Assembly (NCBI RefSeq): GCF_022170785.1
Contig: NZ_CP081870.1
Location: 608,001 to 672,000 of the forward strand
Origin: Rossellomorea marisflavi
GTDB taxonomy: Bacteria; Bacillota; Bacilli; Bacillales; Bacillaceae_B
DNA: 64,000 nt
Direction of reading: 5' to 3'
The notes beneath the pieces are model-generated. The model was not told the origin of the DNA. It was given only the letters and a program-made list of their open reading frames with translations, and searched no databases. This document shows, piece by piece, positions 1 to 64,000 of this stretch. The number at the start of each line of letters is the position of its first letter. The stretch's first letter is position 1. The position numbers and the translations under genes were made by a program.

Positions 1-205
1 ATTCTTCATAGTGTGCGTGGGTTTTCCAGAGTTTCATGAAGACCTCTTGTATGACTTCTTCGGCAAGCTCACGGTTTCCTGTCATTTTATATGAAAAGGA
101 ATAGATGAGTTTTTCGTATTGTCTGTAGAGCTCGCGCAGTGCGGATGAATCTTTTTGATGAATGACGCGGTGGTACAATTCAATATCCTTTAGATCATGG
201 GACAT
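1..205 (-). CDS. ECF-type RNA polymerase sigma factor, 3' end outside window
   Basis: The first 68 codons are visible and begin MSHDLKDIELYHRVIHQKDS. The segment YRQYEKLIYSFSYKMTGNR followed by ELAEEVIQEVFMKLWK is the region 2 signature of extracytoplasmic-function sigma factors (core RNA polymerase binding and -10 recognition). The ATG at 205 is preceded by GTTAGGAGCGAGTT, a good ribosome site. Region 4 and any anti-sigma gene, which normally follows directly, lie beyond position 1, so neither the subgroup nor the inducing signal can be assigned. Identification as a sigma-70 region 2 protein is firm; the name is left blank. Confidence 0.85.
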   Translation of the reverse strand, partial: MSHDLKDIELYHRVIHQKDSSALRELYRQYEKLIYSFSYKMTGNRELAEEVIQEVFMKLWKTHAHYEE

Positions 206-443
206 AACTCGCTCCTAACCTTTGACGTAGTTATCATAAGGATACTAAATAACGGTGCTGAACTCAAAGTTCTACTAAGCTAACGAAAAAGTTTTGGTTT
301 TGGATCACTATATGTTTGAAAAAGTTGGGTTTAGGGTAAAAAATATGTTTTTTTATATGATGGAGGGCTTTGGTTCGATGAGCTGATCCTAAAAATGCGA
401 TTTGCTTCCTGTTTTTTAATGAGTGTGTGGTGGGGAATGAGAT

Positions 444-574
444 CGTTCCGTTTCGCTGCGGCCACCCGCTTTCCATGGGGCGTGCGGTGAGCCGCTTCGG
501 CGCTGCCTGCAGGGTCTCACCTTGCCCGCTATTCCCATAGGAGTCGGGAGGCCTCCGCTACACTGCACTCTGTG
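444..574 (+). repeat. GC-rich hairpin element, copy 1
   Basis: Starts CGTTCCGTTTCGCTGC and ends near CTACACTGCACTCTGTG. The arms GGCCACCCG (460-468) and CGGGAGGCC (545-553) are complementary with one mismatch. They flank the scaffold words CTTTCC and GGAGTC that are shared with the other copies. Short ORFs across it are not credible genes. Confidence 0.8.
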
Positions 575-653
575 CGGAGGAGGGGGAGAGTGCTGGTTCG
601 GAACATGCAATCAACATTCTGTTATGCCAATGAGTATGCGGTGAATTTGAGAC

Positions 654-690
654 CGTTCCGTTCGCTGCACTTTGTGCGCAGGAGGGGTAA
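654..690 (+). repeat. Internally deleted hairpin-element remnant
   Basis: CGTTCCGTTCGCTGC is joined directly to ACTTTGTGCG and GAGGGG. The 5' and 3' flanks of the element remain while the whole arm and loop region is missing. The rest of the 206-1033 gap holds only this, the two fuller copies and the mreBH terminator. Confidence 0.55.
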
Positions 691-790
691 TAGGATAATT
701 CGAAACGGGCCATCACATACTCGGGTTCTTTTCTTTATGAAATCCTAACCTTATTTATGAGCGGTTACCTCACTAAGTCCAATACCACTG

Positions 791-912
791 AGTGGATTGA
801 AGCGGAAGGGATTTGACTCCTGCGGAAAAGGGGGATGATCGAGACCCCGCAGGAATGAGGAGGCTCGACATGCTCCCCGCGGAAAGTAAATCCCTGCAGC
901 GCAAAGGAACGG
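791..912 (-). repeat. GC-rich hairpin element, copy 2, inverted
   Basis: Same scaffold as copy 1 in reverse orientation, including GAGACCCCGCAGG and GAGGAGGCTCGA. The arms AGGGATTT (807-814) and AAATCCCT (888-895) are perfectly complementary. They are unrelated in sequence to the arms of copy 1. Confidence 0.8.
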
Positions 913-994
913 ACTGGTCTTCCATCTCTCACTTCATTTAGGACGATTTTGTATTTAACTGGTTTTCCAAAGCCAACTCTCCTAAGATTACAGA

Positions 995-1028
995 CAAAAA
1001 AGCCTCCCCATATGAAACAAGGGAGGCG
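995..1028 (-). terminator. Rho-independent terminator of mreBH
   Basis: Read on the minus strand, GCCTCCC (1027-1021) pairs with GGGAGGC (1008-1002), followed by a run of seven T. It lies just beyond the mreBH stop codon. Confidence 0.85.
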
Positions 1029-1033
1029 GATAA

Positions 1034-2038
1034 TTATTTTACTTTTTGAAGCTTGTCAATGACCGTAAGGGAGCGTCCTGTTCCGATGGCTACAGATTCA
1101 AGCGGGTTCGGTGCCAGGTGGACCGGTACGACGATTTCATGGCTCAGCCAATCTTGAAGGCCGTTGAGAAGGGAACCTCCTCCAGTCAGGATGACACCGC
1201 GATCGACAATATCACCGCTCAGTTCAGGCGGGCAGTTTTCAAGCGTGGCACGGATGGTCTCAAGGATATGTAAGAGAGACTCTTTAAGTGCTTCCTGGAT
1301 TTGCAGTGACGTAAGTTCGATGGTCTTTGGAAGTCCAGTGACGAGGTCACGTCCGCGGATTTCCATCGTGCGTTCATCGTGTTCGATGAGAGCTTGACCG
1401 ACTTCGATCTTTACTTGTTCCGCTGTTCTTTCACCGATCAGGAGATTGTAACGTTTGCGTACATATTGGATGATGTCTTCATCCATCTGATCTCCACCGA
1501 TGCGGATCGTGTTGCAGGAAACGACGCCGCCGTATGAGATGATGGCGACTTCGGTTGTTCCCCCGCCGATATCGACGATGACGTTTGCCACGGGTTCTCC
1601 TACTGGAAGATCTGCTCCGATGGCAGCTGCTACAGGCTCTTCAATGAGGGTGACGGATTTTGCTCCGCTGCCACGTACGGCATCCTGGATCGCTCTGCGT
1701 TCAACGGATGTTGCACCAGACGGGGTACAAACGACAACGGTTGGTTTTCGGATGGAGAAGCCCAGTTTTTTGCTGGCCTTTCTCATCACTTGCTTCAGCA
1801 TTTCAGTAGTGACGTCGAAGTCTGCGATGACGCCATCTTTCAACGGACGTACGGCTACGATTTTACCGGGTGTCTTCCCAATCATATTCTTCGCTTCAGC
1901 TCCGACGGCCAGAACAGATTTTGTTTCTGTGTCGATGGCGACCACGGATGGTTCATTCAGGATAATTCCTTTATTTTTACTATAGACTAGTATATTTGCA
2001 GTACCTAAGTCGATTCCGATTTCAGAGTTTGATAGCAT
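1034..2038 (-). CDS. mreBH: Rod-shape-determining actin homologue MreBH
   Basis: This 334-residue protein is an actin-fold MreB paralogue. It forms membrane-associated filaments that guide lateral cell-wall synthesis; in B. subtilis MreBH positions the LytE hydrolase. The ATP-binding loops are visible: [18 protein letters not shown] near the N-terminus, [12 protein letters not shown] around residue 155 and [11 protein letters not shown] near residue 285. Length and sequence follow B. subtilis MreBH closely, including the C-terminal [10 protein letters not shown] segment, so MreBH is preferred over MreB or Mbl. The ATG has GGAGGAAT upstream. The gene is monocistronic, with its own terminator. 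Upstream on the coding strand an ACCCCC motif (about 2103-2108) recalls the -35 of sigma-I promoters, which control mreBH in B. subtilis, but I do not see a matching -10. Confidence 0.93.
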
Positions 2039-2110
2039 TGTCGTATTCCTCCAACTATAAGAATTCTACACAGTATAACCTTCTATACAGTATAGGAGAT
2101 TTTCGGGGGT

Positions 2111-2141
2111 TTTGTCGGTGGAGATATTTACCACCGACAAA
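2111..2141. repeat. Perfect 11-bp inverted repeat upstream of mreBH
   Basis: TTTGTCGGTGG and CCACCGACAAA flank a 9-nt loop. Neither side has a T-run, so it is not a normal terminator. It sits about 75 bp upstream of the mreBH start within the 2039-2413 gap. The rest of that gap shows only AT-rich promoter-like sequence with repeated TATACTGT words near 2065-2095. Confidence 0.6.
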
Positions 2142-2369
2142 TTGTTACAAAGGATGACAAAAGGGGTGAGGTTGTCATTTGGTGAAAAGCTTTTGCTAAG
2201 AGGATTTTAATTACCTATCAGGGTATGTTGAGGCGTTGTGGCCAATTCCCTGCGTTATGAAAATTTAAACGTTCTGTAACAATTTTTTGAGAGGAAGATG
2301 AGGGAAAAACAGGTAGTTTAAAGGGTTTTCAGACTTGGGGCATCCTTACCGGTCGATTCGGCGGGGCAA

Positions 2370-2398
2370 AATAAAAAGATCCCCCATAAAAGGGGGAT
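2370..2398 (-). terminator. Terminator of the chemoreceptor operon
   Basis: ATCCCCC (2398-2392 on the minus strand) pairs with GGGGGAT (2385-2379), followed by TTTTTATTTT. It lies immediately after the methyl-accepting protein gene. Confidence 0.85.
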
Positions 2399-2413
2399 AC
2401 CGGTATGAAAGAA

Positions 2414-4072
2414 TCATAGAGTGAATCGTTCCAGTTTTCTCTTCATTTCTTCCGTCATTTCATTCAGTTGTTCGATGCGTTTTGTCATATGTTCAAAGTA
2501 CCGTAGTTGCTCTTCAGTGGAGGAAGAGATCTCTTCTGTACCGGCAGCCGTTTCTTCTGTGATCGCCGATATGTTTTCGATGGCAGAAGCGACTTCCTCC
2601 GTCCGTTCATGGGAAGCGTTCATATCATGTTCAAGGACTTCAAGGCTCTCATGGATGGCGGATACCTTCACGGAGATTTCCTGGAAGGCATCCTCAGTGA
2701 TTGTCATGGAAGTGAGCTGCTGATTGGAAAGCTCCTGTCCTTTGCGGGAGGCTTCCATGATGCCGGTTACGCCTTTCTGGATATTGCCCACCATGCGGTT
2801 GATTCCTTCCGTTGCGACGGCTGAATCTTCCGCGAGCTTCCGGACTTCTTCCGCCACTACGGAGAAGCCCCGGCCAGCTTCCCCGGCCCTTGCTGCTTCA
2901 ATGGCAGCATTCAGGGCAAGGAGGTTGGTCTGTTCTGCAATGTCCCTGACTGAGTGGGATGCCTGTTCAATCTTGGCCGTGAAGGTAGCGAATGATTCCA
3001 CAGCTTTCAGGATCACATCGGATGATTCTGATATGGACCTTGCGTACCCTTGTTGTTTCTGAAGTGATGTCCTACCGTGATCGACTGAGGCAAGAGCCAA
3101 GCGTCCATCAGCTGCAGAGGCGGTGCTTTGCTTCACATTCTTGCTGAATTCGTCTCCCATGGTTGCCATGAGGGAAGCGGTCGATTGGATATCTTCTGAA
3201 ATGGACTGGCTGCCTTTTGCCAGTTCTTCCGTGGATACGGCTACTTGACCGGCGCTTTCGGCAAGGTTCGTCATCTGGGAGCGTACCTCGTGGGTGAAAG
3301 ATTCCAGATTGTCCCCGGCTACCTGCACCGATTGCACCGTTTCCCTCAGGTTCAACATCATATGATGGAAGGCGGTTTGAAGCTGATCGACCTCGAACTT
3401 ACTCTTTTTATCTTGGATTTCTCCGATGTTTCCAGTCAAATCCCCTTCGGCCATGCGCTGAGCATTCCGGACCATGTTGTTGATCGGCTTGGTGATCCTT
3501 CTCGTGAGGATCGCAGAGCTTGTAACGGAAACGATAACGACAACGACGAAACCAATCACGGTTGTCCAGATCGTGAACGTGATTTTTTGTTTGTTGGCTT
3601 CAAGTATGCCGTCGTACCACTCGTTGGTTTCGATGTTTAGGAGGTAGAGGTCATTCAGAGGACCTGATATCCTCGAGGATTGCCGTCTGATTTCAGCCGG
3701 GTTCCGCTCCTCGATTGCTTTTTCCGTTTTGTTTTTCAACTCTGTGTATTTTATTTCCAGGGTGTTCATATAGCGTTTCTGTTCGGTAGTGACCATTCTC
3801 TTCTTTAACGTATCCACACGGGATGTCGTCGTCTTCATGGCATTCTCAAGGATTTGCCGATTTTCTTCAGACGGAGTGGAGGCGTAATAGGTCAAGGTCT
3901 GCTGGAGGGCGACCATATCCCCTTTTAATTGCTCTGTCCGGACGAGTGTGTCAACGTCGTCCTTCGCAGAGGTATGCATATTGATCAACTGGGATACGAT
4001 GTATCCGATGATCAACATGGATAAGATGAGAGGGATAAGACCTATGATGGTTAGACGGTTTTTAATTCTCAT
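2414..4072 (-). CDS. Methyl-accepting chemotaxis protein
   Basis: A 552-residue transmembrane chemoreceptor that would report to CheA/CheW at the cell pole. The layout is TM1 (about 8-30), an external helical sensor domain of about 135 residues, TM2 (about 168-190), a HAMP linker ([20 protein letters not shown]) and the cytoplasmic coiled coil. The signalling tip, [18 protein letters not shown] then [16 protein letters not shown], is near residues 380-415. It ends in a glutamate-rich methylation helix. The sensor is a short four-helix-bundle type, not dCache. The gene starts 26 bp after the stop of the BMP binding lipoprotein and shares its sigma-D-type promoter, so the lipoprotein may be the ligand-loaded partner of this receptor. 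The general class is certain; the ligand is unknown. Confidence 0.92.
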
Positions 4073-4098
4073 GATAATGGGCTCTCCTTAGCTGTTGG

Positions 4099-5070
4099 TT
4101 ATGGAGCTTCAACATCGATGTCTCCTGAGATGATTTTTTCTTTTGCTTCATCCAGCTTCTTCATCTGATCTGGCTTAAGATTGACGATCCTGATTTGAGC
4201 GAGGCCGACACCATTCTCACTGAGACCTAGTTCGTACGCAGACGATGCCTGCTTTTTTTCATTAAGCGTATCGTCGATAAAACTGAAAATGGCGATATCG
4301 ACATTTTTCATCATGGATGTAGCAACGGATTTTTCAGCTATAAAGAACTGATCGGCATCAACCCCGGCTGATAAGATTCCTTTCGCCTGTGCGGTCTTTA
4401 AAGCGCCGATTCCCGACATTCCAGCTGCTGCATAGATGAAATCGCTCTTCTTCTTTATTTGATCCCCTGCGAGTTTTTCTCCAGCGTTGAGATCATTGAA
4501 GCTGTTCGTGTAACCTGTAAGGATGTTGATATCAGATTTTGCGTAGCGTGCACCCTGCTCGAATCCCGACTGGAATTTATGGATCACGGGTGCATCTTCA
4601 CCCCCGATGAAACTGATGGTACCTGTCTTGTTGGTCATGGCTGCAACCATCCCGACCAGGAAGCTTCCCTCATGCTCTTTGAACGTGACGGATGTGACGT
4701 TTTCAAGCTCTGAAATGGCGTCAATCAACAGGAACGCCTGCTTCGGGTGCTTCTTCGCCTCGACTTCAATCGATTCCTGGGCTGAGAAACCGAGACCGAT
4801 GATCAGATCATGCTTCTGGTTGATGAGCTCTTCCAGGGCGCCCTCCATATTGCCGTCAGGTGCCTCTGCATAATCGAAAATGATGCCGAGTTCATCACGT
4901 GCACGTTCAAGGCCGGTGAAGGCAAGGTCGTTGAATGAATCGTCACCGAGACCGCTGTCGGATAAAAGGATTCCAACGCTGTATGATTTTGGCGATGAGG
5001 TGTTTTTCGTAGCGGCTGAACAGCCGGACATCACCACAAGGGTAAGAAGAATCATGATGATTTTTTTCAA
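4099..5070 (-). CDS. BMP-family (Med/TmpC-like) substrate-binding lipoprotein
   Basis: A 323-residue lipoprotein of the basic membrane protein family, whose members usually bind nucleosides for ABC uptake. The signal peptide ends in the lipobox VMSGC, with the acylated Cys at 17. The family motif VGILLSDSGLGDDSFNDLAF follows at about residue 32, and GIGALKTAQ lies in the second lobe. The start is TTG, eight bases after GGAGGGA. No ABC permease or ATPase genes adjoin. The only partner is the downstream chemoreceptor, and the promoter looks like sigma-D, the motility sigma factor. I infer a role in sensing more than in uptake, which is unusual for this family. Binding of a nucleoside is a family-based guess. 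Confidence 0.88.
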   Translation of the reverse strand: MKKIIMILLTLVVMSGCSAATKNTSSPKSYSVGILLSDSGLGDDSFNDLAFTGLERARDELGIIFDYAEAPDGNMEGALEELINQKHDLIIGLGFSAQESIEVEAKKHPKQAFLLIDAISELENVTSVTFKEHEGSFLVGMVAAMTNKTGTISFIGGEDAPVIHKFQSGFEQGARYAKSDINILTGYTNSFNDLNAGEKLAGDQIKKKSDFIYAAAGMSGIGALKTAQAKGILSAGVDADQFFIAEKSVATSMMKNVDIAIFSFIDDTLNEKKQASSAYELGLSENGVGLAQIRIVNLKPDQMKKLDEAKEKIISGDIDVEAP

Positions 5071-5121
5071 GGAATGGTCCCTCCATATCGTATTAGTGCT
5101 CGGACTATGTGTCCCACAGTA

Positions 5122-5147
5122 TTATCGGAGAAGGGAAGGGGATTTTA
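5122..5147 (-). promoter_or_regulatory. Sigma-D-type promoter for the BMP lipoprotein/chemoreceptor pair
   Basis: On the minus strand TAAA (5147-5144), a 14-nt spacer, then TCCGATAA (5129-5122). The B. subtilis sigma-D consensus is TAAA-N15-GCCGATAT. A near-identical arrangement precedes motA in this window. Confidence 0.65.
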
Positions 5148-5171
5148 AAGGGGACTCTTGAGGAAAATAAA

Positions 5172-5198
5172 AAAAGATGCCGAATTCTGGCATCTTTT
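5172..5198. terminator. Bidirectional terminator
   Basis: AAAAGATGCC and GGCATCTTTT form a perfect 10-bp stem with a 7-nt loop and T-runs on both strands. It ends the thioesterase gene. Confidence 0.85.
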
Positions 5199-5202
5199 AT
5201 TT

Positions 5203-5706
5203 TTAATATGCTTTTCTGAAGAACTCGGCAAGCTCCTGGCTGTGCATTTTACGTGCTTTCCGGTGCTCTGCACGGTTCTGTGCGGTTTCGTTGAGCCAGA
5301 TTTCTTCTTCAGACTCAGGTACGACTTCAGGAATGATGGCAGGCTTACCGCCTTCGATTGCGACGAAGGTGAGGAAGGAGATGGCTGCTACGTTCGTCTT
5401 GCCTGTAAGGAGTTCTTCCGATGTCACCTTCACGCAGATCTCCATGGAGCTCTTACCGGTATAGGTGACCATTGCTTCCAGTGTGACGGCGTCTCCGACC
5501 TTGATTGGCTGAAGAAAGTCGACGGAATCGGTTGATGCCGTAACGACCGGTTTCCTGGCATGCTTGGCGGCAGCTATGGAAGCCACATCGTCTATATAGG
5601 CCATTAATTTACCGCCGAACATCGTCCCGTGATGATTCGTATCAGGTGGGAGGACATGGGCCGTTTTGATCGTTTTTGTTTCGTTCATCGTTTTTTTCTC
5701 TCTCAA
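5203..5706 (-). CDS. Acyl-CoA thioesterase, hotdog fold (YkhA-like)
   Basis: A 167-residue cytosolic acyl-CoA hydrolase of the hotdog superfamily that would release free fatty acid from CoA thioesters. The core motif NHHGTMFGGKLMAYIDDVAS carries the catalytic Asp in the central helix. TASTDSVDFLQPIKVGD follows, as in YkhA/YciA-type enzymes. I start it at TTG 5706 because GAGGTGA lies seven bases upstream; the internal ATG at 5688 has no good ribosome site. It has its own terminator and no obvious operon partner. The substrate chain length cannot be read from the sequence. Confidence 0.88.
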   Translation of the reverse strand: MREKKTMNETKTIKTAHVLPPDTNHHGTMFGGKLMAYIDDVASIAAAKHARKPVVTASTDSVDFLQPIKVGDAVTLEAMVTYTGKSSMEICVKVTSEELLTGKTNVAAISFLTFVAIEGGKPAIIPEVVPESEEEIWLNETAQNRAEHRKARKMHSQELAEFFRKAY

Positions 5707-5848
5707 TGAAGTTCACCTCTTGGTATGGATTGCCATTCTAATAGGTTTCCTCAAAACCAGCTATTTGAAACATGGTTTGATGGGAAAAGGCTCCCCTATA
5801 CAAGAGTATATCATGTTCTCGTTGAAAGGGTTCGAACGACTGCTCCAT

Positions 5849-5877
5849 AAAAAAGACGGAGCTTTATTGGCTCCGTC
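5849..5877 (-). terminator. Terminator of the DUF2639 gene
   Basis: On the minus strand GACGGAGC pairs with GCTCCGTC across a 7-nt loop and is followed by a T-run at 5854-5849. Confidence 0.8.
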
Positions 5878-5886
5878 CGTTGGTTG

Positions 5887-6015
5887 TTATTTTGAACGTT
5901 CAAGCAGATTTGCAAGAACATGTTTTTTATAGGCTTCGACTTTACGTTCCTCGTAGCGTCGAACGCCCGATTTTTTTAGTTCTTCCACGTACCAGCCTTT
6001 GCTTCCTACATGCAT
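5887..6015 (-). CDS. Small DUF2639 protein (YflJ-like)
   Basis: A 42-residue basic protein, MHVGSKGWYVEELKKSGVRR at its start and HVLANLLERSK at its end. This matches the DUF2639/YflJ family of tiny Bacillus proteins, whose conserved core is GSKGWYVEELKK. Function is unknown; the family is typically sporulation-associated or stress-associated in annotation, which I cannot test here. The ATG has AAAGGATG upstream and the gene is followed by its own terminator, both of which support a real gene. Confidence 0.8.
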   Translation of the reverse strand: MHVGSKGWYVEELKKSGVRRYEERKVEAYKKHVLANLLERSK

Positions 6016-6223
6016 TGAAAAAACATCCTTTCGTTGTATGGTTGGAATCTCGGACCGGCTCGGTTTTTGAGCCGTGATTCGTTATTACAGTTGCCTATTC
6101 TATCATTCATATTTTCAGGAAAAAAGGGGGTGGATGGAATTCGGCATTTTCTGAAAGTGTAGGGGGATTGCCTGCTCACATAACCTAAAGAGGAATGATC
6201 ACAGAGGACCATTCCCTTCAGAT

Positions 6224-7513
6224 TTATTCTATGGGCGCTTTAACTTCTTCCTGCTTATCCTCAAACCGTTTGAACATGAGGTAGAAGATGCCTCCGCTTC
6301 CGAGAGCAAGCAGGGATAGGATGGCGAAGGTCCAATCATACCCGATATAAAGGCTCAAGGTGATGGATAAGGGGGCAATCGTCCGGGCGATGGTGTACCG
6401 GAGGCTCGCAGCGGCGAAATATTGTCCCCTCATATCTTCAGGTGCCAGTTTAGAAACAAAGGTCTGCTGGATTCCGGCCGTCATCAGTTCGGCAAATGTG
6501 AAGATGGCCATGGCGAAGATGAATACCCAGACCGAGCTCGTCATACCGAAGATAAAGATGGCGATTGCATAGACGATGGATGAAAGAATGAAAACATTCC
6601 GTTCTTTAAACCTCGTAATGAACCGCGTGACCACAACAGTCAACAGGGCGACGAGGAGACCATTTTCCGAAAGAATCAAACCGAATACCTGCTCTCCCAC
6701 AAGGGTCAATGACCAGTCCCCAATCGAGAAGAGTGTCACGTTATCCACGACGTCCTTGATATAGACGGGCAGAAGCAGATCAAGCTGCATAAAGGTCTGT
6801 CCTACGAGGATGCCGGCTACGATGAAGAGCAGGAATGTCCTATCCTTCATGATGACTCCATAATCCTTGAATTGATTCGTGATCGCATGGTACCACGCTT
6901 GATTGTTTCCTGCCGTGACCTTCAGCTTGGTGACATCCCGCGGTGCCGTTTCCCTTGTCATTTTCGACAGTAGGATCGAGAGCATCACGCATATCAAGCC
7001 TGCTGCAAGCAAGAGTTCAAATCGGTAGTTCACATAGAAGATCCCGCCAAGTATCGGTCCGACGACGACCGCAATATTGATGGAGGTATAAAAGACGGCG
7101 AAAACATGACTCCGGTCTTTCTCTTCCACTACATCGGCCACCATTGCCTGGCTGGCGGGCCAATAAAAGGAACCGAAAATCCCGACGAGGCTGAAGCAGA
7201 TGAATCCGATCAAAGCAGAATCGAGCCATGGTGAGCTTGCGAGGCCGAAGACAAGGAAACCCGCCCCTTGACCGAATGCCGAAATGACCATCATCCGCTT
7301 CCTTCCGAATCGATCGGCGCAGTACCCGCCCATCAGGTTGGCCCCTACGGCGAACACCTGTGACAACACAAGGAGCAGTCCGGCCGTCTGCTTGCCGAAT
7401 GCTTCTGTAAAATAAATCGTCAGAAACGGGAAGAACATCCAAAACGTGATGTTGATCGCCGCTTCCCCGAATAAACGCACTTTTAAATTCCGATCCCAAT
7501 CCCTGATTCTCAT
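6224..7513 (-). CDS. MFS transporter, multidrug-efflux type
   Basis: A 429-residue polytopic membrane protein with about twelve transmembrane segments in two halves. The MFS signature between TM2 and TM3 is GGYCADRFGRKRMM (about residues 62-75). SFYWPASQAMVADV in TM4-5 is typical of the drug-efflux branch related to MdtH/YttB. A long hydrophilic linker lies around residues 190-215, and an insertion near 255-285 separates TM7 and TM8. The ATG follows a GGGGAGGA ribosome site. A hairpin at about 6190-6215 (GGAATGGTCC with GGATCATTCC-like halves) may terminate it, but lacks a strong T-run. The substrate is unknown. Confidence 0.85.
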   Translation of the reverse strand: MRIRDWDRNLKVRLFGEAAINITFWMFFPFLTIYFTEAFGKQTAGLLLVLSQVFAVGANLMGGYCADRFGRKRMMVISAFGQGAGFLVFGLASSPWLDSALIGFICFSLVGIFGSFYWPASQAMVADVVEEKDRSHVFAVFYTSINIAVVVGPILGGIFYVNYRFELLLAAGLICVMLSILLSKMTRETAPRDVTKLKVTAGNNQAWYHAITNQFKDYGVIMKDRTFLLFIVAGILVGQTFMQLDLLLPVYIKDVVDNVTLFSIGDWSLTLVGEQVFGLILSENGLLVALLTVVVTRFITRFKERNVFILSSIVYAIAIFIFGMTSSVWVFIFAMAIFTFAELMTAGIQQTFVSKLAPEDMRGQYFAAASLRYTIARTIAPLSITLSLYIGYDWTFAILSLLALGSGGIFYLMFKRFEDKQEEVKAPIE

Positions 7514-7730
7514 GTATGATTCCTCCCCTCATGAAGGTGGATGGGTGAACTAGATAATCATAGCCTGCACCGTAGAAAGAAACAAGATTGATTTTTTGAA
7601 TTGATTGTATATTTTTTCTTTTTTGAATTAGCTAGGGAAAGAGATTCAATTTTTGAGGATCCCCATGGTACAAAGTCGTTTTTTAAAAGGGTGAATATAC
7701 TACCAAAGGAGCATGGAGGGGGCGTCTCGT

Positions 7731-8420
7731 TTGAACCATTATGTGAATATCTTGACAGGAGCATGGGTCCAGGTCGCAGGGACGGTCATTGCGGCTGTAG
7801 GGGAGACGGCGATCCTTAAAGGGGAACAAAGGGGCTTCCGGCTTGTTTCCATAGGAAACGGCTTCGAGGCAGCAGGGAATGGGATACAAGGCACCGCATC
7901 GTTACGTGTATTCGATGGTACGGAAGGGGAACGGATACGGATTGCCGGGGACTGGATTCAAGGTGGAGGGAACGCGGCTAACGTGGTGGCAGCAGAGTTG
8001 CAGTTCGCCGGTGAGGAGGAAGCGGGTCTCATGCTGGATGTGAAGGGTGACGTGATCCAGGCGGTGGGGGCAGGACTTGAAGCATACGGAGCGACATTAT
8101 TGGAAGGTCCCTATATCGAACTGCTTATCTCGGGCAATACGATTCAGGCCCTCGGATGTATCATAGAAGGAATCGGGGAGGTCCTTATCATCAAAGGGGA
8201 CGAAGAGAAAGGCCTACCCGTCATCACATTCGGAAGCTATGCTCAGGTTGCGGGCGCCCTCATGGCTGCCGTGGCCCTGACCAAGCGTTATGAAGAAGAG
8301 GGACTTCTCATAGAAGAAAAACGGGCGTACCCGTTCAATCAAGGGGATGGTACAATATGGGAGAAAATGAGGAATGCCGGTACCACGAAGTCACAAGGCA
8401 GGAGGATGGCGGATGTTTAA
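7731..8420 (+). CDS. Gly/Ala-rich repetitive protein (DUF6944-like)
   Basis: A 229-residue protein built from about six imperfect repeats of roughly 35-40 residues, each centred on a G-(N/D)-x-(I/V)-Q-A-x-G core: GAWVQVAG, GNGFEAAGNGIQG, GDWIQGGG, GDVIQAVG, GNTIQALG, GSYAQVAG. It has no signal peptide and no charged clusters until the acidic/basic C-terminal tail. It resembles Bacillus repetitive proteins that I believe are catalogued as DUF6944; no function is known. I prefer the TTG start at 7731 because GGAGGGG (7715-7721) lies nine bases upstream. The ATG at 7713 sits only two bases after AAAGGAG. It overlaps the downstream hydrolase by 8 bp, so the two are probably co-translated. Confidence 0.75.
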   Translation: MNHYVNILTGAWVQVAGTVIAAVGETAILKGEQRGFRLVSIGNGFEAAGNGIQGTASLRVFDGTEGERIRIAGDWIQGGGNAANVVAAELQFAGEEEAGLMLDVKGDVIQAVGAGLEAYGATLLEGPYIELLISGNTIQALGCIIEGIGEVLIIKGDEEKGLPVITFGSYAQVAGALMAAVALTKRYEEEGLLIEEKRAYPFNQGDGTIWEKMRNAGTTKSQGRRMADV

Positions 8421-9270
8421 AGAGAACGGAGAATACCAGGTAACAATCAATGGGATATCCCATTGGGTGAAGGTGGAGGGGATTGAAAGGGGGACAACGC
8501 CAGTCGTCGTAATCCATGGAGGTCCTGGAGGAAATCACTATGTGTTTGAACGGACGGCAGGGTCTATGATCGCAATGGAGCGTACGATTATTTATTATGA
8601 GCAAAGGGGCTGTGGAAGGACGGATAAACCTGAGGATGATGGAGCCTATAAGATTTCCCATCTTGTGGCGGATTTTAAAGAATTTCATCGATTGTTCGGA
8701 TGGGAAAAGGTCGATCTGCTCGGTTATTCTTTCGGTGCAGAGCTTGCATTGGAGATTGCCAATACGCTTCCTCATACCGTGAATAGGCTTGTTCTTTCTG
8801 CGCCTAGCATGATCCAATCACCACTTCAGAAGCTCGTACAGATAGCAGGATTTGCATCGGTGGGAGCAACAGGGATCGGTTCTGGTGCCACAATCGACGA
8901 GGCATATCAAGTTCTTTGGAATCATGCCGATACAGCAATGGTGGACAAGCTCCTCTTCCAGGATCCATCGCTCGCTGCGATGAATCGGAAGTGGTGGGAG
9001 GAAAGCGACCTTGTCAACACCGGTCTCATGATGAGAGCATTGGAGGATGACAGTTCCCGTCCGTCGCTTGAAGAACGCTTATCGGACATCCCCCATTCTG
9101 CCCTCATATTGGTCGGGACCTTTGACCGCAACACTGGAATTCCTGTAGCCAGCCTCATTCACGACCGCTTGCAGCATAGTACATTGACCATCCTGTCGAA
9201 AAGCGCTCATTTTCCCGATATTGAAGAATCTGAGGTGTTCACTCAGTACGTGTGCTCATTTCTACGTTGA
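8413..9270 (+). CDS. Alpha/beta hydrolase, proline-iminopeptidase-like
   Basis: A 285-residue alpha/beta-fold hydrolase of the S33 peptidase-like group. The oxyanion-hole motif HGGPGG is near residue 36. The nucleophile elbow GYSFGAE carries the serine near residue 105. Candidate acid GTFD and base KSAHFPDIE complete the triad near residues 235 and 260. This family includes proline iminopeptidases and small ester/amide hydrolases; the substrate cannot be told. The ATG at 8413 has AGGAGG seven bases upstream and overlaps the end of the repetitive-protein gene by 8 bp, suggesting translational coupling. Confidence 0.85.
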   Translation: MFKENGEYQVTINGISHWVKVEGIERGTTPVVVIHGGPGGNHYVFERTAGSMIAMERTIIYYEQRGCGRTDKPEDDGAYKISHLVADFKEFHRLFGWEKVDLLGYSFGAELALEIANTLPHTVNRLVLSAPSMIQSPLQKLVQIAGFASVGATGIGSGATIDEAYQVLWNHADTAMVDKLLFQDPSLAAMNRKWWEESDLVNTGLMMRALEDDSSRPSLEERLSDIPHSALILVGTFDRNTGIPVASLIHDRLQHSTLTILSKSAHFPDIEESEVFTQYVCSFLR

Positions 9271-9271
9271 A

Positions 9272-9649
9272 CTAGGAAGCTATTTCCCTTGATCGACCGG
9301 ACCTCAGCGTAACAACGATACTCGCGATGCTGACGATCATCCCGAAGAGGGCAAGAAGGCCCATTCCGGTGCTTTTGGAGAAAAAGAAGGAGATGGGTAT
9401 GATCCCTAGAAACGAGATGACCACAGGGATCTGGATGATCGATGAGATAATCCGCACGATCCGGTTGCTAAAGAATGAGAGTACAAGTAGCGGGATGAAC
9501 AGCAAGACTGTCATGCCAATCGACAGCCATACACCAATTGGCTCATCATAGGAAACCGTATTGGGGCCTGTTGGGTGCAAAGCAGCGACCAAGATACATC
9601 CGACTGCCGTTACAAGTGTGAGGGTCATAAGAGAAACCCGTTTGAACAT
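9272..9649 (-). CDS. Small integral membrane protein, four TM segments
   Basis: A 125-residue hydrophobic protein with four predicted transmembrane helices (about 5-25, 40-60, 65-88 and 92-113). A short external loop, HPTGPNTVSYDEPIG, follows the first. The C-terminus is basic and cytosolic. I do not recognise the family. It is convergent with the alpha/beta hydrolase, with a 1-bp gap, so their 3' ends meet without a visible terminator. The ATG has GGAGGATTC upstream. Confidence 0.7.
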   Translation of the reverse strand: MFKRVSLMTLTLVTAVGCILVAALHPTGPNTVSYDEPIGVWLSIGMTVLLFIPLLVLSFFSNRIVRIISSIIQIPVVISFLGIIPISFFFSKSTGMGLLALFGMIVSIASIVVTLRSGRSREIAS

Positions 9650-9721
9650 AAATGAATCCTCCTTTGTTGAACAATCGGTTTTATAATACCATAACGATTT
9701 CCATTATGTTCATATTTTTCA

Positions 9722-9756
9722 TAAAAAAGCCTGTGCATCAGAGAGATGCACAGGCT
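9722..9756 (-). terminator. Terminator of ampS
   Basis: A perfect 11-bp stem, GCCTGTGCATC with GATGCACAGGC, is followed on the minus strand by six T. Confidence 0.88.
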
Positions 9757-9769
9757 TAAGGAAAACATA

Positions 9770-11002
9770 TCAGAACGCCCATCCGCCGTTGCGGAAGACC
9801 GGTTCAGAGGAACCGTCCTCTTTGATTCCGTCGATATTCATTTTATCAGATCCGATCATGAAGTCGACGTGGGTGATGCTGTTGTTCAATCCATTCTTTT
9901 CAAGCTCTTCTTTGCTCATTTTCTTGCCGCCTTCGATACAGAATGCATAAGCGCTGCCGATGGCAAGGTGATTGGACGCGTTCTCATCGAACAAGGTATT
10001 GTAGAATAATACATTGGACTGTGAAATCGGTGATTGGTGAGGAACCAGTGCGACTTCCCCAAGGTAGTGTGAACCTTCATCCGTGTCTACAAGACGCTTC
10101 AGGATGTCTTCACCTTCTTCAGCTTTCACATCGACGATCCGACCGTTTTCAAAGGTGACGGAGAACTTATCGATGACATTTCCTCCGTAGCTCAATGGCT
10201 TCGTGCTTGCCACTGTGCCGTTTACCCCTGTCTTTAGTGGAACGGTGAACACTTCTTCCGTCGGCATGTTGGCCATGAACGTATGTCCTTCTTCATTCAC
10301 ACTGCCGGCGCCGACCCAAAGATGACCTTTAGGAAGCTCGATGGTCAAATCGGTACCCGGAGCTGTGTAGTGAAGCTTTTGATAGTTCTTGCCATTAAGG
10401 TATTCAACTTTCTCATGAAGGTTGGCATCGTGATCCTTCCAGGCTTGTACGGGGTCTGCCTGATCGGCACGAACCGCCTTGAAGATCGCATTCCAGAGCA
10501 GGTCTACCTGCTCATCTTCTGGCGCGTCAGGGAATACTTTGGCAGCCCACTCTTTAGAAGGTGCTGCGAGTACGCACCAGCTGACTTTGTCGGACTGGAT
10601 GTACTGACGGTATTTAGACATTGCTTCACCGGCAGCGCGCTGGAAGTTGGAGATGCGCTCTGGGTCCACGCCCTTCAACAGGTCAGGACTGGATGAAACG
10701 ACGCTCATGAAGGCAGCTCCGCCTTCTGCAAGACCTTCCACCTGACTGGCACGCCAGAATGGGAATTCCTTGAATGCTTCATCTGGTGCAAGCTCATACT
10801 TGGTACGGGCAACGACGTCATCGCCCCATTCCACGTATACATGCTTCGCGCCTTTTTCGTATGCCTTCTTGACGATGACACGGACGAATTCAGCTGCATC
10901 AATAGACGTATTGATGACAAGAGTCTGATCTTTTTGGATATTGACCCCGACTTCAACGGCAAGACTGGCGTATTTGTCGAGATTTTGGTTGAAATTTGAC
11001 AT
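9770..11002 (-). CDS. ampS: Aminopeptidase AmpS, peptidase family M29
   Basis: A 410-residue cytosolic metallo-aminopeptidase of family M29 that removes N-terminal residues from peptides. Length and sequence match B. subtilis AmpS. Family features include VYVEWGDDVVARTKYELAP in the N-terminal domain and the metal-ligand region NMPTEEVFTVPLKTGVNGTV. EGGKKMSKEELEKNG and HVDFMIG with two acidic residues follow near the C-terminus. I place the start at ATG 11002, preceded by AAGGGGAT; the longer frame upstream lacks a ribosome site. It is monocistronic, with its own terminator. Confidence 0.92.
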   Translation of the reverse strand: MSNFNQNLDKYASLAVEVGVNIQKDQTLVINTSIDAAEFVRVIVKKAYEKGAKHVYVEWGDDVVARTKYELAPDEAFKEFPFWRASQVEGLAEGGAAFMSVVSSSPDLLKGVDPERISNFQRAAGEAMSKYRQYIQSDKVSWCVLAAPSKEWAAKVFPDAPEDEQVDLLWNAIFKAVRADQADPVQAWKDHDANLHEKVEYLNGKNYQKLHYTAPGTDLTIELPKGHLWVGAGSVNEEGHTFMANMPTEEVFTVPLKTGVNGTVASTKPLSYGGNVIDKFSVTFENGRIVDVKAEEGEDILKRLVDTDEGSHYLGEVALVPHQSPISQSNVLFYNTLFDENASNHLAIGSAYAFCIEGGKKMSKEELEKNGLNNSITHVDFMIGSDKMNIDGIKEDGSSEPVFRNGGWAF

Positions 11003-11144
11003 GTGTATGTATCCCCTTTTTTTCAGAATGTTCACTTACATTCTTATTTTATCAGTGCTGTCCCGGTTTGCAAATGTTTCGCCTAAATATAGTATGTGTA
11101 AAAGGAGTGCAGGATAGTTAAAAAGCTTAAGAGAAGTATTTCAT

Positions 11145-11190
11145 GATGAAAGAAGAGCCTTCCCTGACGTGACACGGGAAGGCTCTTCTT
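11145..11190. terminator. Terminator of nsrR, possibly bidirectional
   Basis: A 14-bp perfect stem, AGAAGAGCCTTCCC (11151-11164) with GGGAAGGCTCTTCT (11176-11189), abuts the nsrR stop codon. Confidence 0.85.
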
Positions 11191-11649
11191 TCATTTTGAC
11201 CGGTCGGGTTCGTTCTTCTCTTGGAAGAGGAAGCGATAGTCCAGCGGATTTCGGACCAGGTCATTCAGTGTATATTCATCTAGGACTGAGAGATAGGCAT
11301 TCAGCGCCTTTCCCAGTACATGCTTAAGCCCGCATACAGGCGTGATGATACAGGAGTTGTTGGCAGCATCGAAGCACTCCACCAAGTGGAAGTCCTCTTC
11401 TGTCTTCCTGACGATGGTTCCGATATTGATATCCTGTGGGGACTGGGCGAGCTTGATCCCGCCATTCCGTCCTCGGATCGTCTCGATGACGCCCATCTTC
11501 CCAAGCTCGTAAGTCACCTTCATGAGGTGATTCTTCGAAATGTTGTAGGCATCTGCGATTTCCTTGATATTCGAGAGTTCATCCGATGGTTTAGATGCTA
11601 AAAAAATCAGCATGCGCAGTGAGTAATCTGTATATAAAGTTAGTCTCAT
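11191..11649 (-). CDS. nsrR: Nitric-oxide-sensing Rrf2 repressor NsrR
   Basis: A 152-residue Rrf2-family repressor with an iron-sulfur cluster that senses nitric oxide. The winged-helix region begins MRLTLYTDYSLRMLIFLA; NISKNHLMKVTYELGKMG then TIRGRNGGI follow. The three cluster cysteines appear in ECFDAANNSC and TPVCGLKHVL, spaced as in B. subtilis NsrR. It is divergent from hmp, the classical NsrR target, with an NsrR-type dyad upstream of hmp. I use ATG 11649, which has GGAAGGGTGAG before it; the upstream in-frame extension lacks a site. Confidence 0.93.
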   Translation of the reverse strand: MRLTLYTDYSLRMLIFLASKPSDELSNIKEIADAYNISKNHLMKVTYELGKMGVIETIRGRNGGIKLAQSPQDINIGTIVRKTEEDFHLVECFDAANNSCIITPVCGLKHVLGKALNAYLSVLDEYTLNDLVRNPLDYRFLFQEKNEPDRSK

Positions 11650-11774
11650 CTCTCTCACCCTTCCGTTCCCTTGTTCTTCATTATACAAAAGGGAAAGCCT
11701 GCATGTCTAAATGTGAATGTTTTGTTAAAGAAGTATTTTATATATTGTTTTTGAGAGGGTGCAGGCATATTATA

Positions 11775-11797
11775 AAGATGTATTAAAAATATATCTT
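11775..11797 (+). promoter_or_regulatory. NsrR-type operator upstream of hmp
   Basis: The 23-bp AT-rich dyad begins AAGATGTATT and ends AATATATCTT, symmetric at most positions. It lies 14 bp before the hmp start codon. The position and the divergent nsrR gene support NsrR binding; the exact site boundaries are inferred. Confidence 0.7.
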
Positions 11798-11811
11798 TAG
11801 AGGTGAAGGAT

Positions 11812-12984
11812 ATGTTATCTCAAAAAACAATCGAAATCGTTAAATCTACGGCATCGGTCTTGGAAGCCAAAGGAATTGATATCACCACTGTATTTTATAA
11901 AAATCTGTTTACCGATCACCCTGAACTTCTCCATATCTTCAATCATTCCAATCAAAAACAGGGGCGTCAGCAAACGGCACTGGCAAACGCCGTCTACGCA
12001 GCTGCACAGAACATCGATCAGCTTCACACCATCCTCCCCGTCGTCAAGCAGATCGGGCACAAACATAGAAGCTTAGGCGTCAGGGCCGAACATTATCCGA
12101 TTGTAGGAGAACATCTGTTGCGGGCCATCAAAGAGGTGCTTGGTGAAGCTGCAACGGACGACATCATCGCTGCCTGGGCGGATGCATACGGAAGCATAGC
12201 CGATGCATTCATAGGAGTGGAGAAGGAATTATACGAGCAGGCCCGGAATCAAAAAGCGGGATTTGCTGATTTCAAATCCTTCATCGTGTCTAAGAAGGTG
12301 AAGGAAAGCGATGTGATCACGTCGTTCTATCTTGAACCTGAGGATGGAGGAGATGTACCGGAATATGAAGCCGGGCAGTATATATCCGTCCGTTTGAACA
12401 TCCCGGGAGAAACCTATTCCCATATTCGCCAATACAGCCTTTCAAGTACTCACCATCCGAACTTTTTCCGGATTTCAGTGAAAAGGGAAGGGAAAGGAAC
12501 GGTCTCTGCCTATCTTCATGATCATCTAAAGGTAGGGGGTGTACTGGAAGTAAGCGCACCGGCAGGGGATTTCGTCTTGAATCCAGAGACCACCCCTCTT
12601 GTGTTGATTAGCGGCGGAGTCGGGATCACTCCGATGATGAGCATGCTTGAAACAGCCTTCAGGACTCAGCCATCCCGACCGGTTTCTTTCATCCATGCAT
12701 CACGGAATGAAGCGGTCCTTCCTTTTAAAGCAGAAGTGGAAAGTATGATCAGAGGTCACCACGACGCGAAGTGTTCCTTTGTATATGGGACCCTGACTCT
12801 ATCGGAAGAGCACGTGGAGGAGGATGGGGCAGACTATTATGTCTGCGGTCCTGTACCATTCATGAAGGCTGTCATTGAGAGGTTGAAACATCTCGGAGTG
12901 CCTGTAGCAAAGATCCACTATGAATTCTTCGGTCCCGGTCTTGATCTCGCCGGTGTGGAAGAGGTCGAAAAAACGCATTCATAA
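11812..12984 (+). CDS. hmp: Flavohaemoprotein Hmp, nitric oxide dioxygenase
   Basis: A 390-residue cytosolic enzyme that converts nitric oxide, O2 and NAD(P)H to nitrate. The globin domain (about 1-140) starts MLSQKTIEIVKSTASVLEAK and carries the proximal haem region around HKHRSLGVRAEHYPIVGEHL. The FAD-binding domain has RQYSLSS near residue 206. The NAD domain has GGVGITPMMSML near residue 267 and ends with HYEFFGPG. Length matches the family. ATG 11812 follows GAGGTGAAGG; the GTG three codons upstream lies inside that ribosome site. It is transcribed away from nsrR, is likely derepressed by nitric oxide, and is followed by a strong terminator. Confidence 0.95.
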   Translation: MLSQKTIEIVKSTASVLEAKGIDITTVFYKNLFTDHPELLHIFNHSNQKQGRQQTALANAVYAAAQNIDQLHTILPVVKQIGHKHRSLGVRAEHYPIVGEHLLRAIKEVLGEAATDDIIAAWADAYGSIADAFIGVEKELYEQARNQKAGFADFKSFIVSKKVKESDVITSFYLEPEDGGDVPEYEAGQYISVRLNIPGETYSHIRQYSLSSTHHPNFFRISVKREGKGTVSAYLHDHLKVGGVLEVSAPAGDFVLNPETTPLVLISGGVGITPMMSMLETAFRTQPSRPVSFIHASRNEAVLPFKAEVESMIRGHHDAKCSFVYGTLTLSEEHVEEDGADYYVCGPVPFMKAVIERLKHLGVPVAKIHYEFFGPGLDLAGVEEVEKTHS

Positions 12985-12986
12985 GA

Positions 12987-13017
12987 GAAAAGGGTTCCGG
13001 ATCCGGAACCCTTTCTT
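12987..13017 (+). terminator. Terminator of hmp
   Basis: A perfect palindromic stem, AAAGGGTTCCGG/CCGGAACCCTTT, is followed by CTTC. It could also end the opposing small gene. Confidence 0.85.
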
Positions 13018-13022
13018 CATGA

Positions 13023-13190
13023 TTAGAGACGATGTTCATCCTGATCTACCCTGTTCTTGAACGCTTCCTGCGTCACGATATATTCTTCATCGCCTGCCGG
13101 TTTTTCAGAATGGGGTTTTTCTTCCCCGCCATTCGGGAAGTTACCGGGATGGCCTTTTTTCTTTGATTCGAATGCTTTTCCGCGTGACAT
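13023..13190 (-). CDS. Small hydrophilic protein, 55 residues
   Basis: The product starts MSRGKAFESKKKGHPGNFPN and ends FKNRVDQDEHRL. It is a charged, glycine/proline-containing protein without a membrane segment or signal. I do not recognise a family; its composition recalls small Bacillus stress- or spore-associated proteins. The ATG has AAGGAGTG at ideal spacing, which supports a real gene. It shares the hmp terminator region in convergent orientation. Confidence 0.65.
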   Translation of the reverse strand: MSRGKAFESKKKGHPGNFPNGGEEKPHSEKPAGDEEYIVTQEAFKNRVDQDEHRL

Positions 13191-13245
13191 ATTCTTCACT
13201 CCTTATGGATGGATGAGGATAGTTTTTACTTGGAGGGAAGTAAAT

Positions 13246-13305
13246 ATGTCAAGGAATCGTCGCATGGAGGATGAGTCTTCAGGGGGATTTGGACTATACT
13301 GGTAG
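13246..13305 (+). CDS. Possible 19-residue micro-ORF
   Basis: MSRNRRMEDESSGGFGLYW is preceded by GGAGGG at 8-nt spacing. It ends 15 nt before the start of the DUF1992 gene, with the next ribosome site immediately after the stop. It could be a leader peptide coupled to that gene, or a chance frame. Only the ribosome site and position support it. Confidence 0.35.
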   Translation: MSRNRRMEDESSGGFGLYW

Positions 13306-13320
13306 TAAGGAGGGATGGGA

Positions 13321-13698
13321 ATGGATTTTTCAACGTTGATGTCAGAGCAACGGATCAGGAAGGCTTATGAAGAAGGGGAGTTTAATGAGCTTCCGGGTTT
13401 CGGGAAACCGATGGATCTGAATGATGATGCCGGAATTCCCGAAGAGTTGAAGATGGCCCATCGGATGATGAAGAATGCCGGGTACTCAACGGAAGAGGCG
13501 GGACTGAAGCAGGAGATGATGAGGATCGAGGATCTGATCCGCACATGTGAGGACGATGTAGAAGCCAAGTCTCTCCATAGGGAACTGAATGAGAAAGTAC
13601 TCAAGTACAATGCCATGCTGTCGAAAAAACGGGTGAAGACGAATTCATCTGTATTCAAGGACTACCAGCGCTCCATTGAAGATAAGCTGATGGGCTGA
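13321..13698 (+). CDS. DUF1992 (DnaJ-homologue subfamily C 28-type) protein
   Basis: A 125-residue soluble protein with the DUF1992 domain, found alone in bacteria and in eukaryotic DNAJC28. Recognisable features are RIRKAYEEGEFNELPGFGKP near the N-terminus, then MAHRMMKNAGYS and a C-terminal coiled-coil region rich in Glu and Lys. There is no J domain. Function is unknown. I choose ATG 13321 because AAGGAGGG lies at proper spacing; the ATG six bases earlier is too close to it. A strong terminator follows. Confidence 0.85.
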   Translation: MDFSTLMSEQRIRKAYEEGEFNELPGFGKPMDLNDDAGIPEELKMAHRMMKNAGYSTEEAGLKQEMMRIEDLIRTCEDDVEAKSLHRELNEKVLKYNAMLSKKRVKTNSSVFKDYQRSIEDKLMG

Positions 13699-13700
13699 GA

Positions 13701-13746
13701 AAAAGCATGAAGGAAAGGGAACGGGACCCTTTCCTTCATGCTTTTT
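13701..13746. terminator. Bidirectional terminator
   Basis: A 19-bp stem from AAAAGCATGAAGGAAAGGG (13701-13719) to its complement ending at 13745, with T-runs on both strands, serves the two convergent genes. Confidence 0.88.
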
Positions 13747-13749
13747 TGT

Positions 13750-13935
13750 TTATTTCCGCGGTTCGTCAGGACGGAACAGGAAAAGGGAGATGACGCCGGA
13801 TAGCAGGGCGCCGCCAACGATGAGCAGGGCACGTTCCCTTCCTGCCAGTTCTGAGTATTGGGTAGTGACCATCCAGTTTGCCGCGATGGCGACAAGGATC
13901 ATGATGGCCAGGATCGTAATGATTCGACGTTTCAA
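13750..13935 (-). CDS. Small two-TM membrane protein
   Basis: A 61-residue protein, starting MKRRIITILAIMILVAIAAN. It has two hydrophobic helices (about 5-23 and 37-55) joined by a polar loop, and a charged end FRPDEPRK. The start is TTG with AAAGGATG seven bases upstream. No family is recognised. It converges on the DUF1992 gene and shares its terminator. Confidence 0.65.
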   Translation of the reverse strand: MKRRIITILAIMILVAIAANWMVTTQYSELAGRERALLIVGGALLSGVISLFLFRPDEPRK

Positions 13936-14024
13936 GGTGACACATCCTTTGTTGATTCATTGCTCTTAGTTTATCATAGAACGCTTCCGCTCAGCCAAGA
14001 AATGAATAGAAGTGGATTCCTACT

Positions 14025-14050
14025 CAAAAAAAGTAAAACGGGTCCGATAT
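14025..14050 (+). promoter_or_regulatory. Sigma-D-type promoter for motAB
   Basis: CAAA (14025-14028), a 14-nt spacer and TCCGATAT (14043-14050) fit the motility sigma-D pattern. They use the same spacing as the promoter of the BMP/chemoreceptor pair. Confidence 0.6.
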
Positions 14051-14087
14051 TAGGAGTAGACTATGTTGAATAAGGTGGAGCGATCAG

Positions 14088-14879
14088 ATGGATAAAACGT
14101 CATTTATAGGTGTCATACTTGGATTGGTTGCAATCGGAGTCGGAATGGTCTTCAAAGGGGTAAGCCTCATGGCACTCATCAACCCTGCGGCCATCCTTAT
14201 CATCCTGTTGGGGACCGTGGCTTCCGTGGTCATAGCCTTTCCCACGTATGAAATCAAGAAAGTACCAAAGCTGTTCGGGATCCTCTTTAAAGAACAGAAC
14301 ACCCAGGACCCGAAAGAAATCATCGCCTTTTTCTCCGAGATGGCGGACCTTGCCAGGAAGGAAGGCCTGCTTGCATTGGAAGCAAGGATCCAGGAACTCG
14401 ATGACCGGTTCTTAAGAGACGGTCTTTCCCTTGCCATAGACGGTCAGACGGGGGATTACATAAGGGATGTCCTTCACGAAGAGATCGATGCCATGGAAGA
14501 GCGTCATAGCGCGGGTGCACAGATTTTCTCACAAGCAGGCACATATGCTCCTACCCTCGGGGTTCTAGGAGCGGTCATCGGCTTGATTGCCGCACTCAGT
14601 CATATGGACAATACGGAAGAATTGGGGCATGCAATCTCAGCCGCATTCGTGGCGACCCTCCTCGGGATCTTTACGGGTTACGTGCTTTGGCATCCGTTCG
14701 CCAATAAACTGAAGCGCAAATCGAAACGTGAATCCCAATTGAAAATGATGACAGTGGAAGGAATCCTTTCGATCATCGAAGGGGAGTCACCGCGGATCAT
14801 CGAGCAGAAACTGGCTTCCTATCTCCCTGCAAAGGACCGGTATAACCTGATGAAGGAGGAAGAAGATGAGACGGCGTAA
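14088..14879 (+). CDS. motA: Flagellar stator protein MotA
   Basis: A 263-residue inner-membrane stator subunit. With MotB it forms the proton channel that drives flagellar rotation. It has four transmembrane segments: about 5-22, 30-52, and a pair around 155-175 and 185-205. The large cytosolic loop between TM2 and TM3 carries the charged rotor-contact residues. The proline-containing segment GTYAPTLGVLGAVIGL and AISAAFVATLLGIFTGY match B. subtilis MotA more than MotP. It overlaps motB by 14 bp and has a sigma-D-like promoter. Ion specificity (proton versus sodium) is inferred from similarity to MotA. Confidence 0.93.
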   Translation: MDKTSFIGVILGLVAIGVGMVFKGVSLMALINPAAILIILLGTVASVVIAFPTYEIKKVPKLFGILFKEQNTQDPKEIIAFFSEMADLARKEGLLALEARIQELDDRFLRDGLSLAIDGQTGDYIRDVLHEEIDAMEERHSAGAQIFSQAGTYAPTLGVLGAVIGLIAALSHMDNTEELGHAISAAFVATLLGIFTGYVLWHPFANKLKRKSKRESQLKMMTVEGILSIIEGESPRIIEQKLASYLPAKDRYNLMKEEEDETA

Positions 14880-15657
14880 GAAGAAGCGGGAAGATGATCA
14901 TATCGACGAATCCTGGCTGCTGCCTTACTCTGATCTTCTGACCCTGCTTGTGGCGCTTTTCATCGTTCTCTATGCCTCGAGTTCGGTGGATGCACAGAAA
15001 TTCCAGGAATTATCCCAGGTGTTCAGTGAAATCTTCAAGGGCGGCACAGGGATGATGGATTACCCAAGTCCTGTCGCCCCTCAGGATTCAAGCGATCAGA
15101 AGGAAAAGCAGGGAGCTGCTGCTGACAAGAAGGAAGAAGAAAAGACAGTGGACAAAGAAGATATCAAGAAACAATCCTTTCTTCAAGATCAGGAAGAACT
15201 GCGTGAAGTACAGGAAAAGATCAACCAGTACATCAAGTCCAATAATCTGCAGCTCCAGTTTGTCACGAAACTGACGGATGAAGGCCTGCTACTGACGATC
15301 AGGGATAACGTCCTCTTTTCTTCAGGTTCTGCTGAAGTGGAGAGGAATGATCAAGATGTGGCAAAAGAGCTTTCCTCCTTGCTGGTCATGAATCCTCCCC
15401 GGAATATCATCATCAGTGGGCACACAGATAACGTACCGATCCGCACGGCCAACTATGATTCCAACTGGGAGTTAAGCGTCATGCGCGCCGTGAATTTCAT
15501 GAAGATCCTTCTGGATAATCCGAATCTCGAACCAGAGTGGTTCAGCGCCAAAGGATTCGGGGAGTTCGAACCCATTGCCGATAACGCGACAGCAGAGGGT
15601 CGCGGGAAAAATCGTCGTGTGGAAGTACTGGTGTTGCCGAGAGTGACGCAGGAATAA
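14866..15657 (+). CDS. motB: Flagellar stator protein MotB
   Basis: A 263-residue partner of MotA. A lysine/arginine-rich cytosolic N-terminus is followed by one transmembrane helix starting LPYSDLLTLLVALFIVLYAS, in which Asp23 is the expected ion-carrying residue. A charged linker (about 60-105) leads to the periplasmic OmpA/MotB peptidoglycan-binding domain, with ISGHTDNVPIRTANYDSNWE near residue 182 and NRRVEVLVLP at the end. It overlaps motA, is followed by a terminator, and the pair forms its own transcript. Confidence 0.93.
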   Translation: MRRRKKKREDDHIDESWLLPYSDLLTLLVALFIVLYASSSVDAQKFQELSQVFSEIFKGGTGMMDYPSPVAPQDSSDQKEKQGAAADKKEEEKTVDKEDIKKQSFLQDQEELREVQEKINQYIKSNNLQLQFVTKLTDEGLLLTIRDNVLFSSGSAEVERNDQDVAKELSSLLVMNPPRNIIISGHTDNVPIRTANYDSNWELSVMRAVNFMKILLDNPNLEPEWFSAKGFGEFEPIADNATAEGRGKNRRVEVLVLPRVTQE

Positions 15658-15668
15658 TAAGAATGTAG

Positions 15669-15696
15669 ACCGCAAGCCCGGTGCTTGCGGTTTTTA
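15669..15696 (+). terminator. Terminator of motAB
   Basis: ACCGCAAGC and GCTTGCGGT form a 9-bp stem, followed by TTTTTAT. Confidence 0.85.
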
Positions 15697-15831
15697 TGTT
15701 TGCTGTTTGAAATACAAAAAAAGGAAAAAGTAACCAAGTAATCTTTAGCCTATGATAAACTCATTTTAAGAATATCTTCCATTTTTATATGGTTGAACAT
15801 AGGCATCTAAAACAGAAAAGGCGGGAGTTAC

Positions 15832-16008
15832 ATGTTCAAAAGATGGATCGGCTTCATCCTTGTATTGATCGGGGCAATTGGGTTGGTGATCAATGTGTCA
15901 TTCTTCAAAGGCAGTGAGTATTACGATGTCATTCGCGTCATTTCGGTCATTCTCTTCTTGGGAGGCGGCCTATTTATTCCGGAGTATTTGCGAACGGATA
16001 AAAAGTAA
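15832..16008 (+). CDS. Small two-TM membrane protein
   Basis: A 58-residue hydrophobic protein beginning MFKRWIGFILVLIGAIGLV and ending EYLRTDKK. It has two transmembrane helices separated by a polar loop FFKGSEYYDVIR. The ATG has GGCGGGAG upstream. Family is unknown. It stands alone between motB and the symporter gene. Confidence 0.65.
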   Translation: MFKRWIGFILVLIGAIGLVINVSFFKGSEYYDVIRVISVILFLGGGLFIPEYLRTDKK

Positions 16009-16137
16009 GAAGACCAGATTGACTGCATATCATGTTTACCTTGTTCAATTCAGGGAAAAGTTCCATCACTAGGAAGCCGCGCTATACATAACAGTCATAC
16101 CACTTTTTTTGCGGCTGACGTTAAAGGAGAGATAAGA

Positions 16138-17529
16138 ATGGAAGGTTTTCTGGATTGGGTAGGTAAGATATCGGAGTGGCTATGGGGGCCGCCCCTCATA
16201 GCCATATTGGGACTAACAGGGTTGTATTTGACGTTCCTTTTAGGCTTCATCCAGTTCCGGTACCCGCTCTACATATTCAAGCAAACGATCGGTAGTGTAT
16301 TTAAAAAACCAAAAGGCGAAGGGACGGTCACGCCCCTTCAGGCCCTGACATCGGCCCTGTCCTCTACCATTGGTGCAGCCAATATCGTCGGTGTCCCGGC
16401 GGCAATCATGTTTGGAGGCCCCGGTGCGGTCTTCTGGATGTGGGTTATTGCCATGATCGGAATGGCACTGAAGTTTTCGGAAAGTGTCCTCGCTGTAAGG
16501 TATAGAGAAAAGAATGAACAAGGTGAGTTCGTTGGAGGCCCCATGTATTATATGACAAAGGGACTCAACATGAAGTGGCTGGGAATCTGGTTTGCCTTTG
16601 CCCTGATGATTGAACTGATTCCGAGCGTCATGGTCCAGGGAAATGCCGTGTCTTCAACCGTTCAGGAAACATTTAACGTAGACGGATGGATCACGGGTGT
16701 CATCGTTGCAGCAATCGTCCTTCTCATCGTATTTGGAGGAATCAAGCGGATCGGGAAGGTAACGGAAATCTTCGTACCATTCATGGCTCTTTTCTACGTC
16801 GGTGGGGCCATTGTGATTTTATTCATGAACCTCGGTGCCGTACCTGAATTCTTTCAACTAATTTTCTCCAATGCATTCCAGCCTATGTCAGCAATGGGCG
16901 GATTCGCTGGAGCAGCGATTGCAGAAACGATCCGTTGGGGATTTGCACGTGGACTTTATTCCAATGAAGCAGGACTCGGAACAGCTCCGATTGCCCATGC
17001 TGCTGCTCAGACGGATCATCCGGTCCGACAAGGATTATGGTCGATTGTCGGAATTGTCATCGATACAATGATCGTCTGTACGGCCACGGCTTTTGTTGTC
17101 ATTTCTTCGGGTGTATGGACGGGTGAGAATGCCATGGATGATCCATCCGCTTTGACGACTCAGGCATTTACACAGTACTTTGGCGATTTTGGAGGGATCC
17201 TGGTGACGATTTCCTTGATTTTCTTCGTCCTTTCCACGATTATCGTCATCGTCTTTTATGGGGCGAAGCAGGCGGAATTCCTGTTCGGTCATAAATTCGG
17301 ACAGGCGTTCAAGGTCGTGTATGTGGCTGGGATCATTCTCGGTTCAGTCGGTGCGGCCCAGACGATATGGCAGTTCCTTGACCTTGCGCTTGCCGCAGTA
17401 CTGTTGCCGAATATCATTGCTGTGCTTCTGCTAAGTAAAGAGGTTAGAAGGCTCACGACAGAGTTCTTTACGTCGGATCAGTATTATTTGAAGGATGTTG
17501 GGAAAACGAAAGGGAAGAAAGCTTCTTGA
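16138..17529 (+). CDS. Alanine/glycine:cation symporter, AGCS family (AlsT-like)
   Basis: A 463-residue sodium- or proton-coupled amino-acid symporter with about eleven transmembrane helices. Family motifs include LTSALSSTIGAANIVGVPAA (about 77-96), GGPGAVFWMWVIAMIGM, and RGLYSNEAGLGTAPIAHAAA (about 280-300), which lines the substrate site. It is closest in character to AlsT/GlnT-type carriers. It is monocistronic: a good AAAGGAGAG site precedes ATG 16138, and a strong terminator follows. Alanine, glycine or glutamine are the plausible substrates, but specificity is not readable. Confidence 0.88.
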   Translation: MEGFLDWVGKISEWLWGPPLIAILGLTGLYLTFLLGFIQFRYPLYIFKQTIGSVFKKPKGEGTVTPLQALTSALSSTIGAANIVGVPAAIMFGGPGAVFWMWVIAMIGMALKFSESVLAVRYREKNEQGEFVGGPMYYMTKGLNMKWLGIWFAFALMIELIPSVMVQGNAVSSTVQETFNVDGWITGVIVAAIVLLIVFGGIKRIGKVTEIFVPFMALFYVGGAIVILFMNLGAVPEFFQLIFSNAFQPMSAMGGFAGAAIAETIRWGFARGLYSNEAGLGTAPIAHAAAQTDHPVRQGLWSIVGIVIDTMIVCTATAFVVISSGVWTGENAMDDPSALTTQAFTQYFGDFGGILVTISLIFFVLSTIIVIVFYGAKQAEFLFGHKFGQAFKVVYVAGIILGSVGAAQTIWQFLDLALAAVLLPNIIAVLLLSKEVRRLTTEFFTSDQYYLKDVGKTKGKKAS

Positions 17530-17531
17530 TG

Positions 17532-17566
17532 AAAAGACCCCGTTTTGATACGGGGTCTTTTTTTGT
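17532..17566 (+). terminator. Terminator of the symporter gene
   Basis: AAAAGACCCCG and CGGGGTCTTTT form a perfect stem, followed by T7. Confidence 0.9.
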
Positions 17567-17647
17567 GCGTTCTGATTTTCTATGCCGGTTATCTGTTCCA
17601 CTGCGGATGGGAGGAGTTTTTGAATAATGATCATATGCAACGTGGGT

Positions 17648-17775
17648 CGTTCCGTTCCGCTGCGGGAGCCCGCTTTCCACGGGGCTTGCGTTGAGCCTCC
17701 TCATTCTTGCGGGGTCTCACCCTGCGCGCTATTCCCGTAGGAGTCGGACTCCCTCCGCTACACTTCACTCTGTGA
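17648..17775 (+). repeat. GC-rich hairpin element, copy 3
   Basis: The arms are GGGAGCCCG (17664-17672) and CGGACTCCC (17745-17753), with one mismatch. The scaffold is CTTTCCACGGGG, GAGCCTCCTCATTC, GCGGGGTCTCACC and GTAGGAGTC. Confidence 0.8.
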
Positions 17776-17870
17776 TAGGGGAGGGGCTATGAGGTTCATG
17801 ATTCAGTGGAGATGAATCCACCTACTTGTTTGTGTAGAGCCAATGACAAATGATCATATGCAACGTGGGT

Positions 17871-18000
17871 CGTTCCGTTCCGCTGCGGGAGTCCGCTTTC
17901 CACGGGGCTTACGTTGAGCCTCCTCATTCTTGTGGGGTCTCACCCTGCGCGCTATTCCCGTAGGAGTCGGACTCCCTCCGCTGCACTTCACTCTGTGGTA
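17871..18000 (+). repeat. GC-rich hairpin element, copy 4
   Basis: The arms GGGAGTCCG (17887-17895) and CGGACTCCC (17968-17976) pair perfectly. Otherwise it is nearly identical to copy 3. Confidence 0.82.
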
Positions 18001-18097
18001 GGGGAGGGGGCTAAGGGGTTCATGATTTAGTGGAGATGGATCCACCTACTTGTTTGTGTAGAGCCAATGACAAAAGATGATATGTTGCAACGTGGGT

Positions 18098-18226
18098 CGT
18101 TTCGTTCCGCTGCGGGAGTCCGCTTTCCACGGGGCTTGCGTTGAGCCTCCTCATACTTGCGGGGTCTCAACCTGCGCGCTATTCCCGTTGGAGTCGGACT
18201 CCCTCCGCTGCACTTCACTCTGTGAT
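18098..18226 (+). repeat. GC-rich hairpin element, copy 5
   Basis: The arms GGGAGTCCG (18114-18122) and CGGACTCCC (18195-18203) pair perfectly. It is the last member of the tandem array. Confidence 0.82.
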
Positions 18227-18377
18227 AGGGGAGGGGGCTATGGGGTTCATGTTTCATGAGGAACGCAATCCCACTACATTCCTCATGAATTTATCAGTTA
18301 GTTAGAAGACGTTCCGCCACCATAAGTAAATGACTTTCACACTACTATATAGGACTACCCGCCATATAAGAATCGAA

Positions 18378-18500
18378 GAGTGTATTGAAGTGGAAGGCGC
18401 TTGACTCCAGCGGAAAAGGAGGAGTGGCGAGACCCCGCAGGCACGAGGAGGCTCGACGCCCTCCCCGCAGGAAAGCAAGCGCCTGCAACGAAAAGGAACG
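18378..18500 (-). repeat. GC-rich hairpin element, copy 6, inverted
   Basis: The arms AGGCGCTTG (18395-18403) and CAAGCGCCT (18476-18484) pair perfectly; the sequence differs from copies 3-5. It is embedded in a roughly 245-bp unit (18297-18540) that is repeated immediately downstream with copy 7. Confidence 0.82.
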
Positions 18501-18619
18501 ATTTCGGTCACATTCATCATTCCTCAAAAGCCAACCTTGACTCATGAATTTAGTTAGAAGACTATAAATAAACGACTTTCTCAAAAGGGTATAAGACTAC
18601 CCGTCACATAAATACCGAA

Positions 18620-18712
18620 GAGTGTATTGAAGCGGAAGGCGCTTGACTGCAGCGGAAAAGGAGGAAGGGCGAGACCCCGCAGGAAAGCAAGCGCCTGTAG
18701 CGAAAAGGAACG
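18620..18712 (-). repeat. GC-rich hairpin element, copy 7, internal deletion
   Basis: The arms AGGCGCTTG (18637-18645) and CAAGCGCCT (18688-18696) are intact and perfectly paired. About 28 nt of the loop region, including the GAGGAGGCTCGACG block, are missing relative to copy 6. Confidence 0.78.
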
Positions 18713-18783
18713 ATTCCGGTCACATTCATCACTCCTCAAAAGCCAATCTCCATTAAAAATGGCAATAAGAAAAAAGCCCTACT

Positions 18784-18802
18784 AATAATGATAATCATTT
18801 TC
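18784..18802 (+). promoter_or_regulatory. Fur box 1 of the yclNOPQ operon
   Basis: The 19-mer AATAATGATAATCATTTTC matches the classical Fur consensus GATAATGATAATCATTATC at 17 of 19 positions. It lies just upstream of the -35. Confidence 0.85.
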
Positions 18803-18811
18803 AATTAGTCG

Positions 18812-18839
18812 TTGACAGCTCATCATCCCCTCTTGTAAT
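18812..18839 (+). promoter_or_regulatory. Sigma-A promoter of yclNOPQ
   Basis: TTGACA (18812-18817), a 16-nt spacer and TGTAAT (18834-18839) lie between two Fur boxes. Confidence 0.7.
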
Positions 18840-18850
18840 ATGATTGTTAT

Positions 18851-18869
18851 ACAAATGATAATGATTTTC
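18851..18869 (+). promoter_or_regulatory. Fur box 2 of the yclNOPQ operon
   Basis: ACAAATGATAATGATTTTC matches the Fur consensus at about 14 of 19 positions. It sits over the expected transcription start. Confidence 0.7.
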
Positions 18870-18908
18870 AATTGCAATTAAACAGGAAGGAAAGATTGAG
18901 GGTATGAC

Positions 18909-19871
18909 ATGATCGTGCTACTGAAAAAAAGATACTTATTGATTTTACTGATCCTCCTCTCAGCCCTTTCTTTATTTGTCGGGGTGAGCAGCATCTCGCC
19001 GGCGGATTTACTCAGTGGAAGGACGGATGAGGTGGAGGTGTTCCTGGTCAGCAGGCTACCGAGGCTTGTGGCGATCCTACTGGCAGGAGCGGGGATGAGC
19101 ATTGCCGGCCTCATCATGCAGAGCCTGAGCCGGAATAAGTTTGTATCTCCGACCACGGCGGGGACGATGGATGCGACAAGGCTCGGGATCCTTGTATCGA
19201 TGATCATTTTCGTCGAGGCATCCACGATGGAGAAGCTTCTTGTGGCGTTTGCTTTTGCCATGGCGGGTACATTCCTGTTCATGCAGATCCTCGACCGGAT
19301 CAAGTTCAAAGATGCTGTCTTCATTCCCTTGGTGGGGCTGATGCTCGGGAATGTCCTGTCGTCTGTCACGACATTTTTTGCCTACAAGGCGAATCTCATC
19401 CAGAATATGTCTTCATGGCTGCAGGGGGATTTCTCCCTCATCATGAAGGGAAGATACGAGCTTTTATACATAAGTGTACCGGTCATCATACTTGCCTATC
19501 TCTTCGCCAATCGCTTTACGGTTGCGGGAATGGGAGAGGAGTTTTCGAAGAATCTGGGGATGTCCTACAGAAGTATCGTGAACATCGGGTTGATACTTAC
19601 ATCACTCGTGACGGTAACCGTGATTTTGACCGTGGGGATGATCCCCTTCCTCGGGCTCATCGTCCCGAATATCGTGTCCCTTTTCAAAGGGGATCACCTC
19701 CAGAGAACGCTGCCTCACACGGCCATCGTGGGAGCGATCTTTCTTCTAGTTTGCGATATCCTCGGGAGGATCATTATCTTCCCTTATGAAATCTCCATCA
19801 GCCTGATGGTCGGGGTCATCGGAAGTGCAATCTTCCTCTACATGCTTTTAAGGAGGAAGGGATATGAATAA
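18909..19871 (+). CDS. yclN: Petrobactin ABC transporter permease YclN
   Basis: A 320-residue FecCD-family inner-membrane permease with eight to ten transmembrane helices. It is the first half of the ferric-siderophore channel. Near-identity of motifs with B. subtilis YclN is clear: GLIMQSLSRNKFVSPTTAGT (about 66-85), LIQNMSSWLQGDFSL and TVGMIPFLGLIVPNIVSLF, the last being the ATPase-coupling EAA-like loop. It overlaps yclO by 8 bp. The operon is preceded by two Fur boxes, so it is expected to be expressed under iron starvation. Confidence 0.93.
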   Translation: MIVLLKKRYLLILLILLSALSLFVGVSSISPADLLSGRTDEVEVFLVSRLPRLVAILLAGAGMSIAGLIMQSLSRNKFVSPTTAGTMDATRLGILVSMIIFVEASTMEKLLVAFAFAMAGTFLFMQILDRIKFKDAVFIPLVGLMLGNVLSSVTTFFAYKANLIQNMSSWLQGDFSLIMKGRYELLYISVPVIILAYLFANRFTVAGMGEEFSKNLGMSYRSIVNIGLILTSLVTVTVILTVGMIPFLGLIVPNIVSLFKGDHLQRTLPHTAIVGAIFLLVCDILGRIIIFPYEISISLMVGVIGSAIFLYMLLRRKGYE

Positions 19872-20814
19872 TCGGTCAAAACTGATGCTACTATCGGTCG
19901 CTGCCCTTGCGGCAATAGGGGCTTACCTATTTTACGGCCTGAATGGCAGCTATGAGTATGCCCTGCCGCGGAGAGGGATGAAGGCGCTGGCCATGCTTCT
20001 GACGGGTGTAGCCATTGCCTATTCCACCGTAGTGTTCCAGACAATCACCCATAACAAGATTCTGACCCCAAGCATCATGGGACTTGATTCCCTTTACATG
20101 CTGCTACAGACGGTCATTATTTTCTTCTTGGGGTCGAGTCACTATCTGATTGTGAATAAGAACGCGAATTTCTTTCTATCCATCGCAGCCATGGTCGTGT
20201 TTGCCTTGCTTCTCTATCAGCTCATGTTCAAAGGGAGCAAGCAACCGATCTACTTCCTGCTTCTCATCGGCATCATACTCGGGACGTTTTTCCAGAGTAT
20301 ATCCTCGTTCCTGCAGGTACTGATTGATCCGAATGAATTCCTGAGTGTGCAAGATAAGATGTTTGCAAGCTTCAACAATATCAGTTCCGACCTCGTTTGG
20401 GTGGCGGGGGGTGTCATCATCCTGGTCCTCATATATGGATGGAGGCAAATGGCTGAACTTGATGTGGTATCCCTGGGCAGGGAAACGGCGATCAATCTAG
20501 GTGTTCCGTACGATAAAGTGGTGAGGAGCATGCTTGTCCTGTCGTCGATCCTGATCGCTGTCTCAACGGCACTGGTGGGGCCCATCACCTTTTTCGGTCT
20601 CATCGTTGCCAATTTGAGCTACCAGCTGTTCAAGACGTACCGTCACGGTATCTTGATCGCAGGTGCCGGGATCATCAGCATCATTGCCCTGGTAGGCGGT
20701 CAATGGCTCGTGGAACGGATCTTTACGTTTTCAACGACCCTCAGTGTCATCGTGAACTTTATCGGAGGGCTTTACTTTATCTATCTACTATTGAAGGAGG
20801 CGAAGTCATCATGA
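19864..20814 (+). CDS. yclO: Petrobactin ABC transporter permease YclO
   Basis: A 316-residue FecCD permease that pairs with YclN. The motifs TVVFQTITHNKILTPSIMGL (about 56-75) and ALVGPITFFGLIVANLSYQL (about 238-257) correspond to the FecCD substrate and coupling regions. The ATG is preceded by GGAGGAAGGGAT inside the end of yclN; its stop overlaps the start of yclP as ATGA. Tight overlaps indicate translational coupling and equal stoichiometry of the two permeases. Confidence 0.92.
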   Translation: MNNRSKLMLLSVAALAAIGAYLFYGLNGSYEYALPRRGMKALAMLLTGVAIAYSTVVFQTITHNKILTPSIMGLDSLYMLLQTVIIFFLGSSHYLIVNKNANFFLSIAAMVVFALLLYQLMFKGSKQPIYFLLLIGIILGTFFQSISSFLQVLIDPNEFLSVQDKMFASFNNISSDLVWVAGGVIILVLIYGWRQMAELDVVSLGRETAINLGVPYDKVVRSMLVLSSILIAVSTALVGPITFFGLIVANLSYQLFKTYRHGILIAGAGIISIIALVGGQWLVERIFTFSTTLSVIVNFIGGLYFIYLLLKEAKSS

Positions 20815-21572
20815 TCGAGATCAGGGGGTTATCGAAGAAGTATGGGAAGAAAAAAGTGGTGGCCGATGTGTCGGTCAAGATTCAAAAGGGGCAGATCACT
20901 TCGTTCATCGGTCCGAATGGTGCGGGAAAATCCACGTTACTTTCAATGGTGAGCAGACTCCTGGATTCCGACAGCGGGGAAGTCATCATCGATCAGCATG
21001 ATAGTAAAAAGATCAAATCGAATGATATGGCCAAACGGATAGCTATCCTGAAGCAGTCCAATTTTTTGAATGTACGCTTAACGATCAAAGAACTCGTCTC
21101 ATTTGGCCGCTTCCCCTATTCAAAAGGGAGGCTGACGGAAGAAGATGAAAAAATGGTTCAGCAATCCATTGAGTATATGAATCTGGACGAGCTTCAGGAT
21201 CAGTATCTCGAGGAATTGTCGGGAGGTCAGAAACAGCGGGCGTTCATCGCCATGGTCATTGCCCAGGACACAGATTATATCCTGCTCGATGAACCACTGA
21301 ATAACCTTGATATGAAGCATTCCGTGCAGATCATGAAGATCCTCAGGAAGCTGGTGGATGAGTTGGGGAAGACGGTTCTCATCGTCCTCCATGATATTAA
21401 TTTCGCTTCGGTCTATTCCGACCGGATCGTGGCTATGAAGGACGGAGCAGTCGTCAAGGAGGGACCGACACAGTCGATCATCCAGACGCACTCCCTGAAG
21501 GAAATCTATGATATGGACATACCGGTTCAGCAGATGGACAACTGCAGGATCTGTGTGTACTTCAATTCATAA
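20811..21572 (+). CDS. yclP: Petrobactin ABC transporter ATPase YclP
   Basis: A 253-residue cytosolic ATPase powering ferric-petrobactin import. Walker A is GPNGAGKST (about residues 36-44), the signature is LSGGQKQR (about 136), Walker B is YILLDEP and the switch histidine is in VLHDINFA. Length and sequence fit YclP. ATG 20811 overlaps the yclO stop by four bases; the longer upstream frame lies within yclO and is not used. Confidence 0.93.
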   Translation: MIEIRGLSKKYGKKKVVADVSVKIQKGQITSFIGPNGAGKSTLLSMVSRLLDSDSGEVIIDQHDSKKIKSNDMAKRIAILKQSNFLNVRLTIKELVSFGRFPYSKGRLTEEDEKMVQQSIEYMNLDELQDQYLEELSGGQKQRAFIAMVIAQDTDYILLDEPLNNLDMKHSVQIMKILRKLVDELGKTVLIVLHDINFASVYSDRIVAMKDGAVVKEGPTQSIIQTHSLKEIYDMDIPVQQMDNCRICVYFNS

Positions 21573-21600
21573 AAAACGTATAAAAGGAGAGAGATCAATC

Positions 21601-22536
21601 ATGAAAAAATGGACATTCCTTGCTTTAACACTGGCAATCTTACTTTTACTGGGGGCATGCGGAAAGAAAGAAGAATCCTCCTCTTCGGCTACATCGGATG
21701 ACAAGACAATCACCATCAAACACGAACTGGGAGAAGCGAAAGTAAAAGAAAATCCTGATAAAGTCGTCGTGTTCGACTTTGGTGTACTCGATACGCTTGA
21801 TGAACTTGGTGTTAAGGTGGATGGTGTCCCGCAAGCGGCTGTCCCTCCGTACCTCGAGGACTATAAAAACTCCGATTACACCAATGTCGGCAGTCTGAAA
21901 GAACCCGATTTCGAAGCCATTCATTCCTTGAAGCCCGATGTGATTTTCATCTCTGCACGTCAGGCGGACCTTTATGATGAATTCGCCGATATCGCCCCGA
22001 CGGTATATATCCCTGTGGACAGCACGGATTATGTGAATTCATTTAAAAGCAATATGAATACCATTGCGAAGATCTTCAACAAAGAGGATGAAATGAAGAA
22101 GGAGCTTGCAGAGGTCGATAAAGAAGTGAAAAGCATCCAGGAAGAAACAGTGTCCCTCGATTCCAACGCCCTTGTGATCATGGGAAGTTCAGAGGACATC
22201 AGCGCATTCGGACCGGAGTCCCGCTTCGGGATCATCCATGACGTCTTCGGCTTCAAACCGGCTGACGATGGAATCGAGAAATCTACACACGGTCAGAAGG
22301 TAACCTATGAATATGTGAAGGAGCAGAACCCTGGTATTCTGTTCGTCATCGACCGGGACGCAGCATTCGATCCGAAAGCAAGCATCAAGGAATCGTTCGA
22401 AAATGATCTTGTCAAAAAGACACAGGCCTTTAAAGACGACCGGATCATTTACTTGAATGGAGCTGAATGGTATCTATCAGGTGGTGGTCTTCAATCCATG
22501 AAACATATGATTGAGGATGCAAAGAAAGCATTTTAA
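21601..22536 (+). CDS. yclQ: Petrobactin-binding lipoprotein YclQ
   Basis: A 311-residue substrate-binding lipoprotein of the cluster-8 (FepB-like) type. The signal peptide ends in LLGAC with Cys20 as the lipid anchor, followed by a Ser-rich tether. The mature protein has VVVFDFGVLDTLDELGVKVD and HSLKPDVIFISARQADLYDE, as in YclQ, which binds petrobactin and its catechol precursors in B. subtilis. ATG 21601 has AAAGGAGAGAG upstream. It is the last gene of the operon and is followed by a strong terminator. Confidence 0.92.
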   Translation: MKKWTFLALTLAILLLLGACGKKEESSSSATSDDKTITIKHELGEAKVKENPDKVVVFDFGVLDTLDELGVKVDGVPQAAVPPYLEDYKNSDYTNVGSLKEPDFEAIHSLKPDVIFISARQADLYDEFADIAPTVYIPVDSTDYVNSFKSNMNTIAKIFNKEDEMKKELAEVDKEVKSIQEETVSLDSNALVIMGSSEDISAFGPESRFGIIHDVFGFKPADDGIEKSTHGQKVTYEYVKEQNPGILFVIDRDAAFDPKASIKESFENDLVKKTQAFKDDRIIYLNGAEWYLSGGGLQSMKHMIEDAKKAF

Positions 22537-22592
22537 TCGAGAACCGTAACCCATTTTCAAAAAGGTTGGGACATGAGTGTTTTAGTCATAGT

Positions 22593-22642
22593 AAAACCCG
22601 AATTCATTTGCCAAGATCAGGCATGTGAATTCGGGTTTTTTG
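22593..22642 (+). terminator. Terminator of yclNOPQ
   Basis: AAAACCCGAATTCA pairs with TGAATTCGGGTTTT and is followed by TT. Just upstream is AAAGGTTGGGACATGAG, a word I associate with other Firmicute intergenic regions. The rest of the 22537-22932 gap shows only the psuK promoter. Confidence 0.85.
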
Positions 22643-22866
22643 TGTATTTCATTGTATCTAGCGGTTGATTGGAGTGCAAGAATCCTGGGGGAGGTGTTGC
22701 TGATACGAGAAGGCTCAGAGGCTACCCACGAGAATCATGAACGGTTTAATGAACATGGAATAGTAACTTTGGTTTTGCCCAATCTCTTTTTTTGTGAAAA
22801 CAAACGCGTGAATCGCGCTTTTATTCCACTAATTCTATATTTTAAAAAATATTTCTAAATTCAGAC

Positions 22867-22895
22867 TTGTTTATTTATGGACAAAAGTTTAAAAT
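22867..22895 (+). promoter_or_regulatory. Sigma-A-like promoter of psuK-psuG
   Basis: TTGTTT (22867-22872), a 17-nt spacer and TAAAAT (22890-22895) lie 37 bp before the psuK start. Confidence 0.5.
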
Positions 22896-22932
22896 ATTAA
22901 CAAATGTTACATTTTTTATAGGGGTGGAGTGA

Positions 22933-24027
22933 GTGAACGAAAAAGAGAAGCTGTTGCTTACCTACATAGAAGAGAATCCTTTCATGACCCAGCAGGAAAT
23001 ATCCGAGCGGAGCAATATGTCCAGATCGGCTGTGGCAGGTCATATATCGAATCTCATGAAGCAAGGGAAGATCCTTGGACGCGCCTATGTCCTTCCAAGG
23101 AGAAAAGGCATCACCTGTATCGGCGGAGCCAATGTAGACCGGAAGTTTCAGTTCATCGACCGGATGATTCCGGAAACGTCCAACCCGGCAACGACAGAAC
23201 AAACGACAGGCGGCGTGGCCAGGAATATCGCTGAGAATCTGGGGAGGCTTGGGAGTGAAGTCAATCTAGTGACAGTGGTTGGGGAGGATACGGAAGGAAG
23301 CTGGATCCTTGACCAAACGAAGACGCATGTCGATATATCTGCTTCCCAGAGGTTGAGTGAAGCGACGGGTACCTATTCGGCCATCCTGGATGTGGACGGG
23401 GAGATGATGTTCGCCCTCGCAGATATGAATATCTACGAAAAGATCGATATCCCGTTCATTGAAAAACGGTGGGCCATCATCGGGTCATCGGAGATGGTGA
23501 TGCTGGATACGAACTTCCCGCCTGATGTAATCGAATACATCATCAGACGATGCGCATCGGAAGGGGTACCGTTGACGATCATCCCGGTATCAGCTCCCAA
23601 AGTGAAGCATCTTCCCGACTCATTGGAAGGAGTCACCTGGTTCATCTGCAATAAAGGGGAAGCAGAGATGTACCTCGACATGGAGATTGAAACGGAAGGC
23701 GACTTCTTTAAAGCGGCGAAAGCCATTACACAGCGTGGTGCTGAACGGGTGGTCATCACAAGAGGTGAGATGGGTCTGATCTACTACACAGCCTATCAGG
23801 AAGCCAGTGCGATCCTGCCACCTAAGGTGGATGTGGCTGATGTGACGGGGGCAGGGGACGCTCTTGTTGCAGGCATCATTTATGGCTATTTGAGAGGATC
23901 GGATACCGACGGTTCCTGTCGGATCGGCGTTTCCTGCTCCACCATTACGATCCGTTCTCATTTTACTGTATCCCCGACTTTGAATCAGGGGAATCTGCAA
24001 GAAGAATTCAGCAGTTATTTTAACTAA
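22933..24027 (+). CDS. psuK: Pseudouridine kinase, PfkB family, with N-terminal HTH
   Basis: A 364-residue protein. The N-terminal winged-helix segment (1-55) has TQQEISERSNMSRSAVAGHI. The PfkB sugar-kinase fold starts at GITCIGGANVDRKF and carries the second PfkB signature DVTGAGDALVAGIIYGYL, with the catalytic Asp, near residue 304. The neighbouring psuG identifies the substrate: PsuK phosphorylates pseudouridine to its 5'-phosphate, which PsuG splits. The start is GTG, preceded by GGGGTGGAG. The DNA-binding extension suggests this kinase may also regulate its own operon, as assumed for similar HTH-PfkB fusions. Confidence 0.88.
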   Translation: MNEKEKLLLTYIEENPFMTQQEISERSNMSRSAVAGHISNLMKQGKILGRAYVLPRRKGITCIGGANVDRKFQFIDRMIPETSNPATTEQTTGGVARNIAENLGRLGSEVNLVTVVGEDTEGSWILDQTKTHVDISASQRLSEATGTYSAILDVDGEMMFALADMNIYEKIDIPFIEKRWAIIGSSEMVMLDTNFPPDVIEYIIRRCASEGVPLTIIPVSAPKVKHLPDSLEGVTWFICNKGEAEMYLDMEIETEGDFFKAAKAITQRGAERVVITRGEMGLIYYTAYQEASAILPPKVDVADVTGAGDALVAGIIYGYLRGSDTDGSCRIGVSCSTITIRSHFTVSPTLNQGNLQEEFSSYFN

Positions 24028-24045
24028 ATTGGAGGAATGAAAATC

Positions 24046-24981
24046 ATGGATTTGACATCATATTTGGAGTTTTCTAGAGAAGTAGAAGAGGCGCGCCAAT
24101 CAGGACAAGCCATCGTGGCGCTTGAGTCAACGATCATTTCCCACGGGATGCCATATCCCCAAAACGTGCAGATGGCAAGGGAAGTGGAAGACATCATCCG
24201 CGCAAAGGGTGCTGTACCAGCCACCATTGCCATTTTGAACGGTAAAATCAAGATTGGTCTCTCAGATGAAGAATTGGAGTATCTGGGTCAGGCAAAGGAT
24301 GTCATCAAAGCGAGCCGAAGGGATCTTCCTTACATCCTTGCTTCGAAAAAAGACGGAGCAACGACGGTTGCAGCGACCATGATCTGTGCAGAACTTGCCG
24401 GAATCGCCGTCTTCGTAACAGGTGGAATCGGTGGTGTCCACCGTGGTGCCGAAACGACGATGGATATTTCTGCAGACCTTGAAGAGCTGTCCATGACGAA
24501 TGTGGCAGTCGTATGTGCCGGTGCCAAATCGATCCTGGATATCGGATTGACGATGGAATATCTGGAAACAAAGGGTGTACCGGTACTAGGGTTCGGCACA
24601 GCTAAACTTCCAGCATTCTATACTCGATCCAGTGAATTCGATGTGAATTACAGGGTCGATACCCCGGAAGAAACGGCGGGCGTATTGAAGGCCAAGTGGG
24701 ATATCGGCTTGAACGGAGGGGTGGTCATTGCCAATCCGATTCCGGAAGAGCATGCAATGGATGAAGCTGAAATCACGGCAATGATCGAAAATGCGCTGAA
24801 AGAAGCGGAAGAACAGCACATCAAGGGAAAAGATAGCACGCCGTTCCTTCTTGGGAAGGTAAAAGAGCTGACAGAAGGTAAGAGCCTGACAGCCAATATC
24901 GCCCTTGTAAAACATAATGCCGAAGTGGGCGCGGAGATCGCCGTTCACTATGCGGCCCAAACCCAGCAGCAAACCGTTTGA
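24046..24981 (+). CDS. psuG: Pseudouridine-5'-phosphate glycosidase PsuG
   Basis: A 311-residue cytosolic enzyme that reversibly cleaves the C-glycosidic bond of pseudouridine 5'-phosphate to uracil and ribose 5-phosphate. Family motifs are [17 protein letters not shown] (about 25-41), GATTVAATM near residue 103, and [20 protein letters not shown] (about 123-142). [20 protein letters not shown] lies near 155. It follows psuK by 18 bp with GGAGGAATG before ATG 24046. The pair degrades pseudouridine from RNA turnover. Confidence 0.94.
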
Positions 24982-24987
24982 TCCAGC

Positions 24988-25016
24988 AGCCTGAGCCACA
25001 GCAGCTCAGGCTTTTC
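24988..25016 (+). terminator. Terminator of psuK-psuG
   Basis: AGCCTGAGC and GCTCAGGCT form a 9-bp stem, followed by TTTTCT. Confidence 0.85.
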
Positions 25017-25132
25017 TGTGTGAAGGCCCAATGGTATTTCATTTAGATGGAAAAATCAGTCGAATGCTCCTTAACTCCTGTTGCAAGGTGGAGTAGAATA
25101 GGGGTATAAACTGATGATTAAAGGAAGGTAAT

Positions 25133-27550
25133 ATGGCTGATATGCAACGGAAACACTTATTTTCTGCAGATGCCATCCCGGCTCCTGCAGCCCTTGTCGA
25201 TCCCCTCACGCAATCCATCCTTTCGTTGAATGAAGAAATGGAAGAATGGTTGAAGGGGAACGGCCTGTCTCCCGAAACATTATTGAAACCCGAACCGATC
25301 GCAGGATACGACTGCCTATTGAGGCGCAAACAATTGGAGGATGGGACCGAATGCCTTCTCTTGATTAATCATGGGTTGGACCCGTCACCATGCAAGGAGT
25401 CAAAATCTGCCATCTACCAGTCTCTCATTCAGAATACACCTACGAGTGTTCTGATCCTGAATGTGAATGGCCTGGTACTGGAAATGAATGCATCCTTTCA
25501 GAGCCTATTCGGGCTAACCGACGGGATTATTCACCAGTCTTTCTATGATCTTGTGGAGCTTCATGAACCCTCCTTCATCCATTTGGTCAAAGAAGGGCTT
25601 AAGGGACATGATGCCACTGGGGAAGAAGTGAGGTTTCATGCAGGCGGCAGGGAGCTGACCTGCACCATCACCGTTTCACCCATCGATTACAAGTGTGGTG
25701 GGTGCATCGATAGTGTCGGGATCATCTTCCACGATATCACCGAGAAAAAAAACGCCCAGGCAGAGCTTGTCCTCCTACAGACGGAAATGGAGAATATCCT
25801 CCGTCTTCAAAAAGCGATCACCTACAAAGTGGTAAGATACGGTCATGACTTTGTGATTGAACTCGCCTCCGGCAAAATGCTATCGAGACTGGATCTCACA
25901 CCTCAAAGGATGAACGGCAAGAGGATCGAGGATGTATTCGACAAGGTCCATCTGAAAAAGATCCGTCCAAAACTAGAAGCGGTCTGGGCAAAAGGAGAAG
26001 AATACACGTACGAAGATGCCTACAAAGGACTTGAATATCTCGCCTCCATCGTCCCGGTCAAAAAAGATGGCCAGGTGGTCGAAGCGATATGCTCCATCTC
26101 GGATATTTCCCTGATGAAGGATATCCAAAGACAGCTCGCAGAAAGCGAGGAAAAATACAAATCCATAGTGAAATACAGCCCGGACCATATTCTGATGGTG
26201 GATACATACGGATTTATCCAGTCCGTCAATCCGGCTGTTTATGAACACTGGGGATATGGGTTTTCAGATCTTGTCAATCGGCATTACACGTCTCTATTCG
26301 CTGAGGAATCCCAAGAAGACGCAGTGGAGAATTTCCAGATTGCCTTGAACGGAACATCATCCCGTTACCTGGCCATCGTGAGAGACGGTAAAGGAAAAGA
26401 GAGGCGGGTCACCATAACCAACATCCCGATCCGGGTGAGAGGTCAAGTGATCGGCATCTATGGGTTTGGTCAGGATGTGACGGAAAAATTAAATATGGAA
26501 GATGAACTAATGGAAGCAAAGGAACTACTCGAAGCATACTTCGAACATTCCGGGGATGGGATTGTCCTCCTCGACCCGACCGGAAGGGTCTTGAAGGTGA
26601 ATCAACGATTCGAAGATATGTTTGGGTGGACGAATGAAGAGATCGTTGGAGATGTGGTCACCTTCCTGCACCGATCCGACCAGTACCATCAGTTCCAGAA
26701 AAACCTGGAAGTCGTGAAAGCGGGGAAACGCATCAAGGACCAGGAAGCTCTCCGGTACCGGAAGGACCAGACATCAATCGAGATCTCCTTCAATATGAAT
26801 CCGATATTGAATAATGAAGGGTCACTGATCGGGATTTCTGCCATCATCCGTGATCTTTCCGAGAAGAAGCATCACGAAAACCTATTGAAGAAATCTGAAC
26901 AGCTTGCCATGATTGGTCAGCTCGCAGCAGGTGTTGCCCATGAAATAAGGAATCCATTAACCACCCTTAAAGGATTTCTTCAACTCATGGATGAAAGAAA
27001 GGAAGACGACTTTTATCTCACTGTCATCAAGGGAGAACTCGACAGGATCGAGATCATCACGAATGAATTCCTTGCTCTCGCACGCCCGAGGGCGGTACAG
27101 TTTTCACTCACATCATTGACGAGACTCCTGACAAGTTCCGTTGATTTCATCAAGATGGAGTGTCTCAAACAGGGAGTCGATGTCCGCTTCGCCGTGGAAG
27201 AAGCTCAAGTGTATTGCGATTCCAATCAGATGAAGCAGGTCATCCTCAACGTGATGAAGAATGCACTGGAGGCGATGCAGGACGGTGGGCTCTTGAACGT
27301 CCAGCTGGAGAATGACGGCCACCACGCCAAGATTTCGATTCAGGATAATGGAAGCGGCATCCCTCCTGAGAGAATGAAGCATCTCGGCGAACCCTTCTAC
27401 AGCACGAAGGAAAAAGGGACGGGCCTCGGCCTGATGATCTGTCAGAAAATCATCAAGGAACATAATGGCTCGCTCTCCATTCAGAGTAATCTTGAAGAGG
27501 GAACATCGGTTGATATCCTTCTTCCCCTTGCCTCACTCACTCATCAATAA
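25133..27550 (+). CDS. Multi-PAS sensor histidine kinase, sporulation-kinase type
   Basis: An 805-residue soluble histidine kinase with no transmembrane segment. PAS domains are visible at about 88-205 (PTSVLILNVNGLVLEMNASF), 338-455 (ILMVDTYGFIQSVNP) and 462-585 (GIVLLDPTGRVLKVNQRFED). A degenerate PAS-like region lies at about 220-335. The phosphoacceptor is His603 in GVAHEIRNPLTTLKGFLQLM, the H-box typical of KinA/KinE-type kinases. The HATPase has NVMKNALEAM, DNGSGIPPE and GTGLGLMICQKII. There is no adjacent response regulator, so as an orphan it probably phosphorylates Spo0F. That assignment rests on the H-box and domain plan. A CxxC-containing segment, YKCGGC, in the first PAS may hint at metal or redox sensing. 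Confidence 0.88.
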   Translation: MADMQRKHLFSADAIPAPAALVDPLTQSILSLNEEMEEWLKGNGLSPETLLKPEPIAGYDCLLRRKQLEDGTECLLLINHGLDPSPCKESKSAIYQSLIQNTPTSVLILNVNGLVLEMNASFQSLFGLTDGIIHQSFYDLVELHEPSFIHLVKEGLKGHDATGEEVRFHAGGRELTCTITVSPIDYKCGGCIDSVGIIFHDITEKKNAQAELVLLQTEMENILRLQKAITYKVVRYGHDFVIELASGKMLSRLDLTPQRMNGKRIEDVFDKVHLKKIRPKLEAVWAKGEEYTYEDAYKGLEYLASIVPVKKDGQVVEAICSISDISLMKDIQRQLAESEEKYKSIVKYSPDHILMVDTYGFIQSVNPAVYEHWGYGFSDLVNRHYTSLFAEESQEDAVENFQIALNGTSSRYLAIVRDGKGKERRVTITNIPIRVRGQVIGIYGFGQDVTEKLNMEDELMEAKELLEAYFEHSGDGIVLLDPTGRVLKVNQRFEDMFGWTNEEIVGDVVTFLHRSDQYHQFQKNLEVVKAGKRIKDQEALRYRKDQTSIEISFNMNPILNNEGSLIGISAIIRDLSEKKHHENLLKKSEQLAMIGQLAAGVAHEIRNPLTTLKGFLQLMDERKEDDFYLTVIKGELDRIEIITNEFLALARPRAVQFSLTSLTRLLTSSVDFIKMECLKQGVDVRFAVEEAQVYCDSNQMKQVILNVMKNALEAMQDGGLLNVQLENDGHHAKISIQDNGSGIPPERMKHLGEPFYSTKEKGTGLGLMICQKIIKEHNGSLSIQSNLEEGTSVDILLPLASLTHQ

Positions 27551-27557
27551 TAGAAGA

Positions 27558-27583
27558 AACTCGCCATACGGCGGGTTTTTTTG
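27558..27583 (+). terminator. Terminator of the PAS kinase gene
   Basis: AACTCGCC and GGCGGGTT pair with one G-T, followed by T7. Confidence 0.8.
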
Positions 27584-27707
27584 TTGATTCGACAGCAACT
27601 TGGTCATGAAGAAGACAGGAAATGATATTTTCCGGGAAATAAACAACACATTACGACGTTTCATGGAATTGGAAAGAGGTTACTTAATAGGAAAGAGGTG
27701 AAAAGGA

Positions 27708-29018
27708 ATGAAGACGGATGTTCTGATTAGCGGCGGTGGAATCGGCGGACTGACCCTGGCACTTAAGTTGGCAAGATGCGGTATCGATGTAACGGTCATT
27801 GAAAGGCTGCCCGGACCTAGCCCTGTCTATAAGGGGGAGCTTCTTCAACCAAAAAGCCTGGATATTTTTGATTCATTAGGTGTGATCGAACCGGTGCTTT
27901 CCCATGGCCACCGCATAGCGGATCTGGAGCTGGTGGAACTGAAGGGGAAGCGGGCGGAGCATTCTTCCATGAGCTATTCGATCCTTCCAGGGAAATATCC
28001 TTACTCCCTTATGATCCATCATGAAAAGTTAAAAGACATCCTACGGGCCAAAGGGGAGGAATACTCCAGCTTTCACTATATGGGGAACACAGCATGTAAA
28101 AAGATCTCCGGCAAGACGGTTACAGTGGAAGACAGGAGTGAAAAAGAACCCTTTGATATTGAATGCGAATTCATCATAGGGGCAGAAGGCAGAAGTTCCG
28201 TTACCCGTGATTACATGGGGATTGAAGTGAGCGAGAAGAAGTACAATCATCACTTTCTGACGGTCACCTTCCCTAGACCCCTCGATATGACAAAAGGACG
28301 GATCGTGTCGACGTACCAATCCTTTCTCGGTCTTTTCCCCCTTCCAAATGAGGAAGTACGCTCTGTGTATCTCATCCCTGCAGGGGAATACAAGTCATTG
28401 CGTAAGAAGCCGATCTCGGAATTTCATAAGCTTTACATAGAGCTCTGTCCCGATCTTGAAGGATACGTGGATCAGATTACCGAGTGGAAGCAGATCCAGC
28501 TTATGGTCCCGATGAAATATCATGCTGATACCTATGTGAAAGATCATCTCGCATTGATCGGTGATGCGGCCCATACGGTTCACCCTATGGCAGGGGAAGG
28601 AATGAATATGGCGATCCAGGACGGAAGCGTACTCGGGGAACTGCTATGTGATATGTATGCATCTGGCAGACTGGATCCTGCCAATCTCGAGTGGTATCCG
28701 AAGGTGCGGAAGCGGAGGGTCTCCCATCAGCTCCATCTCAGTCATCTTTCAGCACTTGCCTACTCTTACCCCTACAGACCGGTGGGGTGGCTTCGGAATA
28801 AAAGCCTGCAGCGCATGGAGAAGGATCGAGTCTCCCAGTTCAAACAGATGCTGAATATCTCAGGTCTCGGTATGTGGAGGGAAACCCTGTATGACCGGAT
28901 GGTCCAAGGGGGGCTTTTTCCCCTCCGTACATCATTTTTATCAAAGGAAGAGAAACTCGGTGCATCATTCACGGAAGAGCAAGACTATCCTTGGAAGGAA
29001 AAGGAGGAACTGATATGA
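27708..29018 (+). CDS. FAD-dependent aromatic monooxygenase, group A type
   Basis: A 436-residue flavoprotein hydroxylase. The FAD-binding Rossmann motif GGGIGGLTLALKLARCGIDV starts at residue 9. The NAD(P)H/FAD motif is IGAEGRSSVTRDYMG near 160, and GDAAHTVHPMAGEGMNMAIQ near 285 is the second FAD motif of UbiH/PHBH-type enzymes. The last 110 residues are an extra C-terminal region with PYRPVGWLRNKS. Its stop overlaps the start of a SAM methyltransferase gene (ATGA), so a hydroxylation-then-O-methylation pair acting on the same aromatic or quinone-like substrate is inferred. The substrate is unknown. Confidence 0.85.
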   Translation: MKTDVLISGGGIGGLTLALKLARCGIDVTVIERLPGPSPVYKGELLQPKSLDIFDSLGVIEPVLSHGHRIADLELVELKGKRAEHSSMSYSILPGKYPYSLMIHHEKLKDILRAKGEEYSSFHYMGNTACKKISGKTVTVEDRSEKEPFDIECEFIIGAEGRSSVTRDYMGIEVSEKKYNHHFLTVTFPRPLDMTKGRIVSTYQSFLGLFPLPNEEVRSVYLIPAGEYKSLRKKPISEFHKLYIELCPDLEGYVDQITEWKQIQLMVPMKYHADTYVKDHLALIGDAAHTVHPMAGEGMNMAIQDGSVLGELLCDMYASGRLDPANLEWYPKVRKRRVSHQLHLSHLSALAYSYPYRPVGWLRNKSLQRMEKDRVSQFKQMLNISGLGMWRETLYDRMVQGGLFPLRTSFLSKEEKLGASFTEEQDYPWKEKEELI

Positions 29019-30004
29019 TCGGTGAAATCATGAAGGTGTGGAGGGCACGGTCATGGATGAAGAAGAATGTTCCGTTTCTATATAGTTGGCACGCCTATGT
29101 CGGGTATGAGCTCGATCTGTTCGACAGCTTCTCCCGACCCGCCACCATACAGGAAATCGCCATCCAGAAAAATCTTGAAATGGACCTGTTGGAGCAGTGG
29201 GTGGAGGTAGGCATCTCCCTGAAGCATTTAAGAAGGAAGGACGATTCAAAAGTGTCGACCAGGGGGAAGTGGAAGCTTCCTTCTTCAAAGAACGATCCCC
29301 ATTCATCGGGTATCCTCCTCAAGGAAATGATGGAGCTTCATATCCCAGCCCTGCTTTCCTACCCGGAACTGCTCAGAAATCAGCGAAAGCAGCACTTCAA
29401 CTCTGACCTCCACGGTTCGACCGTGGCCAAGACATCGATTCTCCTGGAGCGATTCGCTTTTCCGAAGGTTCAGAAAGCAATCAAGAAGCACCATGTCTCG
29501 ACTATTCTCGATCTCGGATGCGGGGAGGGAGGCTACATACGCCGGATCGGGGAGCGCCATCCTGATAAAAAGATGGTCGGCATTGAGATTCATGAAGGCG
29601 TTGCCAAAACCGCTGCCGAAGCGCTTGAATCCTATCCGAATATAGAGGTCGTGTGTGCGGATCTTCACTCATATGAACCTGAAAACGGCTTCGACATGAT
29701 CATGGCCAATAACCTATTCCACTATATTGATCCCTCCGAACGTAAAGACTTCTTCCATAAGGCATCGGAGTGGCTGGAAGAAGGCGGGGTCTTCTTCGTT
29801 CTTAGCCCCATGCAAAAGTCGAAGCACGGCCAGCAGTTCTCCAGTGCCTTCAACAGTTTCTTCATGAGCTTTCAGAATCTATATCCCATCCCTTCCCATG
29901 GAGAAATGGAAACCCTTGCTGAGAAAACGGGCTTTACATGCGAGGCAGTGGAGCCGATTGTGAAAGAAGGCGGATGGTACGCCATGACGTTCAAAAAGAA
30001 CTGA
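29015..30004 (+). CDS. SAM-dependent methyltransferase with N-terminal helical domain
   Basis: A 329-residue class I methyltransferase. The N-terminal 130 residues are helical and resemble the dimerisation/winged-helix region of O-methyltransferases (WHAYVGYELDLFDSFSRPAT, then a helix-turn-helix-like TIQEIAIQKNLEMDLLEQW). The SAM-binding motif I is ILDLGCGEGGYIRRIG near residue 164; the post-I acidic residue is in MVGIEIHEG, and MIMANNLFHYID is motif IV. ATG 29015 overlaps the monooxygenase stop codon, with GGAGGAA upstream. The pair may modify a secondary metabolite or quinone. Confidence 0.82.
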   Translation: MIGEIMKVWRARSWMKKNVPFLYSWHAYVGYELDLFDSFSRPATIQEIAIQKNLEMDLLEQWVEVGISLKHLRRKDDSKVSTRGKWKLPSSKNDPHSSGILLKEMMELHIPALLSYPELLRNQRKQHFNSDLHGSTVAKTSILLERFAFPKVQKAIKKHHVSTILDLGCGEGGYIRRIGERHPDKKMVGIEIHEGVAKTAAEALESYPNIEVVCADLHSYEPENGFDMIMANNLFHYIDPSERKDFFHKASEWLEEGGVFFVLSPMQKSKHGQQFSSAFNSFFMSFQNLYPIPSHGEMETLAEKTGFTCEAVEPIVKEGGWYAMTFKKN

Positions 30005-30022
30005 TCCCATGGATCGGTTTTT
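30001..30022 (+). terminator. Terminator after the methyltransferase gene
   Basis: CTGATCC and GGATCGG pair across a 3-nt loop, followed by T7. It overlaps the stop codon. Confidence 0.65.
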
Positions 30023-30103
30023 TTGGTGATTTATCAAAAATAGGGTAGCGCCGTCATGATTATGGGTAAAAATAAGGGAAAAGAGAAGAAGGAGGAATAG
30101 CTT

Positions 30104-31405
30104 GTGGTAAAACAACGATTGGATTGTGTCGGAATCGGCATCGGTCCCTATAATCTCGGGTTGGCTGCTTTGATGGAAGAAGGGACAGACCTTGAGGTGA
30201 AGTTCTTCGATCAAACACCGGAATTCATGTGGCATCCCGGTATGCTCATCGATCTGACGGATCTCCAGGTACCGTTCATGGCGGATCTGGTGACCTTCGC
30301 CAATCCTCAAAGTAAGTTCAGCTATCTAAATTATTTACATACTCATAACCGTTTGTACAAATTCTTCTTCTTCCAGACATTCGAGATGCCGAGGCAGGAA
30401 TACAACGATTACGCCCGCTGGGTGGCAGGGCAGCTGCCGACCTGCCAATTCAACAGCGAAGTGACGGATGTTGTAGAAATAGAGGACGGCTATCGCGTGA
30501 ACGTGAGAAACAGGACCACAGGAGAGATGGAAATGTATGAAGCCGATCACGTGGTCCTCGGAACGGGAAGCAAGCCCCTTATTCTTAAAGGGATGGAAGG
30601 TTTGCCTGAGGAAGATGTCCATCATACGAGCAAGTACCTATTCCATAAAGAATCGACGATGAAGGGGAAATCGATCACCGTGATCGGATCGGGGCAAAGC
30701 GCAGCGGAAGTATTCTATGACCTTCTGAAAGAAAAGCGGCATCACGAATACGAGCTCAATTGGTTCACTCGATCCGAAGGAATCCTCCAACTTGAAGCGT
30801 CAAAGCTCGGGCAGGAGCTCCTGGCACCGGACTATGTTGATTACTTCCATGCCTTATCGTTTGAAGAACGTGAGAAGGCCCTGGAGACCCTTGACCGACT
30901 GAGGCACGGTATTGATCAGGAAACCCTGGACGCGATCTACAAGGTCCTTTACCATCATTCATCGAGCGGTGATCCGTTGAATATTACGATCCAGCCCCTT
31001 ACTGAGGTAAAGGAAATCCGTGAACTTGATGGGAGATATGAACTGAGCTGCGAGCAGTGGCAGGAAGGGGACTCTTTCACTCACGAATCGGACAAGGTGG
31101 TCCTCGCCACTGGATATAAACCAAATATTCCCGAATGGTTTTTTGAAGAATTCGAGGACAAGATCGTGTGGGAGGATGAGAAGAAATTCAAAGTCTCCCG
31201 TGATTATCAGCTTCAGTTCAAAGAGAAGCCTGAACGTGATCACTACTTCTTTACAGTGACGAATCTCGAGCATTCACATGGATCGAGTGCCACGAACCTT
31301 GGACTATCCGTCGAGAGGAATATGCGGATCATCAACGCAATCTGCAGGAAAGACGTGTATAAAGTTCAGAGCAATACAATCTTCTCCCAGTTCTCCCGAA
31401 AGTAA
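30104..31405 (+). CDS. L-lysine/L-ornithine N-monooxygenase (IucD/PvdA/SidA family)
   Basis: A 433-residue FAD- and NADPH-dependent hydroxylase that makes an N-hydroxylated diamine, the first step of hydroxamate siderophore assembly. The FAD motif GIGIGPYNLGLAAL is near residue 11, FMWHPGMLIDLTDLQVPFM near 46, the NADPH motif VIGSGQSAAEVFYDL near 193 and the family ATGY box VVLATGYKPNIPEW near 330. It starts with GTG after AAGGAGGAATAGCTT. No acyltransferase or NIS synthetase genes are nearby, so it is an orphan here. I see no Fur box upstream. Lysine is the more likely substrate by overall similarity to IucD, but this is not certain. Confidence 0.88.
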   Translation: MVKQRLDCVGIGIGPYNLGLAALMEEGTDLEVKFFDQTPEFMWHPGMLIDLTDLQVPFMADLVTFANPQSKFSYLNYLHTHNRLYKFFFFQTFEMPRQEYNDYARWVAGQLPTCQFNSEVTDVVEIEDGYRVNVRNRTTGEMEMYEADHVVLGTGSKPLILKGMEGLPEEDVHHTSKYLFHKESTMKGKSITVIGSGQSAAEVFYDLLKEKRHHEYELNWFTRSEGILQLEASKLGQELLAPDYVDYFHALSFEEREKALETLDRLRHGIDQETLDAIYKVLYHHSSSGDPLNITIQPLTEVKEIRELDGRYELSCEQWQEGDSFTHESDKVVLATGYKPNIPEWFFEEFEDKIVWEDEKKFKVSRDYQLQFKEKPERDHYFFTVTNLEHSHGSSATNLGLSVERNMRIINAICRKDVYKVQSNTIFSQFSRK

Positions 31406-31412
31406 AAAGAAC

Positions 31413-31437
31413 GTTTAAGGGAACTTGCACCGGGTAA
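31413..31437 (+). promoter_or_regulatory. Sigma-B promoter of the DJ-1/PfpI stress gene
   Basis: GTTTAA (31413-31418), a 13-nt spacer and GGGTAA (31432-31437) closely fit the general-stress sigma-B consensus GTTTAA-N13-GGGTAT. Confidence 0.75.
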
Positions 31438-31484
31438 ACATATACCATAACCAACATTATTCTAAAATAGGAGTGTTTAATCGC

Positions 31485-31997
31485 ATGGCTAAAATCGCAA
31501 CATTAATCACCGATATGTTCGAAGATGTGGAATTTACAGATCCGGAAAAAGCATTCAAGGAAGCAGGTCATGAAGTCGTGACCATCGAATCTGAAAAAGG
31601 GAAGACCGTCAAAGGGAAGCAGGGAGACGCCAGCGTAACCATCGATCAAGGAATTGACGACGTCAATCCAGCCGATTTTGATGCGCTTCTTCTTCCTGGA
31701 GGATTCTCACCAGATCAGCTTCGTGCAGATGATCGTTTCGTGAAATTCACCAAACATTTCATGGATGAGAAGAAGCCTGTCTTTGCCATCTGCCATGGAC
31801 CTCAACTATTGATCACGGCGAAGGCACTGGAAGGCCGAAAAGCTACTGGATTCACGTCCATCAAGGTGGATATGGAGTACGCAGGAGCTAATTTCGAGGA
31901 CAAGGAAGTCGTCGTTTGCGGCAACCAACTTGTCACAAGCCGTACACCGGATGACATCCCTGCATTCAACCGTGAGGCACTTGCACTATTGAAATAA
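31485..31997 (+). CDS. yfkM: DJ-1/PfpI-family general stress protein (YfkM/GSP18-like)
   Basis: A 170-residue soluble protein of the DJ-1/PfpI superfamily. The nucleophilic cysteine lies in PVFAICHGPQLL and the glutamate that tunes it in MFEDVEFTDPEKAF. ALLLPGGFSPDQLR forms part of the site. Members act as glyoxalases/deglycases or chaperones. ATG 31485 has AGGAGTG upstream; the upstream in-frame extension has no site. A near-consensus sigma-B promoter and the following yfkK- and yfkH-like genes match the B. subtilis yfk region, where YfkM is general stress protein 18. Confidence 0.85.
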   Translation: MAKIATLITDMFEDVEFTDPEKAFKEAGHEVVTIESEKGKTVKGKQGDASVTIDQGIDDVNPADFDALLLPGGFSPDQLRADDRFVKFTKHFMDEKKPVFAICHGPQLLITAKALEGRKATGFTSIKVDMEYAGANFEDKEVVVCGNQLVTSRTPDDIPAFNREALALLK

Positions 31998-32005
31998 TTC
32001 AAATG

Positions 32006-32052
32006 AAAAGGGGGCGTCCCCAGGGCTACTGCCCGGGGATGCCCCCTTTTTA
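32006..32052. terminator. Bidirectional terminator
   Basis: AAAAGGGGGC, with a long GC stem GTCCCCAGGGC/GCCCGGGGAT, and GCCCCCTTTTT serve the convergent yfkM and DUF1128 genes. Confidence 0.88.
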
Positions 32053-32054
32053 CA

Positions 32055-32276
32055 TTATTTGCGCAAGCTTCTCAGTTCATCGATGATGGCATTCATTTCG
32101 CTCGGACTGAAGCGGTCTTTTTTAATGACCATCTCATATAGATCCTGAAGATCTTCATACATTTGTTCATTGAAGTCCTCAGACTTGATGGCACCTGCAT
32201 TGACGACGTTCAGTTTCTCCTTGATGGCGGTCACCATATAATCGATGTTCTCAGCCGAATTCTGTGTCAGATCCAT
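32055..32276 (-). CDS. yfkK: DUF1128 protein (YfkK)
   Basis: A 73-residue soluble helical protein, [20 protein letters not shown] at the start and [15 protein letters not shown] at the end. This is the DUF1128/YfkK family, which has no established function. The ATG at 32276 has AAAGGGTG upstream; the longer frame has no ribosome site. Conserved neighbourhood with yfkM- and yfkH-like genes supports the name. Confidence 0.82.
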
Positions 32277-32386
32277 TTGATCAGCACCCTTTCTTCGTAA
32301 AATCACTAAGCTTATCTTTCCATGATTCGCGCCACCTGTCAACACACGGGGACAGAATCATATTCAGAGGATTTTTTCACGGGAAT

Positions 32387-32412
32387 GTTTTACACTATTA
32401 AGGAATGGGAAA
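32387..32412 (+). promoter_or_regulatory. Possible sigma-B promoter of the YtxH-like gene
   Basis: GTTTTA (32387-32392), a 14-nt spacer and GGGAAA (32407-32412) resemble the sigma-B consensus with a few mismatches. YtxH-type genes are often sigma-B controlled. Confidence 0.4.
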
Positions 32413-32467
32413 GTAAAGGATAAGTTCCTTGAACGTTCTCAATTAATTAGGAAAGAGGGTCATACAT

Positions 32468-32872
32468 ATGGGTAAAAGTAAATTCTTCCAAGGTGTACTC
32501 TTAGGTGCGGTGGCCGGGGGATTATTATCCCTATTGGACAAAACTACTCGCAGGGAAGTGGGGGCTTCACTCAAGAATGGAAGCAGCTACATCTCCACTT
32601 ATGCAAAAGATCCGAAGCAATTGGTCGAAGCTTCCAAGGAAGTGTACGAAAAACTGTCCGTCACTGCAGATCAGGTTACCCGGGATTTCCGCTTCATCAG
32701 TGAAAAGGTGGATGAATTGAAGGGGATGACCCCGCAGGTGAAAGACCTGATTGAAGAAACAAAAGAAACGTTCGAAGACTCTTCTGAAGCCTATAAGGAA
32801 GCGTTCAAGGAAGCACCCAACGAACTGGAGGATGGGGATCAACCCATCGATTCTTCATTCAAAGGGTATTAA
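32468..32872 (+). CDS. YtxH-domain protein
   Basis: A 134-residue protein with an N-terminal glycine-rich hydrophobic segment, FFQGVLLGAVAGGLLSLL. This is the YtxH/gas-vesicle-like motif that may insert in the membrane. A long charged helical region, partly coiled coil (residues 45-115), and an acidic tail follow. It is upstream of the YihY-family gene by 21 bp, in the position of yfkI in B. subtilis; I leave the symbol blank because the similarity is weak by eye. It is probably co-transcribed with the YihY gene. Confidence 0.75.
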   Translation: MGKSKFFQGVLLGAVAGGLLSLLDKTTRREVGASLKNGSSYISTYAKDPKQLVEASKEVYEKLSVTADQVTRDFRFISEKVDELKGMTPQVKDLIEETKETFEDSSEAYKEAFKEAPNELEDGDQPIDSSFKGY

Positions 32873-32893
32873 TGAATGGAATGAGGTGAGCAC

Positions 32894-33727
32894 ATGGCTC
32901 GAAAGAAAGAGGTAAAGGAGTACTCCAAGGGCCTGTTTCAACAGATCAGCGCCAATGATGTGACAGGCTTGGCAGCTCAGATTGCCTATTACTTTCTCCT
33001 GTCGCTTTTCCCACTGCTTATATTTGTCGTAACGCTCCTGCCATATTTACCTGTACAGCAGGATGACCTGCTCGGGGTGGTAAGAGACTACGCGCCAGGG
33101 GAAACGCTTAAAATGATTGAAGGAACCCTCTCGGATGTCATGTCGAACCGTAATTCAGGATTGCTATCCATCAGTATCATCGCGACAATCTGGTCGGCAT
33201 CCAACGGAATGAATGCCATTGTAAAAAGCTTGAATCGTGCGTATGACATCGAGGAAACAAGATCGTTCATCGTTCAGCGCCTGACATCCGTTGCCCTTAC
33301 GCTCGGTATGATCCTGGTCTTTGTTGTCGCGCTGTTGCTCCCTGTATTCGGTAAGCAGATCGGCTTGTTCCTTTTCTCGCAATTCGGGTTTTCCGATCAG
33401 TTCCTTACCCTATGGAGCGGGATCCGTTGGGCCATCAGTCCCCTCATCCTCTTTGTCATTTTCATGGTCCTGTACTACTTTGCCCCAAACATGAAGATCA
33501 AGTGCCTTAGTGCCTTGCCAGGTGCCATCTTTGCAACAGTGGGGTGGGTGCTCGCCTCTCTTGCCTTCTCCTTTTACGTGGGAAACTTCGGAAACTATTC
33601 TGCCACGTATGGAAGCATCGGGGGAATCATCGTCCTGATGATCTGGTTCTATCTGACTGGGATCATCATCATGATCGGTGGAGAAATCAATGCCATGAGA
33701 ACCAAGAAGGACAATGTTGCCTGCTGA
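32894..33727 (+). CDS. YihY/UPF0761 family membrane protein (YfkH-like)
   Basis: A 277-residue inner-membrane protein of the YihY (formerly mis-named RNase BN) family, with six transmembrane segments. Family features are NDVTGLAAQIAYYFLLSLFP near the N-terminus, SNGMNAIVKSLNRAYD in the first cytosolic loop and PGAIFATVGWVLASLAFSFY in the second half. YGSIGGIIVLMIWFYLTGII lies at the end. It is not a nuclease; the physiological role is unsettled. It follows the YtxH-like gene and is closed by a terminator. Confidence 0.9.
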   Translation: MARKKEVKEYSKGLFQQISANDVTGLAAQIAYYFLLSLFPLLIFVVTLLPYLPVQQDDLLGVVRDYAPGETLKMIEGTLSDVMSNRNSGLLSISIIATIWSASNGMNAIVKSLNRAYDIEETRSFIVQRLTSVALTLGMILVFVVALLLPVFGKQIGLFLFSQFGFSDQFLTLWSGIRWAISPLILFVIFMVLYYFAPNMKIKCLSALPGAIFATVGWVLASLAFSFYVGNFGNYSATYGSIGGIIVLMIWFYLTGIIIMIGGEINAMRTKKDNVAC

Positions 33728-33733
33728 ACGTCA

Positions 33734-33763
33734 AGAAGCCCCTTCACCAAGAGGGGCTTTTTT
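33734..33763 (+). terminator. Terminator after the YihY-family gene
   Basis: AAGCCCCTT and GAGGGGCTT form a stem, followed by T5. Confidence 0.85.
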
Positions 33764-33869
33764 CTATGTGTGAACTGGGTACTATGTCCTGAAAATAAAG
33801 AAGGAAGAGTTGGGAAAAGAAATCTCTGATAAAATGAAAACGTATTCATTTTAGCGGGGAGTTGAGCGG

Positions 33870-35315
33870 ATGATCACATTCATTGTATCGATCATCATTT
33901 TGGTTATCGGTTATTTCACGTACGGAAAATTGATTGAAAAATTATTTGGTGTGAAGGAACAGCGCCCGACACCGGCCTATGCCAAAAAAGATGATGTCGA
34001 TTACGTGCCGATGGGAACATGGAAGAACTCCATGATCCAGCTTCTGAATATCGCGGGAGTAGGACCAATTTTCGGTCCCATCATGGGGGCACTTTATGGC
34101 CCAGTCGCATTCCTGTGGATCGTACTCGGCTCAATCTTTGCCGGAGCCGCCCATGATTATCTCACAGGGATGATATCGATCCGAAACGGAGGGGCCCATC
34201 TGCCGCAGCTGGCAGGACGTTTTCTTGGGAAAACCATGAAGCATGTGGTGAACGCATTTTCCGTCCTGCTCTTATTGCTTGTTGGGACCGTGTTCGTGAC
34301 GGCCCCGGCTGCGCTGATTGCAGATCTCACACCTGCATGGATTTCCCTTGGCGTGATCATCGCGGCGATCTTCGTGTATTACATCGCAGCGACCCTGTTG
34401 CCTGTTGATAAGATTATCGGCAAGGTGTACCCGTTATTTGGCGCACTGCTATTAATCAGTGCTGTCGGCATCGGAGGTAGTCTCATCGTGACAGGGGCCG
34501 ATATCCCTGAAATCACGTTAGCCAATCTTCATCCCGACCAGATTCCGATCTTCCCGCTCCTGTTTCTGACCATCTCATGCGGAGCACTGTCTGGGTTCCA
34601 CGCCACTCAGTCTCCCATCATTTCCAGGACGACAAAAAATGAAAAGAATGGTCGAAAAATCTTTTACGGAATGATGATCCTTGAAGCAATCATCGCCATG
34701 ATCTGGGCCGCGGCTGCCATGAGCATCTTCCCGGCGGGTGAGTTAAACAGCATCCTGGCTGAATCAGGTCCAGCCGGAGTTGTCAGCGAGGTCTCCATGC
34801 TCATGCTCGGGTCCATTGGCGGAACCCTTGCCATTCTTGGCGTAATCGTACTGCCGATCACGTCTGGCGATACTTCTTTCAGAAGTGCCAGGATGATCAT
34901 CGCAGACTATATCAACGTCAAACAGCTTAAGATCACGAACCGACTTTGGATTGCTCTGCCGTTATTCGTCGTTTCCATCGCCCTGACCCAGATTGATTTT
35001 AATATCTTATGGAGATATTTCTCTTGGGCCAACCAATCGACAGCCATGATTGCCCTTTGGGTCGGAGCCATGTACCTCGGTTTGCAGCGAAAGCCGCACT
35101 GGGTCGCGACGCTGCCTGCGATCTTCATGACCATGGTAACGTTCACATATATCCTGAATGCCCCGATCGGATTCGGTCTTTCCATGAACATTTCTTACAT
35201 GGGAGCCGGGCTGGTCACGGCAGCAGCCATCGTCGCATTTGCTTATACATTAAGAAAGCGGCTGGCCGGCGGAACGGATATTGAAGTAGATGAAAAAGTT
35301 CCAGCTGCATCGTAA
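33870..35315 (+). CDS. Carbon starvation protein CstA family transporter
   Basis: A 481-residue membrane protein with about twelve transmembrane helices, of the CstA/BtsT family (pyruvate or peptide uptake under nutrient limitation). Typical segments are NIAGVGPIFGPIMGALYGPV near residue 62, AGAAHDYLTGMISIRNGGAH near 92, SGFHATQSPIISRTTKNEKN near 238 and the polar LPITSGDTSFRSARMIIADY near 328. It is the shorter (~480 residue) class, not the ~600-700 residue CstA form. Neither a LytTR regulator gene nor a small DUF466 gene adjoins it. GGGGAGTTGAG precedes the ATG. Confidence 0.87.
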   Translation: MITFIVSIIILVIGYFTYGKLIEKLFGVKEQRPTPAYAKKDDVDYVPMGTWKNSMIQLLNIAGVGPIFGPIMGALYGPVAFLWIVLGSIFAGAAHDYLTGMISIRNGGAHLPQLAGRFLGKTMKHVVNAFSVLLLLLVGTVFVTAPAALIADLTPAWISLGVIIAAIFVYYIAATLLPVDKIIGKVYPLFGALLLISAVGIGGSLIVTGADIPEITLANLHPDQIPIFPLLFLTISCGALSGFHATQSPIISRTTKNEKNGRKIFYGMMILEAIIAMIWAAAAMSIFPAGELNSILAESGPAGVVSEVSMLMLGSIGGTLAILGVIVLPITSGDTSFRSARMIIADYINVKQLKITNRLWIALPLFVVSIALTQIDFNILWRYFSWANQSTAMIALWVGAMYLGLQRKPHWVATLPAIFMTMVTFTYILNAPIGFGLSMNISYMGAGLVTAAAIVAFAYTLRKRLAGGTDIEVDEKVPAAS

Positions 35316-35334
35316 TATCGCAAAAAAAATGAAG

Positions 35335-35375
35335 ACACCCACTGAGGCGATGACTCAGCGGGTGCTTATTTTTTT
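35335..35375 (+). terminator. Terminator of the CstA-family gene
   Basis: CACCCACTGAG and CTCAGCGGGTG form a long stem, followed by CTTATTTTTTT. The remainder of the 35376-35790 gap is AT-rich. A weak sigma-B-like pair, GTTTAT-N14-GGTAAA, lies at 35509-35534. I see no further gene. Confidence 0.85.
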
Positions 35376-35790
35376 GTCCGTTGCATAAAAAAGAGGTGTT
35401 TTGTTAAGAGACAAAAAGACATTTAAAGGATAAAAAAACTTTTCTTTCGCAAAACACTGCCGCTCTAAGGTTGGCGGAAAATAAAGAAAAATAGATTCAT
35501 TTTTGAATGTTTATCTTTCCAAAATGATGGTAAATAAGCAAATGTAACCTACAGAGAAGGGAGGATATTCAAAATATGTAATTGTTTTTTTGGTGATCTT
35601 CACTAAAAGAAAGCAGTTAGTTCCTGTTCATCTTACGTACAGTCGGTAATTCATGAATGGATCAAGAATCGGGAAAAGTCGGCAAATCACATGACAAAGC
35701 ATTTTATCTCACTGCGATATCAAGCGAATTGAAACCGAATACAAAACCTGATCAGTAAAATAAATGATACCTAAAAGGAGAGATTTTTCC

Positions 35791-36366
35791 ATGGCAAACA
35801 ATAATAATAACAGCAATAATAATAACAATAACAGTAATAACAACAACAGCAACAGCAATAGCAATAGCAACAACAGCAATAACAGTAATAGCAACAACAG
35901 CAACAATAACATTAATAATAGCAACAGCAACAGCAATAGTAATAGTAATAGTAACAATAACAGAAACAGTAACAACAGTAATAGCAACAACAGCAACAAC
36001 AGCAATAACAGTAATAACAGTAATAACAGCAACAACAGTAACAATAGCAGCAACAACAGTAACAATAACAGCAATAACACTAATAACAGTAACAATAACA
36101 GCAATAATAGCAATAACAGTAACAGCAGCAACAACAACCAGAACGTAAGTAGCAGCAATCAAAACAACAATAATAAGATGAGCTACGAAGAAGCTGGACG
36201 AAAAGGTGGAGAAGCTACTTCTAATAATCACGGTAAAGAATTCTATCAGGAAATCGGAGAAAAAGGCGGACAAGCCACATCCGATAATCATGATAAAGAA
36301 TTCTACCAAGAGATTGGTGCAAAGGGCGGTAATAGCTCTAACGGTTCAAATCAATCGAATAACTGA
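35791..36366 (+). CDS. Asn/Ser-rich low-complexity protein with GsiB-type KGG repeats
   Basis: A 191-residue hydrophilic protein in two parts. Residues 2-128 are almost only Asn and Ser (runs such as NNNSNN, encoded by AAY and AGY codons). Residues 130-191 hold three GsiB-type repeats: SYEEAGRKGGEATSNNHGKE, FYQEIGEKGGQATSDNHDKE and FYQEIGAKGG. These are the hydrophilin repeats of B. subtilis general stress protein GsiB, a desiccation/salt/heat-induced protein under sigma-B. GsiB itself has only a very short N-terminal tail, so the 127-residue Asn/Ser tract is an unusual fusion. ATG 35791 follows AAAGGAGAG. The antisense frames of poly-Leu and poly-Val are artefacts of the repeat. Confidence 0.88.
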   Translation: MANNNNNSNNNNNNSNNNNSNSNSNSNNSNNSNSNNSNNNINNSNSNSNSNSNSNNNRNSNNSNSNNSNNSNNSNNSNNSNNSNNSSNNSNNNSNNTNNSNNNSNNSNNSNSSNNNQNVSSSNQNNNNKMSYEEAGRKGGEATSNNHGKEFYQEIGEKGGQATSDNHDKEFYQEIGAKGGNSSNGSNQSNN

Positions 36367-36375
36367 TTATAAACC

Positions 36376-36412
36376 AAAGGGGGCCTCTTGAAAAAGAAGG
36401 TCCTTTTTGGTC
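36376..36412 (+). terminator. Possible terminator of the GsiB-like gene
   Basis: AAAGGGGGCCT and AAGGTCCTTTTT make an imperfect stem with a U-rich end. Confidence 0.45.
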
Positions 36413-36496
36413 CCGGAAAAATTACCAACTGTTGAATGGACAGAAAGGGAGATACTAAGCATGTTTCACCATTCTTGTCAGTAGGGAGTGAGGAAC

Positions 36497-36601
36497 ATGA
36501 GTAAGAAGTCCAAAAAAGACGGTGGCACCAAGCAGAATCAAAATCAAAAGCCAAAAAATAAAACATCCGGCTCAGCAAATGGTCAAAACGGATACCATTA
36601 G
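36497..36601 (+). CDS. Small basic hydrophilic protein, 34 residues
   Basis: The product starts MSKKSKKDGGTKQNQNQKPK and is rich in Lys, Asn and Gln, ending NGQNGYH. It has GGGAGTGAGG before the ATG at 36497. A GC-rich hairpin (GGGGCCA...TGGCCCC, 36616-36636) lies after it. Its composition resembles tiny Bacillus spore or stress proteins; I do not recognise a family. Confidence 0.55.
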   Translation: MSKKSKKDGGTKQNQNQKPKNKTSGSANGQNGYH

Positions 36602-36731
36602 AGCGGGTTGCAAAAGGGGCCATTCACTGGCCCCTGGTATAACGAAAGACTCACTTCACGAATTAGCGGGTGCCATTTGTGGATGGCGTGTATTATAATG
36701 AAATCATCCCGAATCAAAAGGAGATTCCATT

Positions 36732-36923
36732 ATGACAAATCAGGATTCGTCTAAAGAGCCGAAGAAGATCAGTCTTCAAGAGGCCATGAAGCAGCAGCTC
36801 GCCAAGAAGAAAGAAGCCCAATCAAGTGGCAAACAGGGTAAGAATGGTCTCGCTTCGAATCAGCGCATGCAGAGTCAGCAAACGAAAAAGCCAAGCAATA
36901 CCCGCAGGAAAATGGGTAGCTAA
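36732..36923 (+). CDS. Small basic hydrophilic protein, 63 residues
   Basis: A Lys/Gln/Ser-rich protein, MTNQDSSKEPKKISLQEAMK at the start and PSNTRRKMGS at the end, with a helical centre QLAKKKEAQ. No membrane segment or known motif is seen. AAAGGAG lies at good spacing before the ATG, and a TATTATAATG -10-like word is about 40 bp upstream. Similar small proteins are common in Bacillaceae, but no function is known to me. An imperfect hairpin at 36933-36961 may terminate it. Confidence 0.6.
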   Translation: MTNQDSSKEPKKISLQEAMKQQLAKKKEAQSSGKQGKNGLASNQRMQSQQTKKPSNTRRKMGS

Positions 36924-36989
36924 TAATGAAAACGGCAGTGTCCTTAGGACCTGTCTTTTTTATTGAGAAGGATTCAGTCGATAAAACTG

Positions 36990-37018
36990 TTTACTTCTTT
37001 TTCCACCCGTGCTATGAT
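36990..37018 (+). promoter_or_regulatory. Sigma-A promoter of the T-box-controlled transporter
   Basis: TTTACT (36990-36995), a 17-nt spacer and TATGAT (37013-37018) lie directly upstream of the leader. Confidence 0.7.
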
Positions 37019-37029
37019 ACTGGAAATTA

Positions 37030-37298
37030 CATGCGATGATGAGAAGAGTAGCTTCCATGACCTTCAGACAGAGAGCCCCGGTAGCTGAAAAGGGGAGGGA
37101 GGAACGGGAGTGAACCAAGTCTTTGAGCAGTGCATCGGAACCAGCCGGGGATGGTGTAACAGGAGCTCCTGTTATAGAGCTAGGGTATAAACTTGTACCC
37201 GAAAAGGTCGATATGGCGACATATCGATGAACTGGGGTGGCACCGCGATGACAGACTCGCCCCCAAGACCAATCGTCTTGGGGGTGGGTTTTTTTCGT
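37030..37298 (+). ncRNA. T-box riboswitch leader upstream of an MFS transporter
   Basis: Hallmarks in order are GAGAAGAGTAG (the AGTA side of the specifier loop, about 37041-37051), the 3' specifier side GTGAACCAAG, the T-box core GGGGTGGCACCGCG (37234-37247) and the terminator CCCCAAGAC/GTCTTGGGG plus T7 ending near 37297. By the usual GAA-codon-purine rule, and by alignment with the proS leader downstream, the specifier is CCA (37115-37117), proline. However, the tRNA-end bulge reads TGGC, which would favour a G discriminator, while Bacillus tRNA-Pro has A. A frame shifted by two bases (AAC, Asn) would fit G73. The amino acid is therefore probable but not settled. Confidence 0.88.
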
Positions 37299-37327
37299 TT
37301 TTACTACGAATCGCGGGAGGAAGAATG

Positions 37328-38554
37328 ATGAATAAGTGGAAATACCCAGCCATCCTGTTAACAGGGATCGGCATAGCGAATATCGGCGATTGGATTTACT
37401 TGATCGCCCTGAATCTGATCGTCCTCAATGAAACACAATCACCGATGGCCGTTGTGCTACTCTACCTATTGAAGCCGGCGGCCGGCATGGTGGTGAACGC
37501 GTGGTCGGGGAGTCTCATCGACCGGGTGAACAAGCGGAATCTCATGATCATCCTTGATCTTTCCAGGGCTGCTTCAATCATCGCGGTGGTACTCATGCCA
37601 GTGTCCATTGCCATGTATACCGTGGTGTTCTTTATCAATATGATGAGCGCTGTGTTCCATCCGGCAAGCAGGACGTATATGACCCAGCTGATTCCGAAGG
37701 ACAGCCGTCAACGGTTCAATGCCCTGAAAGGACTCATCGGATCGGGTGCCTTCATCATGGGGCCTGCCATCGCAGGCTTGCTCTTTCAGCTCGGAACGCC
37801 TCACTTATCCCTGTTCGTCACGGCCTTCGCTCTGTGCGGATCGGGTCTCATCACCCTTCTACTGCCGAACCTTGAACGGGATGGTCTGGCCGACGCTGAC
37901 ATCGGCCGCTTTTCCTTATCCGCTGTCCGGGAAGATTGGAAGCTCGTGAGCACCTATACGAAACGGCATGCACCGATCATGCTCATTTACTTCCTGTTCA
38001 GTTGCCTTCTTGTCATGACCGCCGCCGTCGATTCCTTGGAAGCGGCTTTCTCGAAACAGGTGCTCCATCTGTCCGACAGCACGTATGGATATATGGTCAG
38101 CATCGCAGGAGCCGGGTTCATCCTCGGCTCCATCGTTAATACGGCATTTGCCCATCGCCTGCCCTATATGAAGCTCATGGGAGGTGGGGGAGTAGCCGTC
38201 GCTGCAGGGTATCTTCTATATGCGACTTCTGACACCATGATATGGGCGGCCACGGGTTTTGCCTTCTTATCCTTTGCCCTCGCATTTGCAAGCACCGGTT
38301 TTGAGACGTTCTTCCAAGAGAAGATTCCGGTGAAGATGATGGGGAGGATCGCGAGCATCTATGGACTGGCAGAGGGTGCCCTCGTACTGATGATGACCAT
38401 TTCAATCGGAATTGGCGCAGAATTCGTGTCCATCCGGTGGGCCGTTTGCGCAGGTGCTGTCATCATGCTCATCACGTCGATCCTTCTCCTCCTATCCATC
38501 CGGCGGGAAAGTAGCCCCGCCACGTATGAAATCCACAGGACCGGGATAGAATGA
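37328..38554 (+). CDS. MFS transporter under T-box control
   Basis: A 408-residue major facilitator permease with about twelve transmembrane helices. [20 protein letters not shown] (about 59-78) is the loop 2-3 signature and [20 protein letters not shown] (about 117-136) follows. The C-terminal half has [14 protein letters not shown]. It belongs to the MFS_3/enterobactin-exporter-like or macrolide-efflux branch, whose members are exporters. The T-box leader means it is read through when one tRNA is uncharged, most likely tRNA-Pro. A role in uptake of proline-containing solutes or in amino-acid balance is inferred. GGGAGG lies seven bases before ATG 37328; the upstream frame runs through the leader terminator and is not translated. 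Confidence 0.85.
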
Positions 38555-38565
38555 TAAACAATTCG

Positions 38566-38594
38566 TTGACACCCAAGAAGAATCTCTATATAAT
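38566..38594 (+). promoter_or_regulatory. Consensus sigma-A promoter of proS
   Basis: TTGACA (38566-38571), a 17-nt spacer and TATAAT (38589-38594) match the consensus perfectly. Confidence 0.88.
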
Positions 38595-38609
38595 CATTTA
38601 AAATATCTA

Positions 38610-38832
38610 AATGTTGAAACATTGATGGGGATCAGTAGTGAACATCGTGTCCATTCAGAGAGGGAGCCGCGTGGTGAGAAGCTCCTATGGAAAACATTCG
38701 TGAACCTGCCCTTGAGTTCTGGTAACCCCAGCGGTCCAATACCGTTATCATGTATGATGAGAGTAAAGCCTTGCTTTGAATTAGGGTGGTCCCGCCAGGA
38801 ATGGTCCCTAATGAGAAGTAGGGCTTTTTTTG
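38610..38832 (+). ncRNA. Proline T-box riboswitch leader of proS
   Basis: ATCAGTAGTGAAC opens stem I. The specifier loop reads GTGAACCTG, with specifier codon CCT (38705-38707, proline). The T-box core is AGGGTGGTCCCGCC (38783-38796) with bulge TGGT, which pairs with the A discriminator of tRNA-Pro. The terminator GTCCCTA/TAGGGC plus T7 ends near 38831. Gene, specifier and discriminator all agree on proline. Confidence 0.92.
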
Positions 38833-38870
38833 TTTCACTGGAATTCATTTTCATAAGGATGGTGTCAATT

Positions 38871-40298
38871 ATGGCAAAGCAATTCGTACAAAATGTCACT
38901 GGCATGGATGAGGATTTCGCCCAATGGTACACGGATGTCGTGACCAAGGCTGAACTCATCGACTATTCAAGCGTAAGGGGCTCCATGATCATCCGCCCCT
39001 ATGGATATGCCATTTGGGAAAATATCAAGGATGCCCTCGATGGGAAGATCAAGGAGACGGGGCATGAGAATGTCTATATGCCGCTTTTCATTCCGGAAAG
39101 TCTACTCCAGAGGGAAAAGGATCATATCGAAGGCTTCGCTCCAGAAGTTGCGTGGGTGACCCACGGCGGAGAAGAAGAGCTTGCCGAAAGACTGTGCGTC
39201 AGACCAACATCGGAGGTGCTTTTCGGAGAGCACTACAAAAACATCATCCACTCGTATCGAGACCTTCCAAAGCTGTATAACCAGTGGGCGAATGTCGTGC
39301 GCTGGGAAAAGACGACGCGTCCGTTCTTGAGGACACTCGAATTCCTTTGGCAGGAAGGGCACACCTGTCATGAAACGGATGAAGATGCCCTGGAGGAAAC
39401 GATCAAGATGCTCGACGTATATGCGGACATCTGCGAGAACATGCTGGCGATTCCGGTCATTAAAGGGCAGAAGACAGAAAAGGAGAAGTTCGCCGGTGCA
39501 AAATTCACCTATACGATCGAAAGCCTCATGCATGACGGGAAGGCCCTCCAGTCCGGTACCTCCCATCATCTCGGTGACGGATTTGCCAAAGCGTTCGGCA
39601 TCCAGTTCACCGATCGGGACGGAAAGCTTCAGTACGTCCAGCAAACGTCATGGGGCTTCACGACAAGAATCATCGGCGCCATGATCATGGTGCACGGTGA
39701 CGACAGGGGGCTTGTCCTGCCACCGAAGATCGCGCCGACTCAAGTGATGATCGTGCCGATTGCACAGCACAAAGAGGGAGTCCTCGATTTCGCCTATGAT
39801 ATGAAGAGGCGCCTGTCCTCCGTTGCGAGGGTGGGGATCGATGCGAGCGACAAGAAACCGGGTTGGAAGTTCAACGAGTATGAAATGAAAGGGATCCCGC
39901 TTCGCCTGGAAGCTGGACCTCGTGATATCGAAAACGGCCAGGTCATCCTTGTGCGCAGGGACACAGGGGAAAAGGTGACGGTGTCCATCGAGGGAATCGA
40001 AGAGACCATCACGGCCCTCCTCCACGACATCCAGGAGAACCTGCTCAAAAAAGCCACTGCGCATCGTGAAGAAAAAACGAGCACAGCCGTCACCTTCGAC
40101 GAGTTCAAGTCTCAAATCGAGCAAGGTGGATTCATCAAAGCGATGTGGTGCGGAGAGGAAGCATGCGAGAACAAGATCAAGGAAGAAACCACCGCCACCA
40201 GCCGCTGCATCCCGTTCGAACAGGAGAAGGTAGCCGACACATGTGTGTGCTGCGGGAAGGAAGCGCGGGACATGGTGTACTGGGCAAAGGCGTACTAA
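38871..40298 (+). CDS. proS: Prolyl-tRNA synthetase, short archaeal/eukaryote-like type
   Basis: A 475-residue class II aminoacyl-tRNA synthetase that charges tRNA-Pro. Motif 2/3 regions are seen in [20 protein letters not shown] (about 110-129), [20 protein letters not shown] (about 139-158) and [20 protein letters not shown] near 260. The anticodon-binding domain follows (about 285-380). The C-terminal zinc-like domain has [16 protein letters not shown] and TCVCCGKE and ends in Tyr. The usual Bacillus ProRS is about 565 residues with an editing insert; this form lacks that insert and is the archaeal/eukaryotic type found as a second copy in some Bacillaceae. It is controlled by its own proline T-box. 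The start at ATG 38871 has AAGGATGGTG upstream. Confidence 0.93.
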
Positions 40299-40393
40299 TT
40301 CCCCCGAACATTCGCCCTATTTTTCTTTTCTTATCCCATCATCGTCTTTTCTTACCATTCTCGACATAGAGTTTGGTAAAGGGGGGACAACTT

Positions 40394-40552
40394 ATGGATA
40401 TTGAAATCATGATGGTTGTGTTGCTCGCCGTTGCCGTCGTTACGCTGTTCCTTATCCTATTCAAAGTCAGCCGGATCCTTGAGCGGCTTGAGGAGAATGC
40501 GTTTCTTGGGGAGGAAGATCTTGAGGAGGAGCAGGAAGAGTGGCACGGTTGA
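40394..40552 (+). CDS. Small single-TM acidic protein
   Basis: A 52-residue protein with one transmembrane helix (MMVVLLAVAVVTLFLILFKV) and a strongly acidic C-terminal tail, GEEDLEEEQEEWHG. AAAGGGGGG precedes ATG 40394. It is followed by a terminator and has no recognised family. The topology would place the acidic tail in the cytosol if the positive-inside rule (KVSR after the helix) applies. Confidence 0.65.
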   Translation: MDIEIMMVVLLAVAVVTLFLILFKVSRILERLEENAFLGEEDLEEEQEEWHG

Positions 40553-40578
40553 TAGAAGCACATGCTGACAACATAGCA

Positions 40579-40606
40579 GTCCCTCTCGAATGAGGGGGAT
40601 TTTTTC
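40579..40606 (+). terminator. Terminator of the small acidic protein gene
   Basis: TCCCTC and GAGGGGGA pair across a short loop, followed by T6. Confidence 0.75.
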
Positions 40607-40702
40607 TGTTACGGAAAAATGATATTTTTTTGCTGAAAGAAGATACCATTCCTTAATATGGATTGATATGATTATAGAAACAAAGGGGTAGGGGTGAAAA
40701 GG

Positions 40703-41257
40703 ATGACAGGAACACAACTACTGATGGAAACAGAACGGCTCGTAATCCGACCCTTCACCCGGTGGGATTACGGGAACTGGCTGCAGTCACATCTCGACCG
40801 CCTGCCACCTCAGCATAAGTATGATGCCGGGTATCAGGATATGTCCGGGTGCACGGAGCAGTGGTTCGCGGAGATGATCGGCAAGCAGGATGAGATGATG
40901 GCGAAGGATGAGGTCTATATCTTCGGGATATTCCTGAAAGCGACGGGAGTGATGGTCGGCACCGTCGACGTCTCGACTCTCATGAGGTACAACTTCAATT
41001 GGGGAAGGATCGGCTATGTGCTCCATAATCAACATTGGCAGCAAGGATACGGGAAAGAATCCGTGGCTGCAACACTACGAATGGCTTATACCAAGATCGG
41101 GTATCACCGGATTGAAGCCCACATCGACCTCGACAATGTCCCGTCCATCTCCCTGGTGGAAAGCGTCGGCATGACCTACGAATGCACGCGGAAGGGGTTC
41201 ATCTATGAGCGGGGGATGTGGCAGGATCAGCTCGTTTATTATCAGAATGCAGAATAA
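40703..41257 (+). CDS. GNAT-family N-acetyltransferase (RimJ/RimL type)
   Basis: A 184-residue acetyl-CoA-dependent N-acetyltransferase. It begins LLMETERLVIRPFTRWD, as in RimJ/RimL proteins, with the acetyl-CoA pyrophosphate-binding stretch NQHWQQGYGKESVAATLRMA (about 112-131). RIEAHIDLDNVPSISLVESV then leads to the GM-YEC end. Targets may be protein N-termini or small amines. ATG 40703 has GGGGTGA upstream; the GTG three codons earlier lies in that site. It stands alone and ends in a strong terminator. Confidence 0.85.
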   Translation: MTGTQLLMETERLVIRPFTRWDYGNWLQSHLDRLPPQHKYDAGYQDMSGCTEQWFAEMIGKQDEMMAKDEVYIFGIFLKATGVMVGTVDVSTLMRYNFNWGRIGYVLHNQHWQQGYGKESVAATLRMAYTKIGYHRIEAHIDLDNVPSISLVESVGMTYECTRKGFIYERGMWQDQLVYYQNAE

Positions 41258-41290
41258 GAAAAGCCGATGGGGCACGCCCATCGGCTTTCA
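41258..41290. terminator. Terminator between convergent genes
   Basis: AAAAGCCGATGGG and CCCATCGGCTTT form a 12-bp stem with a 4-5 nt loop. Confidence 0.82.
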
Positions 41291-41295
41291 TGTGT

Positions 41296-42972
41296 TTACA
41301 GTCCCTCAATCGTGAGGTCTTTCACCGGAAGGAATTCCTCCTCGGTATCGCTGTACGTAAACTTGACCGTATCGTTTTCCCTCAGATAGATGGCAAGAGG
41401 GCTGATTTCAGATGAAACGATATAGTTCTTGCCGTTCTCCAATAGGAAGGAAACGACCGTGTAATCTCCGGATTTTTCTTTGTACACCCGGACGACTTTG
41501 CCGGAATCCTGTTTCTCTTCAGCCTTGGAGTTGTTATTCAGGCTACCGGATCCTTTTTGAAGGGCGGTTTTGTACATTTTCAGCGCCTGGTTCGGCGTAT
41601 CGGCGTAGACGGCGATTTCCGGGTTTGCTGCGGAGACGATGAAATAGTTCTGCAGGAATCCATTGGAATCGAGTACAGGTGTCAACCAGCTTGCTTCACC
41701 ATAGAAGTTATAAAGAACCGGCATCTTGCCGTCCCATTTCTTCTCGATGAATCGCTTCTGGATGATCTGCAGGGCGCCTTGTGAATCCATATACGATTCT
41801 TCCAGGTTCCCCGTATAATAAGTAGCTTCTCCCGTACGGGCATTGGTCATGGAATACCCAAGCATGGAGTCTACGCCTTCTTTAGGAGACGTGAAATCTG
41901 TGAAGTAGTACATATCACCGTCTTTGTTGAAGACCGGCGTGACATTCGCTTCCGTACCTTCATCGGATGGAAGCTTGACGTCGGATTTACCGAACTTGCT
42001 GTTCCAGAATCCTTTCACAAAATTCCCGAAGTAGCTATTTTGAAGGCTGACCGTTTCAGGTGAGATGGCCCCGTCGATGAATGCAGGGATATCCTTGATT
42101 GGATAAGCTTTCGTATCTCCAGTCAATGCATCCACAAGGACAACGCCTTCCGCATCAAAACCGTTACGGGCAGAGATGAAGGCTCCATAAGTCCGGATGT
42201 AGAAAGGTTTCCCTTCGTCGTTCACTTCAAGTTGCACATCTCCGTAGAAAATCTTCTTCGGATACTTCATGCGGATGTGGCGCTCGATGTTTTCATTCAG
42301 ATAAGAAGATGGGGTATATTTCATTTCTTCTTTCATGAATTTAGGATTGGCGGTGGAGTCCGTTGCACTCAGCATGAAGTACCCCGGCGTTTTGTCACCT
42401 TTCACCCATTTCCAGAAGTCTGAGAATTCGACTGGGGCGATATAGACGTAGTCCCCGTTGACTTTTTGGATCTGCAGATTTCCGAGTTCATAGTAGCTTG
42501 TGTTCGGTACTTGACCGAACGCTTTTTTCATTTTGTTCCGGGCGAATTGAGGCGGCACGCTTGCAGGTGTCTCTGTCTCGTCAAATGCCTGGATTTCGGT
42601 TTTCGTTTTCATATCGGCGGATTCATATTTCTCATCCGCATTGAACAGGAAGGCGCTGAGGAAATAGACACCTACTACAAGACCAGCAAGGACAAGGACA
42701 CCTTTAATCATGCGCTCTGTACCGTAGGAGAGTGATGCTCCGGCGATGGCGGCTATGATGAAGAGGATCCAGACGCTGGTGAAGTTCTGATCAAGACTGG
42801 TCAGGTAGTAGAACAGGAATGTCGCGACGAAGGCGATAATGAGGGTGGCGCCGAACACTTTGCCAAATGACGGGTAGCCCTCTTTCTTTTTCATTTTCAT
42901 GGCACTCATCGGGACGATCAGGATGGTGGCGGCAAGGCCGATGATGAGTGAGAATAATAGGATATTGCCCAT
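41296..42972 (-). CDS. Conserved membrane protein with large extracytoplasmic domain
   Basis: A 558-residue protein. The first 115 residues hold four transmembrane helices (about 4-24, 40-60, 66-84 and 90-110). A large soluble region of about 440 residues follows, rich in beta-strand-like repeats such as GDYVYIAPVEFSDFWKW and DGDMYYFTDFTSP, and ends in a small acidic domain. I do not recognise the family; similar proteins in Bacillus are annotated as hypothetical. No catalytic motif is evident. ATG 42972 has AAAGGGGAAC upstream. The gene is convergent with the acetyltransferase gene. Confidence 0.75.
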   Translation of the reverse strand: MGNILLFSLIIGLAATILIVPMSAMKMKKKEGYPSFGKVFGATLIIAFVATFLFYYLTSLDQNFTSVWILFIIAAIAGASLSYGTERMIKGVLVLAGLVVGVYFLSAFLFNADEKYESADMKTKTEIQAFDETETPASVPPQFARNKMKKAFGQVPNTSYYELGNLQIQKVNGDYVYIAPVEFSDFWKWVKGDKTPGYFMLSATDSTANPKFMKEEMKYTPSSYLNENIERHIRMKYPKKIFYGDVQLEVNDEGKPFYIRTYGAFISARNGFDAEGVVLVDALTGDTKAYPIKDIPAFIDGAISPETVSLQNSYFGNFVKGFWNSKFGKSDVKLPSDEGTEANVTPVFNKDGDMYYFTDFTSPKEGVDSMLGYSMTNARTGEATYYTGNLEESYMDSQGALQIIQKRFIEKKWDGKMPVLYNFYGEASWLTPVLDSNGFLQNYFIVSAANPEIAVYADTPNQALKMYKTALQKGSGSLNNNSKAEEKQDSGKVVRVYKEKSGDYTVVSFLLENGKNYIVSSEISPLAIYLRENDTVKFTYSDTEEEFLPVKDLTIEGL

Positions 42973-43101
42973 GTTGTTCCCCTTTCTAGGTTCTTTGGTT
43001 GAGTCTATTGTATATACGTGTGAGACTGGGTGGAAGTTTCATTGTGATCATTTTTGTTCCCTGTGGTTGCATTTTGAATGAAAAAGCAGGGGAAAGGAGA
43101 T

Positions 43102-43222
43102 CGTTCCGTTTCGCTGCGGGTGGTCGCTTTCCGCGGGTCGGTCGATGAGCCTCCTCGTGCCTGCGGGGTCTCATCTTCCCGACTATCCGCAGGAGTCGAC
43201 CACCCTCCGCTACACTGCACTG
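43102..43222 (+). repeat. GC-rich hairpin element, copy 8
   Basis: The arms GGGTGGTCG (43118-43126) and CGACCACCC (43197-43205) pair perfectly. The scaffold is CTTTCCGCGGGTCGG, GAGCCTCCTCGTGCCTGC, GGGGTCTCATC and GCAGGAGT. It is the first of three tandem units with a period of about 203 bp. Confidence 0.82.
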
Positions 43223-43304
43223 TTGGATGGTTGAAGGGGTAGGGCAAATCAGCAAAGTATGTCCTTCCCTTCATTTTTTGATGGATGTGTCGTGAGAAAT
43301 GGAT

Positions 43305-43428
43305 CGTTCCGTTTCTCTGGGGATGGTCGCTTTCCGCGGGTCGGTCGATGAGCCTCCTCGTGCCTGCGGGGTCTCATCTTCCCGACTATCCGCAGGAGTC
43401 GACCGCCCTTCGCTGCACTGCACTGTTG
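43305..43428 (+). repeat. GC-rich hairpin element, copy 9
   Basis: The arms GGATGGTCG (43321-43329) and CGACCGCCC (43400-43408) pair with one wobble and one mismatch. Confidence 0.78.
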
Positions 43429-43506
43429 GATGTTTGAAGGGGATAGAGAAAAGCGAGTAACATATCCTCCCTTCATTTTTCGATGGATGTGTCGTGAAAA
43501 ATGAAT

Positions 43507-43628
43507 CGTTCCGTTCCGCTGCGGGTGGTCGCTTTCCGCGAGTCGGTCGATGAGCCTCCTCGTGCCTGCGGGGTTTCATCTTCCTGACTATCCGCAGGAG
43601 TCGACCCCCCTCCGCTGCACTGCACTGT
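43507..43628 (+). repeat. GC-rich hairpin element, copy 10
   Basis: The arms GGGTGGTCG (43523-43531) and CGACCCCCC (43602-43610) pair with one mismatch. Confidence 0.78.
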
Positions 43629-43846
43629 TGGATGTTGATGGGGGGGAATTTGCAATTGTACCTCTGATTAAGCAGACAAAATAAGTAACTTCAATACCCT
43701 TCAATATATATGGTGATCGCCTTTGCTACACAGGATCTACTTGGACAGATTATGAGACCCCCCTCTCAGCCGTTCAATCTATTTAGGGATCAGATGAGGT
43801 TCTACATAACCCGGTATGATTCATTGAAAACCTATCAATCATCAAA

Positions 43847-43973
43847 GAGTGAAGTGCAACGGAGGCCGCCCGACTCCTATGGGAGTAGCGGGCAGGGTGA
43901 GACCCTGCAGGCTTGCCAAAGCGGCTCACCGCACGCCCCATGGAAAGCAGGCGGCCGCAGTGGAACGAAACGG
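43847..43973 (-). repeat. GC-rich hairpin element, copy 11, inverted
   Basis: The arms GGCCGCCCG (43864-43872) and CAGGCGGCC (43948-43956) pair with one wobble. The body is closest to copy 1, including CCATGG and GCGGTGAGCCGC-like words in reverse. The 42973-44003 gap holds no credible gene besides these elements. Confidence 0.78.
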
Positions 43974-44003
43974 ACTGACCCCCTACCAATCTCCCAATTA
44001 GAA

Positions 44004-44039
44004 TAAAAAAAGAGAATGCCCATCATCAGGACATTCTCT
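44004..44039 (-). terminator. Terminator of the PTS/EEP operon
   Basis: On the minus strand AGAGAATG pairs with CATTCTCT across a 13-nt loop, followed by T7 at 44010-44004. Confidence 0.8.
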
Positions 44040-44044
44040 AGTAT

Positions 44045-44824
44045 TCACCAATCCAGTTCCACTTCAACCCCGTAGTGGTCGGAAATAATGGGGCGGTTGG
44101 TTCCGTTGAAGATGACGGCGGAAGAGTGGACGTTGATCTTGCGGCTGGAGAGGATGAGGTCAATCCTCAATCCTTTGTCATTCCCATCCCATCCAGCAAT
44201 ATCGCCTTGGATGGTAGTGCCATTGTCGCGCTTTTGGGCAAGTTGGAAGGTGTCCCACAGCCCTTTGTTCATCAGATAGTCATAGCCTTCATCACGTGTG
44301 TTGGCATCATTGTTGAAATCGCCCATGAGGAAGAAGGGATCAGCTGCCTTTTCAAAGAGACGGTCAGCCTGGTTCATGAATGGTTCTTCTTCATCCTGCC
44401 ACCATCCAAGATGGCAGGAGTAGAAGGTGACCTTTTCATCGCGAACGGGGATGGTGATCCCGATGACCTTACGGGTTTTCCAATTGGCTGGGTCTTTATC
44501 ATTTGAAACATGGAATCGGTGCTCTTCCAATACAGGGTGCCGGGTCAAAAGCGCTGCGCCTTCTTCAAAGCGATCATACCCGACATGGGCGTAGTCCCAT
44601 ATGAATGAGTATCCTGTGACACAGCGTTTCTCCAGCTCCCGGAGGAGGAGGAGAGCAAAGTTGTCTTCTTTGACGAACGCTTCCTCTTCCGATATGAGCT
44701 GATTGACCTCCTGCAGGGCGATGACATCGTACTCTCTTTCCGCGATGGTATCGGCAAGGATCCCGAGTTTCTCCCACTGATTGTCTTCAAGCCAGGAGTG
44801 GCAGTTGAGGGTGAGGAGCTTCAT
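44045..44824 (-). CDS. Endonuclease/exonuclease/phosphatase (EEP) fold hydrolase
   Basis: A 259-residue cytosolic member of the EEP superfamily (DNase I / sphingomyelinase / inositol phosphatase fold). Catalytic landmarks are LTLNCHSW near residue 4, the metal-binding glutamate in IALQEVNQ near 38, FYSCHLGWW near 135, the MGDFNND pair near 168 and the terminal ISDHYGVEVEL with the active-site Asp-His. No signal peptide is present. ATG 44824 begins two bases after the PTS IIBC stop codon, with the ribosome site GGGGGCGTAAGG inside the PTS gene. The operon context suggests a sugar-phosphate or phosphodiester substrate linked to the imported sugar; the true substrate is unknown. Confidence 0.82.
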   Translation of the reverse strand: MKLLTLNCHSWLEDNQWEKLGILADTIAEREYDVIALQEVNQLISEEEAFVKEDNFALLLLRELEKRCVTGYSFIWDYAHVGYDRFEEGAALLTRHPVLEEHRFHVSNDKDPANWKTRKVIGITIPVRDEKVTFYSCHLGWWQDEEEPFMNQADRLFEKAADPFFLMGDFNNDANTRDEGYDYLMNKGLWDTFQLAQKRDNGTTIQGDIAGWDGNDKGLRIDLILSSRKINVHSSAVIFNGTNRPIISDHYGVEVELDW

Positions 44825-44826
44825 CC

Positions 44827-46461
44827 TTACGCCCCCAGCATATCCTGGATATCGGATTTGATGACATCGGCTTTCGGGCCGTAGATGGCCTGGACGCCTT
44901 TGTCTTTTGTGATAAGGCCGAGGGCCCCGTTTGCTTTCCATTCCTGTTCTGAACCCACCAGGCTAGGATCTTTTACGGTGACACGAAGGCGCGTCATGCA
45001 CGCATCCACGTCGACGATGTTGCTTTCGCCTCCGAGTAGTGCGACTACTTTCGGAGCGACGGAATCTTTTTTGACTGCACCTTGCGACTGGGTGACTTCG
45101 TCCTCGATGTAGTTACCGTTACGTCCCGGTGTCGGGAAGTTGAAGCGCTTGATCAGGAAGTTGGCCACTCCGAAGTTCAGTCCGAAGAACACGAGACAGG
45201 CGATAAAGAAATTCACAAGGTCGAGCCAGAGTCCGGCTTTCACGATCATCGGCGTCCTGGTGAGGAGCTCGATGAATCCGAAGGAGTGGACGCGGATGTG
45301 GATCAGATCCACGATGGCGAAGGCAAGTCCTGTCATGATGGCGTATACCACATAAAGAAGCGGGGCAGCGAACATGAACATGAATTCGATCGGCTCTGTG
45401 ACACCTGTCAGGAATACAGCAAGGCCTGCAGATAGGAACATGGATTTGTACTTTTTCTTCTTGTCTTTATCCACATTGCGGTACATGGCATACGCGATAC
45501 CGATAAGGGACGCAGTGGACAGGATCATTTGACCAACTTTGAAACGGGCCGGTGTTACGTCGCCAAGAAGCTGTTTGTAGCTTGCTGTGTCTCCGGCGGA
45601 CAGGAAGTTGTTCAGGTCGGCGATCCAGGCTAGCCATAGCGGGTCTTGACCTGCGACCGTAGATCCTTGGCCTGAGCCTGTAAGGATGGTGTACGTCCCG
45701 CCAAGCTCTGTGTAGTTCATTGGCACGGTGAGCATATGGTGAAGGCCGAATGGAAGCAGCAGACGCTCGAGTGCTCCGAAGATGAATGGAGCGACGATCG
45801 GTGCCGTATCCCGTGATGTAGCGATCCATTGACCGAAGTCATTCAAGAGACCCTGGATGAACGGCCATACGATGGACATCACGATAGCGGTTACAATGGA
45901 ACCCGCAATCACGACGAACGGAACGAAACGCTTCCCGTTAAAGAAGGAAAGGGCATCCGGAAGTTTGTCATAATTGTAGAATCGATTGAAGAGATTCGCT
46001 CCGAGGAAACCGGAGATGATCCCGACGAATACGCCCATATTGAGGGCCGGTGCCCCGAGGACGGAAGTGAAATAGTCGGAAACGACGAGCGTCTGACCGA
46101 ACAGGGACGAAATCGTAGCTTCAGGATCCGCCAGCATATCGGCATTGACGCCGAAGATGGCACCGGTGATCCGGTTGATCAAGATGAAGGCTATGAGGGC
46201 AGCGAATGCACCACCGGCACGTTCCTTCGCCCATGATCCCCCTATGGCGACAGCGAAGAGGATATGCAGGTTGGTAATGATTCCCCATCCGATGTCTTCT
46301 AGTACTCTTGCAATCGTTTGCACTAAAACCAAGTCTCCGCCGGTCATGCCGATCAGCTTCCCGATGGAGATCATGATTCCGGCAGCCGGCATAACGGCCA
46401 CAACGACGAGAAGGGCTTTCCCGAACTTCTGCCAGAAATCAAAAGACAATAAATTCTTCAT
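44827..46461 (-). CDS. PTS glucose/maltose-family transporter IICB
   Basis: A 544-residue phosphotransferase permease. The IIC domain (about 1-420) has ten transmembrane segments with PAAGIMISIGKLIG at the start, the conserved GLHHMLTVPMNYTELGG and the signature GVTEPIEFMFMFAAPLLYVV near 345. A linker is followed by the IIB domain (about 465-544), whose phosphorylated cysteine is in VDACMTRLRVTVKD. It is most like the maltose/alpha-glucoside and glucose IICB branch; no IIA gene adjoins it, so it probably borrows the glucose-type IIA. A cre-like dyad lies about 100 bp upstream. It is translationally coupled to an EEP-fold hydrolase. Confidence 0.87.
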   Translation of the reverse strand: MKNLLSFDFWQKFGKALLVVVAVMPAAGIMISIGKLIGMTGGDLVLVQTIARVLEDIGWGIITNLHILFAVAIGGSWAKERAGGAFAALIAFILINRITGAIFGVNADMLADPEATISSLFGQTLVVSDYFTSVLGAPALNMGVFVGIISGFLGANLFNRFYNYDKLPDALSFFNGKRFVPFVVIAGSIVTAIVMSIVWPFIQGLLNDFGQWIATSRDTAPIVAPFIFGALERLLLPFGLHHMLTVPMNYTELGGTYTILTGSGQGSTVAGQDPLWLAWIADLNNFLSAGDTASYKQLLGDVTPARFKVGQMILSTASLIGIAYAMYRNVDKDKKKKYKSMFLSAGLAVFLTGVTEPIEFMFMFAAPLLYVVYAIMTGLAFAIVDLIHIRVHSFGFIELLTRTPMIVKAGLWLDLVNFFIACLVFFGLNFGVANFLIKRFNFPTPGRNGNYIEDEVTQSQGAVKKDSVAPKVVALLGGESNIVDVDACMTRLRVTVKDPSLVGSEQEWKANGALGLITKDKGVQAIYGPKADVIKSDIQDMLGA

Positions 46462-46561
46462 GTGTACTTCCTCCCTATGTGTGCGTTTTCATTTTTAAAC
46501 ACGATCTTTCTATCTGTTAAGCATGGCTTTCGCTATAAAAAGATACAAAAGTGTAAACGGT

Positions 46562-46581
46562 TAATGCAACCGTTTGCATTA
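46562..46581 (-). promoter_or_regulatory. cre/LacI-type operator upstream of the PTS operon
   Basis: The 20-bp dyad TAATGCAACCGTTTGCATTA fits the catabolite-responsive consensus WTGNAANCGNWNNCW on the minus strand. It could bind CcpA or a local LacI-family regulator. Confidence 0.65.
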
Positions 46582-46672
46582 ATATAGCATTATTGTAAGA
46601 TATCTTTTTGAGGAAAGCAATAGAAAGTTTAGAAGACGTATATTATCATTAAAAATAAAGAGGTAGAAAAAA

Positions 46673-47488
46673 ATGGGAGAGATGTTAATGAACCAGAAAG
46701 ACATGAGCCAGATTAACGAGACAGGGTGGAATCGACATGCGTATGATGCGTGGGTAAACCGGCATGGCGTTCCGGCAGAATATGCTGAGAAGATTAAACA
46801 TAACCCTCGGAAATCCGTTGAACACTACCTGAACTATATGAATGGAGTCAAAGGAAGAAAGATTGTGAATCTGCTAGGATCGAAAGGAAACAAGGCCGTT
46901 TCTTTTGCACTCCTTGGAGCGGGTGTGACAGTTGTCGATCTTTCAAAGGATAATGCGCGTTACGCTTCGGAGTTGGCAGAAGCTGCAGGGGTAAAAGTGA
47001 CCTATATCGTTTCTGACGTCCTAGACATCCCGGAAACCCAAAAGATCTCGGATGCGGACTACATTGTATTGGAGTTGGGCGTGTTGCATTATTTCCTTGA
47101 TCTCGACCCATTGTTCGCCCTGATACATGAGGGGTTGAAGAAGGGAGGACGATTCATCCTGCGTGATTATCACCCGATGGTGTCGAAAGTATTGAGGGCA
47201 AAGGATGGGATGATGACGGTTGAGGGGGATTACTTTGACCGTGATATGAAAGAAGTTGATGTGGCTTATGCAATCCACCTACCCGAAGAACAAAAAAAGT
47301 CCCTCCCAAAAAATACAATCAGAAGGTGGACACTGGGGGAAGTCATCACGTCATTGGTGAGGGCAGGTCTTACAATCCAGCACTTGGAAGAAGAAGCAGG
47401 AATCAGATGGGCCTTTCCGGAAGGAACCCCGGAAGGATTTGAGGAAAAGATGCCGGGATTATTCACATTGATTGCGGATAAAAAGTAA
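46673..47488 (+). CDS. Class I SAM-dependent methyltransferase
   Basis: A 271-residue soluble methyltransferase. An N-terminal segment, WNRHAYDAWVNRHGVPAEYA, is followed by the SAM-binding region KIVNLLGSKGNKAVSFALLG (motif I with GSKGNKA instead of the usual GxGxG). VTVVDLSKDNARYASEL is the acidic loop, ADYIVLELGVLHYFLDLDPL motif IV and GGRFILRDYHP motif V. The degenerate motif I is shared with Bacillus relatives of this type. The target is unknown. Starts at 46673 (site GAGGTAG) or 46688 (site GGGAGAG) are both possible. It shares a bidirectional terminator with cysA. Confidence 0.82.
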   Translation: MGEMLMNQKDMSQINETGWNRHAYDAWVNRHGVPAEYAEKIKHNPRKSVEHYLNYMNGVKGRKIVNLLGSKGNKAVSFALLGAGVTVVDLSKDNARYASELAEAAGVKVTYIVSDVLDIPETQKISDADYIVLELGVLHYFLDLDPLFALIHEGLKKGGRFILRDYHPMVSKVLRAKDGMMTVEGDYFDRDMKEVDVAYAIHLPEEQKKSLPKNTIRRWTLGEVITSLVRAGLTIQHLEEEAGIRWAFPEGTPEGFEEKMPGLFTLIADKK

Positions 47489-47555
47489 GGAAGGGGACTG
47501 ATGCGTGAGCGAAAGAGACAGGACTCCATCCAGCACATGCCGAATCCCTGTGTAC

Positions 47556-47603
47556 ATAAACAAATGTCCATTACCTTGACGGATCAGGTAATGGACATTT
47601 GTG
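47556..47603. terminator. Bidirectional terminator
   Basis: AAATGTCCATTACCT and AGGTAATGGACATTT form a 15-bp stem between the convergent methyltransferase and cysA genes. Confidence 0.85.
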
Positions 47604-47604
47604 T

Positions 47605-48678
47605 TTAGATAACATAATCCTCCGGTGGAAACACCTTCAGATGTCTTGGCTTGATGTAAACCGATTCTCCGATTTCGAGGGCGAGATCGCGGAATCGCTC
47701 TTTGGTGATTTCAGCCTCCACATATTCGTCCGTATCGGCCCGGATCAGCTCGACTCGGACGACGGCTCCGACAATGTGGAGATGGTTGACGGTGGCCTGA
47801 ACGGTTTCGTCACCCTGAATCTCTTTGCTGATGGTGAGGTCATGTGGGCGAACGTAAGCGGCCGCTTCACTCCCACCCGAATGAGTGAGGTTCGGGGTAT
47901 TCAAGACGAGATCCCCGTGTACGAGGGTTCCTTCATGAAGGCGGCCCTTGAAGATATTGACACTTCCGAGGAAGTCGTAGACAAACGGCGTCTGGGGGTT
48001 CTCGTATACTTCGATGGGAGTGCCGATCTGTTCGATGCGTCCCTGATTCATGACGACGATTTTATCGGCTACATCCAGTGCCTCTTCCTGGTCGTGGGTG
48101 ACGAAGATACTGGAGATCTGGAATTCATCGTGAAGACGGCGAAGCCATCTTCGCAGTTCTTTCCGCACTTTGGCATCGAGGGCTCCGAAAGGTTCATCCA
48201 ACAAAAGGACCTTCGGTTCAACAGCAAGTGCCCTTGCGAGGGCGACGCGCTGTCTTTGACCGCCTGACAGCTGGGAAGGGTAGCGGTCTGCCAGGGCCCC
48301 CAGCTTCACAAGATCGAGGAGTTCTTGGACTTTTTCTTTGATGACCTTACGGGATGGACGCTCCTTCCTCGGTTTTACCTTCAGCCCATAGGCGACGTTT
48401 TCAAAGACGGTCATATGCCTGAAGAGGGCATAATGCTGGAAGACGAATCCGACTCCCCGTTCTTTGGCCGTGATGGAGGTGATGTCTTGATGATCGAAAC
48501 GGATCGACCCATTGTCGGGGGCTTCGAGTCCGGCGATGATCCTGAGGAGGGATGTCTTCCCCGAGCCCGATGGACCAAGGAGGGCCACCAATTCTCCGGT
48601 TTGGATATCGAGGTTGATATCCGAAAGGGCCTGGAACGTTCCGAATGATTTTGACACGTGATCAATGACTATGCTCAT
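47605..48678 (-). CDS. cysA: Sulfate/thiosulfate ABC transporter ATPase CysA
   Basis: A 357-residue ATPase that powers sulfate import. Walker A is GPSGSGKTS (about 35-43), the signature is QLSGGQRQR (about 134), Walker B is [12 protein letters not shown] and the switch histidine is in [16 protein letters not shown]-terminal TOBE regulatory domain (about 240-350) is present, as in CysA. It is the last gene of the sbp-cysT-cysW-cysA operon, 15 bp after cysW, with its own terminator. Confidence 0.93.
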
Positions 48679-48693
48679 AGTATTCCCTCTCTA

Positions 48694-49575
48694 TCAGTGG
48701 ACATGGACGTCCGTTTGTTTTTGTCCCTTCCATTCAAGGAAGCTTTTAATGACAAGTGTGATGATGGCCATGATGGACATCAGGGACGCGACGGCGAATG
48801 CGGCGGCAAATTGGTACTCTCCGTACAGAATTTCGATATGGAGGGGCATCGTATTCGTGAGTCCGCGTATATGGCCCGATACGACGGATACGGCACCGAA
48901 TTCCCCTATGGCCTTGGCATTTGCGAGGATCATGCCGTAAAGAAGGGCCCATTTGATGTTCGGCAGGGTGACATGCAGGAAGGTTTTCCACCCTCCTGCA
49001 CCGAGGGTGATGGACGCCTCCTCTTCGGATGTGCCCTGTGCCTGCATCAAGGGGATGAGCTCCCGGGCTACGAAGGGGACGGTGACAAACAATGTAGCAA
49101 GGATGATACCTGGGACGGCAAAGACGATCTTGATATCATGCTCGAACAGCCAGTCACCGAATACCCCCTGTGCTCCGAAAAGCAGGACGAAGATGAGTCC
49201 TGCGATGATCGGGGAGATGGCAAAAGGCAGATCGATGAGCGTAATGAGGATGTTCTTGCCCCTGAACTGGAACTTTGTGATCGCCCAGGCGGCTGCGATG
49301 CCGAACAGGCCATTCATAGGGACCGAGATGAGAGCTACGAGCAGGGTCAGCTTGATGGCTGAAAGGGCTTCGGGCTGTGTGATGGCTGCCATGTAGACGT
49401 CCAATCCTTTATCGAATGCCTGAAGGAAGACTGTAATGAGAGGCAGGATCAGAAACAGACCCAGGAACAAGAGGGCAATGGTGATAAGCAACCACTTCAC
49501 CCATTGTGGATCAGTCGTCCCCCTTGCCTGTATAACCGGTGCGGTTGAGCGTTCGATTGGCGGATGACCCGACAA
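48694..49575 (-). CDS. cysW: Sulfate ABC transporter permease CysW
   Basis: A 293-residue permease with six transmembrane helices and the EAA-type coupling loop [20 protein letters not shown] near residue 190. The N-terminus ([10 protein letters not shown]) is cytosolic. The start is TTG at 49575, supported by AAGGAGG seven bases upstream. It lies between cysT and cysA in the sulfate operon and pairs with CysT to form the channel. Confidence 0.92.
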
Positions 49576-49590
49576 AGCATTTCCTCCTTC

Positions 49591-50430
49591 CTACCTGTGA
49601 ATGAATTTGCGATTGGTCCACCATTGAATCAAGTTGATGACCAGTAGTAAAAGAAAAGACGTCACCAGCATCACCGTGGCGATGGCAGTGGCCCCGGAAT
49701 AATCAAACTGTTCCAGCTTCGTCAGGATGATCAGGGGCGTGATCTCCGTCTTGAATGGCATATTGCCAGCGATGAATACGACGGAACCATATTCCCCAAG
49801 GGACCGGGCAAAGGCAAGGGTGAACCCTGCCAGGGCCGCAGGGAGAAGCTCAGGGAAGATGACCTTCCTGAACGTCTGGAGGCGGCTGGCCCCCAGGGAA
49901 GAGGAGGCCTCTTCCACTTCCTTTTCTAGATTTTGAAGGACGGGCTGAACCATCCTCACCACGAATGGAAGTCCGATGAAGATCAATGCGATGACGACAC
50001 CGATTGGGGTAAAGGCGACTTTGAACCCGAGTAGGCTGCCGATCCAACCATTTGGAGCGTAGACCGTCGTCAGTGCGATTCCAGCTACGGCTGTAGGGAG
50101 TGCAAATGGCAAATCGACGAGTCCATCGATGATTTTCTTGCCGGGGAACCGGTAGCGGACAAGGACCCATGCAAGAAGGACGCCGAACGCCACATTGATG
50201 AGGGCGGCGGCCAAAGAGGCCCCAAAACTCAGCTTATAGGATGCGATCACCCTGGGATCCAACACGGTATCAATGAACTCGGTCCATCCCATCCTGGCGG
50301 TGTAGAAGAAGATCATGGAAAGGGGCAGGAGTACAAGGATGCTCAGGTAGAGCGTCGTGTACCCCATTGTCAAACCGAATCCAGGTAATACATTGTGGCG
50401 TTTCGTTGAGCGGATTTTTCCTCTGGTCAT
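49591..50430 (-). CDS. cysT: Sulfate ABC transporter permease CysT
   Basis: A 279-residue permease with six transmembrane helices. DLPFALPTAVAGIALTTVY near residue 106 and the coupling loop EVEEASSSLGASRLQTFRKV near 175 are typical of CysT/CysU. AGGTGATCAC precedes the ATG. It is separated by 15 bp from cysW and 23 bp from the binding-protein gene. Confidence 0.92.
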   Translation of the reverse strand: MTRGKIRSTKRHNVLPGFGLTMGYTTLYLSILVLLPLSMIFFYTARMGWTEFIDTVLDPRVIASYKLSFGASLAAALINVAFGVLLAWVLVRYRFPGKKIIDGLVDLPFALPTAVAGIALTTVYAPNGWIGSLLGFKVAFTPIGVVIALIFIGLPFVVRMVQPVLQNLEKEVEEASSSLGASRLQTFRKVIFPELLPAALAGFTLAFARSLGEYGSVVFIAGNMPFKTEITPLIILTKLEQFDYSGATAIATVMLVTSFLLLLVINLIQWWTNRKFIHR

Positions 50431-50453
50431 GTGATCACCTGTTACCTTTCGTG

Positions 50454-51491
50454 CTATTCAGCGTAGATTTCGTCGAATGTTCCCCCATCATTAAAGTGGG
50501 TTTCCTGTGCTTTTTGCCAGCCACCGAATGCATCATCCACGGTCACGAGCTCAATATCGGCAAATTTGTCGCCGTACTCCTTCAACACCTCAGGATCACG
50601 CGGTCTGTAGTAATTTTCAGCGGCAATTCTTTGTCCGGTCTCTGTATAGAGATACTCAAGATAGGCCTTGGCAACTTTGGTTGTGCCTTTCTTCTCGGCA
50701 ATCTTATCCACGACGGCTACAGGTGGTTCGGCAAGGATGCTGAGTGTTGGATTCACGATTTCGAACTCATCTTTTCCAAGCTCGTTGATGGAGAGATACG
50801 CTTCATTCTCCCAGGCAATCAGCACGTCACCCAGTCCCCGTTGAACGAAGGAGTTTGTCGCGTCACGTGCGCCTGAATCCAGGACCTCAACGTTTTTAAA
50901 CAGATCCCTCATATATCCTTTGATTTTCTTCTCATCACCGTTGTATGTCTTATCTGCATAGGACCAGGCTGCAAGGTAATTCCATCTCGCTCCGCCTGAT
51001 GTCTTAGGATTCGGTGTAATGACGGATACGTCGTCACGGATCAGATCGTCCCAGTCCTGTATATTCTTCGGATTTCCTTTCCGTACCAGGAAGACGATGG
51101 TGGACGTATAAGGCGTGGAATTGTCTTCAAGTTTTGACTGCCAGTCTTCTGAAATGATTCCGCGTTTTGCCGCGATTTCATCAATATCATAGGCGAGGGC
51201 GAGGGTGACAACATCCGCTTCCAATCCATCAATGACAGATCGTGCCTGTTTTCCTGAACCTCCATGGGACTGCTGGATGGTGACCTTCTGTCCGGTCTCT
51301 CCTTCCCAGTGCTTGGCGAATTCTTTATTGAATTCCTGATAAAGTTCCCTTGTCGGATCATACGACACGTTCAATAATTCCACAGCTTCTTTTGAATCGC
51401 TTCCTTTTTTACCGGCGGTTTCGCCCTGACTGCAGCCTGAAGCATAAAAGACCAGAGCTACGATGATCCCAATCAATGCATTTTTAACCAT
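50454..51491 (-). CDS. Sulfate-binding lipoprotein of the ABC transporter (Sbp/SubI-like)
   Basis: A 345-residue extracytoplasmic sulfate or thiosulfate receptor of the Sbp family. The signal peptide ends in the lipobox YASGC, with Cys20. Family motifs are [20 protein letters not shown] near residue 40, [20 protein letters not shown] near 74 and [19 protein letters not shown] near 153, the last providing the sulfate-contact Ser/Thr/Gly residues. It ends with [19 protein letters not shown]. It heads the operon, behind a leader with two terminator-like hairpins. Confidence 0.92.
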
Positions 51492-51522
51492 GTGAGTTCC
51501 CCCTCGTTAATTGTTTATTTAT

Positions 51523-51560
51523 CAAAAAAAGACCGCGCTATGTGTAATAAGCGGCGGCCT
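51523..51560 (-). terminator. Leader terminator proximal to the sulfate operon
   Basis: On the minus strand GGCCGCCGC pairs with GCGCGGTC (one bulge, one wobble) across about 11 nt, then T7. It lies between promoter-like sequence and the binding-protein start, about 32 bp before the ATG, so it must be passed for expression. Confidence 0.7.
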
Positions 51561-51654
51561 TCAGTTTGTCTGATCAGCACTGGGATATTCTAATTTAAAC
51601 TAATCATATTCACTTAATCGGAATTAGTTCCATGATTTTTTCATTACAGCAGAT

Positions 51655-51698
51655 GAAAAACAAGAAAGCCCCAGTCATGTGTTTCGACTAGGGCCTTT
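51655..51698 (-). terminator. Leader terminator distal to the sulfate operon
   Basis: On the minus strand AAAGGCCCTAGTC pairs with GACTGGGGCTTT, then CTTGTTTTT. It comes about 35-40 nt after a good promoter and about 165 bp before the operon. No SAM riboswitch or T-box core is visible in the 51492-51869 gap. Confidence 0.65.
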
Positions 51699-51731
51699 GG
51701 TTGTCCAATCGGCAGTATTCTGATTAGATAT

Positions 51732-51760
51732 AAGATATCTTACTATTCCGATAAAGTCAA
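51732..51760 (-). promoter_or_regulatory. Sigma-A-like promoter of the sulfate operon leader
   Basis: On the minus strand TTGACT (51760-51755), a 17-nt spacer and TATCTT (51737-51732). The spacer contains ATCGGAATAG; a related ATTCCGATTA word lies at about 51616-51625, so both could be parts of CymR-type sites, though this is inference. Confidence 0.6.
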
Positions 51761-51869
51761 TTGGTTTTTTGAGAGAAATATAGAGGATGAGAGATTTATT
51801 GAGTAATAAGATTTTGATGTTAATAAAGATAAGAAGAGGGGATATATGTAAAAAAAGGAGGCTTTTCAG

Positions 51870-52841
51870 GTGAATAAAATGGTGAGCATCGCAGGAGTGG
51901 TTTTCATGGCATTCCTTCTTGCAGGTTGTCAAAGCACTGAAAAGGATGCGGTGGACACAGATGTCAAGCATGTGGATGAGACAGCCAAGGAAGAAGTGGA
52001 AACAACTGAACAGATGGATACAGAGACCGATGAGGGAAAAACAAAAGACGAAGCTGCCTCTTATGAAACAGTCAATGTGACATCAGATTACTTCATTGAA
52101 ACCGACACCTATGATACAGGGCGGGAATTTTTGACGATGTTCACAATCAAACGGGATGACGGGAAGGATCAGAATAGGGAAGAGCGCCTGGCGGCTTCTC
52201 TCATGGAGAATGATCCTTCGGAACAAAAGATCCTTGAATCTTACACCAAGCTGACAGTCGAGGGGCAGAATCTTAGGGTGGATTTCCAAGAGGATGGAAA
52301 CCTTCTTTCCGCCACTTCTGCGCAGCATTCGATGTTTTATGATTCTCTGTTGGGGATCAGTCATCTTTATGGCATCGAGGAGATCACGTTTGTGAATCCG
52401 GAAGGCGAAGAGAACATCACGGTAGCCGAACGGAAGGTGGATGCCCCGATCGTGGTGGCTGACGAAAGGGGAAGGTCGAAGGGGTACTATACCCTCTATG
52501 ATAAAGAAGGGAAGCAAACATGGTTCCTTCCAGCAGGTGAGTTGGATGAAGGGGCTGGTGGAGAGGATTTGTCTTTTCAAGAAACCATCGAGATGATGCA
52601 GACCGTTGATCAAGAGGACGCGTTTTACGCATCAGCCATAACAGAAGGGCTGGAAGTAAAGGAGGTTTCTCTTAAAGACGGTCTTGCGATTGTCCACTAT
52701 ACGATGGACGAAGAGGAAGTATCAACATCTGACCGCATCGTCTTTGAGAATGCCATGCAGCTTGTAGCCCTTGACTTCGATGCGACAGAACTTCAAATGG
52801 TGAACGAGACGAAGCGTCAGAACAAAACATTTCCATTCTAA
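51870..52841 (+). CDS. Lipoprotein with GerMN-like C-terminal region
   Basis: A 323-residue lipoprotein. The signal peptide ends in LLAGC with Cys20, followed by a long acidic Glu/Thr/Asp tether (about 22-65) and a soluble domain of about 250 residues. The last 90 residues (GLEVKEVSLKDGLAIVHYTM and a following AMQLVALDF) look like a GerMN domain, found in spore germination and wall proteins; this is a pattern-level judgement. GTG 51870 is preceded by AAAGGAGG at 8 nt. It is divergent from the sulfate operon and closed by a strong terminator. Confidence 0.75.
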   Translation: MNKMVSIAGVVFMAFLLAGCQSTEKDAVDTDVKHVDETAKEEVETTEQMDTETDEGKTKDEAASYETVNVTSDYFIETDTYDTGREFLTMFTIKRDDGKDQNREERLAASLMENDPSEQKILESYTKLTVEGQNLRVDFQEDGNLLSATSAQHSMFYDSLLGISHLYGIEEITFVNPEGEENITVAERKVDAPIVVADERGRSKGYYTLYDKEGKQTWFLPAGELDEGAGGEDLSFQETIEMMQTVDQEDAFYASAITEGLEVKEVSLKDGLAIVHYTMDEEEVSTSDRIVFENAMQLVALDFDATELQMVNETKRQNKTFPF

Positions 52842-52856
52842 TAATCCTATTAACAT

Positions 52857-52900
52857 AAAAGACCTCAGCCGGTGAGTGCATTCTCCGGCTGAGGTCTTTT
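52857..52900. terminator. Bidirectional terminator
   Basis: AAAAGACCTCAGCCGG and CCGGCTGAGGTCTTTT form a 16-bp stem between the convergent lipoprotein and zosA genes. Confidence 0.9.
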
Positions 52901-52908
52901 GGGCGGGA

Positions 52909-54816
52909 TCATGAACGAAGCAATCGCAACCCGTTCAGGATCACCAGGATGGTGCTACCTTCATGCCCGATGACTCCATATGGGAGATCGAGGACTTGAA
53001 GGAAATTGGACGCGATGAGGAGCATGATGACAGAAATCGAGAAGACGACGTTCTGCTGGACGATACGCTTCATGCGCTTTGACAGCTTGATGGCTTCTGC
53101 GATCCGGGTCAGATCGTTTTTCATCAGGACGACATCGGCTGTCTCCAAGGCGACATCTGTTCCTTCACCCATTGCGATTCCGACGTTGGCTGTGGCAAGG
53201 GCAGGCGCGTCGTTGATTCCGTCACCGACCATGGCGACGGTCCCGAAGTCCTGTTTCAGAAGCTTGAGTTCATCCACCTTGGTTTCAGGAAGGCATTCAG
53301 CAATGAAAGATGAGACGCCTGATTCCTGTGCAATGGCACGGGCGGTCTTCTCATTATCCCCGGTGAGCATGATCGTTTCAACGCCTTCATCGGCAAGGAG
53401 CTTCAGGGCGTCAACGGTTTCCTTTCGTACAACGTCCTTCAACGCGATGAGGGCGATGATGACACCGTCACGCTCGACGAATACCGTCGTCTTTCCTTCA
53501 GAAGCCAAGATTTCATACCTGCCATCCATGAAAGCTGATGCAGCGGTGCCCATGAAATCGGCCTTTCCGATCTTCCAATCAGAGCCGTCCATGACGGCCT
53601 TGACTCCCCACCCCGAGATGTCTTCAAGAGAATCGGGTTGGGCAAGTTGGATCCCTTCGCTGCGGGCGTGCTTGACGATGGCCTGGGCGAGGGGGTGATT
53701 CGACTGATTCTCGATAGAAGCAACCACTTGAAGGGTCTTTGCTTCATCTTCAGAAGTCAGGAAGTCTGTGACAACCGGTTTGCCTCTTGTCAATGTCCCA
53801 GTCTTGTCGAAAGCGATGGCTTTCAAGTTACTCAGGTTTTCCAGATGTGCTCCGCCTTTGAAAAGGATTCCGTGGCGTGCCCCGTTGGAGATGGCAGAGA
53901 GGCTCGCCGGCATGATCGACGCCACTAGGGCACACGGTGAAGCGACGACAAGGAGCACCATGGCACGGTAGAAGGTTTCATTCCAGCTCCACCCCAATGC
54001 GAAGTGGGGAAGGAACATCATCAGCACTACGACGGCAAGGACAATCTTGACATAGGTCCCTTCAAACCGTTCAATGAACAATTGGGAAGGGGACTTTTCC
54101 GACTGGGCCGATTGGACGAGATCGATGATCTTTTGGAACAGGGTCTCGCTGCTCGGTTTTGTCATTTTGACCGTGATGGCCCCGTTGATGTTCACGGTTC
54201 CGGCATATACTTCATCATCCGCTGACTTGGTGACAGGGACCGCTTCTCCAGAAATGGCTGCTTCATCGATAGAGGTGCTGCCTTTTACGACCATCCCGTC
54301 CGTCGGTACACGCTCGCCTGGTTTGATGAGGATCAGGTCACCGATATCAAGGGAGCTGACCTGCACTTTCTTCTCACCGGTCTCCGTTATGAGCCATGCC
54401 TCTTCAGGCTGAAGCTCCATGAGGGCTGAGATTTCCTTTTGGCTCTTGTTCATCGTGTACGTTTCCAGGGCTCCGCTCACGGCGAAGATGAAGATCAGGA
54501 TCGCGCCTTCAGTCCAGTAGCCGATGATGGCCGAGCCGACGGCAGCGAAAATCATGAGCATCTCCACATTCAATTCTTTGTTTTCGATCGTCTCCTCGAT
54601 GCCTTCCTTCGCTTTAGCGAAACCACCGATGAAGAATGCAAGAAGATAAAAGATGATGCTCAAGGAGGACTCATCCTTCGAGAAGAGCCAGCCGAGGAGA
54701 ATGAAGACCCCGCTGACAAGGGCGGCAATCAGTTCGGCGTGGGGTTTGATTTTTTCAAGAAGTGGGAGCTTGCTACCGGGACTCCCGAGACTTAGCGCTT
54801 TGGACTGTGAACTCAT
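52909..54816 (-). CDS. zosA: P1B-type zinc-transporting ATPase ZosA
   Basis: A 635-residue heavy-metal P-type ATPase. It lacks an N-terminal metal-binding domain and matches the length of B. subtilis ZosA (637), which imports zinc during peroxide stress. The transmembrane metal motif is SPC in LVVASPCALVASI (near residue 305). The phosphorylation site is FDKTGTLTRGKP (near 350), the actuator SGEAVPV and the hinge GDGINDAPAL. ATG 54816 has GGAGGAGG upstream; the longer frame is not used. A perfect PerR box about 155 bp upstream supports peroxide control and this name over CadA. A second dyad TTCTCAATGAGAA near 54860-54872 may be another metal-regulator site. Confidence 0.9.
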   Translation of the reverse strand: MSSQSKALSLGSPGSKLPLLEKIKPHAELIAALVSGVFILLGWLFSKDESSLSIIFYLLAFFIGGFAKAKEGIEETIENKELNVEMLMIFAAVGSAIIGYWTEGAILIFIFAVSGALETYTMNKSQKEISALMELQPEEAWLITETGEKKVQVSSLDIGDLILIKPGERVPTDGMVVKGSTSIDEAAISGEAVPVTKSADDEVYAGTVNINGAITVKMTKPSSETLFQKIIDLVQSAQSEKSPSQLFIERFEGTYVKIVLAVVVLMMFLPHFALGWSWNETFYRAMVLLVVASPCALVASIMPASLSAISNGARHGILFKGGAHLENLSNLKAIAFDKTGTLTRGKPVVTDFLTSEDEAKTLQVVASIENQSNHPLAQAIVKHARSEGIQLAQPDSLEDISGWGVKAVMDGSDWKIGKADFMGTAASAFMDGRYEILASEGKTTVFVERDGVIIALIALKDVVRKETVDALKLLADEGVETIMLTGDNEKTARAIAQESGVSSFIAECLPETKVDELKLLKQDFGTVAMVGDGINDAPALATANVGIAMGEGTDVALETADVVLMKNDLTRIAEAIKLSKRMKRIVQQNVVFSISVIMLLIASNFLQVLDLPYGVIGHEGSTILVILNGLRLLRS

Positions 54817-54971
54817 AGTGGATTCCTCCTCCAATGTGATGGAACTAATTGATAAAGAATGGTTCTCAATGAGAATAATAATCAACATCAGTACCCTTAT
54901 AAAACGACGAAAGCTGCCACCGGATAGGATGACAGCAAATCTATTGAGATCCAAACTTTCAAATCAGTAAT

Positions 54972-54986
54972 TTATAATTATTATAA
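54972..54986 (-). promoter_or_regulatory. PerR box upstream of zosA
   Basis: TTATAATTATTATAA matches the Per-box consensus TTATAATNATTATAA exactly. It lies between zosA and the 3' end of an MFS gene transcribed in the same direction. Confidence 0.8.
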
Positions 54987-55028
54987 TTTATACTATCACA
55001 TCTATATGGAGAAGGAAAGGATTATGTG

Positions 55029-56213
55029 CTAGTATTTTTCTGCTATTTCCCTTCGCCTCGTTTGAAGGGAAAAAGTCACAAGACTGATGAAGATGACAAG
55101 CAGCATGGTGGCAATCATATAGAAGAAACTAGATCCTTCAAGCTTCTCGATCGTCACTCCACCTATGAACGGACCGATCATGCTCCCGAAGCTGAAGAAG
55201 ATCCCGCACATGATATTGCCCGCTGGCAGAAGCTCTTTCGGCAGGAGGTCGGTCATATAGCTGATCCCGAGGGAGAAGGTCGATCCGACGGCCATCCCGG
55301 CAAGGGCGAAGCAGGTGAAGAGGCCGATGGTGGAATGGGAAACGAATCCCGCCGCCGTGAAACAGCCGGTCCCGATGATCATCACGACAATCAAAACACT
55401 CTGCCTTCCGATCCTGTCACTCAGGATCCCGAGGGGGAGCTGTGATAAGATGCTCCCCGCCGCAAAAGCAGGAAGAAGGACCGCCACGGCATCCACGGAT
55501 ATCCCGTTCCTTAGGGCGAAAATGGGGAAGTTCCCATTCAATGATGCTTCAAGGAACCCATATCCGAGGGGAGGCAATAGGGCTACCCATGCGTATCGAA
55601 GGACTTTCCCGAACCGGCGGAATGATCCGACGAAGGTGGCGTCCCCCATATTCTCTGTTTCGGGGAATTCATTCTTCAGCTTGAAGACGAAGCCCCAGAC
55701 GATAAGCGTCATGACGGAAGAGATGATGAACGGAAGCGCCTCATGAACGGCGAGAAGCTGGGTCATGAGCGGCCCGACGGTGAAGCCGATCCCGAAGGAC
55801 AGCCCGTAGATGGAGATATTGCGACCCCTGTGTTCCTTTGGTGAAAACGACGTGATCCAGGTTTGTGTCGCAAAGTGAAGCATATGATCCCCCACCCCGA
55901 TGCAGAGTCGGAGGAAGAACCAGAACCAGAAGGTCTTCCATATAGGGAAAAGAAGCATGGCGGCGGCCACAGTGATGCCGCCGATGATGATCATGGGACG
56001 ATACCCGATCTTCTGAAGGGGCTTTTCCATGAGAGGGGAAGCAATAAGGATCCCGATATACAACGCAGTGGCATTCAATCCATTCAAGGAAGAAGACACG
56101 CCGTCCTGTTCAAATATGATGGCGATCAAGGGCAGGAGCATCCCCTGCGAGAATCCCGAAATCGACACGATGGCCACAAGGACCCAGAAGCGAAATGATA
56201 ATTGTTTATTCAT
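55029..56213 (-). CDS. MFS transporter
   Basis: A 394-residue permease with twelve transmembrane segments, starting MNKQLSFRFWVLVAIVSISG. The loop 2-3 motif is degenerate (PLMEKPLQKIGYRPMIIIGG, about 57-76), while the loop 8-9 copy is LGILSDRIGRQSVLI. It belongs to the YfkF-like drug/metabolite efflux branch by general appearance. ATG 56213 has GGAG nine bases upstream, and a GTG two codons earlier is the alternative. It lies upstream of zosA in the same direction. It is about 600 bp from, and divergent to, the RiPP cluster, so a link to peptide export is possible but unsupported. Confidence 0.82.
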   Translation of the reverse strand: MNKQLSFRFWVLVAIVSISGFSQGMLLPLIAIIFEQDGVSSSLNGLNATALYIGILIASPLMEKPLQKIGYRPMIIIGGITVAAAMLLFPIWKTFWFWFFLRLCIGVGDHMLHFATQTWITSFSPKEHRGRNISIYGLSFGIGFTVGPLMTQLLAVHEALPFIISSVMTLIVWGFVFKLKNEFPETENMGDATFVGSFRRFGKVLRYAWVALLPPLGYGFLEASLNGNFPIFALRNGISVDAVAVLLPAFAAGSILSQLPLGILSDRIGRQSVLIVVMIIGTGCFTAAGFVSHSTIGLFTCFALAGMAVGSTFSLGISYMTDLLPKELLPAGNIMCGIFFSFGSMIGPFIGGVTIEKLEGSSFFYMIATMLLVIFISLVTFSLQTRRREIAEKY

Positions 56214-56821
56214 ATGCACGGACTCCAGTCTATGTTGGTTATTCTTAGATGGTAACGGGTTCCCTTCATTTTGGCAATATGAGGATGAACCATTTGTCAG
56301 GGTTTAGGACATATGATCGAAAAAGGATTGGAAAAGGAAGAAGGTAAGAAAAAAAGCGGTGACTTACATAAAAAAATATCATTATAGTAGAAAAGTTAAA
56401 TAATAGATCATGAGGTAATCGAACCCTGTAAATAGTGGGGGATAGAATTTAATGATGAAATTAATATTATTCCTGAAAGAATATTTTTCATTATATATAA
56501 GTGGGTCAGGGGAACTAGTATTAGGAGGGGGTACGGATCACTGCAAAAATGTTCTCATGTTCAAAGGTTGTTCCATCACACAACAAAGGAGTTGCAGATC
56601 TATTTCTAGTCATTTGGATGTGTTGATTCATTCGGACTAGATAGCGGTATTTTCAATATATCTTTCTCATTTTGGATGAGAGGTGAAGGGAAGAAAAATG
56701 GGTGCTATGCAGGTATAGTTATTGTTAAACAATTCAGAAAGGTTAATAAAATTCAACTAGAATCCTTTATTAACAGTGTGGTAATATTTTCATGATTCCA
56801 AGGGAAGGGAGGGAAAAGGTC

Positions 56822-57016
56822 ATGAGTAATGGGACATTGAACAGTGTGGAGTCCTTGCTTCAGGAAATCGAATCGATTGAAGTGATGGAAGTATCAGAGT
56901 CCATGATGCTGTCTGAAACCGGGGCGACGAGTGGGTCGAGCTCATCGGGAAGTACGTCATGCTGCGGATCATGTTCATGTGTAAGCTGTGGTGCCTGCAC
57001 CAGCTGTGGAGGCTAA
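56822..57016 (+). CDS. RiPP precursor peptide 1, Ser/Cys-rich core
   Basis: A 64-residue ribosomal precursor. The leader (about 1-35) is acidic and helical, with SLLQEIESIEVMEVSESMML, the likely docking site for modification enzymes. It is followed by SETGATSGSSSSG and the core STSCCGSCSCVSCGACTSCG-G with seven Cys. Such Ser/Thr/Cys-dense tails are substrates for YcaO cyclodehydration (thiazoles, oxazoles) and LanB dehydration, both encoded downstream. Counting the core from SCCG, serines fall at positions 1 and 10, the spacing used for the central pyridine in 26-membered thiopeptides; this is suggestive only. The 56220-56821 gap before it has no convincing gene. Confidence 0.9.
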   Translation: MSNGTLNSVESLLQEIESIEVMEVSESMMLSETGATSGSSSSGSTSCCGSCSCVSCGACTSCGG

Positions 57017-57039
57017 AATCGATCGGGGGAGGAAATGAA

Positions 57040-57231
57040 ATGATAAAGGCGGCAAATAACGAAGTAGCAGACTTGCTTCAAGAGATCGAATCTATCGAGG
57101 TCATGGAAGTGTCAGAATCCATGATGCTATCAGAAACTGGTGCGACTAGTGGATCCAGTTCATCAGGAAGTACATCATGCTGCGGATCATGTTCTTGCGT
57201 GAGCTGTGGCGGTTGTACAAGCTGCGGATAA
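57040..57231 (+). CDS. RiPP precursor peptide 2
   Basis: A 63-residue paralogue of precursor 1. It has a different first dozen residues (MIKAANNEVADL), then the same LLQEIESIEVMEVSESMML leader helix and the core ending VSCGGCTSCG (Gly for Ala, one terminal Gly fewer). ATG 57040 follows GGGGAGG at seven bases. Codons differ from precursor 1 at many third positions while the peptide is conserved, which suggests selection on the product. Confidence 0.9.
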   Translation: MIKAANNEVADLLQEIESIEVMEVSESMMLSETGATSGSSSSGSTSCCGSCSCVSCGGCTSCG

Positions 57232-57255
57232 CGAATTCTGAAGAATCGGGGACTA

Positions 57256-57447
57256 ATGATGACTACTAATCTTAAAATCGAATCCTTATTAGAAGAAATA
57301 GAGTCCATCGAAGTGATGGAAGTATCAGAATCGATGATGTTATCAGAAACAGGGGCTACTAGTGGGTCCAGTTCATCAGGAAGTACGTCATGCTGCGGAT
57401 CATGTTCATGTGTCAGCTGTGGCGCTTGCGTAAGCTGCGGCGGTTGA
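57256..57447 (+). CDS. RiPP precursor peptide 3
   Basis: A 63-residue paralogue (62 if the second ATG at 57259 is used). The leader reads KIESLLEEIESIEVMEVSES and the core ends VSCGACVSCGG, with Val in place of the Thr/Ser-like residue of the others. GGGGA precedes the start. It is the last precursor before a terminator hairpin that separates the peptide genes from the enzyme genes. Confidence 0.9.
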   Translation: MMTTNLKIESLLEEIESIEVMEVSESMMLSETGATSGSSSSGSTSCCGSCSCVSCGACVSCGG

Positions 57448-57454
57448 TGCAATG

Positions 57455-57485
57455 AAGGGGGACCGGTTTTCCGGTCTCCTTTTAC
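57455..57485 (+). terminator. Attenuating terminator between precursors and RiPP enzymes
   Basis: GGGGGACCGG and CCGGTCTCC pair with a TTTT loop, followed by TTTTA. Partial read-through here would give more precursor than enzyme transcript. Confidence 0.75.
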
Positions 57486-57626
57486 CCCAAATCAAGTCGT
57501 TTGAAACCGGGACTTACCTCCTGAATGTTGGAATTTATTCCGAAACGATAGAAGGGCACCCAATAGTTTGTTACGATTCAAGTAGTTTGAATTTACAGAA
57601 AATACATATGGAGTGTGGTATACAAA

Positions 57627-60089
57627 ATGCTCTTCCCGTGGTACTTGATCAGAGAAAACACGTTATCCTACAGCGATTTCGCACCACTCCGTTCCACTGA
57701 ACTCGTTGATTTTGTCACTGAATCCCATTTGCACCTGGAGTCGTTCCAGCGCATGAAGGATGAAGTGGTGGCGGCACTTGAAGTCGACTTTCACGAAACA
57801 AAAGATCCCTCCCTCCTGAATGTGAAGCGGAAGGTCTTCAATCGGAAAGGCCTCAAGGAGGAAGAAGCCGTGACGGACGCCTTGGAGGAATACCGTCTGG
57901 TACGCGACTTCATCGAAGAAGATCGTGCTGCCGGTGAAGCGCTTTTCCATGCAACCGAGGCCAGTCACCGTCAACATCTGTGGACCCTCTTCAAAGAAAA
58001 GCCGGTCGTGACGAATCCGCTGCCCTTGGTGAATCATCAGATGCATCACAAGCTCGATAAGTTCCTGTCCACCCCGCCGGATACGCACAAATCAAAGGTG
58101 AAAAAAATCGATAGCACACTGCTTCGGATCGCCTCCCGTTCCACCTTCAAAACCAGTCCGTTCAGCTCATTCACCAGTATCGACCTGAAATCATTCACAC
58201 CCCAACCAGAAGCTCCTGCACCCCAATATCAGATTGAATTGAATTATTACATATGGCAAAAAATCCTTCAGCTCATTGCCAACGATCCCGCCTTCATCCC
58301 TTATCTTACGTACCTCTACTCCGGTAGGCATGAAGATGGAATCGTGGATTTCACTTCCCGGATCGACTTGAACCGGGGGAAAATCTTTAACAACATCGAA
58401 AACCATTTTATCGCGAAGGACAATCCGATCTTCTCGGCCCTCTCCAACTTCAATCGTCCCATCGCTTACAAAGAAGTCCTCTCCCTCCTTGAGCCTTTCA
58501 CTTCAGAGGAGAAGGCGGAACGCTTCTTTGTTGATGGCCTTCTGAAGAAAGGGATTCTGTATGCCGATTTTGAACTCGATGAGTACGCAAAGGATGTACG
58601 CGGGGATTTTTACAAGAAGCTCGGCTCCCTACCTGAACACCATAAGATCAAGCTTGTCGTCGAGACGATGGAAGCGATCGACGGCCTGGTGGATGAATAT
58701 AGGCGATCAGGGTGGAAGGAACGCTTCGGGATCTATTCCAAGATCATGGGCCGTCTTGCAAGGATCGAGGAATCCTTTGGTTATACGTTCACGAAAGAAA
58801 ATCTATTCTATGAGGACTATCTGGCACCCGCTAGCACCGATCTTGAACTGTCTGAATCCTTCATCCGTGAGATCGGCATCATTCAGAAGCTTGCCATTCT
58901 GACGAGTATCCCGCTTCAGTTCAAGTATGAGTTCGCCCATAGGTTCCACCAACGCTACAAAGGTAAGTCCATGGCCGTCAGGAAAAAAGAAGTGCGCGAC
59001 TTGTATATGGAAGAAGTGATGAAATTCACGAATTGGACCGATATTTTGGCGGGTGTACCCGATTTGAAATCACCTGGCGGACAGGTGATGGAGGAGATCA
59101 AGGGGGAGATCCGGGACCTTTTCCAAAAAGCAAAGCATGGGGACGGCCGACTCATCGGAGATGAAATCCTAGCTCTGTACGATTCATTCATGGAGCGGAC
59201 CGGATTTAGCAAAGAACATCTCTCATCTACAGCACTCTTCCAGAAAACAGAGGACGGCTATATTCTGAACAAGCTGTATGCGGGTCATATGAAGCTGTTC
59301 ACCCGCTATTTCCAATACAGCCCGTCGATCTATGGAGATTCCCGTTTCAAGGAATATGTCGCACAGATGTGCCCGGATGTCCTTGAGATACGCGAGGGAT
59401 TCGGATTCAACGCGAATCGGCATGAGACGTTCCTGAACCAACGTCTCCTCATTCCGGGAAGCAAGACGAATCCAGCCGATGAAACGGCCCACTGGAGTAA
59501 TGATCTTCACTATCGTTACAACGAAGAGAGTGGGCTCATAGAGATTGTCGGAGAGGATGGCCCGCTTGAGATTGACTATATCGGAAGTCTTGTCGACTAT
59601 ATGATGCCCCCGAGCATCCGGATGCTTTCGACGGGGCTGACGCCGAGGTTCGATCCCGGTCTGGTGAAACTTTGGGAAATCCATGAGGAAACCCGGCCTG
59701 TGATCGATCACATCCCAAGGCTCCATCTTGGACATCTGGTGATCATGAGGGAGAAATGGCTACTTGATACGTCACACTTCCTGCAGGAGGAAGAGGTGTA
59801 CGATCTTTACCGGAAGACGGTCACCCGCTTCAAGGAGCTCGGGTTGCCCCTTGAATTCTTCGTGAGCCGCATTGTGGACGCAGAGACCTACGACTTTGAT
59901 AAATCGAATCGATCGGATATGAAACCTCAGTATATGAATCTATTATCCCCCTTGTTTTTCAAAGAGTGGGTCAAGCTTCTGAAGGAAGAATCAAGATTGG
60001 TTGTGGAGGAGCTTTATCCGGCAGGCGGGGGCGAAAATCATAACATAGAATACCAGGTGGAGGTGAGCATGGATGAAAAGCCTGAATGA
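57627..60089 (+). CDS. LanB-type dehydratase, N-terminal glutamylation-domain protein
   Basis: An 820-residue protein of the Lant_dehydr_N family. Family landmarks include RIASRSTFKTSPFSSFTSID near residue 168, ADFELDEYAKDVRG and, in the C-terminal third, MMPPSIRMLSTGLTPRFDP and RLHLGHLVIMREKWLL. In thiopeptide and goadsporin pathways the split N-terminal protein transfers glutamate from Glu-tRNA to Ser/Thr of the precursor, and a separate protein eliminates it to leave dehydroalanine. That division is seen here, because the next gene encodes the elimination part. The start is uncertain: ATG 57627 has GGAG about 12 bases upstream, and GTG 57615 is the alternative. It overlaps the next gene by 17 bp. 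Confidence 0.88.
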   Translation: MLFPWYLIRENTLSYSDFAPLRSTELVDFVTESHLHLESFQRMKDEVVAALEVDFHETKDPSLLNVKRKVFNRKGLKEEEAVTDALEEYRLVRDFIEEDRAAGEALFHATEASHRQHLWTLFKEKPVVTNPLPLVNHQMHHKLDKFLSTPPDTHKSKVKKIDSTLLRIASRSTFKTSPFSSFTSIDLKSFTPQPEAPAPQYQIELNYYIWQKILQLIANDPAFIPYLTYLYSGRHEDGIVDFTSRIDLNRGKIFNNIENHFIAKDNPIFSALSNFNRPIAYKEVLSLLEPFTSEEKAERFFVDGLLKKGILYADFELDEYAKDVRGDFYKKLGSLPEHHKIKLVVETMEAIDGLVDEYRRSGWKERFGIYSKIMGRLARIEESFGYTFTKENLFYEDYLAPASTDLELSESFIREIGIIQKLAILTSIPLQFKYEFAHRFHQRYKGKSMAVRKKEVRDLYMEEVMKFTNWTDILAGVPDLKSPGGQVMEEIKGEIRDLFQKAKHGDGRLIGDEILALYDSFMERTGFSKEHLSSTALFQKTEDGYILNKLYAGHMKLFTRYFQYSPSIYGDSRFKEYVAQMCPDVLEIREGFGFNANRHETFLNQRLLIPGSKTNPADETAHWSNDLHYRYNEESGLIEIVGEDGPLEIDYIGSLVDYMMPPSIRMLSTGLTPRFDPGLVKLWEIHEETRPVIDHIPRLHLGHLVIMREKWLLDTSHFLQEEEVYDLYRKTVTRFKELGLPLEFFVSRIVDAETYDFDKSNRSDMKPQYMNLLSPLFFKEWVKLLKEESRLVVEELYPAGGGENHNIEYQVEVSMDEKPE

Positions 60090-61164
60090 TTTGACGGAAA
60101 TCCGCTTGTTCTTCTTCGGGAGTGAGGAGCAGAAGGCGAAGGTGTATGTCGACTGGGTGATCCCTTACTTCATGGAACTCGGTGTCCCTTTCCATGCCGA
60201 GCGTGACTGGTTCGGGGGGCCGAACTATAGGATCGTGCTGGAGGGGGATGTGAACCTGGAAGACGTAAAGTCCCGTTTCCGTTCCCACTGCATGAGGGAA
60301 CATGGAGAAATCGACGAAGGGGAGATCCTTCGCAATCTGGCAGCCTATCAAAAGAACACGGCAGTGGTTGCAGGGATGGAGAGACGCGAGCATCGCGACG
60401 TGAGCCATCTGAATCATCTAGAGGTAGAAGCCGGCACCATCCCGGAGTCCTATGTGAAGAAGAGGTTCCACTCATTCCTTCACTTGAAGGTCCATACCGA
60501 AGCCCTATTCAAGATGCAATCCTTCATCAATCACCACCTGTCACAGTGGAGAGGGATGGATCAGACGGCGAAGATCAGCCATACCGCACGCTTCTTCAGG
60601 GATGTGCTCCCTTACTCGCGCTTCGAGGAAAAATACGCGGTTCTCGTATATGTATCCAATATCGAGGGGGTCCTCGCCATTGCTGAATCCATGAAGAAAA
60701 AGCAGGCATACATAAACACCTACGAGCGGGTGTACGACGTATTGAACCCCCGTGAGCTTTTTGCAGGAAAGGACTACGAAGAAGCATTCGGCATGGATTG
60801 GAGAGTGACGATCGGAAGCATCGACTCCTTGATCACGGCCAATCTTGAAGGTCTGGCAGGCGAAGAGGAAGGCTATTATTCCCATCGGGAGCAGCGGGAG
60901 CTCCTTTATCAAAACATCCGAGAGATCGGGAGTGGATTCCATGATGAACTGATGGCGAGGAATATCGAGGGGCTCCTCGACCACGAGGAGCATGCCCGCT
61001 TCAAGTATTTGATCAACGTGGTCTATAAGTTCATCCATATGATCGGCGTCTCCTTCAATGAGAAAAACGTGGCCTGCTATATCGTGAGCCGGTTAATCCT
61101 TGAGGAAAACGGGACCACATGGGACGAGATCCTCAAAGAAAGGGGAGAGTCCTTTGTTCCTTAA
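60073..61164 (+). CDS. Thiopeptide-type elimination-domain protein (SpaB_C-like)
   Basis: A 363-residue protein of the lantibiotic dehydratase C-terminal / thiopeptide-type bacteriocin biosynthesis family. The opening LTEIRLFFFGSEEQKAKVYV, then VDWVIPYFMELGVPFHAERD and GPNYRIVLEGD, is the typical start of that domain. It would remove glutamate from glutamylated Ser/Thr to form dehydroamino acids. The related [4+2] cyclase of thiopeptides has the same fold, so one or the other role is possible from sequence alone. GGAGGTGAG precedes ATG 60073. It overlaps both neighbours. Confidence 0.83.
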   Translation: MKSLNDLTEIRLFFFGSEEQKAKVYVDWVIPYFMELGVPFHAERDWFGGPNYRIVLEGDVNLEDVKSRFRSHCMREHGEIDEGEILRNLAAYQKNTAVVAGMERREHRDVSHLNHLEVEAGTIPESYVKKRFHSFLHLKVHTEALFKMQSFINHHLSQWRGMDQTAKISHTARFFRDVLPYSRFEEKYAVLVYVSNIEGVLAIAESMKKKQAYINTYERVYDVLNPRELFAGKDYEEAFGMDWRVTIGSIDSLITANLEGLAGEEEGYYSHREQRELLYQNIREIGSGFHDELMARNIEGLLDHEEHARFKYLINVVYKFIHMIGVSFNEKNVACYIVSRLILEENGTTWDEILKERGESFVP

Positions 61165-62647
61165 AACGAGAACGAATTTCTTCCCGTCATTTGATGAGAG
61201 TTCAGATGTGCTTCATATCCAGAAGAATGACACGCTTCAGAAGGTGAGGATGGAAAAGGGGCTGTATGAAGAGTTCCTTGGGATCCTGGGGGAGTTCAAC
61301 GGTGGTTCCTCCGCAGATCTGGACGGGAAGTCCACAGACTATAAAAGGGTGCTCAAGTTCTGTCTCCACCAGGGGCTCCTTGATCAACCCTTGCACGACA
61401 ATGAGCCTTTCCTTCTTCGTTACGTGGAGAACGCCTATGATGACTACAGGACGGTGTGGGATAAGATCGTCTCGACCCCGGTCGATGTGATCGATGCGCC
61501 ACCATCCATTTTGGGGCTACTCAACGAAAACGATCTGCAGACAGGCGAAGGGGAAAAACGGACCATACGCTGGATCGATGGAATCGGTCTTGCAGACCCC
61601 GGGGATTTTGTCATTCTTCATGACAATGGTCATCATGCTTTCTTCATCCATGAGAATGAACGTGATCTTCAACTAGCTAAGGGTCTCGTACAGAGAGAGC
61701 GGAGCGGGGGTCCCTTGGAACTGGGAAAACGGGTTGCAGGTGTAAGGGCACTGGCGGAATGGGTCAAGCATATCGTGGATCCCCGTCGCAAGAAGCTCGT
61801 GACCGTGCTGTATGACACCGGTGAGTCTGCCGTTATGGGGAAAGAAGATGTCACCTCGACCCTCCCGCTGTATGAGAGGAAGTTCCTGGACGCGGATCCC
61901 GACCTTTCCTTCATCCAGAAGCTTGAAGGGCGGTGGACGAGCTTTCATTCCCTGGATGTGTCCATCAATGAGGGAGACCCGGAATTCCCCGTTCACCTCC
62001 ATGTGGCTCCGTATGAAATCCGGTTCCAGGACTTTACGCATCGAAGCATCGACTATGAGTATAAAGATGCGGCCATTCACGCCCTGACAAGGGGAATCGA
62101 AGGGTATCTGGGCAGCATCGATGACAGTGGGTGGGTAGCAGACTACTCAAAGGAGCGATTTTATATCAGGGGGATGATCCCTTTCCTCGGTAAGACAGGG
62201 GAATTCGTCGAACTTGCTGCGTTGCCGGCACGATATGAAGAGCGCATCGGTTCAATCTTGGCACAGACGGACTCGATCAATGAGATTGCGGTCATCCTCG
62301 AGACACTGTTCCGAGAAGATGTATTCGTCTTATACCTGGTCGACCAAGACCGCCGGGTGCTCTACAAAGGTACGGCGGAAATCGAGCTTGGCAGGGAACT
62401 GAGCCGGGCGCTTGCATGGGTGACCGGTCATCTGCTCAATGGTCTTGAAGTTTGTGAAGGGACGCTGGAAGGTTCATTTAGGGCCATCCCTTTCCCCCTT
62501 GAACAGAAGACTCCATCCGATATCCACGCAGAGCTGACCCGTGAGCTTTCGGACATCCCGATCACGGAATCGGCATGGATCTACCAGGGTGATGTGGAAG
62601 ATGCAGGGCTATATGTAGGAAAGTTTGAAAGGGGTGACGCAGGATGA
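61154..62647 (+). CDS. E1-like cyclodehydratase partner / RiPP-recognition protein
   Basis: A 497-residue protein. The N-terminus (LFLKTRTNFFPSFDESSDVL, then HIQKNDTLQKVRMEKGLYEE) resembles the RiPP-recognition element and first strand block of Ocin_ThiF/SagC-type partners that deliver precursor to YcaO. No ATP-binding GxGxxG is present. The central region has an odd YcaO-like piece, AAIHALTRGIEGYLGSI near residue 310. It lacks the CxxC zinc pair that such partners carry near the C-terminus; that pair is in the next gene. I place the start at TTG 61154, five to seven bases after AGGGGAG, overlapping the previous gene by 11 bp. Its stop overlaps the YcaO start as ATGA. Family assignment is moderate. 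Confidence 0.7.
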   Translation: MFLKTRTNFFPSFDESSDVLHIQKNDTLQKVRMEKGLYEEFLGILGEFNGGSSADLDGKSTDYKRVLKFCLHQGLLDQPLHDNEPFLLRYVENAYDDYRTVWDKIVSTPVDVIDAPPSILGLLNENDLQTGEGEKRTIRWIDGIGLADPGDFVILHDNGHHAFFIHENERDLQLAKGLVQRERSGGPLELGKRVAGVRALAEWVKHIVDPRRKKLVTVLYDTGESAVMGKEDVTSTLPLYERKFLDADPDLSFIQKLEGRWTSFHSLDVSINEGDPEFPVHLHVAPYEIRFQDFTHRSIDYEYKDAAIHALTRGIEGYLGSIDDSGWVADYSKERFYIRGMIPFLGKTGEFVELAALPARYEERIGSILAQTDSINEIAVILETLFREDVFVLYLVDQDRRVLYKGTAEIELGRELSRALAWVTGHLLNGLEVCEGTLEGSFRAIPFPLEQKTPSDIHAELTRELSDIPITESAWIYQGDVEDAGLYVGKFERGDAG

Positions 62648-64000
62648 CGGTCATGACTGAAACCGGGCTTCCCATCATGGACCGAAACAGCCATCTTTTC
62701 GTAGGGCCGTGGAAAAAGGAGCGCGGACACGCCTGCTTTACCTGCTTCACCTCATACCTTACCTCAAATGGAAGTAACCTTGCTTCGATCCTTGACCAAG
62801 AACTGAGAGGACCTGGTGAAAGGGATTGTGGGAACGATCTCCATGGATTGGATGTTCATTCATTCATCAATCGCGTCCTCGTCATCGATAAGCGGTCGTG
62901 GTCGGTGACTTGGAAGAAATTCCGCAAGAATCCGTTCTGTCCAGAGTGTGGGGTGGAATGGGAAGAAGAGCGGAAAACGGAGCTTCATCTGACAGACGAA
63001 CCCCATTTTAGGGTGAAATCAGGAAAAGAGATCTCCCAGCTTCTGAAACGGTATGAAGATGAACTGATTGATGCCGACACAGGAGTCGGAAGAGCACTCT
63101 TCCGCGATGCAGAATCGAATATCATCCCCATGTACGCCATCGAAGCGGTCATCCATGATCGGACGTTCTATTCATATGGGCGAACGACGGGGATCGCGGA
63201 ATCAAGGAATGCGGCCATCCTTGAGCTCCTTGAACGCTATTCAAGCATGGTCCCGAGATTCAAGGCACCCATCGTTGCCTCTTATGAAGAGCTTGTTGCA
63301 AATAATAAAAAGGTGGTGCCGCCCGGGCGTTACATTCTGCGGAGCCCCCTAGATCCCGACCGCAAGCTCCACTGGACGAGCTGCCGGGAAGTAGGGACGG
63401 GAGAGGCATTCTTGATACCGGAGCAGATGATGTACTTTGATAATCAGCTTCTGAGGGGTGAAACCCGCTTCCTATACGAGACGTCCAATGGGACTGCCCT
63501 TGGCGGGAGTGTGGAAGAGGCGTTGGTGTATGCGATCCTCGAGGCGGTGGAGCGGGATTGCTTCCTCGTCCACTGGTATACGAAGCGCCTTCCACGAATC
63601 ATTGATCAGGAAAGCCTGGCGAATCCCCATGTGAAAGGGATCCTCCGTACGCTTGATCAGCTCGGATACGAGACATACTTATTCGACATCACCCTCGAGA
63701 CAGAGGTCCCAGCCGTATGGGTCCTGCTCCGTAACACCGATGCAGATGGGCAGCTTCATCTCTACAATGCCGCAGGCTCACACTTCGATCCCGAAGCAGC
63801 GATTTTCGCGGCCCTTGTGGAAGCGGGTACCTCGGTCATCGTGTATGAAGAGAAGCTCCGAGCTGAAAAGCCGGGCCTCTCCCACCTGATCGGCAGCCCG
63901 GAAAACGTCACCCACATGGAGGATCACGTGAACTACTATGCCTTCAGGGAGAACAGCGGTGCATTCGACTATCTCTTCGATCGGATGGCCGATCTTGAGC
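62644..64000 (+). CDS. YcaO cyclodehydratase with N-terminal zinc module, 3' end outside window
   Basis: The first 452 codons are visible and the frame stays open to the window edge. Residues 1-140 hold two CxxC pairs, HACFTCF (Cys31/Cys34) and FCPECG (Cys99/Cys102), like the structural zinc site at the end of E1-like partners. From about residue 160 the YcaO fold follows, with TTGIAESRNAAILELLERYS and ALVYAILEAVERDCFLVHWY, the two acidic ATP/Mg-binding signatures. YcaO enzymes use ATP to convert Cys/Ser/Thr to azolines. ATG 62644 overlaps the stop of the partner gene. A dehydrogenase, exporter, protease or immunity gene may follow beyond the edge. Confidence 0.9.
   Translation, partial: MTVMTETGLPIMDRNSHLFVGPWKKERGHACFTCFTSYLTSNGSNLASILDQELRGPGERDCGNDLHGLDVHSFINRVLVIDKRSWSVTWKKFRKNPFCPECGVEWEEERKTELHLTDEPHFRVKSGKEISQLLKRYEDELIDADTGVGRALFRDAESNIIPMYAIEAVIHDRTFYSYGRTTGIAESRNAAILELLERYSSMVPRFKAPIVASYEELVANNKKVVPPGRYILRSPLDPDRKLHWTSCREVGTGEAFLIPEQMMYFDNQLLRGETRFLYETSNGTALGGSVEEALVYAILEAVERDCFLVHWYTKRLPRIIDQESLANPHVKGILRTLDQLGYETYLFDITLETEVPAVWVLLRNTDADGQLHLYNAAGSHFDPEAAIFAALVEAGTSVIVYEEKLRAEKPGLSHLIGSPENVTHMEDHVNYYAFRENSGAFDYLFDRMADLE

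Follow-up and report, generated by a model that had tools for sequence, protein, structure and literature searches.

The 64,000-nucleotide stretch of Rossellomorea marisflavi DNA that we analysed (the window) holds, at its right-hand end, three precursor genes that head an intact, co-directional operon. The operon ends at window-equivalent position 69488, beyond the window edge. Coordinates on the contig continuation past the window are given as L002, where L002:2269 corresponds to window-equivalent 64269. The features on which the interpretation is built are:

56822..57016, plus strand: precursor 1, 64 aa, over the cut-offs of PF19409 and NF033400; core, counted from S1 of TSG, SGSSSSGSTSCCGSCSCVSCGACTSCGG
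57040..57231, plus strand: precursor 2, 63 aa, over the NF033400 cut-off; core SGSSSSGSTSCCGSCSCVSCGGCTSCG
57256..57447, plus strand: precursor 3, 63 aa, start at 57256 or 57259, over the NF033400 cut-off; core SGSSSSGSTSCCGSCSCVSCGACVSCGG
57453..57484, plus strand: strong RNA hairpin separating the precursors from the enzyme genes (z -4.4, 0 of 200 shuffles as good)
57615..60089, plus strand: LanB N-terminal type protein (LanB-N), 824 aa; PF04738, 42.1 bits against a cut-off of 28, the sole PF04738 match in the genome
60073..61164, plus strand: candidate pyridine synthase ([4+2] cyclase), 363 aa; weak NF045556 score, structural neighbours and a bridging profile
61100..62647, plus strand: 515-aa protein with an uncertain true start, directly before the YcaO gene; without family match
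62644..64000, ending at window-equivalent 64269, plus strand: YcaO cyclodehydratase, 541 aa; PF02624, E 8e-55
L002:3411-4310, just past the window edge: elimination protein (LanB-C); PF14028 and TIGR03891 over cut-off

The precursors, the LanB-N gene, the two further open reading frames and the YcaO gene all lie where an earlier sequence-only reading had placed them. That reading had suggested looking past position 64000 for an azoline dehydrogenase and an exporter, and beyond the edge the operon does continue with the elimination protein, a SagB dehydrogenase (TIGR03605 over cut-off) and an ABC transporter pair. Since the YcaO gene ends intact at L002:2269, the frameshift beyond the edge that was named there as a danger to the interpretation is ruled out.

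The three Ser/Cys-rich precursors are tandem and near-identical (56822-57447). All of them pass NCBIfam NF033400 ("thiazolylpeptide-type bacteriocin", thiazolyl_B) with 34.7-35.2 bits against a cut-off of 30, while the Pfam model was tested on the first precursor. The leader ends in ..SETGAT and the core has 27-28 residues. Judged by this model, the precursors are members of a wider Bacillota family. Within the phylum sample NF033400 is found in the own genome alone (1 of 398), and the control genomes give one match, in B. subtilis, below the cut-off. Each of the 22 distinct cores compared, which are related and not independent, begins with S1-G2, continues through a loop of variable sequence and carries an eight-residue block, S-[TC]-C-[GA]-S-[CST]-S-C. 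An alignment of 20 cores, all of which fitted, was built with a pattern demanding this start and block, so that the invariance of those columns follows from the pattern. Three matches beginning SES (L023; L024/L048/L055; L026) were excluded as spurious. The core of G686, missed by the filter, was added separately (its three copies agree from S1 onwards and count as a single core), the Streptococcus salivarius core was added afterwards, and G581, outside the 13-genome comparison set, counts as one core. Shuffling shows that Ser-rich cores of this kind readily yield the short motif [ST][CST]SC by itself (12.6 of 22 expected), but seldom the eight-residue block (0.07 expected).

The enzymes bear out the proposal of YcaO heterocyclisation combined with split-LanB dehydration. 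LanB-N, recognised as such before and over the PF04738 cut-off, would from its sequence carry out the tRNA-dependent glutamylation of Ser/Thr. The elimination-type protein had been assigned to 60073-61164; the true LanB-C, which alone in the genome matches PF14028, is instead the gene at L002:3411-4310, and the 363-aa protein is probably the pyridine synthase. The YcaO protein also matches TIGR03604 (4.9e-54) and, over residues 76-124, TIGR03882, both under the curated cut-offs. Its position directly before YcaO is part of the basis for suggesting that the 515-aa protein is the leader-binding partner of that enzyme. Searches of this protein against Pfam and NCBIfam for an F-protein or E1-like role gave no useful match, and its low-confidence AlphaFold model (mean pLDDT 40) has strands followed by helices in residues 27-90. 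A tblastn search of plasmids retrieved 138 records with YcaO and 27 with LanB-C, each below 60% identity, and none with the 363-aa protein. A PHROGs search with three proteins of the locus gave no matches.

The sequence-only reading saw no clear [4+2] cyclase before the edge, whereas we consider that the 363-aa protein, inside the window, is most likely that enzyme. It scores 26.3 bits with NF045556, the TbtD/PbtD equivalog model, for which the curated cut-off is 325, and it is therefore not filed as a TbtD/PbtD equivalog. The solved structures nearest to its predicted model are TbtD and PbtD, and the neighbours rank cyclase first, with Foldseek TM-scores of 0.29-0.40 by query length from a poor model (mean pLDDT 55). 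Tyr318 shares a column with Tyr293 of PbtD; the Z alignments of the protein mostly end near residue 262, before this tyrosine. A bridging profile links the protein to TbtD and PbtD at only 17-21% identity to the TbtD relatives in the profile, a match that is partly built in because the profile includes clear TbtD relatives. Own-family profiles A1-A4 found no pyridine synthase and no convincing match among solved structures, and phmmer searches of solved structures with the 363-aa and 515-aa proteins gave nothing useful. If the assignment is right, a cyclase can sit far under a curated cut-off.

Is the cluster more than a chance assembly of such genes? It is, because the ten enzyme and transporter genes (precursor 1 was left out of this comparison) give dN/dS values of 0-0.39 when compared with the R. 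marisflavi type strain JCM 11544 and contain no internal stops, and the core barely changes among relatives with 30-64% enzyme identity (close R. marisflavi set aside). A ten-gene order is common to R. marisflavi, Bacillus sp. P14.5 and one genome from another family. Decay or silence of the cluster is very unlikely given these values and reading frames that stay open across the cluster here, in JCM 11544 and in G661. Signs of decay do occur in relatives: the cyclase gene looks broken in G012 (L014), the LanB-N matches of the P14.5 draft fall in three pieces and those of its 515-aa gene in two, and the cyclase is present in only 4 of the 36 genomes of the genus sample.

Combining this information, a pathway can be proposed. 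The leader (..SETGAT) of the three precursors would recruit YcaO with its leader-binding partner, YcaO would convert Cys, and perhaps some Ser/Thr, to azolines, and the SagB-type dehydrogenase would oxidise these to azoles. LanB-N would glutamylate chosen Ser residues, from which the separate LanB-C would eliminate glutamate to give dehydroalanines, and the 363-aa protein would join two dehydroalanines into a pyridine macrocycle and expel the leader. The ABC pair may serve product export, immunity or both, and the product is presumed to be antibacterial. What the sequences themselves show is the set of genes, their integrity, the selection on them, their conservation and their homology; the reactions, the ring pairing, export and the antibacterial role are drawn from these. 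We put the probability that the locus is a complete thiopeptide biosynthetic operon with these enzyme roles at roughly 0.8; the thiopeptide class taken by itself is slightly more secure. The locus has a Ser/Cys-rich precursor of thiopeptide type, a YcaO cyclodehydratase with an azoline dehydrogenase, split LanB proteins for glutamylation and elimination, and a distant homologue of the [4+2] pyridine synthase whose role is assigned by the above arguments. The product class, previously left open between thiopeptide and goadsporin-like, is thus less open than it appeared: the thiopeptide half of that proposal is the better supported, and the goadsporin-like half, which would call for a cluster without a [4+2] cyclase, gives way to the presence of the distant cyclase homologue.

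A goadsporin-like or other linear azole/dehydroalanine peptide, with the 363-aa protein acting as a second elimination-type enzyme, is improbable. It would account for the weak cyclase scores and for the own-family profile of the 363-aa protein retrieving neither PbtD nor TbtD, and the elimination and cyclase domains share a fold. The two are indeed close, since LanB-C also matches NF045556 N-terminally and matching the cyclase alignment to that of LanB-C with hhalign is uninformative (probability 8%). The operon, however, already has a dedicated LanB-C, and the structural neighbours of the 363-aa protein put cyclase first. With this protein as the most likely pyridine synthase and elimination supplied at L002:3411-4310, a goadsporin-like product is therefore disfavoured. 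Among the family-matched operon genes there is no protease, which fits leader release by the cyclase, while three operon proteins have no assignment. Micrococcins P1 and P2 have been reported from a "Bacillus marisflavi" strain (PMC8878052), a paper whose main text does not contain the words "gene cluster". The chance that they come from this locus is negligible, as the precursor sequence excludes it: the core here does not include the micrococcin-type sequence SCTTCVCTCSCCTT that plasmid pBac115 encodes.

Which pair of Ser residues closes the ring? Release of the leader probably takes place at S1 of TSG, whose partner is more probably S16 (in S14-C15-S16-C17) than S10; the start and block common to the 22 cores point to this pairing. 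For pyridine products from S1 in which every one of the seven Cys is a thiazole, the calculated masses are 2199.5, 2128.5 and 2197.5 Da for precursors 1-3, less any further multiples of 18.011. A pyridine closing S1-S16 would give a 44-membered ring, where 26-35 is stated for known thiopeptides; we offer this tentatively, at somewhat less than even odds. Equally tentative is its extension to the whole NF033400 family, in which S1 of the S-G start would pair with the Ser of S-[CST]-S-C, so that the native thiopeptides would have rings of size 44 or 47, or 35 in short-loop members, and a Ser-rich variable loop clamped on a conserved azole block. A 26-membered ring from S1 to S10 (of TSCCG), nearly azole-free and with a long polyazole tail, is less likely. 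Both residues are Ser in all 22 distinct cores, the spacing is nine in 18 of them, position 9 holds Cys, Ser or Thr in 21, the size is already known (PMC3917276), and S8-T9-S10-C11 also fits the azole-Dha-thiazole pattern in the subfamily of this cluster. Yet two members would need a 29-membered ring and two (G686 and S. salivarius) a 17-membered one, residue 11 is Thr rather than Cys in 15 of the 22, and the most conserved stretch (10-17) would become the tail while the more variable part forms the ring. The pair preferred earlier, Ser1/Ser10 counted from SCCG, joins the Ser of TSCCG to that of VSCG (family S10 and S19). It has the right spacing for 26 members and a Cys after both residues, and S19 is retained in G661 and P14.5. 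We nevertheless regard it as highly unlikely, for Val or Ile precedes S19 in all six distinct subfamily cores, conservation across the wider family extends to S1, S10 and S16 but not to S19, and the pairing would give the invariant S1-G2 no role.

The thiocillin/micrococcin P1 system is also a Bacillota thiopeptide. The S-C-S-C of the present cores is similar to the T-C-S-C of that system, in which the second ring Ser lies. Its core SCTTCVCTCSCCTT has 14 residues and a Cys after Ser1, and the cores here, as had been noted, differ from it and are longer (27-28 residues), nor do they start with SCTTC. On pBac115 an L11 gene adjoins the micrococcin-type cluster; the genome here has one L11 and one EF-Tu over cut-off and no second copy of either, so self-resistance by target duplication is out. 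Repeated precursor genes occur in thiocillin as they do here (PMC5100339). The laz cluster of Streptomyces lactacystinaeus (lactazole A) likewise has a split YcaO system, split LanB, a separate pyridine synthase, a Ser1 without a following Cys, a tolerant loop and Ser-azole-Ser-Cys around the second ring Ser, with five essential enzymes and a 32-membered ring (PMC7210931); unlike in lactazole A as described there, the cluster here has a longer loop, a Gly after Ser1 and a core of 27-28 residues. The pyritides (MroA, Micromonospora rosaria) start with Ser1 and a change-sensitive Gly2 and form the pyridine macrocycle through split LanB and a cyclase, but are described as free of Cys and azole genes, with 14- and 17-membered rings (PMC9247985). 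Goadsporin, in the account of PMC4603692, combines YcaO and split LanB without a [4+2] cyclase. The thiomuracin and GE2270 clusters (tbt, pbt) supply TbtD and PbtD, to which the cyclase here is only distantly similar (26 bits against 325).

Other NF033400 clusters of Bacillota share the precursor model, the S1-G2 start, the S[TC]C[GA]S[CST]SC block and an NF045556-like cyclase. The subfamily here stands apart from them by a longer Cys tail, a divergent cyclase of its own, two proteins resembling SagB and two partners without assignment. The precursors on S. salivarius pSAL813 have the same start and block, their likeness to the family resting on the annotated name and not on an NF033400 score. 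We know of no product of this cluster. The literature searched, which covered few subscription journals and no supplements, describes no product of the NF033400 clusters of Bacillota and contains none of STCGSSSCC, TSCCGSCSC, PETGASSGS, PETAASSGS, SETGATSGS and ETASSSGS. A thiopeptide cluster has been flagged by antiSMASH in a Rossellomorea strain (PMC13186505). Most likely the cluster encodes a thiopeptide whose core is unusually long, and for its product we found no description. In known thiopeptides the ring size tracks the target, 26 for ribosome/L11 and 29 for EF-Tu (PMC3917276). A Bacillota family whose cores have 20-28 residues and an S-G start, and whose ring may have 35-47 members, would form a new structural class. 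The reading can be tested directly, since the bacterium is culturable and its cluster is complete and intact.

Upstream of the operon, promoter patterns do not exceed chance (2 present, 3.9 expected). A hairpin corresponding to that at 57453..57484 is found in L012 (z -6.4) and L011 (z -3.3) and is weak in L023 (z -1.9, 12 of 200 shuffles as good). The hairpin itself gave no score as a terminator; possibly it is an attenuator or stabiliser that would keep the precursor message above the enzyme message.

We consider the operon as it runs past the window edge into L002 (the same contig, where the coordinate is the window position minus 62000). All of its genes, from the precursors to the ABC permease, lie on the + strand with overlaps between most of them, and two further genes lie upstream on the opposite strand:

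52909-54954, opposite strand: P-type-ATPase-like ORF, named by eye, upstream
55029-56219, opposite strand: MFS transporter, upstream of the precursors
56822-57016, 57040-57231 and 57256-57447, +: three precursors (NF033400, the NCBIfam precursor model)
57615-60089, +: LanB-N, over Pfam/NCBIfam cut-off
60073-61164, +: 363-aa protein, probable [4+2] pyridine synthase (cyclase)
61100-62647, +: 515-aa protein
62644 to window-equivalent 64269, +: YcaO, over Pfam cut-off
L002:2245-3459, +: 404-aa protein
L002:3411-4310, +: LanB-C, over Pfam/NCBIfam cut-off
L002:4307-5074, +: SagB dehydrogenase, over Pfam/NCBIfam cut-off
L002:5071-6027, +: 318-aa protein
L002:6021-6761, +: ABC ATPase, over cut-off
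L002:6754-7488, +: ABC-2 permease, over cut-off

The sequence-only reading had proposed a look beyond 64000 for, among other things, an azoline dehydrogenase and an exporter, and the extended contig supplies the SagB dehydrogenase and, as an exporter candidate, the ABC pair (L002:6021-7488). A strong hairpin (57453-57484) separates the precursors from the enzyme genes, and its counterpart in Bacillus sp. P14.5 has another sequence of similar strength. The permease is followed by about 1.4 kb of repeat-bearing DNA with no recognised gene and then by an ORF for another transporter-like protein. The repeats just 3' of the operon (L002:7555-8655, window-equivalent 69555-70655) form two long direct-repeat pairs, one of 132 nt and the other of 161 nt, whose copies share 94-95% identity and which have mutual inverted-repeat ends. 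Their short motif CGCTTTCCGCGGGG (one mismatch) occurs five times in the window, at 17671-18134 and 43125-43341, where 0.03 are expected, and they look like a repeated intergenic element family.

All three precursors exceed the NF033400 cut-off (30 bits), and the genome holds a single LanB-N match and a single LanB-C match. Comparison with R. marisflavi JCM 11544 (L011) gives dN/dS of 0 to 0.39 for the ten enzyme and transporter genes, none of which has an internal stop. In the close relative G012 (L014), nine of the ten are stop-free, with dN/dS of 0 to 0.45, and the cyclase gene is broken over two frames (G012:C1:671012-672099), explained either by natural inactivation or by an error in the sequence.

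Because the precursor family is already modelled in Pfam and NCBIfam, the kind is known and the R. marisflavi cluster is a variant of it, whose product is uncharacterised as far as the literature could be searched. NF033400 finds 12 of 398 genomes in the class sample (11 above cut-off) and one of 398, the genome of the window itself, in the phylum sample. A protein resembling the TbtD/PbtD pyridine synthase model (NF045556) is present in 13/13 genomes, these 12 and G019, at E up to 1, all below the cut-off of 325 and with matches also in 4 of 14 control genomes; it lies on the precursor contig in 12 of the 13, and on a separate contig in G497. Loci L024, L025 and L034 (genomes G566, G516 and G558), with cyclases of 262-277 bits against that cut-off and 3-4 tandem precursors each, read as thiopeptide clusters in other Bacillota families.

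Searched with the cyclase protein, the family sample, made up of a single genus, gives four of 36 genomes (that of the window, G011, G012 and G019) and the order sample three of 397. A profile of the cyclase's own family (A1) finds eight of 398 in the class sample, full-length only in the genome of the window and in G661, a relative from another family. A YcaO scan of named genomes gives JCM 11544, P14.5 and Bacillaceae bacterium Marseille-Q3522 (contig starting within LanB). The gene order of the R. marisflavi cluster recurs in P14.5, Marseille-Q3522 and G661, with different flanking genes; identity to the window is 30-64% for enzymes and unassigned proteins (cyclase 50-54, YcaO 57) and 69-88% for the two transporter parts. 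The P14.5 draft copy (L012:4818-9922) looks damaged, misassembled or affected by sequencing errors, since its LanB-N match falls into three pieces and its 515-aa protein into two in separate frames.

Despite this enzyme divergence, the core TSGSSSSGSTSCCGSCSC[VI]SCG is identical in the window, JCM 11544, G012, P14.5 and G661. Only the tail after it varies (ACTSCGG, GCTSCG, ACVSCGG, ACASCGG), reduced to just S / GG in G661, so the tail seems dispensable.

The next question is which serines would close the ring. Counting from S1 of TSG, all 22 distinct cores start with S1-G2 preceded by [ST] and carry the block S-[TC]-C-[GA]-S-[CST]-S-C (0.07 of 22 expected on shuffling), separated by 7 residues in 18 cores, 8 in two and 4 in two (G686 and Streptococcus salivarius pSAL813); residues 3-9 and the tail vary. 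The motif [ST][CST]SC alone, observed in 22 cores with 12.6 expected, is no strong evidence. According to excerpts of PMC7210931, what pyridine synthases recognise is the residue pattern flanking the second Ser, and efficient lactazole maturation needs Ser1 and Ser10-Ser11-Ser12-Cys13 with a tolerant loop; the counterpart here is S1 with S14-[CST]15-S16-C17. The formula 3n-4 reproduces the ring size of lactazole (32 for n 12) and those of the pyritides (14 for n 6, 17 for n 7), so that S1-S16 closure would give a 44-membered ring here, 47 in two members and 35 in two. PMC7210931 also gives 26 to 35 for known thiopeptide rings and up to 62 for engineered lactazoles. Closure at S1-S10 would yield a 26-membered ring, a common size, but would place the most conserved stretch in the tail. 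The pair proposed from the sequence alone, S10 (TSCCG) and S19 (VSCG), fares poorly, its second Ser being preceded by Val/Ile in 6/6 subfamily cores.

Pfam and NCBIfam searches give nothing usable for the 515-aa or the 318-aa protein, and we infer from their position that they include the leader-binding partner of the YcaO; truncated thiopeptide YcaOs require one (PMC4603692, excerpt). The 404-aa protein itself has no Pfam or NCBIfam match, but the SagB model does pick up the relatives of this protein in L012, L013 and L023, with scores short of the cut-off (E 9e-7 to 2e-5); it is probably a second, SagB-like dehydrogenase part. By analogy with the class, the product would be exported and antibacterial. 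On plasmid pBac115 rplK adjoins a thiocillin-type cluster, whereas no extra L11 or EF-Tu gene was found in the R. marisflavi genome. Immunity, should it be required, might therefore come from the ABC pair, which is better conserved among relatives than any other part of the operon.

From S1 the core has 27-28 residues, against 12-17 in thiopeptides known in 2014 (PMC3917276, excerpt). A 'B. marisflavi' strain yielded micrococcin P1/P2 (PMC8878052, excerpt), whose core differs from the present one. Six core strings that were tried had no printed occurrence in the literature searched. In an excerpt of PMC13186505, antiSMASH flags a thiopeptide-LAP cluster, probably the present one, in Rossellomorea sp. 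H39_3, with 16S stated identical to R. marisflavi.

Two other clusters were observed. S. salivarius pSAL813 (L066:2724-4135, L028) has seven tandem precursors with a single core SGSGGSSTCGSTSCSSCSSSCA, together with an operon of thiopeptide type that includes an M20-type hydrolase and two copies of YcaO; a 365-aa 'hypothetical protein' there is hit by the model for pyridine synthases (E 8.6e-6). Sutcliffiella horikoshii plasmid pBH-BAT-167 (L029) carries a LanB, LanB-C, YcaO and LanC-type operon adjoining a divergent ileS, which, as a guess, might encode a self-resistance synthetase.
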